Shown here: one piece after another, positions 1 through 41,519 of the stretch
Layout: each line of letters starts with the position of its first letter
How positions within the stretch are numbered: position 1 is the first letter of the stretch
From: Proteiniphilum sp. X52
GTDB taxonomy: Bacteria; Bacteroidota; Bacteroidia; Bacteroidales; Dysgonomonadaceae
Length of the DNA: 41,519 bases
Direction: 5' to 3'
Assembly: GCF_003712195.1 (NCBI RefSeq)
Contig: NZ_RDSD01000031.1
Location: 1-41,519, forward strand
The notes under the pieces: model-generated
Databases searched by the model: none
Told to the model about the DNA's origin: nothing
Seen by the model: the letters and a program-made list of their open reading frames with translations, nothing else
Program-made: the position numbers and the translations under genes

Positions 1-6
1 TCGCCA

Positions 7-2682
7 TTAGACTAAAGAGTTAGAAAAGTGAACGGATATCCCCGTTTTGCGTGGGTGGATATCCTCCGTTTTCAGCAATATCTCCGCCGGGCGCATGTTA
101 TAGACTGAATAATAGCTGCTGATGTCGCTATAGGAATAGGTTACGAATTGCTTCGTGTTGAAGACGTTCGTATAGTCGAGAATCCAATCTACTTTTTTCA
201 TTTTATAGCGCACACTCAGATTGCCAAACCACGACGAACGCGCCGACGATTCGATGGCATCATTGTAATAGTGGTTGAATTCGACATTGAAAACTAGCCC
301 TTTTTTAGGAATAAACGAGGTGCTGAACCTCTGATTCAGATAATTGGCAGCCGGCATTTTGCTGTTGTTGAACCGGTTGTGATTCCGGGAAAATATGGCA
401 GCATAGCTTACGATCATAACCCGGCTGATATTGGAACTAATGGATGGCGAAACGGAATAAGCGTTTGAGTGGATACCGGCAATAATTCCTTGATGTAATG
501 CCAGCGATTTACTGCTGTTGTAATTGGTATATAATTTCACCTCAGAACTAATGGCATCAATGCTTTTACCCAACGATAATCCGAAGCCCCATCTATCGGA
601 ACTGTTGCCATATTTGATGCTTGTGGTTTGCGTTAAAATGCCGTTGTAAATGACATCGGATAACGAGTTTCTCCAAGTATGGGCGTAATTAAGGTTTACC
701 GATGCAAACAGTGTCGTAAACGGATTTTTATAAGAAAGACTCATATAGCCATCGCCGGTTCTGCTTTCGTTTTGCAAATCGCTGTTCCGGCTCATCGACC
801 GGTAATTGTTCATGATATATCCCCGATAATCATCGTTCATACTTCCGATGCTGTTTCGGAAAGATAAATTGGATAACAGCGTTATACGGGGTGTAATCGT
901 TGATTTCAACCTAAGATATGGCGCATAGAGCAGATAGCCCCGATTTTGATCGATGTTCCGCACTTTGTCGCTACGGTCGACCAACATATATTTCACATCG
1001 AAATAGAGATAAGGATTAAAAACATCGGAGAATTTATAATTCATCTTCGGCGAAAAATTGAAAAATATCTCGTTTCGGTTGAATTTATTGCGCAAGCTAT
1101 CCGCTATAAATTTTTGTGGAGGGTTACCGGAGGAAAGACCCGTTTCTAACGAATGGAAATTGAAAGTTGAACCAAAAGAATATCCCAACCCCAGTTTTTT
1201 CCAACTTTTATTGTAACCCGACAGGTTGAGGTCTCCATACAAGTGGTTGTGTAAAACGTTTTGTTGTAAAGGAGGCGTTACATCTCCCAGATTTTCAAAC
1301 ATTACCGGTGAGATTCGTAATGATTGATTTTGATGGTTATATCCTATTGACGCCGATATCTTATTGTTTTTCTTGCCTTTCCGACGCAAGTATTCAAAAG
1401 AGTTTGAAAGATTGATGGCGGGCTGTTCCAATTGTTGTTCGATTGGATTATCCTGTCGGACAAACCCCGACTCGTCGTTCCATTTTCCCGAAAAGTTGAA
1501 CGTGTTGTTTACAAAATAGTCATCGGTATTGGCTTCGTAAGTAAAAGAACTTTCCATATCACGCTTTATCAGCTTTGAATTCATATCTTCTTCGATAATG
1601 ATATTGTCCGAGCTGTCTATAAAAAGTTCTTGTCGGGAATAACTGTCCCGTTTCTGTTGGTCGAAGATATAGCTCACATTGGAAGTGAATGTATGATCTT
1701 TTTTGAGTGTGCGAATATCGTTGAGTGAAACCATGTGTGCATCGTTGAACAGGTGATGCTGTTGCCCTATGCCCGGAGGTGACGGTTTTACGATACTTAG
1801 ATTTGGTTCCGATGATGTAAATCTCGAACCATTATAGAAAGACGAAAGCTCTGCGGCAACATCTTTTCCCGTATTGTCGTTCTTATAAACGAGCATATTT
1901 TGCTGTGTGCGGGTAAAACGCATGCCTACCAGTTCGTTGCTCAATAACACCGAAGGCAGCCCCACACCAAGTTGTGCGGTAGCGAAAAATGCGCCAAGGG
2001 AAGACACTTTTAATTTCAGGTTGATGGCTGCGGCGTCGGGCAATTCCATATCTTTGAGGGCTTTCACCGGTTGGTGATTCTCCATCACTTCCACCGATGC
2101 CACTTTTTTTGCATCGATATTTTGTGTGGCGATGCCGTATTTGCCTTTCATCAAGTCCAATCCTTCCACATAAAATTTGCTGATGGCTTTGTTTTGGTAG
2201 AGGATTTGTCCCGACGAAAGCACTTGTATGCCCGGCAGCTTTTTCAGCACGTCGGCGATGCTGCTGTCGGTCTCATCCAAAAAACTGGAAACGTTATAAC
2301 TGATGGTATCCCCTTTTTGCCTTATCTTGGGTGCTTTCACGATAACTTCCTTTAGTTCGGTAATTTTTTCGTTAACGAAAAAATCGATTGATCCTATATC
2401 GCTTTTTATGTTTTTTGAATGGCGTTCGATGGTCATTGCCGATACTGTCACCGTCACCGAATCGGGTAGTTCGTTGCGTTTCAAAGTAAATCTTCCATCA
2501 TCGTTCGTGATACTATAAGTCAGGATGGATGGCGAACCAACGTGGTGCAGGGTAACGGTTGCGCCCGACACCGGTTTACTGCTGTCTTGATAAAGAACAC
2601 GACCGGATATCTCTTTTTGGGCAAATAACAGGCTGGGAGATAACAACAAAATGAATGCAATAAATCGTAAATTAAAATTCAT
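7..2682 (-). CDS. Outer-membrane beta-barrel protein with N-terminal carboxypeptidase-regulatory-like domain (TonB-receptor-like)
   Basis: The 891-residue product starts at the ATG at 2682, because this places a clean signal peptide (MNFNLRFIAFILLLSPSLLFAQ) at the N-terminus; an upstream in-frame ATG at 2709 would add nine unlikely residues. After the signal comes a CarboxypepD_reg-like beta-sandwich (about residues 23-105, with the GRV...PVSGATV pattern). A plug-like segment follows (about 105-220, 'DVLKKLPGIQV...FYVEGLDLM'), and then a long aromatic-rich region of alternating strands typical of a 3-domain outer-membrane barrel. In Bacteroidetes this family usually sits next to GLPGLI proteins, as here. 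The substrate cannot be read from the sequence; uptake or surface export is possible. The gene is complete at both ends. Confidence 0.85.
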   Translation of the reverse strand: MNFNLRFIAFILLLSPSLLFAQKEISGRVLYQDSSKPVSGATVTLHHVGSPSILTYSITNDDGRFTLKRNELPDSVTVTVSAMTIERHSKNIKSDIGSIDFFVNEKITELKEVIVKAPKIRQKGDTISYNVSSFLDETDSSIADVLKKLPGIQVLSSGQILYQNKAISKFYVEGLDLMKGKYGIATQNIDAKKVASVEVMENHQPVKALKDMELPDAAAINLKLKVSSLGAFFATAQLGVGLPSVLLSNELVGMRFTRTQQNMLVYKNDNTGKDVAAELSSFYNGSRFTSSEPNLSIVKPSPPGIGQQHHLFNDAHMVSLNDIRTLKKDHTFTSNVSYIFDQQKRDSYSRQELFIDSSDNIIIEEDMNSKLIKRDMESSFTYEANTDDYFVNNTFNFSGKWNDESGFVRQDNPIEQQLEQPAINLSNSFEYLRRKGKKNNKISASIGYNHQNQSLRISPVMFENLGDVTPPLQQNVLHNHLYGDLNLSGYNKSWKKLGLGYSFGSTFNFHSLETGLSSGNPPQKFIADSLRNKFNRNEIFFNFSPKMNYKFSDVFNPYLYFDVKYMLVDRSDKVRNIDQNRGYLLYAPYLRLKSTITPRITLLSNLSFRNSIGSMNDDYRGYIMNNYRSMSRNSDLQNESRTGDGYMSLSYKNPFTTLFASVNLNYAHTWRNSLSDVIYNGILTQTTSIKYGNSSDRWGFGLSLGKSIDAISSEVKLYTNYNSSKSLALHQGIIAGIHSNAYSVSPSISSNISRVMIVSYAAIFSRNHNRFNNSKMPAANYLNQRFSTSFIPKKGLVFNVEFNHYYNDAIESSARSSWFGNLSVRYKMKKVDWILDYTNVFNTKQFVTYSYSDISSYYSVYNMRPAEILLKTEDIHPRKTGISVHFSNSLV

Positions 2683-2708
2683 GCAGATGAGGTGTTTACA
2701 TAAACGCA

Positions 2709-2867
2709 TTATTGTTGCAACTCCAATGGAGGATATTTATATGGATTTTTATGGGATATATAGATAAATGTTTGGTCATTGTAATATCCTAAATAAATGT
2801 TTCTGTTTAAGTTTTCAAGCAAATTGTAATAATCTGTGAAGTTTTTACAATCTCCATATTTTCTATT
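2709..2867 (-). pseudogene. C-terminal fragment of a second GLPGLI-family protein
   Basis: This stretch encodes the tail of a 95-aa chimeric ORF (2709-2996). It aligns by eye with the end of the intact GLPGLI protein upstream (3251-4102): both have a Lys/Glu-rich piece with 'xCKxxxxY', about 30 variable residues, and a terminal Pro-Leu-Glu-Leu/Ile motif ('YPPLELQQ' versus 'IIPLEIEQ'), which is the typical GLPGLI ending. The N-terminal about 230 residues, including the GLPGLI motif and signal peptide, are missing and replaced by transposase sequence. It directly precedes the barrel gene, which is the position a functional partner would occupy. Confidence 0.6.
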
Positions 2868-2903
2868 TTCAGGAGGGGTTATACCTGCACCTTCAACTTG
2901 TTC

Positions 2904-3138
2904 ATAAGCACTCACACTTTCGGCCATTCCCTTCGGGTGCCATTCAACGCCTTTGTTGGCGAAATTGCCAACTAATTCCCGCTTTTTTGTATCCACCGAT
3001 ATTACCGGTTGTCCTTCTGATCAAGCTCTTTCCGCCTCTCCCAAGTGCTTTGGCCTCAGACGCAGCATATATCCGGGCTTGCTCTTCATTCAGGTAAGGA
3101 ATAAATTCCTTCATTTTTTCTATTACCTCTGTTTTCAT
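2904..3138 (-). pseudogene. ISAzo13-family transposase relic
   Basis: Two short pieces of an ISAzo13-type transposase lie here in different frames. The first, from the ATG at 3138, carries the family N-terminus ('LNEEQARIYAASEAKALG' then 'GGKSLIRRTTG'). The second carries the internal 'PVISVDTKKRELVGNF' and 'EWHPKG' signature of the catalytic region. About 200 residues that normally separate these parts are absent, and the join (around 2990-3015) is out of frame. The element is therefore long dead. No terminal inverted repeats could be identified. Family assignment rests on remembered motifs; I am fairly sure of the ISAzo13 call. Confidence 0.65.
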
Positions 3139-3174
3139 AATACAAAAGGTAAATAAAAAATATTAATTGTCAAA

Positions 3175-3255
3175 TTAATTCGTTACATTCCTATAAGTGT
3201 TGTTTGAATAAAATATTTTATCTTCATTTACGAATTGTTTTGTGTTGCGATTATT
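3175..3255 (-). pseudogene. Possible C-terminal relic of a second outer-membrane barrel gene
   Basis: A frame here reads 'NNRNTKQFVNEDKIFYSN' and ends at a TAA. It resembles the end of the intact barrel protein ('NVFNTKQFVTYSYSD...YYSVYN'). At the DNA level a stretch of about 20 bases matches the barrel gene near 131-155 with two differences. It begins immediately after the GLPGLI stop codon, which is where a barrel partner gene might sit. The piece is short, so chance similarity is not excluded. Confidence 0.3.
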
Positions 3256-4102
3256 GTTCTATTTCTAACGGAATTATATTTTTGGACTGTGCTATTTCTA
3301 TATAATAAAGATTAGTTTTCTCTTGTATTCGAATAACCTTTTTTTGTGATTTCACAATATCTTGATACTGCTTTAAGTCTTTACAAACTTCTGTTTTTTT
3401 ATCATAAGATATATTTATTGGTTTATCTTTTATTTTTTCAATGCCCATTGCACAAAACCGAAAAAGGCCATCAGTTGTATTTGCTTCAAGTATAAGACCG
3501 GGCAGTCCGTATAGCTTCCAAGGCCCCTCATTTATGGGAATATCCATTGTAAAATACGCTTCATAGGTTCTACCCCTAAACTCTGTTATTGCTTTTTGAC
3601 ATAGATAATCTAAAATCCTACACGTATCGCCCTCTATACTCCATGTCTGTGGAGCTAAATCTTCCTTCAGGAACACTGAAATAGACGAAACACCCAAATT
3701 TTGGCATTGTGTGTAAACCATATTATTTACTCTGTTTTTAGATATGGTAAATGGAATATGATTGTCAGAATTAAACGTTTTTTTCTTTTCAATATCTAAC
3801 AATAGATCATTTATATCTTTAGGGTTTTGGACAAGAACTACGAAATCTATTTCGCCTGTACTCATGGCATCACTAATCATATTGTTTTTCGCAGATGCAG
3901 TTAAATCATAGAAGGATGATAATTTTTCACCTATATCCAGGGCCATTGTATCTACTCGAGATAAAGCTTCTTCTTTCGGATTGTTTTGAATGAAAGAGTA
4001 TGTAATTCTGATATTTACAGAATCGTTGTCAATTTGTATTGTTTGTGCATGAACCTCAACAAATAAAATAAAGACAATAAATGAGAGTATTATTTTTTCC
4101 AT
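3251..4102 (-). CDS. GLPGLI family protein
   Basis: This 283-aa secreted protein has a signal peptide (MEKIILSFIVFILFVEVHAQ, cleavage after AQ20). The family-defining motif is at residues 193-204 ('GPWKLYGLPGLI'), preceded by the usual 'A(Y)FT.DIPI' strand. It ends with the characteristic Pro-Leu-Glu tail. GLPGLI proteins are a Bacteroidetes family of unknown biochemical function, often encoded beside outer-membrane barrel proteins and, in some genomes, peptide-export cassettes. Here it is followed by a broken GLPGLI copy and an intact barrel gene, and preceded by a C39-like/VKOR/DsbA gene on the same strand, so a shared transcript is plausible. Length and termini are normal for the family. 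Confidence 0.9.
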   Translation of the reverse strand: MEKIILSFIVFILFVEVHAQTIQIDNDSVNIRITYSFIQNNPKEEALSRVDTMALDIGEKLSSFYDLTASAKNNMISDAMSTGEIDFVVLVQNPKDINDLLLDIEKKKTFNSDNHIPFTISKNRVNNMVYTQCQNLGVSSISVFLKEDLAPQTWSIEGDTCRILDYLCQKAITEFRGRTYEAYFTMDIPINEGPWKLYGLPGLILEANTTDGLFRFCAMGIEKIKDKPINISYDKKTEVCKDLKQYQDIVKSQKKVIRIQEKTNLYYIEIAQSKNIIPLEIEQ

Positions 4103-4271
4103 CTTTTATAAACTATTTTAATTTATATGATTATCCGCAAAGTGTCCTAATAAAATCCGGACAATCAACGGTTGATTTTTAATAAAAATGTGAATTAAAA
4201 GTTTTGCAGCAAATTTGTTAACTGTACCAACCTTTTCGGATGCTGCTTTCCTAATCAGGTTGATTTTATTG

Positions 4272-5822
4272 TTAAATATCCAATTCTGAAATATAACGGA
4301 TATCTTCAATCTTAAAACTATCCGGCAGTTTGTATCCATTTACCAATATTGTCGGCGTGGCCCTTAGCCCCGACTGTTCCTTCCATTGTTCATGCAATTC
4401 AAACTCTCTTGCCACTTCCTGCTCTTCAGTGTCTATCGGATACAGCTTAAAGAATCCCTCTTTATTAAACTTCCCTTTCTCAAACCATTGGTCATAAATG
4501 TCTTTGGCTTCGCCGTTTTTTTGGAAATAAGCCCCGATAAGGAATTTATTGGATATTTCCAGTTCTTTATTGAAAGAGGAAAAAATGTACTGCACACAGA
4601 TATCCTTATTCTGTTCCAACAATCCATTTATACGTAGGTGCATCCGGGAACAGGGATTGCAATGGGGATTTGAAAATACTGTTACCAGCAGGTTTGAGCC
4701 GGTATTTCCCAATAATATCCGGGATGTTTTTGTAGTCACCTCATAGCGGGGTTGTTTCCTTAGTAGCGCGGCAAAGACATCTTCATTGGCCTTTATACTG
4801 TTTATCTCATACTGAATGTTTTCAAGGTTAGTACTCCGGCCAATAATCGGAACAAGTACATTAATAATTAAAATTGATATGACGTATATGCTGCAAGATA
4901 TTGCCAGACCCGAGAAGTTAACCGAGGAAAAACGGGTATATCCAAATACCATTCCGGTGATAAAAATACCCCATAAGAGCAACATGGTTCCTAAACATAA
5001 AGGACACCATTGTTTTGCCTTGAACTTCTGATACCAAATACTCCAAACACTATATGGCAGACAAAAGATATTGATGAAAAGTAAACAGGGAATAAACGAC
5101 GGTAAAAAACAAAGTATAATTGTGTTCGAGATAAAATACCCCATCCCAACCTCACTCCAACTCAAAACACCAAATAGCTTTGCATCATCCGACTCGAGGA
5201 TATTATTGCAATCACTGTATTTGAACAGTGAACATAACCTGTCGGCATAACTGTTTTGGATATGCAGTTGTTTCAAAAGCAACAGATAATCTATATATAT
5301 ACCTGAAAGACTGATTACCAACAATAATAGCAACCCTGGTTGTAAATAGCTTTTATTGGAAATGAAAGCAATAGCAAATAAAAAAATGAGAATTGCAAAA
5401 ATGGCTATTTTCCGCAGAATATTGAATAACTCTTCCCGGAAGTGTATTCCATATTCAGGTTCAACTGAGTTTTGACCAGGTTCTGCAACCAAAATAATGC
5501 CGGTCCATATTTTGAAAAAATCTCCCAATGGAACCTTTATTCTTTTATCCCTTTCGAAAAATTGGATTTCATCCGTGAATATTTTTTCAACGACTACAAA
5601 TTCACTCCCTGTATGGGCAATAAAAGGAGTTTCTATTGAATAGATATCATTCTTGTCCTGAACCCTTATCCCTGCGTTTTCGATACCATAATCAGTAAGC
5701 ATAGAGGAAATTCCGTACAAATTGTATTTGTGAGGGTGCTCGTTGAAGAATCGACTCGAAAAAAAACGCGTATGTTTTATCTTCAACAAATTCAGGAAAG
5801 ATATGGAAATATTACTTCCCAT
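4272..5822 (-). CDS. C39-peptidase-like / vitamin K epoxide reductase (VKOR) / DsbA-like thioredoxin fusion
   Basis: The 516-aa membrane protein has three parts. Residues 1-120 resemble a bacteriocin-processing C39 peptidase fold ('NEHPHKYNLYGISSML') but contain no cysteine at all, so this domain should be catalytically dead and may only bind leader peptides. Residues about 135-330 form a VKOR domain with several membrane helices, a loop Cys pair (C197, C205) and the active CxxC (C273-C276, 'WCPLC'). Residues about 345-516 form a periplasmic thioredoxin/DsbA-like domain with C388-x-x-C391 ('HCNPC') and a cis-Pro at P490 ('ATPT'). VKOR plus a DsbA-like domain is a known disulfide-forming pair, and the C39-like domain ties this type to exported double-glycine peptides. 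No ABC exporter lies beside it. Confidence 0.85.
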   Translation of the reverse strand: MGSNISISFLNLLKIKHTRFFSSRFFNEHPHKYNLYGISSMLTDYGIENAGIRVQDKNDIYSIETPFIAHTGSEFVVVEKIFTDEIQFFERDKRIKVPLGDFFKIWTGIILVAEPGQNSVEPEYGIHFREELFNILRKIAIFAILIFLFAIAFISNKSYLQPGLLLLLVISLSGIYIDYLLLLKQLHIQNSYADRLCSLFKYSDCNNILESDDAKLFGVLSWSEVGMGYFISNTIILCFLPSFIPCLLFINIFCLPYSVWSIWYQKFKAKQWCPLCLGTMLLLWGIFITGMVFGYTRFSSVNFSGLAISCSIYVISILIINVLVPIIGRSTNLENIQYEINSIKANEDVFAALLRKQPRYEVTTKTSRILLGNTGSNLLVTVFSNPHCNPCSRMHLRINGLLEQNKDICVQYIFSSFNKELEISNKFLIGAYFQKNGEAKDIYDQWFEKGKFNKEGFFKLYPIDTEEQEVAREFELHEQWKEQSGLRATPTILVNGYKLPDSFKIEDIRYISELDI

Positions 5823-5903
5823 ACGTCGTATTTCATGTTCTAAAATGTATTAGCTGTTACAAATAAACATTATATTTATTGTCCGGCAAAATAAAATTCT
5901 ATG

Positions 5904-6156
5904 TTATAAAACATAAACTGCCTTACGTTGTTTCGAGGAAAGACTGGTAAATAAATCATCCACGCTTTTCTTGCCTCGACCAGATACAACCTCGATGACC
6001 ACTCCAGCGCGCTCATCTGATAAAATGCTTAAATACTGAGTCCTTTTTTTATTGATTTTTCATCAACGCTCAAATAGGCATAATATTTATCGACATCTCT
6101 TCGTTCTAATCCGCAAGAGACACTCCTTCGCATAATCCTGCTTACCTGCGGGTAAC
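5904..6156 (-). pseudogene. ISL3-family transposase relic (frameshifted)
   Basis: The 334-base gap between the VKOR fusion and the S46 peptidase holds a decayed transposase piece. One frame reads 'SYPQVSRIMRRSVSCGLERR' and then 'YLSVDEKSIKKG', the ISL3 catalytic signature (VDEKSF-like). The reading shifts after KKG and continues in another frame as 'QYLSILSDERAGVVIEVV' plus 'SGRGKKSVDDLF', again ISL3-like. Both the beginning and end of the transposase are missing. The 81 bases between 5823 and 5903 are AT-rich and presumably hold the upstream region of the VKOR gene. Confidence 0.6.
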
Positions 6157-8373
6157 TTAACGAAATAGTTCCAACTCTTCTATCAGATGGTCGGCTCCCG
6201 CGAACTTATCGATCACAAAAAGCACATACCGGATATCCACGATGATACTTCTCTGGTAATCGGGTAAATACTCTATATCCCCTCCTACCCCTTCCCAGTT
6301 CCGGTCAAAATTGATCCCGATGAGTTCTCCTTTACCGTTCAACACAGGGCTTCCGGAGTTACCGCCCGTAGTATGGGTAGTAGCGACGAAATTGACCGGC
6401 ATATCGCCCTCGGCCAGGGCATAACTACCGAAATCCTTTTCCTTATAAAGAGTTTTCAGTTTTTCCGCCACCACAAACTCCCAGTTATCGGGATCCTCTT
6501 TTTCCATCACACCTTTCAAGGTGGTCTGATGGGCATAAGTGACCGCATCACGGGGCTGGTAGCCTTTCACCTGCCCGTAAGTGAGCCTTAAGGTAAGGTT
6601 GGCATCGGGAAAATGGGCATAGGATCCGTCCATGGCGAGAATCCCCTCCATATAGGTACGGTGCGCCAGTGAGAAGGGCACATCATATTTACCGAGTTGA
6701 TTGCCGAGGGAAAGCGCCTCTTGGTTCACCGAACGGGCAAACAGGAACATAGGATCATTCCTCAATTGCCCCATCCTAACCTTATCGGAGATGAACGCGC
6801 GGGGATCGGAATAAAACAAGTCCCAATTCTCCCTGTTTCCAAATAGAGACCGATCAAAAATATCATCAATAAATGCCTCCACATCGCCATTGAACCGGGT
6901 ATGGAGAAGATTGAACAAAGCAGGTTGTTTTTCAGCGTCGACCAGCCGGGCATATTCGGTGATCATGGCCGCGGAGACCCTTTTATCGACCTCAATATTG
7001 TAATCCTTATCGGCAAATAAGTTATAATCCTGCTCCACTTGCAGGACTGCCTCCTCTATGCCATCCGTCACGCTGGAATCCGCCCCTTCGGCCGCGCCAC
7101 TGTCCACCGCTTGTATCAGCATATTCCATCCCCGTTGAGGCACATTGGCAAACTCCACAGCCCGTATGATTCCTTCATTGAGCATCCAGCTCCTGTAACG
7201 TAGATCGGCTCTTTCATCCACTATCCGTTCAATTTCCTTCAGCGCGTCGATATATTCAGGTTTTCGATTATTTTTCGCCCATTCCGACAAACGATTCTGC
7301 TGTTCCCGCTTCAACTGTTCGAAATCGCGCATATCAATAGCCCAGTTGGTGCCAATGGCATTTTTATAGGCATTGGTGGAGCCGGAATATTTAGCTGCAT
7401 ATTGGATCTTTACCGCCGGATCGTTCAGCATCTCCTCCAACATAACCTTCTGGCGGACGTCCCGCATACCGACACGCACCCTGTTATCGATATCTCTTCG
7501 TTCGGCCACTTCCCATGAGGTATAGTACTTATGGGTTGTACCGGGAAATCCCATGATCATCGCAAAGTCACCCTCCCGCACTCCTCCGGTGGATATTTTC
7601 AACCATCGTCTGGGTTTGAGCGGCACATTCTCCGGCGAGTAATCGGCCGGATTCCCCTCTTTGTCGGCATAGATCCGGAACAACGCAAAATCGCCCGTAT
7701 GGCGTGGCCACATCCAGTTATCGGTATCGGCGCCAAACTTGCCGATGGAGCTCGGCGGAGCACCTACAAGGCGAATATCGGAATAGATCTTTTTGGTAAA
7801 CATATAGTATTGATTACCGTTAAAGAAAGGCTTTATCTCCACTTCGGTACCGGGAATGGCCAAGAGTCCCTCTCCTGCTTTCTCCCGTGCAATCCGGTTA
7901 AGATAAGAGGGCGAAAGAAAGAAAACACCGTCGGTATCCTCCTCTTTATCCCTTTCAAGGCATTGTTTCACATAATCTGTCACATCTTCCATCCGGTCGA
8001 TAAAGGCAACAGTCAGCCCCGGGTTGGGAAGTTCTTCGGCTCTGGTCATTGCCCAGAAACCCTCATCCAGATAATTATCTTCCAACGAGCTATGATTCTG
8101 TATCTGCCCATACCCACAGTGATGATTGGTGAGTACCAAGCCCTCTGACGAGATTACTTCTCCTGTGCATCCTCTTCCGAAAAAGACAACCGCATCCTTC
8201 AACGAAACACCATCAGGATCATAAATATCACGGTCCTCCAGTTCCAGCCCAAGTCTCTGCATCTCGGCCAACTTTTGTTGTTTCAACAGATGGAGCATCC
8301 ACATCCCCTCATCGGCAGAAGCAGTAAAGATAAATGAGCAACACAGGAGCAGATATAACACCAATTTCTTCAT
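6157..8373 (-). CDS. S46 family dipeptidyl-peptidase, DPP11-like
   Basis: The 738-aa secreted serine exopeptidase starts with a signal peptide (MKKLVLYLLLCCSFIFTASA). The chymotrypsin-like triad is visible: H85 in 'TNHHCGY', D228 in 'RHTGDFALF' and S673 in 'GGNSGSPVL'. S46 enzymes release dipeptides from the N-terminus of oligopeptides in the periplasm. Eighteen residues after the catalytic Ser, R691 ('NFDRNWEG') occupies the position that in P. gingivalis enzymes separates Asp/Glu-specific DPP11 (Arg) from DPP7 (Gly), so acidic P1 specificity is likely. Length is typical of the family. It is divergent from glutaminase, which fits a peptide- and amino-acid-using organism. The 3' end abuts the ISL3 relic but appears intact ('LIEELELFR'). 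Confidence 0.92.
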   Translation of the reverse strand: MKKLVLYLLLCCSFIFTASADEGMWMLHLLKQQKLAEMQRLGLELEDRDIYDPDGVSLKDAVVFFGRGCTGEVISSEGLVLTNHHCGYGQIQNHSSLEDNYLDEGFWAMTRAEELPNPGLTVAFIDRMEDVTDYVKQCLERDKEEDTDGVFFLSPSYLNRIAREKAGEGLLAIPGTEVEIKPFFNGNQYYMFTKKIYSDIRLVGAPPSSIGKFGADTDNWMWPRHTGDFALFRIYADKEGNPADYSPENVPLKPRRWLKISTGGVREGDFAMIMGFPGTTHKYYTSWEVAERRDIDNRVRVGMRDVRQKVMLEEMLNDPAVKIQYAAKYSGSTNAYKNAIGTNWAIDMRDFEQLKREQQNRLSEWAKNNRKPEYIDALKEIERIVDERADLRYRSWMLNEGIIRAVEFANVPQRGWNMLIQAVDSGAAEGADSSVTDGIEEAVLQVEQDYNLFADKDYNIEVDKRVSAAMITEYARLVDAEKQPALFNLLHTRFNGDVEAFIDDIFDRSLFGNRENWDLFYSDPRAFISDKVRMGQLRNDPMFLFARSVNQEALSLGNQLGKYDVPFSLAHRTYMEGILAMDGSYAHFPDANLTLRLTYGQVKGYQPRDAVTYAHQTTLKGVMEKEDPDNWEFVVAEKLKTLYKEKDFGSYALAEGDMPVNFVATTHTTGGNSGSPVLNGKGELIGINFDRNWEGVGGDIEYLPDYQRSIIVDIRYVLFVIDKFAGADHLIEELELFR

Positions 8374-8486
8374 AAGATTTTATTTTAGTAAATCCACCTT
8401 TCCATCTTTCCACATTAATTCTCCGTTTGAGCCGATAAAGTTAAGAAAAAATGTCATAAATAAGGTAATTAATTCCCGCATTTCCC

Positions 8487-8494
8487 TATCTTTG
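8487..8494 (+). promoter_or_regulatory. Bacteroidetes-type -7 element (TATCTTTG) upstream of glutaminase
   Basis: TATCTTTG matches the TAnnTTTG -7 consensus exactly. A clear TTTG -33 box is not visible. Transcription from here would place the downstream heptanucleotide array in the 5' untranslated leader of glsA. Confidence 0.4.
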
Positions 8495-8539
8495 GGCTTT
8501 TGAACGTAAGGCTGACGCATAGTTCTTACAAGTCTGTGC

Positions 8540-8622
8540 TTCCAAGTTGCAAGTTCCAAGTTCCAAATTCTAAGTTCTAAGTTCTCAGTTCTCAGTTCTC
8601 AGTTCCAAATTCCAAATTCCAA
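8540..8622 (+). repeat. Heptanucleotide tandem repeat array (TTCYMAR, about 12 units)
   Basis: Eleven complete 7-base units plus one of 6 bases run in register: TTCCAAG, TTGCAAG, TTCCAAG, TTCCAAA, TTCTAAG, TTCTAAG, TTCTCAG three times, and TTCCAAA/TTCCAA at the end. The array ends 12 bases before the glutaminase start codon. An equivalent array in the same orientation lies at 36919-37023. Confidence 0.9.
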
Positions 8623-8634
8623 TCTTTACAACAA

Positions 8635-9549
8635 ATGCATTACGAAACACTCTTTCAGGAAATTCACAGCGAGTTGCAGTCGGTAGAAGACACCGGACAG
8701 GTAGCCGATTACATCCCTGAGTTAGCACATGTGAACCCCGATCAGTTCGGCGTGCACCTCACTACTGTCGGGGGTGAAGAATTTGCTTTCGGGGATGCAG
8801 AGAAGCGTTTTTCCATCCAAAGTATAGCCAAAGTATTCACTTTTGTCCTGGCTTATTCACGTATAAAGAGCAATATCTGGGAACGAACCGGGTTAGAGCC
8901 GGCGGGGACTCCGTTCAACTCTCTGGTTCAGTTGGAGTACGACAAAGGTATACCGCGTAACCCGTTTATCAACGCCGGTGCCATTGTGATCTGTGATATT
9001 CTTGCGAGTGAACTGGCTTCTCCAAAAGAAAATATCCTGTCGTTCATCCACAGAATAACGGGAACGGACAGTATCGACTATAATTCCAAAGTGGCACTAT
9101 CGGAGAAAAAAACCGGTTACAGAAACTATGCCCTGGTTAACCTGATGAAATCATTCGCCAACATCAAAAATGATATCGCCAGGGTGATGGATATTTATTT
9201 CCATATCTGCTCTATTGAGATGAGTTGCAAAGAGCTTTGCCGATCTTTTCTCTTTCTTGCCAACAACGGGATTGTTCCATTTTCCGGCGAGCAAATACTC
9301 ACCGCGAGTGGCACCAAAAGAGTCAACGCGCTCATGCAGACCTGCGGCTTTTACGATGAAGCCGGAGAGTTCACCTTTAAAGTGGGGTTACCTGGAAAAA
9401 GTGGTGTGGGCGGGGGTATAGTGGCAGTCCATCCGGAAAGGTACACCATTGCCGTATGGAGTCCACGCCTCAACAAAAAGGGAAATTCGTTCAAGGGGAT
9501 GTTGTTCTTGGAAGAGTTGACCTCCAGAACCAGCTCTTCCATTTTTTAA
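8635..9549 (+). CDS. glsA: Glutaminase A
   Basis: The 304-aa protein belongs to the serine-dependent beta-lactamase-like glutaminase family (L-glutamine to L-glutamate and ammonia, cytoplasmic). The nucleophile motif S63-x-x-K66 is present in 'RFSIQSIAKVF'. 'NPFINAGAI', 'NYALVNLMKSF' and the C-terminal 'LPGKSGVGGGI' are strongly conserved family blocks. Length is the normal 300-310 residues. The start at 8635 gives the expected N-terminus and follows the heptanucleotide array. It stands alone on the plus strand, divergent from the S46 peptidase. Both products would feed glutamate catabolism, though common regulation is only a guess. Confidence 0.95.
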   Translation: MHYETLFQEIHSELQSVEDTGQVADYIPELAHVNPDQFGVHLTTVGGEEFAFGDAEKRFSIQSIAKVFTFVLAYSRIKSNIWERTGLEPAGTPFNSLVQLEYDKGIPRNPFINAGAIVICDILASELASPKENILSFIHRITGTDSIDYNSKVALSEKKTGYRNYALVNLMKSFANIKNDIARVMDIYFHICSIEMSCKELCRSFLFLANNGIVPFSGEQILTASGTKRVNALMQTCGFYDEAGEFTFKVGLPGKSGVGGGIVAVHPERYTIAVWSPRLNKKGNSFKGMLFLEELTSRTSSSIF

Positions 9550-9672
9550 CGACGCGTGGACTTTTCTCATCGGGGGAATAAAAGCGAGGCCAACGGCTCT
9601 GAATGCCATCCATGGTTCCCAGAGGGTAAAGAGACGATTAATTCTTAAATTTACGAAAAAGGCCGGTGAATC

Positions 9673-9704
9673 ATTGGGCTTTAGCTTGAAAAGGGTTATT
9701 TTTG
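9673..9704 (+). promoter_or_regulatory. Putative Bacteroidetes promoter before the coiled-coil protein gene
   Basis: ATTG (9673-9676) is a near match to the TTTG -33 box. It lies 20 bases before TATTTTTG (9697-9704), a perfect TAnnTTTG -7 box. The start codon follows about 26 bases later. Prediction only. Confidence 0.45.
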
Positions 9705-9730
9705 CGGTCGATTGGAAAATAAGCACTTAG

Positions 9731-10621
9731 ATGAAGATAAACTTAAAAGAACGCACGCCACAGCTGATTGCCGTAATAGGTGTACTGGTCATTGTGATGG
9801 CTATTCTCATCGGATTTCTCATCACCAGGAACACACAGATGAGTGAGATGCAGCAGCAGTTCACTATCGATAAACAGGAATTGGAGGATGAATATGAAGC
9901 CATTTCATTGCAATACGAAGGGTTTAAGTTCAGTGTCCAGAACGACTCGCTGTTATATAAACTGGAGAATGAACAGGCAAAGGTGCTTCGTCTACAGGAA
10001 GAGCTTCGAATGACCAAAGCGAGCGATCAGGCTGAAATCAAACGGCTGAAGGATGAGCTGGCCACATTGCGCAAAATTCTTCGTTCCTATGTGCAGCAGA
10101 TTGATTCGCTCAACAGGCTCAATGAGCAACTGCGTGCGGAAAACCGGCAGATTACCGATCAATATCAGAAAACCTCTCAAACCCTCAGGCAGGTATCCCA
10201 GGAGCGGGAACAACTCTCGGAAAGAGTATCGTTGGCAGCGCAATTGGTTGCCACGAACATCAGCGCCAAGGCGGTAAATGACAGGGGCAAGGACCAGTCG
10301 CGCCTGAGCCGGAGCACACAGTTTGTAGTTTCCTTCACCATTGCCCGCAATATCACCGCGGAGCCGGGAGAGCGCACCGTATACGTCCGCATGATGACAC
10401 CCGACGGATCGGTCCTCTCAAAAAGCCCGTCCAACACCTTCCCTTATGAGAACGGAAATATTCTCTATTCTATGAAACGCATCGTAGAATACGGCGGCGA
10501 GGAAATACCGGTCACCATGTACTGGGATATTGAAGAATTTCTGATGCCCGGCACTTACAAAGCCGATATCTTTGCCGACGGACATCATATCGGTGCGTAT
10601 AGTTTCGATATGAAAGAATAG
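9731..10621 (+). CDS. Membrane-anchored coiled-coil protein, conserved hypothetical
   Basis: I do not recognise a named family. The 296-aa product has a short positively charged N-terminus, one membrane helix (about residues 11-31, 'LIAVIGVLVIVMAILIGFLI') and then a long charged heptad-rich coiled coil (about 38-165) rich in Glu, Lys, Gln and Leu. The C-terminal domain of about 115 residues is beta-rich with 'SFTIARNITAEPGERTVYVR' and ends in 'YKADIFADG...YSFDMKE', resembling an immunoglobulin-like sandwich. The predicted topology is a single-pass protein with the coiled coil and sandwich on the periplasmic side. A structural or cell-envelope scaffolding role is possible but unproven. A small secreted-protein gene follows on the same strand after about 117 bases. 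Confidence 0.75.
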   Translation: MKINLKERTPQLIAVIGVLVIVMAILIGFLITRNTQMSEMQQQFTIDKQELEDEYEAISLQYEGFKFSVQNDSLLYKLENEQAKVLRLQEELRMTKASDQAEIKRLKDELATLRKILRSYVQQIDSLNRLNEQLRAENRQITDQYQKTSQTLRQVSQEREQLSERVSLAAQLVATNISAKAVNDRGKDQSRLSRSTQFVVSFTIARNITAEPGERTVYVRMMTPDGSVLSKSPSNTFPYENGNILYSMKRIVEYGGEEIPVTMYWDIEEFLMPGTYKADIFADGHHIGAYSFDMKE

Positions 10622-10738
10622 CATTTTTCGTCGTTTTAACATTCCGATAAATTTCTTTAACGGAAAATCATGCAGCATTTCCGGAATGCAGGCATCTATA
10701 GGAGTAAACGCCCGCTTTCCGGTAATAACAATGAACAG

Positions 10739-11227
10739 ATGAAAAATGCTTCCTGTTTGATACCTTTGTGTATACTACTATTCGGATTAATCGTGACGGA
10801 ATTAGATGCACAGGACTTGAATGATGAAATGAAAAAAAGGCTTCGTCAGTCACTCATTACGCCCGAAAAACAATCCGGAGAGCAACAATATCAACATTCT
10901 CCCCAGATATTGCCAGAGCAAGACAAAGAAATCCTCAAAGTGTCTCCAACCACCAGGCTTCCCACAAGAGGAGACAAGATACAGTTACTTAATCCACCGG
11001 AAAAATACAAAACACACATAAATACGACAGTCACCAATGCTCCTCCCATCAATCAACGACCGGCAGGATCGGTTCGGTATGAGTTTGTGGGAAAGAATAT
11101 GCAAATAATCCCCACCGGCGGCCAAATAGTGAACCCTTCCGGCCGGGATTTCGATCCAATCCGTGCCCGCAACAGGAAAAGGCACGAAAGAACCGACCGG
11201 CTGGTTAAAGCCTATAATAACGAGTAG
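10739..11227 (+). CDS. Small secreted hypothetical protein
   Basis: The start was set at 10739 because it places a good signal peptide first ('MKNASCLIPLCILLFGLIV' ending near LDAQ). The longer frame from 10670 adds 23 residues of unlikely sequence. The mature part, about 135 residues, is polar, Pro- and Gln-rich, and low in hydrophobic segments ('TPEKQSGEQQYQHSPQILPE', 'TRLPTRGDKIQLLNPPEKYK'). It ends in a basic stretch ('RARNRKRHERTDRLVKAYN'). No family is recognised. It lies convergent with ligA, 37 bases apart. Confidence 0.65.
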   Translation: MKNASCLIPLCILLFGLIVTELDAQDLNDEMKKRLRQSLITPEKQSGEQQYQHSPQILPEQDKEILKVSPTTRLPTRGDKIQLLNPPEKYKTHINTTVTNAPPINQRPAGSVRYEFVGKNMQIIPTGGQIVNPSGRDFDPIRARNRKRHERTDRLVKAYNNE

Positions 11228-11264
11228 GGTAAAGCAAGATCATGGGATAGGGTGAACCGCCCGT

Positions 11265-13298
<2,034 letters not shown>

Positions 13299-13438
13299 TC
13301 AGATCACCACCGGCCATCTTATCTCTTTTGCGATGGTAAAGATAGTATAAAATTTAGGAAGTTAAAGGGTTAATCGGCGTTTTCGTCTTCACTGTTATTT
13401 TATTTCTTATCATATATTGACTTAGCCCTATTTCACAT

Positions 13439-13660
13439 TCAGCTCATCTGAAACGGTTCCAGGACACGACAAGTCACGGAGGTCAAAGCATCGCATTCAC
13501 CAAAAGCGTTTTCCATAATGTATTCTACTGAATTGGGTATTATGACAGACTTTAAGCTTTCACACCTGTAAAAAGCACAAGTTCCAATAGACTTCTCCGA
13601 ATTTGGGATGACAATGGAGTCTAAGGCTGAACATTTCCAGTATTTGCTAGTTGCTTTATA
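13439..13660 (-). pseudogene. BspA-type leucine-rich-repeat (LRR_5) gene relic
   Basis: The 526-base gap between ligA and the AraC gene is not empty. The minus strand carries an open stretch of 73 codons with two and a half classic LRR_5 units ('LDSIVIPNS.KSIGTCAFYRC', then 'LKSVIIPNSVEYIMENAFGEC', then 'LTSVT'). It ends in 'RVLEPFQMS' and a TGA. No start codon, signal peptide or further repeats are present, and an in-frame stop lies just upstream. BspA-like proteins are surface leucine-rich-repeat proteins of Bacteroidales. This is the dead 3' end of one. The rest of the gap (13266-13438 and 13661-13791) shows nothing definite. Confidence 0.7.
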
Positions 13661-13791
13661 TCAGCGACTTGTGGATTAAATGGTGGAAAAGTGATGGCGT
13701 AGATTCTGTTAAGAGAGAAAAATCTGACGATTTAACATTTTTAACTTTTTGTAACGAAAATAAAAGTGGCGATACACGTACTTAATCTCTA

Positions 13792-14685
13792 TTATTTCTT
13801 CTGATACTCGCTTGGCAGGAGGCCGAAACGCTGTTTGAAGGCACGGGTGAAGTGTTGGGGGTAGTTGAAGCCGAGAGTGTAGGCGGTCTCGGTGGTGGAG
13901 AGGCCGTGGACGAGGCAGCTCTTGGCACGGTCGAGTACGAAGTCGCGGATGGTTTGGCTGGCGCTCTTGCCCGTGGTCTCGCGGATGAGGTCGCCGAAAT
14001 AGTTGGGCGACAGGCATAGTTCCGAGGCGCAGTATTTCACGGTGGGAAGGCCGTGCTCGGCTTGTCGGTTCTCGTCGTAGTATTTGGCCAACAGGTGTTC
14101 AAAGCGGGTCAGCAGGTCGGTGGACTGTGGCTGCATGGCCTTAAACTGGCGGATGTAGAAGCGTCGGCAGTATTGCAGGATGAGGTCGAGTAGCGAGATG
14201 AGGATCGGCTGCTGCGCCTCGTCGCGCTTGCCTCGTATTTCAGAGCGCATCCGCCTGAGGCAGTCCACAATGGTCTGGCGCTCCTCCGGAGCCATCAGCA
14301 AGGCCTCGTTGCTGCTGTAACTGAAGAAATGAAACTGCTGCATCTGCTGTTCGAGGTAGGTACCACGGACAAAGTCGTGTGCGAACAGCAACGCCCAGCC
14401 GCGGATGTCGCCCCCCTGTCCCCGTTCCTCGGCACCGCCCACCTGTCCGGGCGCCACGCAGATGAGTGTGCCCTCCGAGTATTCGTAATGTGACGTGCCA
14501 TAGACGAGGTTGCTCTGGTGGTCGTCGCGCAGGAAGATGCCATAGACATCAAAGCGGTTCACCGTGTCCTGCATGCCCGTCAGTTCGTCGAAATGAACGA
14601 CGCTCAGCAGCGGATGCTCCGTCGGTGCCCCCACGATGGCGTTATAGTCCGCCACGCTCCGGATATGATGCAGTTTCCTTGCCAT
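13792..14685 (-). CDS. AraC-family transcriptional regulator
   Basis: The start at 14685 gives a 297-aa protein beginning 'MARKLHHIRSVADYNAIVG'; the longer reading from 14718 adds 11 residues and is less likely. The N-terminal about 180 residues form a cupin-like sensor domain ('FDVYGIFLRDDHQSNLVYG'). The C-terminal about 100 residues hold the paired helix-turn-helix of AraC/XylS regulators ('ASELCLSPNYFGDLIRETTG' and 'TETAYTLGFNYPQHFTRAF', ending 'GLLPSEYQKK'). It is divergent from an aldo/keto reductase gene across 125 bases, so it very probably controls the reductase cluster. GC content rises sharply from this gene onward, unlike the flanking genes, which suggests acquisition with the cluster. 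Confidence 0.9.
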   Translation of the reverse strand: MARKLHHIRSVADYNAIVGAPTEHPLLSVVHFDELTGMQDTVNRFDVYGIFLRDDHQSNLVYGTSHYEYSEGTLICVAPGQVGGAEERGQGGDIRGWALLFAHDFVRGTYLEQQMQQFHFFSYSSNEALLMAPEERQTIVDCLRRMRSEIRGKRDEAQQPILISLLDLILQYCRRFYIRQFKAMQPQSTDLLTRFEHLLAKYYDENRQAEHGLPTVKYCASELCLSPNYFGDLIRETTGKSASQTIRDFVLDRAKSCLVHGLSTTETAYTLGFNYPQHFTRAFKQRFGLLPSEYQKK

Positions 14686-14810
14686 TTTCGAGTGCAAAGG
14701 TACAAAAAAGCGCAACAATCCGTAAAAATGGTAAATAAATCCGTTCTAACCATACGTCCGCATTGGTATTTTATGCCGAATTTTGCAGCAGAAATCAATT
14801 TAATTGCAAT

Positions 14811-15650
14811 ATGGAATATGTAAAGTTAAACAACGGAGTGAAGATGCCACAACTGGGCCTGGGCACCTTCCAGAGCAACGATGCAGCCCTATGTGAACAA
14901 ACAATCCTTGAAGCGCTGAAGGTGGGCTACCGCCTCATCGACACGGCGCAGGGGTATGGCAACGAGAAGTATATCGGCAACGCGCTGGCACGCACCGACG
15001 TGCCCCGTGAGGAACTGTTCATCGTCACCAAGGTGTGGTTCAGGAACCACGAGGACTGCCGCCGCTCCATCCTGCAGTCGATGGCCGACCTGCGCGTCGA
15101 TTACCTCGACCTCGTGCTGATTCACTGGCCGTTCGGCGACACCTACAGGGCCTGGCGCGACATGGAGGCGCTCTATGCCGAGGGGAAGATTCGCGCCATC
15201 GGCGTATCGAACTACAACGCCGACCGCCTGATAGATCTCATTCAGTACAACAAGGTGGTGCCCGCCGTGAACCAGATTGAGACCAACCTCCAGTCGCAGC
15301 AGCAGGAGAACCGCGAGTGGATGGAGAAACTGGGCGTGCAGCACATGGGCTACGGGCCCTTCGGACAAGGCCGCATCAACGACATCTACGACGACCCCGC
15401 GCTGACCGCCATCGCCGCGAAGTACGACAAGACCTCGCGCCAGGTCGTCCTCCGCTTCATGCTCCAGATGGGCGTCGTGCTCATTCCCAAGACCGTCAAC
15501 CCCGCCCGTCTGCGCGAGAACATCGACATCTTCGATTTCGAACTGACGCCCACCGAGATGCAGACTCTCAGCCGCATGGACAAGTCCCAGCCGCTGATTG
15601 GCAACCCGCAGAATCCCGCGCTGGTGGAATCATCGGCGAAGTGGGGATGA
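14811..15650 (+). CDS. Aldo/keto reductase (AKR5-like, diketogluconate-reductase type)
   Basis: The start at 14811 gives 279 residues and the standard N-terminus 'MEYVKLNNGVKMPQLGLGTF'. The catalytic tetrad is visible: D44 and Y49 ('LIDTAQGYGNE'), K74 ('IVTKVW') and H105 ('LIHWP'). NADPH-binding signatures 'GVSNYNADRL' and 'IPKTVNPARLREN' are in place. The enzyme should reduce small aldehydes or ketones with NADPH; the real substrate is unknown. First gene of the cluster divergent from the AraC regulator. The sequence is clearly GC-richer than the genes beyond 18.8 kb. Confidence 0.92.
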   Translation: MEYVKLNNGVKMPQLGLGTFQSNDAALCEQTILEALKVGYRLIDTAQGYGNEKYIGNALARTDVPREELFIVTKVWFRNHEDCRRSILQSMADLRVDYLDLVLIHWPFGDTYRAWRDMEALYAEGKIRAIGVSNYNADRLIDLIQYNKVVPAVNQIETNLQSQQQENREWMEKLGVQHMGYGPFGQGRINDIYDDPALTAIAAKYDKTSRQVVLRFMLQMGVVLIPKTVNPARLRENIDIFDFELTPTEMQTLSRMDKSQPLIGNPQNPALVESSAKWG

Positions 15651-15669
15651 TAATACAATAAAAACAACC

Positions 15670-15885
15670 ATGATGGAGGCTCTCTGGAACAGGAAGGCTT
15701 GCCGCGAGTTCAGCGACAGGAGCCTGACGGAGCAGCAGTTGTCGAACCTGCTCTGGGCGGTCACGGGGCTGGCGGCCGTCATCCGTGGCACGATGGACCG
15801 CGAAGCTCTGCAGAAACTGCTGGGTCTGATGTCGGGACAGGAGCCGATGCTCAACTGCCCCGTAGGCTATGCGAAACAACATTAA
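15670..15885 (+). pseudogene. Internally deleted nitroreductase-family gene (N- and C-termini joined in frame)
   Basis: The 71-codon frame begins with a nitroreductase N-terminus ('ALWNRKACREFSDRSLTEQQ' then 'LSNLLWAVTG'). It passes straight into a nitroreductase/SagB-type C-terminus ('AAVIRGTMDREALQKLLGL...PVGYAKQH'). About 100-130 residues that hold most of the FMN site and dimer core are absent. The join (about codon 35) keeps the frame, so a short peptide could still be made, but it cannot be a working flavoenzyme. It overlaps neither neighbour and sits between two reductase genes of the cluster. Confidence 0.7.
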
Positions 15886-15898
15886 AGGCAATCAGGAT

Positions 15899-16909
15899 AT
15901 GGAGAAGCGAAGATTAGGAACGATTGAGGTGTCGCCCATCGGCATGGGCTGCATGGCGTTCTCGCACGGCTACGGCGAGGTGCCTGCGGAGGGGTATGCG
16001 CTGGAGGCCATCCGACGGGCGTATGACTACGGCTGCACGTTCTTTGACACGGCGGAGGCCTACGGCGGCCAGCAATTCTGGCCGGGGCACAACGAGCAGT
16101 TGCTGGGCAAGGCGGTAAAGGGATTCCGCAAAGAGGTGGTGCTGGCAACGAAGTTCCATTTCGGGGCGGTTTCCTTTGAAAACGATGCTCAGGTGGAGCA
16201 CATCATCCGCGAGCATATCAGCCTGTCCTTGAAGCATCTGGATACCGACTACATCGACCTGTACTACCTGCATCGCATCAGCCGTCAGATTCCCGTGGAG
16301 TCTGTTGCCCTGTCCATGGGGAAACTAATCCGTGAAGGAATCATCAGGGCCTGGGGACTGTCGCAGGTCTCAGGCGAGACGCTGCGCCGTGCCCACGAGG
16401 TGACGCCTGTCTCGGCCGTCCAGAACATCTACTCGATGGTGGAGCGCGACTGCGAGGCGGAGGTGTTTCCCTACGCCCTGCAGCACGGCATCGGCGTGGT
16501 GCCGTTCTCGCCCGTCGCCAGCGGACTGCTCTCTGGGCGCATCACCGCCGAGACCGACTTCAGCCATTCGGACGACGTGCGCAAGTTCGTGCCGCAACTG
16601 ACCCGCAAGAACATCGAGGCCAACGAACCGCTTCTGGCGCAGCTCCACGACTACGCCGACCGCAAGCAGGCCACGATGGCACAGGTGTCGCTGGCGTGGA
16701 TGCTCCACAAGTACCCCAACGTCGTGCCCATCCCCGGCTCACGTAACCAGGAGCGCATCTTGGAGAACCTCGGCGCATGGAACGTCACCCTGACCGACGC
16801 GGAGTTTGCCGAACTAGAGCAGACCCTCGACAGCATTGAAATTCACGGCCATCGCGGCATCGTGGAGTTCGAGGGCGACAGCATGCAGCAGTGGAATCGG
16901 GAGAAATAA
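15899..16909 (+). CDS. Aldo/keto reductase (YajO/AKR11-13-like)
   Basis: The start at 15899 ('MEKRRLGTIEVSPIGMGCMA') gives 336 residues. The tetrad is D50 and Y55 ('FFDTAEAYGGQ'), K85 ('LATKFHFG') and H125 ('YYLHRI'). The C-terminal cofactor motif 'VPIPGSRNQERILENLGAW' is present, as in the long-form potassium-channel-beta/Tas-like branch. Predicted cytoplasmic NADPH-dependent reductase of unknown substrate. It begins 13 bases after the deleted nitroreductase frame ends and is likely co-transcribed with the first reductase gene. Confidence 0.92.
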   Translation: MEKRRLGTIEVSPIGMGCMAFSHGYGEVPAEGYALEAIRRAYDYGCTFFDTAEAYGGQQFWPGHNEQLLGKAVKGFRKEVVLATKFHFGAVSFENDAQVEHIIREHISLSLKHLDTDYIDLYYLHRISRQIPVESVALSMGKLIREGIIRAWGLSQVSGETLRRAHEVTPVSAVQNIYSMVERDCEAEVFPYALQHGIGVVPFSPVASGLLSGRITAETDFSHSDDVRKFVPQLTRKNIEANEPLLAQLHDYADRKQATMAQVSLAWMLHKYPNVVPIPGSRNQERILENLGAWNVTLTDAEFAELEQTLDSIEIHGHRGIVEFEGDSMQQWNREK

Positions 16910-16932
16910 TCAAATCAAAACAATTAAACATT

Positions 16933-17078
16933 ATGGCAAAAATAGCATTATGAACCTGGGCCTGGGGCGCAGGAGCATTTGGAGGAGACGCAGTATTCGG
17001 CAGCAAGACCGACGTAGAAACACTTAAGCCCGTATTCGACGCGGCGATGAAAGCAGGACTGAACCTGTGGGACACGGC
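16933..17078 (+). pseudogene. Aldo/keto reductase N-terminal relic with in-frame TGA
   Basis: From the ATG at 16933 the frame reads 'MAKIAL', then TGA at codon 7, then 'TWAWGAGAFGGDAVFG' and 'PVFDAAMKAGLNLWDTAT'. This is a canonical aldo/keto reductase N-terminus up to the catalytic Asp of 'DTA'. It then breaks off into unrelated sequence. The TGA replaces what is normally a small residue before TW. Both the stop and the truncation indicate a dead gene. It fills half of the 311-base gap between reductase 2 and the lipoprotein. Confidence 0.65.
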
Positions 17079-17177
17079 AACGAACCCGACCTTGCTCCCT
17101 ATCGTGAGATGATACTCCACAAGAATGCCGAGTGGCTCTTCGGCCATTCTGAGAAAACAACAACTAACAAACAATAA
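17079..17177 (+). pseudogene. C-terminal tail of an amidohydrolase-like gene
   Basis: In a different frame from the preceding reductase relic, the DNA reads 'NEPDLAPYREMILHKNAEWL' and then 'FGHSEKTTTNKQ', followed by TAA. The pattern '..I.(Y/H)KNAE.LFG' is the usual C-terminus of PF04909-type amidohydrolases. Only about 32 codons remain, fused by deletion to the reductase relic. The identification rests on this short motif. Confidence 0.4.
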
Positions 17178-17220
17178 TTATGGAGCACATAAGACTTTAG
17201 GATATTAAACAACCACAAAA

Positions 17221-17637
17221 ATGAAAATGATTACAAGAATCTTGGCGGGACTGCTGACGATAGGCATGGCGGCCTGCTCACAGGGACAACAAAAGGAGGA
17301 GGTGCAGAGCATGACGATTACGGTCAATTTGAGGTACACTGGCACGGACGGCAATGCCAGGAAGTTCGCCGAGGAGATGATTTCCAGCGGAACCGTTGAC
17401 GCCATCAGGGTCGAGGAAGGCAACCTGCGGTATGAATACTACCAGTCGCTGGACGATCCCGAAACCATCCTGCTCATCGACAGTTGGGCTAATCAGGAAG
17501 CCATCGACAAACATCATGCTACACCCATGATGGACACCATTGTAAGGCTTCGCGAGAAGTATGACCTCCACATGAGCGTGGAACGCTATAAAAGTGTCGA
17601 AACACCGGAAGCGGAGAGCCAGTTTATCAGGAAATAG
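17221..17637 (+). CDS. Lipoprotein with antibiotic-biosynthesis-monooxygenase (ABM)-like domain
   Basis: The 138-aa product has a lipoprotein signal ('MKMITRILAGLLTIGMAACS', lipobox GMAAC with Cys19). An ABM-fold domain follows ('MTITVNLRYTGTDGNARKF', 'YEYYQSLDDPETILLIDSWA', 'EAIDKHHATPMMDTI'). ABM dimers include quinol monooxygenases such as YgiN and small-molecule-handling proteins. The His pair in 'KHHATP' matches the usual 'H..sph' position. Location in the cell envelope is inferred from the lipobox. It belongs to the AraC-associated reductase cluster. A role in oxidising or sensing quinone-like compounds is only a guess. Confidence 0.8.
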   Translation: MKMITRILAGLLTIGMAACSQGQQKEEVQSMTITVNLRYTGTDGNARKFAEEMISSGTVDAIRVEEGNLRYEYYQSLDDPETILLIDSWANQEAIDKHHATPMMDTIVRLREKYDLHMSVERYKSVETPEAESQFIRK

Positions 17638-17708
17638 AAACAATATGATAATATGATGAGACAGATGTAATTCAAAACGGTAAAAAAAGACATCAAATAA
17701 TCGTGATT

Positions 17709-18743
17709 ATGGAATACGTAAAACTTAGAAACTCTGACCTCAACGTGTCGCGCATCTGCCTTGGCTGCATGGGTTTCGGTGAGGCCAGTATCGGACAGCA
17801 CTCGTGGACGATTGGTGAGGAGCCGACACGTGAAATCATCCGTCGGTCGCTCGACCTCGGCGTGAACTTCTTTGATACGGCGATTGCCTATCAGTTGGGC
17901 ACCTCGGAGCAGTTCGTGGGCAGGGCGCTGAAGGATATGGCACGGCGCGAGGATGTGGTGGTGGCCACGAAGTTTCTGCCTCGCACGGAGGATGAAATCG
18001 CCAAGGGCATCAATGGCCGACAGCATGTATTGAACAACATTGACAGCAGCCTGAAGCACCTCGGCATGGACTATGTGGACTTGTACATCTACCACATTTG
18101 GGACTACAAGACGCCTGCGGAGGAGATTCTGGAGGGCATGAACGACGCAGTGCGGACGGGCAAGGCACGATATATCGGCATCGCCAACGCCTACGCTTAT
18201 CAGGTGGCGAAGATGAATACACTGGCTGAACAACGCGGCTGGGCGAAGTTCATTTCTGTGCAGAACCACTACAACCTGATTATGCGCGAGGAGGAACGCG
18301 AGATGTTCCCGTTCTGCCATGAAGAGAACATCGCCATGACCCCATACAGCGCACTGGCATCGGGCAAACTGGCCAAGCGTCCTGGTGAAACCTCGAAGCG
18401 TCAGCAGGAAGACTCTTTCATGCACTTCAAGTACGATGCCACCGCTGAGCAGGACAACCGCATCGTGGAGCGCGTCGTGGAACTGGCAGACCGATACGGT
18501 GTTGAAATGACGCAGATTTCCCTTGCCTGGTTGCTGACAAAAGTTGAGTCACCCATTGTCGGAGCCACTAAATTACATCATATCGAAGGAGCCGTCAAGT
18601 CGCTCGATGTCTGGCTGGCTGATGATGACATCCGCTATCTGGAAGAACCCTACGTGCCACACAACCTTTCGGGAGTGATGGCAGTCAACAAGCCTGCCAT
18701 GAGCGAAGAGCCTGTGTGGGTCAAGGCGGCGAAGAATAAATAA
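17709..18743 (+). CDS. Aldo/keto reductase (YajO-like)
   Basis: The ATG at 17709 is preferred over the GTG at 17703 because it yields 'MEYVKLRNSDLNVSRICLGC', the standard N-terminus. The 344-aa product has the tetrad D56 and Y61 ('FFDTAIAYQLG'), K88 ('VATKFLP') and H129 ('YIYHIWD'). The C-terminal 'SPIVGATKLHHIEGAVKSL' is the cofactor-binding segment of the long-form family. Third complete reductase of the island and its last gene. The following gene is on the other strand and has lower GC. Confidence 0.92.
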   Translation: MEYVKLRNSDLNVSRICLGCMGFGEASIGQHSWTIGEEPTREIIRRSLDLGVNFFDTAIAYQLGTSEQFVGRALKDMARREDVVVATKFLPRTEDEIAKGINGRQHVLNNIDSSLKHLGMDYVDLYIYHIWDYKTPAEEILEGMNDAVRTGKARYIGIANAYAYQVAKMNTLAEQRGWAKFISVQNHYNLIMREEEREMFPFCHEENIAMTPYSALASGKLAKRPGETSKRQQEDSFMHFKYDATAEQDNRIVERVVELADRYGVEMTQISLAWLLTKVESPIVGATKLHHIEGAVKSLDVWLADDDIRYLEEPYVPHNLSGVMAVNKPAMSEEPVWVKAAKNK

Positions 18744-18817
18744 AATAGCATTTTTATCATTTTTCACAGCGCCCCTATTCTTAATCAAGATGATAAAGCG
18801 ACAAATTATGGTGTTGG

Positions 18818-20140
18818 TTAAATCTTCTTTTCCTTCCATTTGCCGCCACGCAGGTAAATAAACGAAAGTGTGAGCAGGGAGAGCCAATACACATGTTCCG
18901 TTGTCCATGCCACAGCCACCGAAAAACGCATGTGAATAATGACAAACCACATGTATGAGAGATAAAAAAACAAGGTGATAATCTCGAATTTAAGGGTGGT
19001 ACGGGTATTTCCTGTGCCCGACACCGAATTAAACAGTACCGATCCCACACTATAGATAGGCAGTGATGAGATAAGCACATAAAACGGCAAAACGGTATCA
19101 TTGATAAGGGAGGGATCATCCGTATAGATGCGGATCATCGCCCTGGGAAAGGCGGAGACAATACCTATCACGCAGACCATTACTCCCAGACTTATAAAAG
19201 CTATTCGTTTTATCAGATTGATCACCTCATCTCTTTTGTCCGCCCCGATGGTATTGCTCACCAGCGTACTCGCCACGGCCCCCAATGCTTGAGAAGGGAT
19301 TGTAAGAATAGTGTAAAAACTCCGCACGATATTGGTTACCGCCAGAGGCCTTTCCCCCATGTAATTCTCAATAAACACAAAGAAAAGCATCCAGGTGACA
19401 ATGGAAAAAAGATATTGCACCATCATGAAGACAGAGATATCCAGTACTTTTTTAATTACAGACCATTGAAACCGGATTTTCCTGAAACCGTATTTATCGG
19501 GGTCAACCGTTTTGCGTGTGTAAACGAGCAGAAAAACGGTAGAAGCAAATTCTGCAATCACCGACGCGATAGCTGCCCCGGCAATTCCCTGTTCGGGCAT
19601 TCCCAGATTACCGAAAATCAGACCATAGTCAAATACCACATTCGTCCCGGCCATCACCACTGCATTGGCGGTAAGCACTTTGGTACGCGCGGTGCCGATA
19701 TAGAACGCCCGGAACATAAGATTGACAAAGGCGAAAATAATACCGAAAACACGCCATTCAAGATACTCGGTTACGGCCCCGGCAACATGGGCCGACTCAA
19801 ACATTGCCGGTATCCAGTGAACAGCCCCGTAGCGCAGCAGAGGTATCAGCAATATAGCCGGGATAAGCAGGAAAATAGCTCCCTGAATGACAATATCTCC
19901 TATCTTGTCGTAATTCTTCTCACCATTTCTCCGCCCGATAAGGATTTGGCTCCCCATACTGAATCCGAAACCCAGTGTATATAAAGCGATATAAATGATG
20001 CCGGCCAGAGCTGACGCGCCCAGTTCCACTTCTCCCACACGACCGAGAAAAGCGGTGTCGATCACCTGAATGATGTTTTGCGCAAGCAAACTCAACAGGA
20101 TGGGCGTACTGATTTTGATGATGTGCTTATTGGAATACAC
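18818..20140 (-). CDS. MATE-family efflux transporter
   Basis: The 440-aa integral membrane protein shows the two-fold repeat of six helices typical of MATE transporters. The first repeat starts 'ISTPILLSLLAQNIIQVIDT' and contains 'GASALAGIIYIALYTLGFGF' and 'GSQILIGRRNGEKNYDKIGD'. The second repeat contains 'IPSQALGAVASTLVSNTIGA'. Such proteins export drugs or metabolites using Na+ or H+. Substrate unknown. It lies just after panD on the same strand, but a strong terminator separates them, so it should have its own promoter. Confidence 0.92.
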   Translation of the reverse strand: MYSNKHIIKISTPILLSLLAQNIIQVIDTAFLGRVGEVELGASALAGIIYIALYTLGFGFSMGSQILIGRRNGEKNYDKIGDIVIQGAIFLLIPAILLIPLLRYGAVHWIPAMFESAHVAGAVTEYLEWRVFGIIFAFVNLMFRAFYIGTARTKVLTANAVVMAGTNVVFDYGLIFGNLGMPEQGIAGAAIASVIAEFASTVFLLVYTRKTVDPDKYGFRKIRFQWSVIKKVLDISVFMMVQYLFSIVTWMLFFVFIENYMGERPLAVTNIVRSFYTILTIPSQALGAVASTLVSNTIGADKRDEVINLIKRIAFISLGVMVCVIGIVSAFPRAMIRIYTDDPSLINDTVLPFYVLISSLPIYSVGSVLFNSVSGTGNTRTTLKFEIITLFFYLSYMWFVIIHMRFSVAVAWTTEHVYWLSLLTLSFIYLRGGKWKEKKI

Positions 20141-20152
20141 CTGTTTTAAACT

Positions 20153-20184
20153 AAAAAGCCGCCGATTACCCTGGCAACCGGCGG
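20153..20184 (-). terminator. Rho-independent terminator after panC-panD
   Basis: On the minus strand, CCGCCGGTT pairs with AATCGGCGG (nine pairs including one G-T) around an 8-base loop, followed by CTTTTTAG. It lies 22 bases after the panD stop and ends 12 bases before the MATE start codon, separating the two units. Confidence 0.85.
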
Positions 20185-20206
20185 ACCTGTATGAGTGTCG
20201 ACGGGA

Positions 20207-20557
20207 TTATTTTTTTATCCGGTTGTTACCGTCAAGATGGATGACAACAGGCTGGAACGTTTTTGCCTCTTCGGGCGAGAGCAACGCGTAGCTCATGATG
20301 ATGATCACATCGCCTTTCTGCACTTTACGGGCAGCAGCTCCGTTCAGGCAAATAATTCCCGATCCGCGCTCACCACGGATCACATAGGTCTCAAAACGCT
20401 CGCCGTTATTATTATTCACCACCGCCACTTTTTCATGCACGATCAGGTTGGCCGCATCAATCAGATCTTCATCGATCGTGATGCTTCCCTCATAATTCAA
20501 ATTGGCATCGGTTACCGTCGCCCTATGTATTTTGGATTTCAATATTTCTAACCACAT
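20207..20557 (-). CDS. panD: Aspartate 1-decarboxylase (pyruvoyl-dependent)
   Basis: The 116-aa pro-enzyme makes beta-alanine from L-aspartate for pantothenate and CoA synthesis. Self-cleavage occurs between G24 and S25 ('NYEGSITID'), creating the pyruvoyl group. '[19 protein letters not shown]' and '[19 protein letters not shown]' are the family blocks, and K9 and Y22 are at the expected places. It starts six bases after panC ends, so the two pantothenate genes form one transcript. Confidence 0.97.
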
Positions 20558-20563
20558 AGATGC

Positions 20564-21406
20564 TTATCTGTATCTTATATTATCAATCAGGCGCACATCA
20601 CCGCAATAGACGGCAATTGCTCCCACAATATTTCCGGAATCCCGCCAGGTGGAGACCGGTTGCAATGAATCCCCATCCACAATCCAGAAATATTCAACAC
20701 GTAAGTCAGACACATTGTTTATTGATCTGGTCACGGAGTGAATGATCTGATCCGGCGATTGTTCTTCGGTTAACAAGGTGCTCTCCCGCATGATACGGTG
20801 TATTTCCGAAGCATGTTCCCTCTGTTCTACCGACAGCCGCCGATTACGGCTACTCATGGCCAAACCGTTCTCCTCCCTGACAGTAGGGACTCCCACGATC
20901 TCCACGGGTAGTTCCTGCTGCCTGACCATCTCCCTGACAATAGCTAATTGCTGGAAGTCCTTTTCACCGAAATAGGCTTTATGAGGCTCCACAAAAGCAA
21001 AAAGTTTACTTACTACCTGGGCCACACCATTGAAGTGACCGGGGCGGAAGGCACCCTCCATCACTTTGTCGAGCAGGCCAAAATCAAAGATCCGGGTATC
21101 CGGCCCGGGATACATCTCTTCCACCGAGGGGGCAAACACAACATCAGCTCCGGTACTTGTCAGCAGCCCATAATCTTCTTCGGGGGTACGGGGATAAAGC
21201 CTCAGGTCCTCCTGGTTATTGAATTGCGTGGGATTGACAAAGATACTCACCACGCAGATATCATTTTCGGCCACACAACGTTCCACCAAGGTGATATGCC
21301 CCTTGTGAAGCGCACCCATAGTAGGCACAAAGCCAATGGTTTTTCCCTCCTGCCGGTGCTGTTGAAGCAGCTCCTTCAACTCTGCTATAGTATGAATAAC
21401 TCTCAT
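20564..21406 (-). CDS. panC: Pantothenate synthetase (pantoate-beta-alanine ligase)
   Basis: The start at 21406 gives 280 residues beginning 'MRVIHTIAELKELLQQHRQE'; the longer frame to 21469 adds 21 residues absent from the family. The enzyme joins pantoate and beta-alanine with ATP. The nucleotide-binding 'GFVPTMGALHKGHITLV' (HxGH-type), 'FVNPTQFN', 'YFGEKDFQQL' and 'MSSRNRRL' (KMSKS-equivalent) blocks are all present. It precedes panD by six bases. The divergent gene upstream encodes a GT5-domain protein, a neighbourhood I recall from other Bacteroidales. Confidence 0.97.
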   Translation of the reverse strand: MRVIHTIAELKELLQQHRQEGKTIGFVPTMGALHKGHITLVERCVAENDICVVSIFVNPTQFNNQEDLRLYPRTPEEDYGLLTSTGADVVFAPSVEEMYPGPDTRIFDFGLLDKVMEGAFRPGHFNGVAQVVSKLFAFVEPHKAYFGEKDFQQLAIVREMVRQQELPVEIVGVPTVREENGLAMSSRNRRLSVEQREHASEIHRIMRESTLLTEEQSPDQIIHSVTRSINNVSDLRVEYFWIVDGDSLQPVSTWRDSGNIVGAIAVYCGDVRLIDNIRYR

Positions 21407-21544
21407 TGATCTGATTTTACAGTGCAAAGCAACAAAATATTTGCCACATACAGAAAAAAACCGCGCCAATTCTCCATATAACAGAAAGCCAAAAGATGTT
21501 ACACGATTCTATATGAGCCGATTACAAAATAGACGCATTTTCAT

Positions 21545-21578
21545 TTTGTATTTATGTGGATTTTTTTTATTATCTTTG
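21545..21578 (+). promoter_or_regulatory. Putative Bacteroidetes promoter for the GT5-domain gene
   Basis: TTTG (21545-21548) and TATCTTTG (21571-21578, a perfect TAnnTTTG) are separated by 22 bases, slightly more than usual. The start codon follows 25 bases later. Confidence 0.5.
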
Positions 21579-21603
21579 TGCTCAAATTTAGATAATTAGC
21601 TAC

Positions 21604-22422
21604 ATGTCCCAGAAAAAAGTTTTGTACGTTTCACAGGAAATTTATCCTTATCTCGAAGAGACTAATATTTCAAATACTTCACGTTATCTGCCCCAAGCCA
21701 TACAGGAGAAGGGTAAAGAGATACGGGCTTTTATGCCCAAGTACGGGAACATCAACGAACGCCGCAACCAACTTCATGAGGTGATCCGCCTCTCGGGAAT
21801 GAATCTCATCATTGATGACACCGACCATTCCCTCATTATAAAGGTGGCCTCCATCCAGTCGGCCCGGATGCAGGTCTATTTCATTGATAACGATGATTAT
21901 TTCCAGAACCGCGAAACTCTCGTCGACGCGAAAGGACTGGAATATGACGACAACGACGAACGGAGCATTTTTTTTATCCGCGGGGTAATGGAAACCATCA
22001 AGAAATTGCGTTGGGTTCCCGATATTATCCACTGTCACGGATGGTTCAGCGCATTGGCTCCTCTTTATATCAAGAAAGGATATGCCGACGACCCTTGCTT
22101 CAAAGGTGCAAAAGTGATTTACTCCCTGTATGACGAGTCTTTCGACAAAGCTTTCCAGCATGGATTCGCGGAAAAACTCCGTTTTGACGGAATCGGGGAT
22201 CCGGAGATCGAGAAAGTAAAAGAACGGGGCGTGATCGATTATACGAATCTGATGAAACTGGCTATTGACTTCTCTGATGGTGTTGTTCAAGGCAGTGAAA
22301 AGGTAAATCCCGAAATCATCCAATACATTCAGGAGAAAGGAGTGAAGTTTCTGCCTTACCATGCTGATTTCGACAAAAGAGTGGAAGAGATCGACGCGTT
22401 CTATGAGGAAATTGACAGCTGA
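21604..22422 (+). CDS. Glycogen/starch-synthase N-terminal (GT5) domain protein
   Basis: The 272-aa product corresponds only to the N-terminal Rossmann domain of GT5 glycogen synthases: 'VLYVSQEIYPYLEETNISNT' (in place of the usual K-x-G-G-L), 'LPQAIQEKGKEIRAFMPKYG', 'PDIIHCHGWFSALAPLYIKK' and 'VVQGSEKVNPEIIQYI'. The C-terminal catalytic GT-B half with the EX7E motif is absent and the gene ends cleanly, so it is a stand-alone form. The classical ADP-glucose-binding KTGGL is not recognisable. It may have a regulatory or scaffolding role rather than being a working synthase. It is followed by a DUF4270 lipoprotein gene and is divergent from panC, a conserved Bacteroidales arrangement as far as I remember. 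Confidence 0.8.
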   Translation: MSQKKVLYVSQEIYPYLEETNISNTSRYLPQAIQEKGKEIRAFMPKYGNINERRNQLHEVIRLSGMNLIIDDTDHSLIIKVASIQSARMQVYFIDNDDYFQNRETLVDAKGLEYDDNDERSIFFIRGVMETIKKLRWVPDIIHCHGWFSALAPLYIKKGYADDPCFKGAKVIYSLYDESFDKAFQHGFAEKLRFDGIGDPEIEKVKERGVIDYTNLMKLAIDFSDGVVQGSEKVNPEIIQYIQEKGVKFLPYHADFDKRVEEIDAFYEEIDS

Positions 22423-22568
22423 TCCGGTTAAAATCCCTGATGAATTTATTTTTTCACCCCCTCTATATACAAATATCTTTAAAAATAAAAAGAAAGCGTT
22501 TCGACGGTTTTTATTTGCCACATTTTTTTCAGATATTTGCGTCATTGAAAACAAACTTGATTGAACGA

Positions 22569-23945
22569 ATGAAATTCAAATTCCTGTGCCAAGTACTTGT
22601 TATTGCCGTTATCGTCCTGTCCGCCGTTTCATGTAACGACAATCTTGATCCGATAGGATTTACCATACAACCCGGCCAAGATCGTCTTACGATAGGCACG
22701 GATACACTGGAGTTACAGGCACGCACCGTTCAGATAGATTCCATTTTTTCCAAGATACAATATCCTGTATTGGGCGAATATACCGATCCTGTTTTCGGCA
22801 CTATCAAGTCCGAATATATCGGAGAGTTCTATTTTCCCGAAGGGGCACAATTCCATGACGGCGCCACCATTGACTCGGTGAGAGTGCAGCTGGCTTACAC
22901 CACGATGATGGGAGATTCATTGTCGCCGATGGGGTTGTCTATATACGAGGTGACAAAATCGCTGAAAGGAATAAATAATTATTCTCATGCCGATCCCACA
23001 GAGTATGCCGATATGTCGGCACCTCTGGGCACACAGACATTTACCGGGAAGAATTCGACCTACAGGACAGAAACCACCAGTTCGGGAACCTCCGTCAGGG
23101 TGTATGAAATCAATGTGATGCTTCCCAACGCTCTCGGTGAAAAATTTCTTGCCGAATATAAGAAGGATGGGCATGGCCAACTGGTGAATGCGGATGAATT
23201 CAGGAAATTCTTCCCGGGATTGTATTTCACCACCACTTTTGGAAAAAGCACCATCATCAATGTGAGCCTTACCTCTCTTCTGGTACATTATCAGTATCTG
23301 GACAAAGGCGGCTCCTCGACGAATCAGGATACTGTCCGTACAAACGCCATGCGCCTGCATATCACACCGGAAGTCACCCAGATCAACCATATCCAAAACA
23401 AAAACGAACAGTTATTGGAGGAGAACCCTGACTATGCGTATGTCAAAAGTCCCGCCGGGCTAATGACGCAGATTACTTTTCCCTTCTCGGAAATGGATGA
23501 GAAGTTGCAATCACAAGCCCTGAATCTGGCAAATTTCACTGTATACGCCATGCCTGAGCCCAATGAGGACACCATGGTGAAATTGAGTCCTCCGGACTAC
23601 CTGCTACTGATAAATAAAGATTCGTTGGCGGGATTTTTCGAAAACAGAAAGCTCATCGACAATGTAACCAGTTTCCTGACGTTGAGTGGCTTTAACTCTT
23701 CCACCTACTCCTACAGCTTCGGCAATATCTCCACGATGGTAAACCACTATAACGAGAAGCACAAGGGGGAACCTTTTGATCTGGTTTATTACCTGATTCC
23801 TGTGGATGTCACTTTCGCGACCGATAGCTACGGATACGCGACAACAACTCCAATCTCAATTAACCACCGCATGTGGCCGGCAGCAGCCAGATTGGATAAA
23901 CGCAAAGGGAGTCTGAAGCTGGATATGATTTTCAGTAACTTCTAA
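22569..23945 (+). CDS. DUF4270 family lipoprotein
   Basis: The start at 22569 is chosen because it begins a lipoprotein signal ('MKFKFLCQVLVIAVIVLSAV' with 'SAVSC' as lipobox). The frame opens 43 codons earlier with sequence unlike any leader. The 458-aa product is typical of DUF4270: 'IQPGQDRLTIGTDTLEL' after the Cys, 'YPVLGEYTDPVFGTIKSEY' and a central 'DSVRVQLAYTT'. It is probably beta-rich and surface- or outer-membrane-anchored. The function is unknown. It follows the GT5-domain gene by about 146 bases on the same strand and ends convergent with ruvB. Confidence 0.85.
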   Translation: MKFKFLCQVLVIAVIVLSAVSCNDNLDPIGFTIQPGQDRLTIGTDTLELQARTVQIDSIFSKIQYPVLGEYTDPVFGTIKSEYIGEFYFPEGAQFHDGATIDSVRVQLAYTTMMGDSLSPMGLSIYEVTKSLKGINNYSHADPTEYADMSAPLGTQTFTGKNSTYRTETTSSGTSVRVYEINVMLPNALGEKFLAEYKKDGHGQLVNADEFRKFFPGLYFTTTFGKSTIINVSLTSLLVHYQYLDKGGSSTNQDTVRTNAMRLHITPEVTQINHIQNKNEQLLEENPDYAYVKSPAGLMTQITFPFSEMDEKLQSQALNLANFTVYAMPEPNEDTMVKLSPPDYLLLINKDSLAGFFENRKLIDNVTSFLTLSGFNSSTYSYSFGNISTMVNHYNEKHKGEPFDLVYYLIPVDVTFATDSYGYATTTPISINHRMWPAAARLDKRKGSLKLDMIFSNF

Positions 23946-23976
23946 AACGAGCCGTTTTCTTTTATCGGCAGATTGT

Positions 23977-24043
23977 CCTATTTAGCTACGTTTCACCCCG
24001 TTGAATGTTGCCTATTTAGTACGCTTCACCCCGTTGAATATTG
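23977..24043. repeat. Two-copy tandem repeat of about 33-34 bases
   Basis: Copy one (23977-24010) and copy two (24011-24043) both begin CCTATTTAG, share TTCACCCCGTTGAAT and end TTG, with a one-base length difference and four or so substitutions. They lie in the short gap where DUF4270 and ruvB converge. No coding potential is seen. Confidence 0.8.
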
Positions 24044-24092
24044 TTTGTCTGATCCGTTCTTACAAGGTATGCACTTCGTTGCGATTGGGACA

Positions 24093-25127
24093 TTAAAATA
24101 AAAGTCCCTGTTCCTCTCCTTTTTTTCGTCCCAGATGTCGGTATGCCAGATCGGTTGCTTCCCTGCCTCGTGGGGTACGTTTAATAAATCCTTCCTTGAT
24201 AAGGAACGGCTCATATACCTCTTCGATGGTGCCGGCGTCATCTCCCACAGCGGTAGCAATCGTGGTGATACCTACCGGCCCCCCTTTGAACTTATCAATG
24301 ATGGTCAGTAAAATTTTATTGTCGACCTCATCCAGTCCGTATCTATCGATATTAAGCGCTTCCAGCGCGTAAGACGATATCTGCCTGTCTATTTTCCCAT
24401 TCCCTTTTATCTGGGCAAAATCGCGTACCCGCCGTAATAGCGCGTTAGCCACGCGGGGTGTCCCCCTGCTCCGGGAAGCAATCTCCAATGCAGCCCGGCT
24501 ATCACAGCTAACCTGCAACAGGTCAGCCGACCGCAGGACGATCCCGGTGAGGGTTTCCAGATCGTAATACTCAAGGTGCATATTGATACCGAAACGGGCT
24601 CTTAACGGGCTGGTCAATAAGCCGCTGCGGGTAGTAGCTCCCACCAGTGTGAAAGGATTCAGGTCAATTTGGATAGAACGCGCGCTGGGGCCTTTATCAA
24701 TCAGGATATCGATCCGGTAATCCTCCATGGCACTGTAAAGATACTCCTCCACTACGGGGGACAGCCGATGAATTTCATCTATAAAAAGCACATCATTCTG
24801 TTCCAGCGAGGTGAGCACCCCGGCCAGGTCACCCGGCTTGTCGAGCACCGGCCCCGATGTCACCCTGAATCCCACACCCAGTTCATTGGCGATGATATTC
24901 GAAAGGGTGGTCTTGCCTAAGCCGGGGGGGCCGTGCAACAACACATGATCAAGTGACTCGCCACGCAAACGGGCCGCGCTGACAAATATTTTCAGGTTCT
25001 CCACGATCTTTCCCTGTCCCTTGAAATCGCCAAAGGTCAATGGACGCAAACTATTCTCAAATTCACGCTCGGTCTCCCTGAAATTGCGGTTACCATGTAT
25101 ATCGAAATTCTCTTCCATCATTGTCAC
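24093..25127 (-). CDS. ruvB: Holliday junction branch-migration helicase RuvB
   Basis: The 344-aa AAA+ ATPase drives branch migration with RuvA. Walker A is at 66-73 ('GPPGLGKTT'), Walker B with '[10 protein letters not shown]' at about 115-124, and sensor 1 is '[10 protein letters not shown]'. The C-terminal winged-helix DNA-binding region is '[20 protein letters not shown]'. Length is normal. Last gene of a tight minus-strand operon rnr-queG-ruvB; only 11 bases separate it from queG. The ATG at 25121 would give a slightly shorter start and cannot be excluded. Confidence 0.97.
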
Positions 25128-25138
25128 TGCAAAAATAA

Positions 25139-26059
25139 CTATTTATCGGGAGTTTTGGAAATTGCCGCCACATTCCGCTTCAATCCGGAGAATTTGGCCC
25201 TTTTCACGGCTGATTTACGAAATATCCGCCGATAATCCTCCTCATCCATCCCGATCAGTTTTTTCAGGTCGAGCGATAAAAATTCATCCAACGGCATAAA
25301 TTCGGGGGTACCATGTGGGCTGGAGTAGCGGTTCCAGGGACACACTTTCTGGCAAATATCACAACCGTACACATTATTGCTCAAAAAAGGAGCGATGGCG
25401 GAAGATATCTCTCCCTTATTCTCAATGGTTTGATAGGAGATGCACTTATTCGCGTTGAGATAATGGGGCCTCTCTATGGCGCCGGTAGGGCAGGCATCCA
25501 GGCAACGGCGGCACTTCCCGCAATTTTGTGAGACAGGAGAATCATAATCCAGCTCTATATCCACGATGAGTTCACCCAGGAAAAAATAGGACCCTTTGCG
25601 GGGAATGATCAGCAATGTGTTTTTTCCAATGAAACCCAATCCTGCCCGTGCCGCCCAAAAACGTTCCAGCACCGGAGCCGAATCAGAGAAATAGCGCCCT
25701 GAGGCCTCCGGATACCGGGATTTTACAAATTCAAACAAACGGCTCAATTTCCCCCGCACCACATCATGATAGTCCTTGCCATAAGCGTAATAGGCAAACT
25801 GCGGCACCTCTTCGGGCAGTTTCTCGCGCGGATAATAGTTCAATGCTACCGAAATAATGGATTTGGCACCGTCCACCAACAATCCGGGATCAAGCCTTTT
25901 GTCGATGTTGCGGGCCATGTACTCCATTCCCGCATTGCCGTTCTCAGCCAGCCACCGCATATACCGCTCCTCCTCCCCGCTATGGGTAGCGCGGCAGATA
26001 CCACAGGCATCGAAGCCCAGCGACAATGCATATTGTTTGATCTCTTCGGAAAATGTCAT
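25139..26059 (-). CDS. queG: Epoxyqueuosine reductase
   Basis: The 306-aa cobalamin-dependent Fe-S enzyme performs the last step of queuosine synthesis, reducing epoxyqueuosine in tRNA anticodons. Two [4Fe-4S] ferredoxin-like clusters are visible: '[16 protein letters not shown]' and '[10 protein letters not shown]' with their partner Cys residues. The N-terminal '[20 protein letters not shown]' and '[20 protein letters not shown]' blocks are conserved. Length is on the short side because there is no C-terminal HEAT-repeat extension. It sits between rnr and ruvB with gaps of 13 and 11 bases. Confidence 0.95.
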
Positions 26060-26072
26060 GAAAGGAAAGAAC

Positions 26073-28217
26073 TCAAGCGAGCGTAAAATCGAGTTGTTTC
26101 CTGTCGAGATTGGCTCTTGCCACCTGAATGGAAACTGGCTGTCCGAGACGATACTCTCGTCCGGTACGCCGGCCCACTAACCGGAAATTCTTTTCATCCA
26201 GCTCGTAGAAATCATCATCCAACTCGCGGATAGGGATCATGCCCTCACACTTATTCTCATTGATCTCCACATAAATCCCCCATTCTGTCACACCGGAGAC
26301 TACGCCATCGTACACTTTACCGATCTTATCGGCCATGAATTCCACCTGCTTGTATTTGATGGAATCCCGCTCGGCGTTGGCTGCCACCTGCTCCATCTGT
26401 GAGCAGTGCTTGCATTCTTCTTCCAGCGGCCCCTGATCCACACTTTGTCCTCCCCCCAGATAATGTTCCAGCAGACGGTGCACCAGCATATCGGGATATC
26501 TCCGGATAGGGGAAGTAAAATGGGTGTAATAATCGAACGCCAGACCGTAATGTCCCACATTCTTGGTGGAATAGATTGCCTTGGACATAGTCCGGATCGC
26601 GATGGTCTCGATCAGGTTCTCCTCCGGGCGGCCCTGTACCTTATCCAACAGGGAGTTGATACTTTTCGCCACCTCCACTTTCGAGCCGTCGGGTTTTATC
26701 TTATGACCAAAGCGCAGGATAAATGTATTGAATGTCTCCAGTTTTTCCGGATCAGGCACATCGTGTACGCGATAGACAAATGTTTTGGGTCTCTTCCCTT
26801 TGGGTGCCGTGCCGATAAACTCGGCCACGTTTTTGTTGGCCAGCAACATAAACTCCTCAATGAGATGATTGGCTTCCTTCGACTCCTTGAAATATACTCC
26901 CAACGGTTTTCCTTTCTCATCGAGATTAAACTTCACCTCATATCGCTCAAAATTGATGGCACCATTGGCAAACCGCCTCTCACGTAACTGCCTGGCAAGA
27001 TGATGCAATTGGAGTATCTCTGCCGAGAAGTCACCCTTTCCGGTTTCGATCACCGCCTGCGCGTCTTCATAGGTAAGCCGGCTGTCCGACTTGATGACAG
27101 TCCGTACGATCCGTGATTTTTTTATCTCCGCCTTATCGTTCAGGATGAAGATAACCGAAAAGCACAATTTTTCTTCATGAGGACGTAATGAACATATTCC
27201 GTTGCTCAACCGCTCCGGCAGCATGGGAATCGTCCTGTCGACAAGATAAACGGAGGTCGCCCGGTTTTCCGCCTCGCGGTCGATGAGGTCACCCGGTTTC
27301 ACATAATGGGTCACATCGGCAATATGCACTCCCACCTCCCACTGGTTGGACGAGACTTTGCGAAGGGAAAGGGCATCATCGAAATCTTTGGCATCTTTCG
27401 GGTCGATCGTGATGGTGAATACATCCCGAAAGTCTTCCCGTCTGGCAATCTCTGCTCCGTCTATCTCCTCGGGGATCAGATCAGCAAATTTCCCGACCTT
27501 CTCAGGATAGCTGTAGGGCAGGTCATACTGTGCAAGAATGGCATGCATCTCGGTATCGTTATGTCCCGGCTTGCCCAGGACATCGATCACTTTTCCCACC
27601 GGGTTATTGGCTTTTGCAGGCCATTGGGTGATTTCCACCAGCACTTTGTCGCCATTCATGGCACCGTTAAGATCCTCTTTTGGGATAAAAATATCGTTCG
27701 ACAGGAACTTACTATCCATCACTAAAAAAGCGAAGTGCTTCTGCACTTCCAGTATTCCCACAAAACGGCTCTGGGCACGTTCCAGTATCTCTACGACTGT
27801 TCCTTCCGTATCCGCGCGTTTCCGCTTGGCCAACAGTTGCACGCGAACCCTGTCGCCATTCATCGCGTGCTTGCTGTTGCGTTCGGGTATATAAATAATA
27901 TTTCCGTCATCGTCCGGCACAAAGAAATTCTTACCGTTGCTCCGCCTTTCAAAACGTCCTTCCAATATCAATCCCCGGTTGTTGATACGGTATCTGCCGC
28001 GGGATGTCTCTAAAAGCACATCTTCATCGCGGAGCTTGTCGAGCACACTGATCAGCACACGTCGCCCCTCTTCTCCGCGAATATCCAGTCCGGCAGCTAT
28101 TTGTTTATAGTTGAACTGCTTATCATTATTCTGGGAGAGAAAATGGGTCACTAAGGGGATCAACTCCTTTTTTTTGGGTTTAATAACGGAAGGTATAGAT
28201 GTTGTTTTTTTACTCAT
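26073..28217 (-). CDS. rnr: Ribonuclease R
   Basis: The 714-aa 3'-5' exoribonuclease has an N-terminal winged-helix domain (about 15-75), two cold-shock OB domains (about 75-230), and the RNB catalytic domain with the metal-binding aspartates in 'DPKDAKDFDDALSL' and 'HIADVTHYV'. A C-terminal S1 domain follows ('GKVYDGVVSGVTEWGIYVEI'). The Lys-rich tail of the E. coli enzyme is missing, as is usual in Bacteroidetes. First gene of rnr-queG-ruvB. Upstream is the accessory peptide locus. Confidence 0.96.
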   Translation of the reverse strand: MSKKTTSIPSVIKPKKKELIPLVTHFLSQNNDKQFNYKQIAAGLDIRGEEGRRVLISVLDKLRDEDVLLETSRGRYRINNRGLILEGRFERRSNGKNFFVPDDDGNIIYIPERNSKHAMNGDRVRVQLLAKRKRADTEGTVVEILERAQSRFVGILEVQKHFAFLVMDSKFLSNDIFIPKEDLNGAMNGDKVLVEITQWPAKANNPVGKVIDVLGKPGHNDTEMHAILAQYDLPYSYPEKVGKFADLIPEEIDGAEIARREDFRDVFTITIDPKDAKDFDDALSLRKVSSNQWEVGVHIADVTHYVKPGDLIDREAENRATSVYLVDRTIPMLPERLSNGICSLRPHEEKLCFSVIFILNDKAEIKKSRIVRTVIKSDSRLTYEDAQAVIETGKGDFSAEILQLHHLARQLRERRFANGAINFERYEVKFNLDEKGKPLGVYFKESKEANHLIEEFMLLANKNVAEFIGTAPKGKRPKTFVYRVHDVPDPEKLETFNTFILRFGHKIKPDGSKVEVAKSINSLLDKVQGRPEENLIETIAIRTMSKAIYSTKNVGHYGLAFDYYTHFTSPIRRYPDMLVHRLLEHYLGGGQSVDQGPLEEECKHCSQMEQVAANAERDSIKYKQVEFMADKIGKVYDGVVSGVTEWGIYVEINENKCEGMIPIRELDDDFYELDEKNFRLVGRRTGREYRLGQPVSIQVARANLDRKQLDFTLA

Positions 28218-28353
28218 AATTTATTACTTCGGTTTTTACTTAAACAATTCAAACGCGTTTTAGTTAAATACAAAGTAATAAAATATTTATGGAACTTAGA
28301 TACTAATGTGCACCAGTAGTGGATACTGTTCGCGAATTCATTTAGTTAAAATA

Positions 28354-28578
28354 CTAAAATAAGGTATTGATACTGTTCCAAAAATCCATAACTGATATCC
28401 GCTCTTCATGGAAAGAGCCGAAACAAATATTTTCGCCGATTGTCCCGCTGAAAATCTTTGTCTGTTGGCTCACTACGCCTATATATCTACGCCAAAGCGG
28501 AATAGGATATTCCGATAACGGTTTGCTGTTAAATAAAATTTCGCCGCTTTCTATGGTGAGTGAAAGTAGTCTATTCAT
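28354..28578 (-). pseudogene. Fragment of an ABC-transporter ATPase domain (peptide exporter type)
   Basis: The 74-codon frame matches the middle of an exporter nucleotide-binding domain. 'LLSLTIESGEILFNSKPLSE' corresponds to the part just after Walker A, and 'RRYIGVVSQQTKIFSGTIGE' with 'NICFG' is the Q-loop region of ComA/SunT-like exporters. Walker A itself, the signature motif, Walker B, the membrane domain and any C39 peptidase are missing. An in-frame stop lies just upstream of the ATG. The pseudogene therefore cannot export. It sits downstream of the double-glycine peptide genes, behind their terminator, where an exporter gene would be expected. Confidence 0.65.
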
Positions 28579-28590
28579 AGTTTATTTTAT

Positions 28591-28628
28591 AAAAATTGCT
28601 GACACAATTATTATAAACTATGTCAGCA
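28591..28628 (-). terminator. Strong Rho-independent terminator of the peptide locus
   Basis: On the minus strand TGCTGACATAGTT pairs with AATTGTGTCAGCA (13 pairs with two G-T), loop TATAAT, followed by ATTTTTAT. It lies 120 bases beyond the 37-aa frame and would end the peptide transcript before the ABC fragment. Confidence 0.75.
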
Positions 28629-28748
28629 TTCAGTTAAGCAATGAATTCCTTTGTCGAAATGTTTCCATTAGTTATTGTGCGCACACAAACGGCAAACACA
28701 CCTATTCAACAATGCTGAAAAGATAATATTTATATTTTGATAAATCTA

Positions 28749-28862
28749 TCAAAATACATTTTTGCTTTTTAACACACAAAAAACTATGACAATTATACAA
28801 CCAATGCTGAATAACAACAGTTTTTTTGTAGTAAGCTTCGGTGGTCTATAAATTATTCTCAT
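28749..28862 (-). CDS. 37-aa single-membrane-helix peptide downstream of the double-glycine peptide
   Basis: The frame MRIIYRPPKLTTKK, then a hydrophobic helix (about residues 15-30, 'LLLFSIGCIIVIVFCV'), then LKSKNVF begins six bases after the stop of the 58-aa peptide gene and ends in TGA. Basic residues flank one membrane helix. The tight spacing favours co-translation. It could be an immunity-type peptide for the neighbour or the surviving N-terminus of a larger membrane-fusion protein; the sequence does not decide. Too short for certainty. Confidence 0.4.
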   Translation of the reverse strand: MRIIYRPPKLTTKKLLLFSIGCIIVIVFCVLKSKNVF

Positions 28863-28868
28863 ATCCGT

Positions 28869-29045
28869 TTATCTATCCATAGCACTTACCGCACAATCGA
28901 CACAAGCATACAACTCTAAAGCACCCGCTATTGCCAGCACCCCTGTTCCAAGAGCAACAGCGGAAGCAAGACAATAACCGCAAGAAAACCACCTGATTTT
29001 CCCTCCTTGAAGATTTTCCATCTGCTCAAAATTCAACTTTTTCAT
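28869..29045 (-). CDS. Bacteriocin-like peptide with double-glycine leader and two CxxC motifs
   Basis: The 58-aa product starts with a textbook double-glycine leader, MKKLNFEQMENLQGG (residues 1-15), as used by C39-peptidase ABC exporters. The predicted 43-residue core begins KIRWFSCGYCLAS, continues with an Ala/Gly-rich hydrophobic stretch (VALGTGVLAIAGAL) and ends ELYACVDCAVSAMDR. Its four cysteines form two CxxC motifs (C22-C25 and C48-C51), suggesting disulfide cross-links. This is the pattern of class II bacteriocin-like peptides in Bacteroidetes. A 37-aa frame follows immediately, and a divergent XRE regulator lies upstream. The ABC exporter downstream is broken, so export would need a transporter encoded elsewhere. 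Activity is unknown. Confidence 0.75.
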   Translation of the reverse strand: MKKLNFEQMENLQGGKIRWFSCGYCLASAVALGTGVLAIAGALELYACVDCAVSAMDR

Positions 29046-29097
29046 AACTTAAAAATTCCTTAATGTTAGGGATGAATTTTATTTTGGCAAAAAAATC

Positions 29098-29119
29098 CAC
29101 AAAAAAACATTTTTTTGTG
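29098..29119 (-). promoter_or_regulatory. A/T hairpin in the leader of the peptide transcript
   Basis: CACAAAAAAA and TTTTTTTGTG form a perfect 10-pair inverted repeat around CA. It lies 53 bases before the peptide start codon on the minus strand and would be in the mRNA leader. It may be an attenuator-like or stabilising element; function unproven. Confidence 0.35.
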
Positions 29120-29186
29120 AAAATCCTTTGACGATGTAAGATTATCAGTTGTTTTTATATAACCTACCAAAAAATTAGTATTTTTA

Positions 29187-29198
29187 CCAAATATTTGG
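29187..29198. promoter_or_regulatory. Palindrome CCAAATATTTGG, candidate operator for the XRE regulator
   Basis: A perfect 12-base palindrome lies in the 212-base divergent region between the peptide gene and the XRE gene. On the minus strand a TTTG box (29199-29202) adjoins it directly, so a bound repressor would cover the likely -33/-7 spacer of the peptide promoter. The -7 box is only approximate. Inference. Confidence 0.4.
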
Positions 29199-29257
29199 CA
29201 AAGGAGTTAAACCCTTTATAAATAGATTTTTTGTTGTTTCTTGAAAATTATTTCATT

Positions 29258-29605
29258 ATGTCAATAGCCGAAAGACTATTAAATTTAAGAAAGCAAAAGG
29301 GATTAACGCAAGAAGAACTTGCTTGCGACCTTAATATTTCCCAGTCTTCCATTTCAAATTACGAATTGGGGTTGACAAAGCCTGACATTGAAATACTGAA
29401 ACGGTTTGCCGAATATTTCCACATCCCTTTGCACAATCTTCTCTCCGATGAACAATACACCCTTTACAATCACGAAAACAGAGGCGGAAATAATGGCTGT
29501 ATTAACGTGTTTTTCCATGAAAAACTGATCGAGCAATACGAAATCCGCCTCAAAGAAAAAGATGAGGAAATTGCTTTGCTGAAAAGTTTGTTGGAAAAGA
29601 AATAG
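29258..29605 (+). CDS. XRE-family helix-turn-helix regulator with C-terminal coiled coil
   Basis: The start at 29258 gives 115 residues beginning 'MSIAERLLNLRKQKGLTQEE'; a TTG start nine codons upstream is less likely. Residues 4-60 form a Cro/C1-type HTH domain with 'GLTQEELACDLNISQSSISN' and 'YELGLTKPDIEILKRFAEYF'. The tail ('IEQYEIRLKEKDEEIALLKS') is a heptad-like coiled coil that probably mediates dimerisation. It is divergent from the double-glycine peptide gene across a short region with a palindrome, so it most likely regulates that locus. Coding region is low in GC, like the peptide locus. Confidence 0.88.
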   Translation: MSIAERLLNLRKQKGLTQEELACDLNISQSSISNYELGLTKPDIEILKRFAEYFHIPLHNLLSDEQYTLYNHENRGGNNGCINVFFHEKLIEQYEIRLKEKDEEIALLKSLLEKK

Positions 29606-29734
29606 GTGATAACTTTTTCAAGGTAACTCCAATTCGCCTTCGCCTTACGCCGTTCCGTTATTTTTGGCATCAGGCATATTTTCAGGTAAGTTGTTTTTTA
29701 ATAAATCTTATGGCGGCTATCCTAAAGTTATCAT

Positions 29735-29742
29735 TATTTTTG
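29735..29742 (+). promoter_or_regulatory. Bacteroidetes-type -7 element (TATTTTTG) before the epimerase gene
   Basis: TATTTTTG matches TAnnTTTG and lies 19 bases before the start codon. No clear TTTG -33 box is visible. Confidence 0.35.
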
Positions 29743-29761
29743 TGAACCGAAAGAGAAAAGT

Positions 29762-30775
29762 ATGAACGAGAAAAAGATCCTCATCACCGGTGCCAGCGGA
29801 TTTATAGGAAGCAGCGTTGTGGACAAGGCGCTGGAACTGGGATATGAAACCTGGGCAGGAATACGGGCAAGCAGCAGCCGGCAGTACCTGCGGGACGAAC
29901 GTATTCGTTTTATCGACCTGCACTATGGCGATAAAACGAAGTTGAAAGCACAACTCCGCAATTTCACAAATGAGTATGGGCGTTTCGTTGATATCATACA
30001 TATCGCGGGACTGACAAAGGCACGCCGCAAATCGGATTTCGATAAAGTAAATTGGGAATACACCCAAAATTTGGTAGAAGCGCTGATAGAGACGGACAAT
30101 GTTCCCGATTCTTTTGTATTTATGAGCTCCCTCGGAGCCATGGGTCCCGGGGATGAAGTGGGGTATACTCCCATGTGCGCCGATAAGACTCCCACCCCCA
30201 ATACAGCTTACGGGAGGAGCAAACTGAAAGCTGAAAACTGGCTGAAGAGTATCGACGGATTTCCTTACCTGATTCTCCGCCCTACCGGTGTTTACGGCCC
30301 CCGCGACAGGGATTATCTTATCCTGATGAGAGCGGTAAAAAGTGGATTAGACGTGGGAGCAGGTTATAAAAAACAACTCCTCTCGTTTATCTATATCGAA
30401 GATCTGGTAAATATAATTTTCTCCCTGATTGAAAAAGGGATTCGAAGAAAAGAGTATCTCGTCTCCGACGGGGACATCTATACTGACAGTGAATTCAACG
30501 CCATTGTACGGAATGTATTGCATAAGAAGAATGTATTGAGGTTAAAAGTCCCGCTCTTTCTGGTAAAGCCCGCAGCCTTTATAAGTGAAAAAACCGCCGC
30601 TATTTTCGGTAAAGCCACTACCTTTAACAGCGATAAGTATAGGATTATGAAACAACGCAACTGGGCTTGCGAGATTGCTCCATTGAAAGAAGATATCGGT
30701 TTTCAGCCGGTATACAGACTGAAAGAGGGGGTTGAGAAAACCATCGAGTGGTATCGGCAAGAGGGATGGCTCTGA
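29762..30775 (+). CDS. NAD-dependent epimerase/dehydratase (extended SDR)
   Basis: The 337-aa protein is an extended short-chain dehydrogenase. The NAD(P)-binding G10-x-x-G13-x-x-G16 ('LITGASGFIGSSV'), a catalytic Ser in 'VFMSSLGAMG' and Y150-x-x-x-K154 ('TAYGRSKLKAEN') are all present, with 'ILRPTGVYGPRDRDYL' following. It is similar to nucleoside-sugar epimerases or to 3-beta-HSD/dihydroflavonol-reductase-like proteins; substrate unknown. A standalone gene between the XRE locus and the men operon. The C-terminus 'GVEKTIEWYRQEGWL' is complete. Confidence 0.9.
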   Translation: MNEKKILITGASGFIGSSVVDKALELGYETWAGIRASSSRQYLRDERIRFIDLHYGDKTKLKAQLRNFTNEYGRFVDIIHIAGLTKARRKSDFDKVNWEYTQNLVEALIETDNVPDSFVFMSSLGAMGPGDEVGYTPMCADKTPTPNTAYGRSKLKAENWLKSIDGFPYLILRPTGVYGPRDRDYLILMRAVKSGLDVGAGYKKQLLSFIYIEDLVNIIFSLIEKGIRRKEYLVSDGDIYTDSEFNAIVRNVLHKKNVLRLKVPLFLVKPAAFISEKTAAIFGKATTFNSDKYRIMKQRNWACEIAPLKEDIGFQPVYRLKEGVEKTIEWYRQEGWL

Positions 30776-30859
30776 TGGATGTTTTGATTGATGCACGGAA
30801 ACACCGGTTAATTAAAATGAATTGTCCAATTTTATTTGGATTTTAAATGGAAAACAATC

Positions 30860-32089
30860 ATGAAATATAAACTATTGGTTCTCGATGTGGACGGCACATT
30901 GGTGAACAGCAAAAAAGAATTATCCGCACAGACACTGACTACGCTGTTGAAGATACAGCACGCGGGCATACGCATTGTATTGGCTTCGGGCCGATCACCG
31001 TATGGACTCCGCCCTCTGGTTGAAAAACTGGAAATGAAGAAATGGGGTGGTTATATCCTTCCATACAATGGCGCGCAGATTATTGATGCCAACGACAAGG
31101 TGCTATTCGAAAAGAGGATAGACCCGGTGATGTTTCCCTATTTGGAAAGGAAAGCACTGAAGAACGGCTTCGGCATCTTCACTTATCACAGTAATCAACT
31201 TATCACCACACATCCGGAAAACAAACATATCCGGGATGAAGCCGCCCTTAACGGCATGGAAATTGTGGCGGTAGAGAACCTTTCCGCAGCTGTGGACTTC
31301 TCTCCCTGTAAGTGTGTCCTGGTCAGCGATAACGAGACGGCGCTGGTCGCTTTGAAAGATCAGTGGAGGAAACGTTTGGCTGGCGTACTGGACGTATACC
31401 GGTCGGAGTCGTTCTTCCTTGAAGTGGTGCCGGAGTTTGTCGATAAGGGAAACACGTTGGGTGTCTTGATTGAAAAGCTGGGAATCGGTACGGAGGAGGT
31501 GATGGCAATCGGTGATGGACGGAGGGATTTCTCGATGCTCCAACTCGCCGGCTTAGGTATTGCCATGGGAAACGCGCAGGACTCCATCAAGGCATGTGCC
31601 GATTATATCACCGAAAGTAATGATAATGACGGAGTCGCTATTGCGGTCCAGAAATTCATCATTGCCGCAGTCCGTCCTGCAGATATTTCGCCGGACAAGT
31701 TGAATGCTGGCAACCGTAACACTCTGATGGGTAATCTGGGCATTCAATATACCTATGCTTCGTCAGGCCGGATTGAGGCGGTAATGCCCGTGGACGAACG
31801 TACCCGGCAACCCTTTGGAGTACTGCATGGCGGCGCCACATTAGCGCTGGCCGAAACAGTGGCCGGAATGGGATCGATGCTAATTTGCGAACCGGATGAG
31901 ATCATTGCCGGGATGCAGGTTAGCGGTAACCACATATCTTCGGCCCACGAAGGCGACACGGTGCGGGCTGTGGGGACAATTATCCACAAAGGACGCTCTT
32001 CTCATGTGTGGAATGTAGATGTTTTTACTTCGACCAACAAACTAATCTCTTCCATCAGGGTGGTCAACAGTGTATTAAAAAAGAGATGA
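30860..32089 (+). CDS. HAD (Cof-type) phosphatase fused to a hotdog thioesterase, probable DHNA-CoA thioesterase
   Basis: The start at 30860 gives 409 residues. Residues 1-270 are a Cof-type HAD hydrolase: D9-x-D11 ('LDVDGT'), 'VLASGRS', K196 ('VDKGNTLG') and D219/D223 in 'AIGDGRRDFSML', where the usual Asn of GDGxND is Arg. Residues about 280-409 are a PaaI/YbdB-like hotdog domain with the catalytic block 'FGVLHGGATLALAETVAGMG' (H323, E332). The stop codon overlaps the menF start (ATGA), so the fusion is translationally coupled to the menaquinone genes. The hotdog half is the best candidate for hydrolysing 1,4-dihydroxy-2-naphthoyl-CoA after MenB. The job of the HAD half is unclear. Confidence 0.88.
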   Translation: MKYKLLVLDVDGTLVNSKKELSAQTLTTLLKIQHAGIRIVLASGRSPYGLRPLVEKLEMKKWGGYILPYNGAQIIDANDKVLFEKRIDPVMFPYLERKALKNGFGIFTYHSNQLITTHPENKHIRDEAALNGMEIVAVENLSAAVDFSPCKCVLVSDNETALVALKDQWRKRLAGVLDVYRSESFFLEVVPEFVDKGNTLGVLIEKLGIGTEEVMAIGDGRRDFSMLQLAGLGIAMGNAQDSIKACADYITESNDNDGVAIAVQKFIIAAVRPADISPDKLNAGNRNTLMGNLGIQYTYASSGRIEAVMPVDERTRQPFGVLHGGATLALAETVAGMGSMLICEPDEIIAGMQVSGNHISSAHEGDTVRAVGTIIHKGRSSHVWNVDVFTSTNKLISSIRVVNSVLKKR

Positions 32090-33162
32090 CAGCACCACAA
32101 CCTAGTTACCCTATTTTGGATGTGCTGATCGAACAGGACGCCTGTTTCGCGATTTTCAGGCTGCCGCACGAAACAGCGCCCCGGTTTGTGATGCAAACGT
32201 CGGGCACCCCCTCTATCCTCAGGGATATCGAGGAACTGAACGGGCAACAGGGATTTGTGATCGCTCCTTTCCGGACAAACGCCACATCTCCCCTGATAGT
32301 GCTACGGCCGGATCGCACCACTTTTCCGGAAGTAAACATCTCCATGCGCAAAGATGGGCAGGAAAAAGCATATCCCCAAAAGCATATAAGCAAGAATAAA
32401 GTTGACTACGCCCACCTCTTCGACCGGTTCCACAAACCATTGGCAAACGGGGAATTGAAAAAACTGGTACTGTCGAGAAGCAAGATCATCGACAGAAAAG
32501 ACACATTTTCCGCGGGACGTTCTTTTTTCAATGCCGCGGAGAAATATCCCCATTCGTATGTCTACCTTTTCCACACACCTCAAAGCGGCACATGGCTGGG
32601 AAGCACACCCGAGATACTGCTGAGAGGGGCAAGAGATGAATGGCATACCGTCGCCCTTGCCGGAACCCGCTATCCCAATTCGGGCACTGTGACGTGGGAT
32701 GACAAGAATCTAAGGGAACAGCATCTGGTCACGTCGTATCTCCTAAAACAACTTTCCTCCTTTCATATCACACCGGAAATAAACGGGCCTTACACAATAA
32801 AAGCCGGAAAGCTGGCACATCTGCGGACAGACCTCAGTTTCAACTTGCCGGAAACACCGAAGCTTGGCACATTACTAAAAGCGCTCCACCCCACGCCGGC
32901 AGTATCGGGACTTCCCAAAGATGAAGCCTACCGGTTTATTCAGCATAACGAAGAGCAAGACCGCCTTTATTATTCCGGATTCCTCGGCATGCTCGACACG
33001 GAAGCAGAAACCGACATATATGTAAACCTCCGATGCATGCATATTGAGGAAAATTCGCTTACTTTGTTTGCCGGCAGTGGTTTACTGGTATCTTCATCTT
33101 TGGATGACGAGTGGGAAGAAACCGAACACAAGTTGGAGGTGATGTTGAATATACTTCAATAA
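32086..33162 (+). CDS. menF: Isochorismate synthase
   Basis: The start at 32086 is fixed by the ATGA overlap with the preceding stop; the longer frame from 32008 lies inside that gene. The 358-aa product carries the chorismate-binding domain: 'GTWLGSTPEILLR', 'ALAGTRYP', 'LRTDLSF', 'LHPTPAVSGLPKDEA' and 'YYSGFLGML', and an ending 'EWEETEHKLEVML' with the metal-binding acidic residues. It converts chorismate to isochorismate, the first committed step to menaquinone. menD follows after four bases. Confidence 0.95.
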   Translation: MTAPQPSYPILDVLIEQDACFAIFRLPHETAPRFVMQTSGTPSILRDIEELNGQQGFVIAPFRTNATSPLIVLRPDRTTFPEVNISMRKDGQEKAYPQKHISKNKVDYAHLFDRFHKPLANGELKKLVLSRSKIIDRKDTFSAGRSFFNAAEKYPHSYVYLFHTPQSGTWLGSTPEILLRGARDEWHTVALAGTRYPNSGTVTWDDKNLREQHLVTSYLLKQLSSFHITPEINGPYTIKAGKLAHLRTDLSFNLPETPKLGTLLKALHPTPAVSGLPKDEAYRFIQHNEEQDRLYYSGFLGMLDTEAETDIYVNLRCMHIEENSLTLFAGSGLLVSSSLDDEWEETEHKLEVMLNILQ

Positions 33163-33166
33163 AGGC

Positions 33167-34921
33167 ATGTATTCCGAAAAAAGAAATGTTTTACAATTGG
33201 TAGCGCTGCTCAAAGCGCATGATATCACCCATATCGTGTTGTCGCCCGGTTCACGGAATTCACCGCTCACCCATTCTTTTGCGACAGACAGTGATTTCAC
33301 CTGTTACAGTGTTGTGGACGAAAGGAGCGCCGGTTTTTTCGCCTTGGGCATCATACAGGCTATCGGGAAACCGGCAGCCGTCTGTTGCACATCGGGAACG
33401 GCAACACTGAACCTCGGCCCGGCTGTGGCGGAAGCCTTTTATCAGCAATTACCCCTGTTAGTGGTCACCGCCGACCGTCCTGCCGCGTGGATCGGGCAGA
33501 TGGACGGGCAAACCATCCCGCAGAGCGGCATGTTCAGGGATCTCACCCGCCGCTCGGTTCAACTCCCCCAAATAGCAGATGAGGAGGAAGAATGGTATTG
33601 CAACCGGTTGATCAACGAGGCCATACTCAGCCTGGACAACGGGGTAAAAGGCCCCTCACATATAAATATCCCTTTAGGTGAACCTCTGTTTGGCTTCAAC
33701 ACCCCAACCCTCCCTCTTGCCCGTGTGATCCGGCAATCTGCACCCGGATACATGATCCATAAGGAAGGTAGATATAAAGAGCGATTCGCCAGTTATTCCA
33801 AACGGATGGTCATTGTCGGACAATTGCAGCCTGGCAACAGTTTAACCGAAATATTGGAAAAACTCCGCAACGAATGGGACGTGGTAGTGCTGGCGGAGCA
33901 GTTATCCAATATCCCGATAAAAGAGACTCTAGTTTTTGACACGGTACTTTACGCGGCGTCGGAAAACGAATTGGAAGCGTTAACACCTGATCTGGTCATC
34001 ACATTAGGTGGACATATCGTTTCCAAGCGGCTGAAACAGTTCATCCGCTCAGCCCGTATCCGCGAACATTGGCATATTTCCCCCTCGGGCGAGGTGACAG
34101 ATACATTTCAGCGGGTTACTGATATTGTAAGGAGCGATAATGAGACATTTCTGCTCTATCTGACAGGGAGGCCGCCCTGTCCGGAGGAAAAAGGATTTAG
34201 CAGGGCAAGTGAGTTGGATGAGACAAAAGATTTTGGGAAAATAAAAAATTCCAGAGAGGCAAGAGGATTCCGGAACCTTTGGGAAAGAGCCTGCGCATCC
34301 GTATCGGAACCGGACGCGGCCTTCTCCGATCTTTACGCGGCCGGCGCATTGATGCACGCGTTGCCGGAAAACTCTTCGTTGCAGTTGGGAAACAGCAATA
34401 GTGTGCGTCTGGCACAGTTATTCGATATCCCCTCGTCGGTAAGAGTGTTTTGTAACCGGGGGACCAACGGGATAGAAGGCTCACTCTCCACAGCGGTCGG
34501 ATATGCTTCGTCGTGGGGTGAACTCACTTTTCTGCTGATTGGCGACTTAAGTTTCTTCTACGATATGAACGGACTTTGGAATAATTACAGCACCCGCAAT
34601 TTACGCATCCTGCTGAATAATAACGGCGGAGGGGAGATATTCGGCATGCTTCCGGGGCTGGACCGGTCGGAAGTATTGCAAGAGTATATTGCTGCCGCCC
34701 ATACAACCCAAGCAAAGGCTTGGGCGGAGCAACAGGGATTTCTCTACCTTTCCGCCCGCAACGCCGGGGAATTGGAACAGCAATTGCCACGCTTTACAGA
34801 TCCTGACGGCGAAAAACCGGTTCTCTTGGAAGTGTTTACTTCCATGGAAAAGAATGCAGAACAAATACGATCATATTATCATCACCAAAAAAGGCGTTTT
34901 AAGTTAGATGACCGGAAGTGA
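33167..34921 (+). CDS. menD: 2-Succinyl-5-enolpyruvyl-6-hydroxy-3-cyclohexene-1-carboxylate synthase
   Basis: The 584-aa thiamine-diphosphate enzyme condenses isochorismate with 2-oxoglutarate. The N-terminal ThDP domain has 'HIVLSPGSRNSPLTHSFA' and the catalytic glutamate region 'VVDERSAGFFALGI' then 'CCTSGTATLNLGPAVAEAFY'. 'VVTADRPAAWIGQMDGQTI' is a MenD signature. The C-terminal domain has 'NRGTNGIEGSLSTAVGYA' and the Mg/ThDP-binding 'LIGDLSFFYDMNGLWN...NNNGGGEIF'. Full length. Begins four bases after menF. Confidence 0.96.
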   Translation: MYSEKRNVLQLVALLKAHDITHIVLSPGSRNSPLTHSFATDSDFTCYSVVDERSAGFFALGIIQAIGKPAAVCCTSGTATLNLGPAVAEAFYQQLPLLVVTADRPAAWIGQMDGQTIPQSGMFRDLTRRSVQLPQIADEEEEWYCNRLINEAILSLDNGVKGPSHINIPLGEPLFGFNTPTLPLARVIRQSAPGYMIHKEGRYKERFASYSKRMVIVGQLQPGNSLTEILEKLRNEWDVVVLAEQLSNIPIKETLVFDTVLYAASENELEALTPDLVITLGGHIVSKRLKQFIRSARIREHWHISPSGEVTDTFQRVTDIVRSDNETFLLYLTGRPPCPEEKGFSRASELDETKDFGKIKNSREARGFRNLWERACASVSEPDAAFSDLYAAGALMHALPENSSLQLGNSNSVRLAQLFDIPSSVRVFCNRGTNGIEGSLSTAVGYASSWGELTFLLIGDLSFFYDMNGLWNNYSTRNLRILLNNNGGGEIFGMLPGLDRSEVLQEYIAAAHTTQAKAWAEQQGFLYLSARNAGELEQQLPRFTDPDGEKPVLLEVFTSMEKNAEQIRSYYHHQKRRFKLDDRK

Positions 34922-34972
34922 AACCCGGGCAGTGTATACTAAAGCGACAAGACGACTAATTTTAATGGAACT

Positions 34973-35794
34973 ATGACAAAGAGAGAATGGACAACCATCA
35001 AGGAATACGAAGATATTCTTTTCGATTTTTATAACGGGATCGCGCGGATCACCATCAACCGTCCGCGCTACCGCAATGCTTTCACACCCACCACCACGGG
35101 TGAAATGAGCGATGCCCTGCGCATCTGCCGTGAAGAATCGGATATCAGCGTGGTGGTAATCACCGGGGCAGGTGACAAAGCCTTTTGTTCGGGAGGCGAC
35201 CAGAATGTAAAGGGAAAAGGAGGATATATCGACAAGGATGGCATACCACGTCTAAGCGTGCTGGATGTGCAAAAGCAGATCCGGTCACTCCCCAAACCGG
35301 TGATCGCGATGGTCAACGGTTACGCCATCGGCGGAGGACATGTGCTCCATGTAGTTTGCGATCTGTCCATTGCATCGGAGAATGCCATCTTCGGGCAAAC
35401 TGGCCCACGTGTGGGAAGTTTTGATGCCGGCTTCGGATCCTCTTACCTCGCCCGCGTCGTGGGACAAAAGAAAGCCCGAGAGATATGGTTTCTTTGCCGC
35501 CAGTACAACGCGCAGGAAGCGCTCGAAATGGGGTTGGTGAACAAAGTCGTGCCGTTCGCCCAATTGGAAAACGAAGTGGTGGAATGGGCGGAAACGATGA
35601 TGCGGCATAGCCCGTTAGCGCTGCGCATGATCAAAGCAGGGCTGAATGCTGAACTCGACGGGCAGGCGGGCATACAGGAGTTGGCCGGAGACGCCACCAT
35701 GCTCTACTACCTGACCGACGAGGCTCAGGAAGGAAAACAGGCGTTCCTGGAAAAACGGCAACCAAACTTCAAACAATTCCCCAAATTGCCCTGA
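34973..35794 (+). CDS. menB: 1,4-Dihydroxy-2-naphthoyl-CoA synthase
   Basis: The 273-aa crotonase-fold enzyme closes the naphthoquinone ring from o-succinylbenzoyl-CoA. Family blocks are '[18 protein letters not shown]', '[14 protein letters not shown]', the oxyanion-hole region '[20 protein letters not shown]', and '[20 protein letters not shown]' containing the catalytic Asp typical of MenB. It ends '[13 protein letters not shown]', the standard ending. Located 51 bases after menD. Confidence 0.97.
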
Positions 35795-35841
35795 ATAAGA
35801 ACCAAGACCCATGATCTTTTAAGAAGCTGTTCCAAGGTGCA

Positions 35842-36915
35842 ATGATGTTCAGGATAAAGATCATACCGTACAACCTCCTGTTCAAACGACCGGCAGGCAC
35901 ATCGAGAGGTGTTTACACCGAACACAAGGTATGGTATGTCGTTTTTCAGGACGAAGAGGACAAATCTCATTTCGGGATAGGTGAATGTGCGCCGCTCCAC
36001 GACCTCAGTTGTGATTACACTCCGCATTACGAGGAGACGCTGACCGCTCTCTGTAAAATAACGGAAGAAAAACAGCAGGTCGACACGGAATTATTGCGTG
36101 GTTACCCATCCATTCTTTTCGGGTTGGAGACGGCTATGCGGCACTATCAACAACGCGCATGGCAGTTATGGGATGCACCGTTCAGCCGCGGAGAAGAGGG
36201 TATCACCATCAACGGGCTTGTCTGGATGGCAGATCAGGCCTCCATGAAGGCACAGATAGAATCGTTATTGTCAAGAGGGTTCCGTTGCATCAAACTCAAA
36301 ATCGGGGCGATCGGTTTCGAGCGGGAGCTCGATCTGTTGCGTTTCATTCGAAGTCATCACCCCTCAAAGGAAACGACTTTGCGCGTGGATGCCAACGGAA
36401 ATTTTGAATATAACAGGGTATTGGACAAGCTCCATCAATTAGCCGAACTCGATATCCATTCCATCGAACAGCCTATTCCGGCGGGACAATGGCGGAAAAT
36501 GGCACGGTTATGCGCCTCCACTCCCCTACCCATCGCGCTCGATGAAGAGTTGATCGGGGTCAACGATCCGGATCAAAAAAGAAAATTGCTGGAAACCATC
36601 CATCCCCAGTATATCATATTAAAACCCTCTTTACACGGGGGGATCGCCGGATGTGCCGAGTGGATCGGAATAGCCGGAGAAATGAATATCGGATGGTGGA
36701 TCACCTCGGCGTTGGAATCGAATATAGGGCTCAACAGTATTGCTCAATGGTGTGCCACATTCAATAACCCGTTACCACAGGGATTGGGTACCGGAACCCT
36801 CTATATCAATAATATCCCAATACCTTTGGAGATCAGGCAAGATCAGTTATGGTTCGGGAAGGCGACCGGGGAGAGTGAGGGATTTGGGGAATTACTCATC
36901 ACCAATGAATTCTAA
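35842..36915 (+). CDS. menC: o-Succinylbenzoate synthase
   Basis: The 357-aa enolase-superfamily dehydratase produces o-succinylbenzoate. The N-terminal capping domain has 'GIGECAPLHDL'. The barrel has the Lys motif 'RCIKLKIGAI', 'LRVDANGNF', 'SIEQPIPAGQW', 'IALDEELIG' and 'IILKPSLHGGI', which supply the acid/base Lys residues and the metal-binding Asp/Glu/Asp triad. The start could also be the adjacent second Met. The stop codon lies four bases before the heptanucleotide array. Confidence 0.94.
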   Translation: MMFRIKIIPYNLLFKRPAGTSRGVYTEHKVWYVVFQDEEDKSHFGIGECAPLHDLSCDYTPHYEETLTALCKITEEKQQVDTELLRGYPSILFGLETAMRHYQQRAWQLWDAPFSRGEEGITINGLVWMADQASMKAQIESLLSRGFRCIKLKIGAIGFERELDLLRFIRSHHPSKETTLRVDANGNFEYNRVLDKLHQLAELDIHSIEQPIPAGQWRKMARLCASTPLPIALDEELIGVNDPDQKRKLLETIHPQYIILKPSLHGGIAGCAEWIGIAGEMNIGWWITSALESNIGLNSIAQWCATFNNPLPQGLGTGTLYINNIPIPLEIRQDQLWFGKATGESEGFGELLITNEF

Positions 36916-36918
36916 AAG

Positions 36919-37023
<105 letters not shown>

Positions 37024-37026
37024 AAA

Positions 37027-38124
37027 ATGTCCCACATAATCATAGAAGGCATCCTATACACCCCGGCCGACTTCACGGGAGACCGGGAAAGTGATTTTGC
37101 AGGCCTATCCTCTTTCCATCACCAGTTATACCTGTTCCTGAGAGAGTGGTTCTCCGATTGCCCCACACTCCGTCTGCACACTTCAGGGTCTACCGGAATA
37201 CCAAAGGAAATTATTGTGCGTAAAGCACAGATGTTGCAAAGCGCGAAGAACACATGCGATTTCTTCACTCTGAAACAACAGGACAAGACATTGCTCTGCC
37301 TGCCGTTGGATTATATCGCAGGCAAGATGATGGTTGTCCGCGCCTTATATGCCGGGTTGGATATCTATCCGGTAGAGCCTGGCGGGCATCCTCTTGCCCG
37401 TACAGACATTCCGTTTGATTTTGCGGCCATGGTACCGCTGCAGGTGTTCAACTCCCTTCAAACCGAAGAAGAGAAGCGACGTTTATCCCGGATCAAACGT
37501 CTGATCATTGGTGGAGGGGCAATAGATAGAATTCTCGAACGAGAACTGAAAATGTTTCCCAACGCGATCTACTCTACCTACGGCATGACCGAAACCCTTT
37601 CACATATCGCCCTGCGCAGGATCAGCGGAGCCCAAGCCACCAGCTATTATACTCCTCTTCCAACGGTCGGGCTGGCATTATCCGAAGACAACCGATTAGT
37701 AGTGGATGCTCCTTGGGTGACAAATGAACCATTCATCACCAATGACATTGCCGAACTTCGCCCGGATAGCAGTTTTCGCATTGTGGGAAGGATCGATAAC
37801 GTGATCAATTCCGGAGGTATCAAAATACAGATAGAGGCGGTTGAACAGGTTTTACAACCTCATATCACCGGGAATTTTGCGATTGGTTCCATCCCCCACC
37901 CCAAATTAGGCGAAGCGATCATTCTCGTGATGGAACAATCGGATGATCCGGTTTACGTGGAAAAAACCATCAGACGGCTCCTTCCCCGTCATCAGCAACC
38001 CATACTTATCCATATTACCGAGGTCATTCCTCAAACAGGGAACGGTAAAATCGACCGTTTGGCTATGAGGCAACTCGCAAAAAAGATTAATCTATCATCA
38101 CCGACAACAAGATATATCCATTAA
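37027..38124 (+). CDS. menE: o-Succinylbenzoate-CoA ligase (AMP-forming)
   Basis: The 365-aa adenylating enzyme activates o-succinylbenzoate. The P-loop is 'LRLHTSGSTGIPKEIIVRK', A5 is 'STYGMTETLSHIAL', A8 is 'FRIVGRIDNVINSGGIKIQ', and the C-terminal Lys is in 'PQTGNGKIDRLAM'. It is shorter than the 450-550 residues of other MenE, a trimmed version common in Bacteroidetes. Order in the operon is thioesterase-menF-menD-menB-menC-menE. The start codon directly follows the repeat array, so repeat-number change would alter the menC-menE spacing. Confidence 0.93.
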   Translation: MSHIIIEGILYTPADFTGDRESDFAGLSSFHHQLYLFLREWFSDCPTLRLHTSGSTGIPKEIIVRKAQMLQSAKNTCDFFTLKQQDKTLLCLPLDYIAGKMMVVRALYAGLDIYPVEPGGHPLARTDIPFDFAAMVPLQVFNSLQTEEEKRRLSRIKRLIIGGGAIDRILERELKMFPNAIYSTYGMTETLSHIALRRISGAQATSYYTPLPTVGLALSEDNRLVVDAPWVTNEPFITNDIAELRPDSSFRIVGRIDNVINSGGIKIQIEAVEQVLQPHITGNFAIGSIPHPKLGEAIILVMEQSDDPVYVEKTIRRLLPRHQQPILIHITEVIPQTGNGKIDRLAMRQLAKKINLSSPTTRYIH

Positions 38125-38129
38125 TTTTG

Positions 38130-38137
38130 TATTTTTG
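38130..38137 (+). promoter_or_regulatory. Bacteroidetes-type -7 element (TATTTTTG) before dapB
   Basis: TATTTTTG matches TAnnTTTG, five bases after the menE stop and 22 bases before the dapB start. It suggests a separate promoter for dapB-lepB-wbqC. No clear -33 box. Confidence 0.4.
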
Positions 38138-38159
38138 CCTATCATAATAAAAGGACAAA

Positions 38160-38885
38160 ATGAAGATAGCGCTTATCGGTTACGGAAAGATGGGGCATGA
38201 GATTGAAAAAATCGCCCGTGAAAGAGGTCACGAGATAGTTTGCATTATTGACATCAACCAGGAGGAAAAGTTCGGTTCTCCCGAATTCAAAAGTGCTGAT
38301 GTAGCGATTGAATTCACTTCTCCCGAAAGCGCCTTACAAAACTATAGACGGGCATTTACCGCCGGGGTGCCGGTGGTATCGGGAACAACCGGATGGCTTG
38401 CCCACCTGGATGAAATCAAGGAGGCCTGTGAGAAAAACGGAAAAACATTTTTCTATGCCTCTAACTTCAGCTTGGGAGTCAATATCTTCTTCGCGTTGAA
38501 CAATTATCTGGCGGCACTGATGAACAACTACCCCGACTATGAGGTACGTATGGAGGAAACTCACCATATCCATAAGCTGGACGCGCCAAGCGGCACAGCT
38601 ATAACCTTGGCGGAAGGTATCCTCGCGCATATCGACAGAAAAGAGCGATGGGCTTTGGGCAACGATGCCACCGATGAAGACACACTCCGTGTCGATGCTT
38701 TTAGGGAAGGAGAAGTGCCCGGCATCCACTCCGTGATTTATGAATCGGATGCCGACTCCCTCCGTATCACACACGATGCGAAAAACCGGAAAGGGTTCGC
38801 TCTCGGTGCCGTACTCTCAGCGGAATTCACCAAAGGGAAGAAAGGGTTCCTTACAATGGAAGACCTGTTGGATTTCACCCGTTGA
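38160..38885 (+). CDS. dapB: 4-Hydroxy-tetrahydrodipicolinate reductase
   Basis: The 241-aa enzyme makes tetrahydrodipicolinate in the lysine/diaminopimelate pathway. The NAD(P) motif 'MKIALIGYGKMGHEIEKIA' starts the protein. 'VVSGTTGWLAHLDEIKEACE' and the substrate-binding 'EETHHIHKLDAPSGTAITLA' with its catalytic His and Lys are present. It lacks some of the length of the E. coli enzyme, as is usual for Bacteroidetes. Followed by lepB after 53 bases. Confidence 0.96.
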   Translation: MKIALIGYGKMGHEIEKIARERGHEIVCIIDINQEEKFGSPEFKSADVAIEFTSPESALQNYRRAFTAGVPVVSGTTGWLAHLDEIKEACEKNGKTFFYASNFSLGVNIFFALNNYLAALMNNYPDYEVRMEETHHIHKLDAPSGTAITLAEGILAHIDRKERWALGNDATDEDTLRVDAFREGEVPGIHSVIYESDADSLRITHDAKNRKGFALGAVLSAEFTKGKKGFLTMEDLLDFTR

Positions 38886-38938
38886 AACATCAGTCGTAAC
38901 CAAGCGGGAATGTATTCGAAAGTAATTAAAAAAACAAA

Positions 38939-40462
38939 ATGAGCAACAAACCATCTCAAAATCAACAGACTAAAAATGCCGTAACGTCTCATTCCAGTTT
39001 GGGCGCGAGACTTTCAAACGCCTCACGCCGGCAATGGGTGTGGTTTGCCGTATGGCTAGTGGCCACAATACTCTTCTCTGTGTGGGCCGGTTCCCTATGG
39101 ATATTGCTTTTTATCCTGCTCTTCTTTGATATTTATGTCACTAAATTCGTTCCATGGTCTTTCTGGAAAAAGTCAAAGAACAGCACCTTCAGAAAAACCA
39201 TGGAATGGGTGGATGCCATTGTGTTTGCGTTGATAGCCGTCTATTTCATCAATACCTTCTTCTTTCAGAATTACCAGATACCCACCTCATCACTTGAGAA
39301 ATCATTGCTGGTAGGTGATTTTCTGGCCGTGAGCAAACTGAGCTATGGTCCCCGCGCCCCGATCACACCATTGTCGTTCCCACTGGCCCAGCACACCATG
39401 CCGGTAGTCGGCGGAAAATCATATATCGAGAAACCGCAGTGGAAATACAGGCGTTTAAAAGGGTTCGGTGAAGTGAAAAGGAACGATATCGTAGTATTTA
39501 ACTTCCCTACCGGCGATACTGTCGCCCTTCATCAACAGGCTACCGATTTTTACCTCCTTTCCAGATACAATCCCAACGGTAGTGCCGGCATACGGTCGGA
39601 CAAGCGTACTTACGGGGAGATTGTCTATCGACCGGTCGACCGGCGCGAAAACTACGTAAAACGGTGTATAGGACTTCCCGGGGAAACCATCGAGATGAAA
39701 AACGATTCTGTTTTCATCGACGGTATTCTTTCGCCTAACCCTCGCCTGGCCCAACACAATTATATGATACATACTGACGGGACCATCATTGCGGCCGACC
39801 TGTTCAAGGATTTAGGCATTAACCAAGCAGATTACCTCGGACTGAACAACTATGGACAGATGGGTCCCCGGTCGGAAGACCTCGCCGGGGTCGATAGTCT
39901 TCGTCTATCTCTATTTGGCCTGCATCCGCGCAATGGCAATAACGGAAGAGTCTATTCCAGCATTCCTCTCACCTCCGCGATGATAGAGCAGTTGAAATCC
40001 AAACCTTTTGTTTGGGATATAATCAAAGAGAAGGAACGACCGGGACAGGCTTACTATTATCCACTCAACTATGAGACAGGATGGACCCGTGACACTTTCG
40101 GCCCGTTGTGGATTCCCAAGAAAGGTGCGACCATCCATTTCGATACCGACACTGATTTCAAGGTAGCCGCATACGAGCGGTGCATCAAGAATTATGAGGG
40201 GAACGACTTTGCCTATCGCGACGGCAAAGTATATATCAACGGGCAGGCCGTCGACTCCTATACTTTCAAGTTCGATTATTATTTTATGATGGGAGACAAC
40301 CGCCATAACTCCGCCGATTCCCGCGTATGGGGATTCGTGCCTGAAGACCATATCGTAGGTCAACCCATCCTTATCTGGCTGTCACTGGAAAAAGACAACA
40401 ACTGGTTCAGCGGTAAGATAAGATGGAAAAGGTTGTTCCGCAGTGCCAAGGTACCGGCATGA
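38939..40462 (+). CDS. lepB: Signal peptidase I (large Bacteroidetes form)
   Basis: The 507-aa S26 peptidase cleaves signal peptides of exported proteins. Two N-terminal hydrophobic helices (about 33-70) precede a third (about 91-109) and the catalytic Ser118 in 'QIPTSSLEKSLL'. The general-base Lys is K241 in 'YVKRCIGLPGETIEM'. Box E is 'MMGDNRHNSADSRVWGFVPE'. Between box D and box E there is a large insertion of about 180 residues, typical of Bacteroidetes LepB. Its stop codon overlaps the wbqC start. Confidence 0.95.
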   Translation: MSNKPSQNQQTKNAVTSHSSLGARLSNASRRQWVWFAVWLVATILFSVWAGSLWILLFILLFFDIYVTKFVPWSFWKKSKNSTFRKTMEWVDAIVFALIAVYFINTFFFQNYQIPTSSLEKSLLVGDFLAVSKLSYGPRAPITPLSFPLAQHTMPVVGGKSYIEKPQWKYRRLKGFGEVKRNDIVVFNFPTGDTVALHQQATDFYLLSRYNPNGSAGIRSDKRTYGEIVYRPVDRRENYVKRCIGLPGETIEMKNDSVFIDGILSPNPRLAQHNYMIHTDGTIIAADLFKDLGINQADYLGLNNYGQMGPRSEDLAGVDSLRLSLFGLHPRNGNNGRVYSSIPLTSAMIEQLKSKPFVWDIIKEKERPGQAYYYPLNYETGWTRDTFGPLWIPKKGATIHFDTDTDFKVAAYERCIKNYEGNDFAYRDGKVYINGQAVDSYTFKFDYYFMMGDNRHNSADSRVWGFVPEDHIVGQPILIWLSLEKDNNWFSGKIRWKRLFRSAKVPA

Positions 40463-41100
40463 AAGTACTCCTGTCATCTTTTTACCTGGCGCCGGTGGAG
40501 TATTACGCGGCACTTTTTCATGCCGAAAATGTGATTATTGAGATTCAGGACAACTACCGGAAGCAGTCGTATCGCAACCGTTGCATCATTGGCGGGGCAA
40601 ACGGCCCCCTCTCCCTGAGTATACCGGTGGAGAAGCTTGAAAAGGGAAAAAACCGGATGAAGGATATACGTATCGCTGAACACGGCCAGTGGCGGCATCT
40701 GCATTGGAACGCCATTGTTTCGGCATACAACTCCACCCCTTTTTTTCAATATTTCGAAGAGGATTTCAGGCCTTTCTATGAGAATAAATTCCGGTTCCTG
40801 CACGATTTCAACGAAGAATTACGCCGGCTTATCGGTGGTTTCATCGGCATTGAAACACCGTATAGCTACACTTTGGAATATGTGAAAGAACCTCCTCCAG
40901 ATATGTTGGATCTGCGCGAAACCATAGATCCCAAAAAGGGCTCCTCTTCTGAAAGGCCTCAATATCACCAGGTTTTTGCCCAAAGACAGGGATTTACTCC
41001 CAATTTGAGTATTATCGATCTGCTTTTCAACCTGGGCAACGAAGCAAGACTTTACCTGATCAAATATCCACATCCCAAAGTCCGGGAACACAATATTTAA
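40459..41100 (+). CDS. WbqC-family protein
   Basis: The start at 40459 gives 213 residues beginning 'MKVLLSSFYLAPVEYYAALF' and overlaps the lepB stop as ATGA; the upstream Met at 40423 lies inside lepB. Family hallmarks are 'NYRKQSYRNRCIIGGANGPL', 'SIPVEK' and 'HLHWNAIVSAYNSTPFFQYF'. WbqC-like proteins are found in glycan and lipopolysaccharide loci and in core Bacteroidetes operons, with poorly defined function. The dapB-lepB-wbqC arrangement is one I recall from other Bacteroidales. Confidence 0.9.
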   Translation: MKVLLSSFYLAPVEYYAALFHAENVIIEIQDNYRKQSYRNRCIIGGANGPLSLSIPVEKLEKGKNRMKDIRIAEHGQWRHLHWNAIVSAYNSTPFFQYFEEDFRPFYENKFRFLHDFNEELRRLIGGFIGIETPYSYTLEYVKEPPPDMLDLRETIDPKKGSSSERPQYHQVFAQRQGFTPNLSIIDLLFNLGNEARLYLIKYPHPKVREHNI

Positions 41101-41162
41101 CACCACTCCTACCCATTGAAAAAGAAATCAATAAATTACAGCCTTAAAATTAACATTAATAA

Positions 41163-41192
41163 TTTGTACATAATATTTTTTTACTATCTTTA
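41163..41192 (+). promoter_or_regulatory. Bacteroidetes-type promoter in the terminal intergenic region
   Basis: TTTG (41163-41166) and TATCTTTA (41185-41192, one mismatch from TAnnTTTG) are 18 bases apart. It would start a transcript near 41200 reading out of the window. Confidence 0.5.
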
Positions 41193-41249
41193 CAGCGTTG
41201 AATGGGGTAAGAAATGTCAATTATAAATCCACATTTTCGTTAAGCAAGA

Positions 41250-41273
41250 GCAGAACAAATTTATTTGTTTTGC
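41250..41273 (+). promoter_or_regulatory. Leader hairpin downstream of the terminal promoter
   Basis: GCAGAACAAA pairs with TTTGTTTTGC (ten pairs with one G-T) around a TTTA loop. No U-tract follows, so it is not a standard terminator. It lies about 50 bases into the predicted transcript. Confidence 0.4.
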
Positions 41274-41285
41274 CGAGCACAGAAA

Positions 41286-41363
41286 ATGTCTAATGTAATT
41301 GAACAATTATTTAAATCAACGAGAAAACACCTAAAAAATCGATTTAATGTGCGCATACATTAA
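41286..41363 (+). CDS. Possible 25-aa leader peptide
   Basis: A short frame, MSNVIEQLFKSTRKHLKNRF followed by NVRIH and TAA, starts 13 bases after the hairpin. It is basic and amphipathic. No family is recognised and it may be chance. The remainder of 41101-41429 shows no gene. Confidence 0.15.
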   Translation: MSNVIEQLFKSTRKHLKNRFNVRIH

Positions 41364-41427
41364 AAATAGATCCGGATTAAATTTACATTTAGCAACACAT
41401 TTGTTGTGCGCTAAAGTGTATACCTAT

Positions 41428-41519
<92 letters not shown>

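Follow-up and report, generated by a model that had tools for sequence, protein, structure and literature searches.

A compact double-glycine peptide locus with a divergent XRE-family regulator in Proteiniphilum sp. X52: a candidate regulated, bacteroidetocin-like peptide

Introduction

Bacteroidetocins have been proposed as class IIf (PMC6671954, PMC8546649). The available portions of the first report describe leaders of 15-16 aa, cores of 42 aa upward, four cysteines in bacteroidetocins A and B, and a gene region made up of transmembrane (TM) protein, peptide, thiol oxidoreductase, and PCAT exporter genes (PMC6671954). Those of the second give core lengths of 42-53 aa, name BamA as the target, note that bacteroidetocins kill their own producers, and leave control of production as future work (PMC8546649). 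The terms "XRE" and "repressor" do not occur in the available portions of the 2019 main text (PMC6671954), and no regulator of bacteroidetocins was described in the passages of bacteroidetocin-related literature examined, including these two papers. In the accessible parts of the literature on VKOR, C39, and bacteriocins and on double-glycine (GG) leaders in Bacteroidetes, we recognized no description of the locus reported here or of its associated VKOR protein.

We analyzed a stretch of 41,519 nucleotides (the window), which is one whole contig of a 4.43-Mb genome. The features considered are listed at the start of the results.

Results

4272 to 5822, minus strand: C39-like/VKOR/thioredoxin protein, 516 aa; covers only positions 45-132 of 133 of the C39 profile; 23 kb from the peptide
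28289 to 29709, no strand: low-GC insert between rnr and an epimerase gene; ends approximate
28354 to 28578, minus strand: ABC-transporter ATPase domain remnant; Q-loop region, no Walker A; 74 codons
28597 to 28628, minus strand: intrinsic-terminator-like hairpin; 13-bp stem, 6-nt loop, T-rich tail
28749 to 28862, minus strand: 37-aa single-TM peptide; cationic (+7), hydropathy 2.66; possible immunity or accessory peptide
28869 to 29045, minus strand: 58-aa double-glycine peptide precursor; 15-aa leader and 43-aa core KIRWFSCGYCLASAVALGTGVLAIAGALELYACVDCAVSAMDR, net charge 0, four cysteines
29083 to 29091, no strand: second putative operator, TTTGSCAAA; 37 bp upstream of the peptide start
29183 to 29202, no strand: putative XRE operator TTTACCAAATATTTGGCAAA; two adjacent 9-bp sites, TTTACCAAA and TTTGGCAAA, enclosing a 12-bp palindrome
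29258 to 29605, plus strand: 115-aa XRE-family regulator, divergent from the peptide; HTH_3 at 6.1e-15; charged, coiled-coil-like tail

The initial annotation described a 58-aa frame with a leader and two CxxC motifs, a 37-aa frame beginning six bases past its stop, and a divergent XRE gene upstream across a region with a perfect palindrome; all of these were found as claimed. The leader is MKKLNFEQMENLQGG, and the four core cysteines, in the motifs CGYC and CVDC, are arranged CxxC-22-CxxC. Among the window's 122 ATG frames 40-100 aa long, no other has two CxxC motifs. AAGGA lies 11 nt upstream of the start. In 2.7% of simulations, a frame of 37 aa or more opened with ATG within 15 nt, which makes the 37-aa frame weaker evidence; it matched no family in Pfam or PHROGs, and its NCBIfam match fell below the cut-off (12.8 vs 29 bits). 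The strong terminator that had been claimed is a real hairpin (fold z = -5.06), but it sits about 120 bp past the 37-aa stop and so outside the span first assigned to the locus; 0.8 such sites are expected by chance in the region.

The peptide and regulator lie in an insert of about 1.4 kb that is acquired DNA. GC content in 500-bp windows was 32-37%, compared to 42-54% for those within nearby genes. The epimerase gene was present in 38 of 38 other congener genomes, and its locus was obtained from 29 of them. In 26 of these, rnr and the epimerase gene stood back to back, 119-459 bp apart, whereas the distance here is 1544 bp; the remaining 3 (L009, L012, and L025, the last a truncated stretch) had no rnr match. 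Congener homology ends near 28288 and restarts near 29709. Flanking or terminal repeats of the kind found at transposon ends were looked for around the insert and none were found. The window itself ends in 90 consecutive G (41430-41519), most likely an assembly artefact.

The leader and first part of the core (residues 2-40) resembled TIGR03949, the class IIb bacteriocins of the lactobin A/cerein 7B family, at 20.5 bits, just under the curated cut-off of 21.5; unlike that class, the insert holds no second bacteriocin peptide. TIGR04149 scored 15 bits against a cut-off of 25, rising to 20.8 bits in a six-frame search in which two upstream stops were read through. These below-cut-off matches, together with radical-SAM-like genes (by eye) beside other GG peptides of the genome, raise the alternative of a TIGR04149-kind RiPP precursor modified by a radical SAM enzyme encoded elsewhere. 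We consider this very improbable, as the insert contains no modifying enzyme and the 15-aa leader fits the bacteroidetocin-like group, while a TIGR04149 member in another genome of the order (G182; 33 bits) has a 24-aa leader and another cysteine pattern. A structure model suggested two helices after the leader; it is a poor model (pLDDT 62) and was given little weight.

Close homologues of the peptide were sought in 60 relatives, with one marginal match only (G002, E 0.038), and no GG-leader frame was among the frames listed there. No match was obtained in the genome contigs, viral contigs, or plasmids searched. The sole phage match was a terminase, and the one match among PDB sequences had an E value of 0.84; neither was useful. 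In 392 other genomes of the order there were 4 weak matches (E 0.001-0.003 per genome, with about one expected by chance), of which 3 were credible. The fourth, L061, is interrupted by two internal stops, and neither a GG peptide nor an exporter was among the frames listed for its 3 kb; it was rejected.

All 3 credible relatives adjoin bacteroidetocin-type gene sets with a 4-5-TM protein and a thioredoxin-like protein, and 2 of the 3 also have a PCAT. The G214 set has two GG peptides, a TM protein (five segments), a thioredoxin-like protein, and a PCAT, and the G322 set has one GG peptide, a TM protein (four segments), a thioredoxin-like protein, and a PCAT. That of G293 comprises five GG peptides, two TM proteins (five segments each), and a thioredoxin-like protein, and the frames listed in 15 kb included no PCAT. 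TM counts were from hydropathy; the thioredoxin-like assignment came from Pfam for G214 and for a Lutibacter locus (L149) and from a CxxC motif read by eye for G293 and G322. Nine peptide relatives from four genomes all had 15-aa leaders and 2-4 core cysteines, with leader length partly selected for because 3 of the 9 were chosen by GG pattern and not by similarity. NCBIfam names just some of the nine, below cut-off. The expectation of homologues with conserved leader and cysteine positions thus held for the leader but not for the core: neither the CxxC/CxxC pattern nor any CxxC occurred in the 9 cores.

Compared with the published description of bacteroidetocins, and not by alignment, the 58-aa peptide has a leader of 15 aa ending in GG (15-16 aa in bacteroidetocins), a mature length of 43 aa (42-53 aa), and four cysteines (at least two, and four in A and B); it also lies in low-GC DNA, and its relatives adjoin TM, thioredoxin-like, and PCAT genes. 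Unlike bacteroidetocins, it has no such TM protein gene within the insert, no thiol oxidoreductase nearby as in most bacteroidetocin regions (the C39-like/VKOR/thioredoxin protein is distant), and no intact peptidase-exporter, just the ATPase remnant; in addition, it has the divergent XRE with candidate operators. Because the peptide features agree and the cluster features do not, we call it bacteroidetocin-like and not a bacteroidetocin.

The initial inventory of the locus missed both the exporter remnant and the thiol-oxidoreductase-type gene at 4272-5822. The remnant matches ABC-exporter ATPases and probably derives from a peptidase-exporter. In a small set of 7 PCATs it was closest to the one from G322 (45% over 60 aa, E 2e-13), a genome that also holds a relative of the 58-aa peptide; G214 gave 37% over 46 aa and the genome's own three PCATs 32-36%, and there was no match to the G182 and Lutibacter PCAT sequences, both partial. 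The main rival explanation arises here, namely that an acquired bacteroidetocin-like cluster has lost its TM protein, oxidoreductase, and exporter, leaving a decaying peptide and XRE without present function. The reduction of the exporter to a 74-codon fragment, the ancillary genes missing from the insert, the restriction of the XRE to the window's own genome among 39 congeners (the other 38 gave no match at E 1e-8), and the absence of peptide, 37-aa frame, and XRE from all 29 other rnr-epimerase stretches are in keeping with such a relic. However, the peptide and XRE frames, AAGGA, the motif sites, and the strong hairpin terminator are all in place, and we judge this explanation unlikely, though less so than the other rivals.

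Three full-length PCATs are encoded elsewhere in the genome, which has several peptide-export loci. At two of them (L069 and L041, on contigs C32 and C14), radical-SAM-like genes adjoin more cysteine-bearing GG peptides, and L069 also has a PCAT. Another (L044/L046, contig C87) has two adjoining GG-leader frames (by eye), one of 288 aa with Gly/Tyr repeats and an HEHTH motif as in zinc peptidases, possibly an exported enzyme. Similar 81-82 aa frames with just the first part of the C39 peptidase domain, apparently duplicated remnants, were seen at L038 and L039 (contigs C45 and C32).

Full-length orthologues of the XRE were found in G182 (56-60%; L064, L066, and L073, counted as one locus, L073 being a Candidatus Azobacteroides MAG record) and at L074 (50%). 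In the 392 other genomes of the order there were two matches at E 1e-10, G182 over the full length and G150 over the HTH part. The G182 regulator faces, in divergent orientation, a C39-like/VKOR/thioredoxin gene; next come genes for a Cys-rich GG peptide and a thioredoxin-domain protein, with a PCAT at a greater distance. The L074 regulator is likewise divergently arranged, opposite a 53-aa frame beyond which lies a gene for an M50-peptidase-domain protein. The L074 contig is labelled Mycoplasmataceae, bears Bacteroidota-like genes, and is probably misbinned. The viral contigs gave ten XRE matches.

The perfect palindrome, CCAAATATTTGG at 29187-29198, lies in a putative operator with the motif TTTGSCAAA, and on the shared-motif reading it would represent two adjacent operator sites. 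The best 9-mer common to the three XRE intergenic regions (window, G182, and L074) was TTTGCCAAA, which was matched by 0 of 500 dinucleotide shuffles; pairwise tests were not significant (37, 23, and 24 of 300 shuffles). Both of its copies in the 41.5-kb window lie in this region; two or more per window were common by chance, being seen in 26 of 100 shuffles. When 80 XRE relatives were scanned by script, the motif lay at most 350 bp upstream in the two orthologues and in 0 of 78 others, with about 0.3 expected in all; since it was derived with those two orthologues, the scan is a control for the rest and not independent proof. L074 and L149 were read in detail, and L073 via L066. The XRE-like gene near a GG-peptide cluster at L149 was not counted, being not directly divergent and separated by toxin-antitoxin-like frames (by eye), and GG-like frames near L097, L104, and L126 were dismissed by eye as not leader-like. 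More distant XREs (L168-L170), from 3 of 394 other genomes in a phylum-wide search at E 1e-18, face lipoprotein-like genes, and the motif was absent in 3 of 3. Because the palindrome's TTTGSCAAA is common to the intergenic regions of the two closest orthologues, the divergent XRE probably serves as a dedicated regulator. We also looked for control of the genome's exporters through the same operator and saw none: the 20-bp sequence had no copy elsewhere in the genome at up to 2 mismatches, and the three matches at 3 mismatches (reversed control, 1) were on contigs without exporters.

Two further alternatives bear on the regulator. The divergent layout with shared candidate operators, and an XRE C-terminal tail partly conserved with its orthologues, would suit a secreted peptide signal that is sensed and relieves XRE repression rather than acting as a toxin. 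This is improbable, as the tail is short with no ligand-binding domain matched, and the peptide's relatives sit in bacteriocin-type gene sets. The cationic single-TM peptide adjoining an XRE could instead be the toxin of a toxin-antitoxin-like pair under XRE control, and the XRE does match antitoxin-type HTH models below cut-off. That pairing would leave the GG leader unexplained, the XRE is divergent and outside the operon, and Rfam gave zero matches within 28200-29800; of all the alternatives it is the one we find hardest to credit. PHROGs and PADLOC returned HTH-type matches only, confined to the XRE.

The VKOR/thioredoxin gene facing the XRE in G182 is 48% identical to the gene at 4272-5822, and the best XRE and best VKOR/thioredoxin matches in the 392 other genomes of the order are neighbors in G182. 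No GG peptide was found among the frames adjoining the window's own C39-like/VKOR/thioredoxin gene. Elsewhere, a GG peptide with cysteines lay no more than 1.5 kb from such a gene at 5 of 10 places (L154/L066, which is G182, and L156, L159, L161, and L163), and none was seen at L155, L157, L158, L160, or L162; regex flags at L158, L159 (at 2241), and L160 were dropped as they overlap larger genes. An XRE stood beside the gene at 1 of the 10. The 58-aa peptide is like these Bacteroidota cysteine-bearing peptides in that the G182 locus holds orthologues of both the XRE and the VKOR/thioredoxin protein. The window's own VKOR/thioredoxin protein is possibly the disulfide-forming partner of the peptide. 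Transposase-like remnants at 2709-3138 (ISAzo13-type DDE, 25.0 bits, just under the cut-off of 26.9) and 5876-6156 (ISL3-like by eye) flank the C39-like/VKOR/thioredoxin and GLPGLI genes.

Discussion

Support for a regulated, double-glycine, bacteriocin-like peptide, as proposed in the initial annotation, comes from its leader family, from the gene sets of its distant relatives, from the exporter remnant, and from the operator motif shared with the XRE orthologues. The accompanying proposal of an immunity role for the 37-aa peptide was not supported, no homologue being found. To the fuller explanation, an orphaned, XRE-controlled, disulfide-bonded, bacteroidetocin-like peptide using exporters elsewhere in the genome, we assign about an even chance. 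Under this explanation, the peptide encoded in the insert would be class II bacteriocin-like, of the bacteroidetocin kind, unmodified and disulfide-bonded. By binding the TTTGSCAAA sites between the two divergent genes, the XRE would control both the peptide operon and its own expression. On derepression, the precursor would be cut after GG and exported in trans by one of the three full-length PCATs, because its own exporter has been lost. The two CxxC pairs would be oxidized, possibly by the VKOR/thioredoxin protein, and the 37-aa peptide may protect the producer from a product that would kill.

The gene opposite the XRE encodes a peptide here, the VKOR/thioredoxin protein in G182, and an M50-linked peptide at L074. 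From this we would suggest, with considerable doubt, that the XRE and TTTGSCAAA make up a portable switch dedicated to the disulfide GG-peptide systems of Bacteroidota. If true, such a switch would give bacteroidetocin-like toxins a named regulator. Orphan precursors without exporters would escape searches that demand a whole cluster. The locus is compact, with a divergent regulator and defined candidate operators, and it makes the control of bacteroidetocin production testable.
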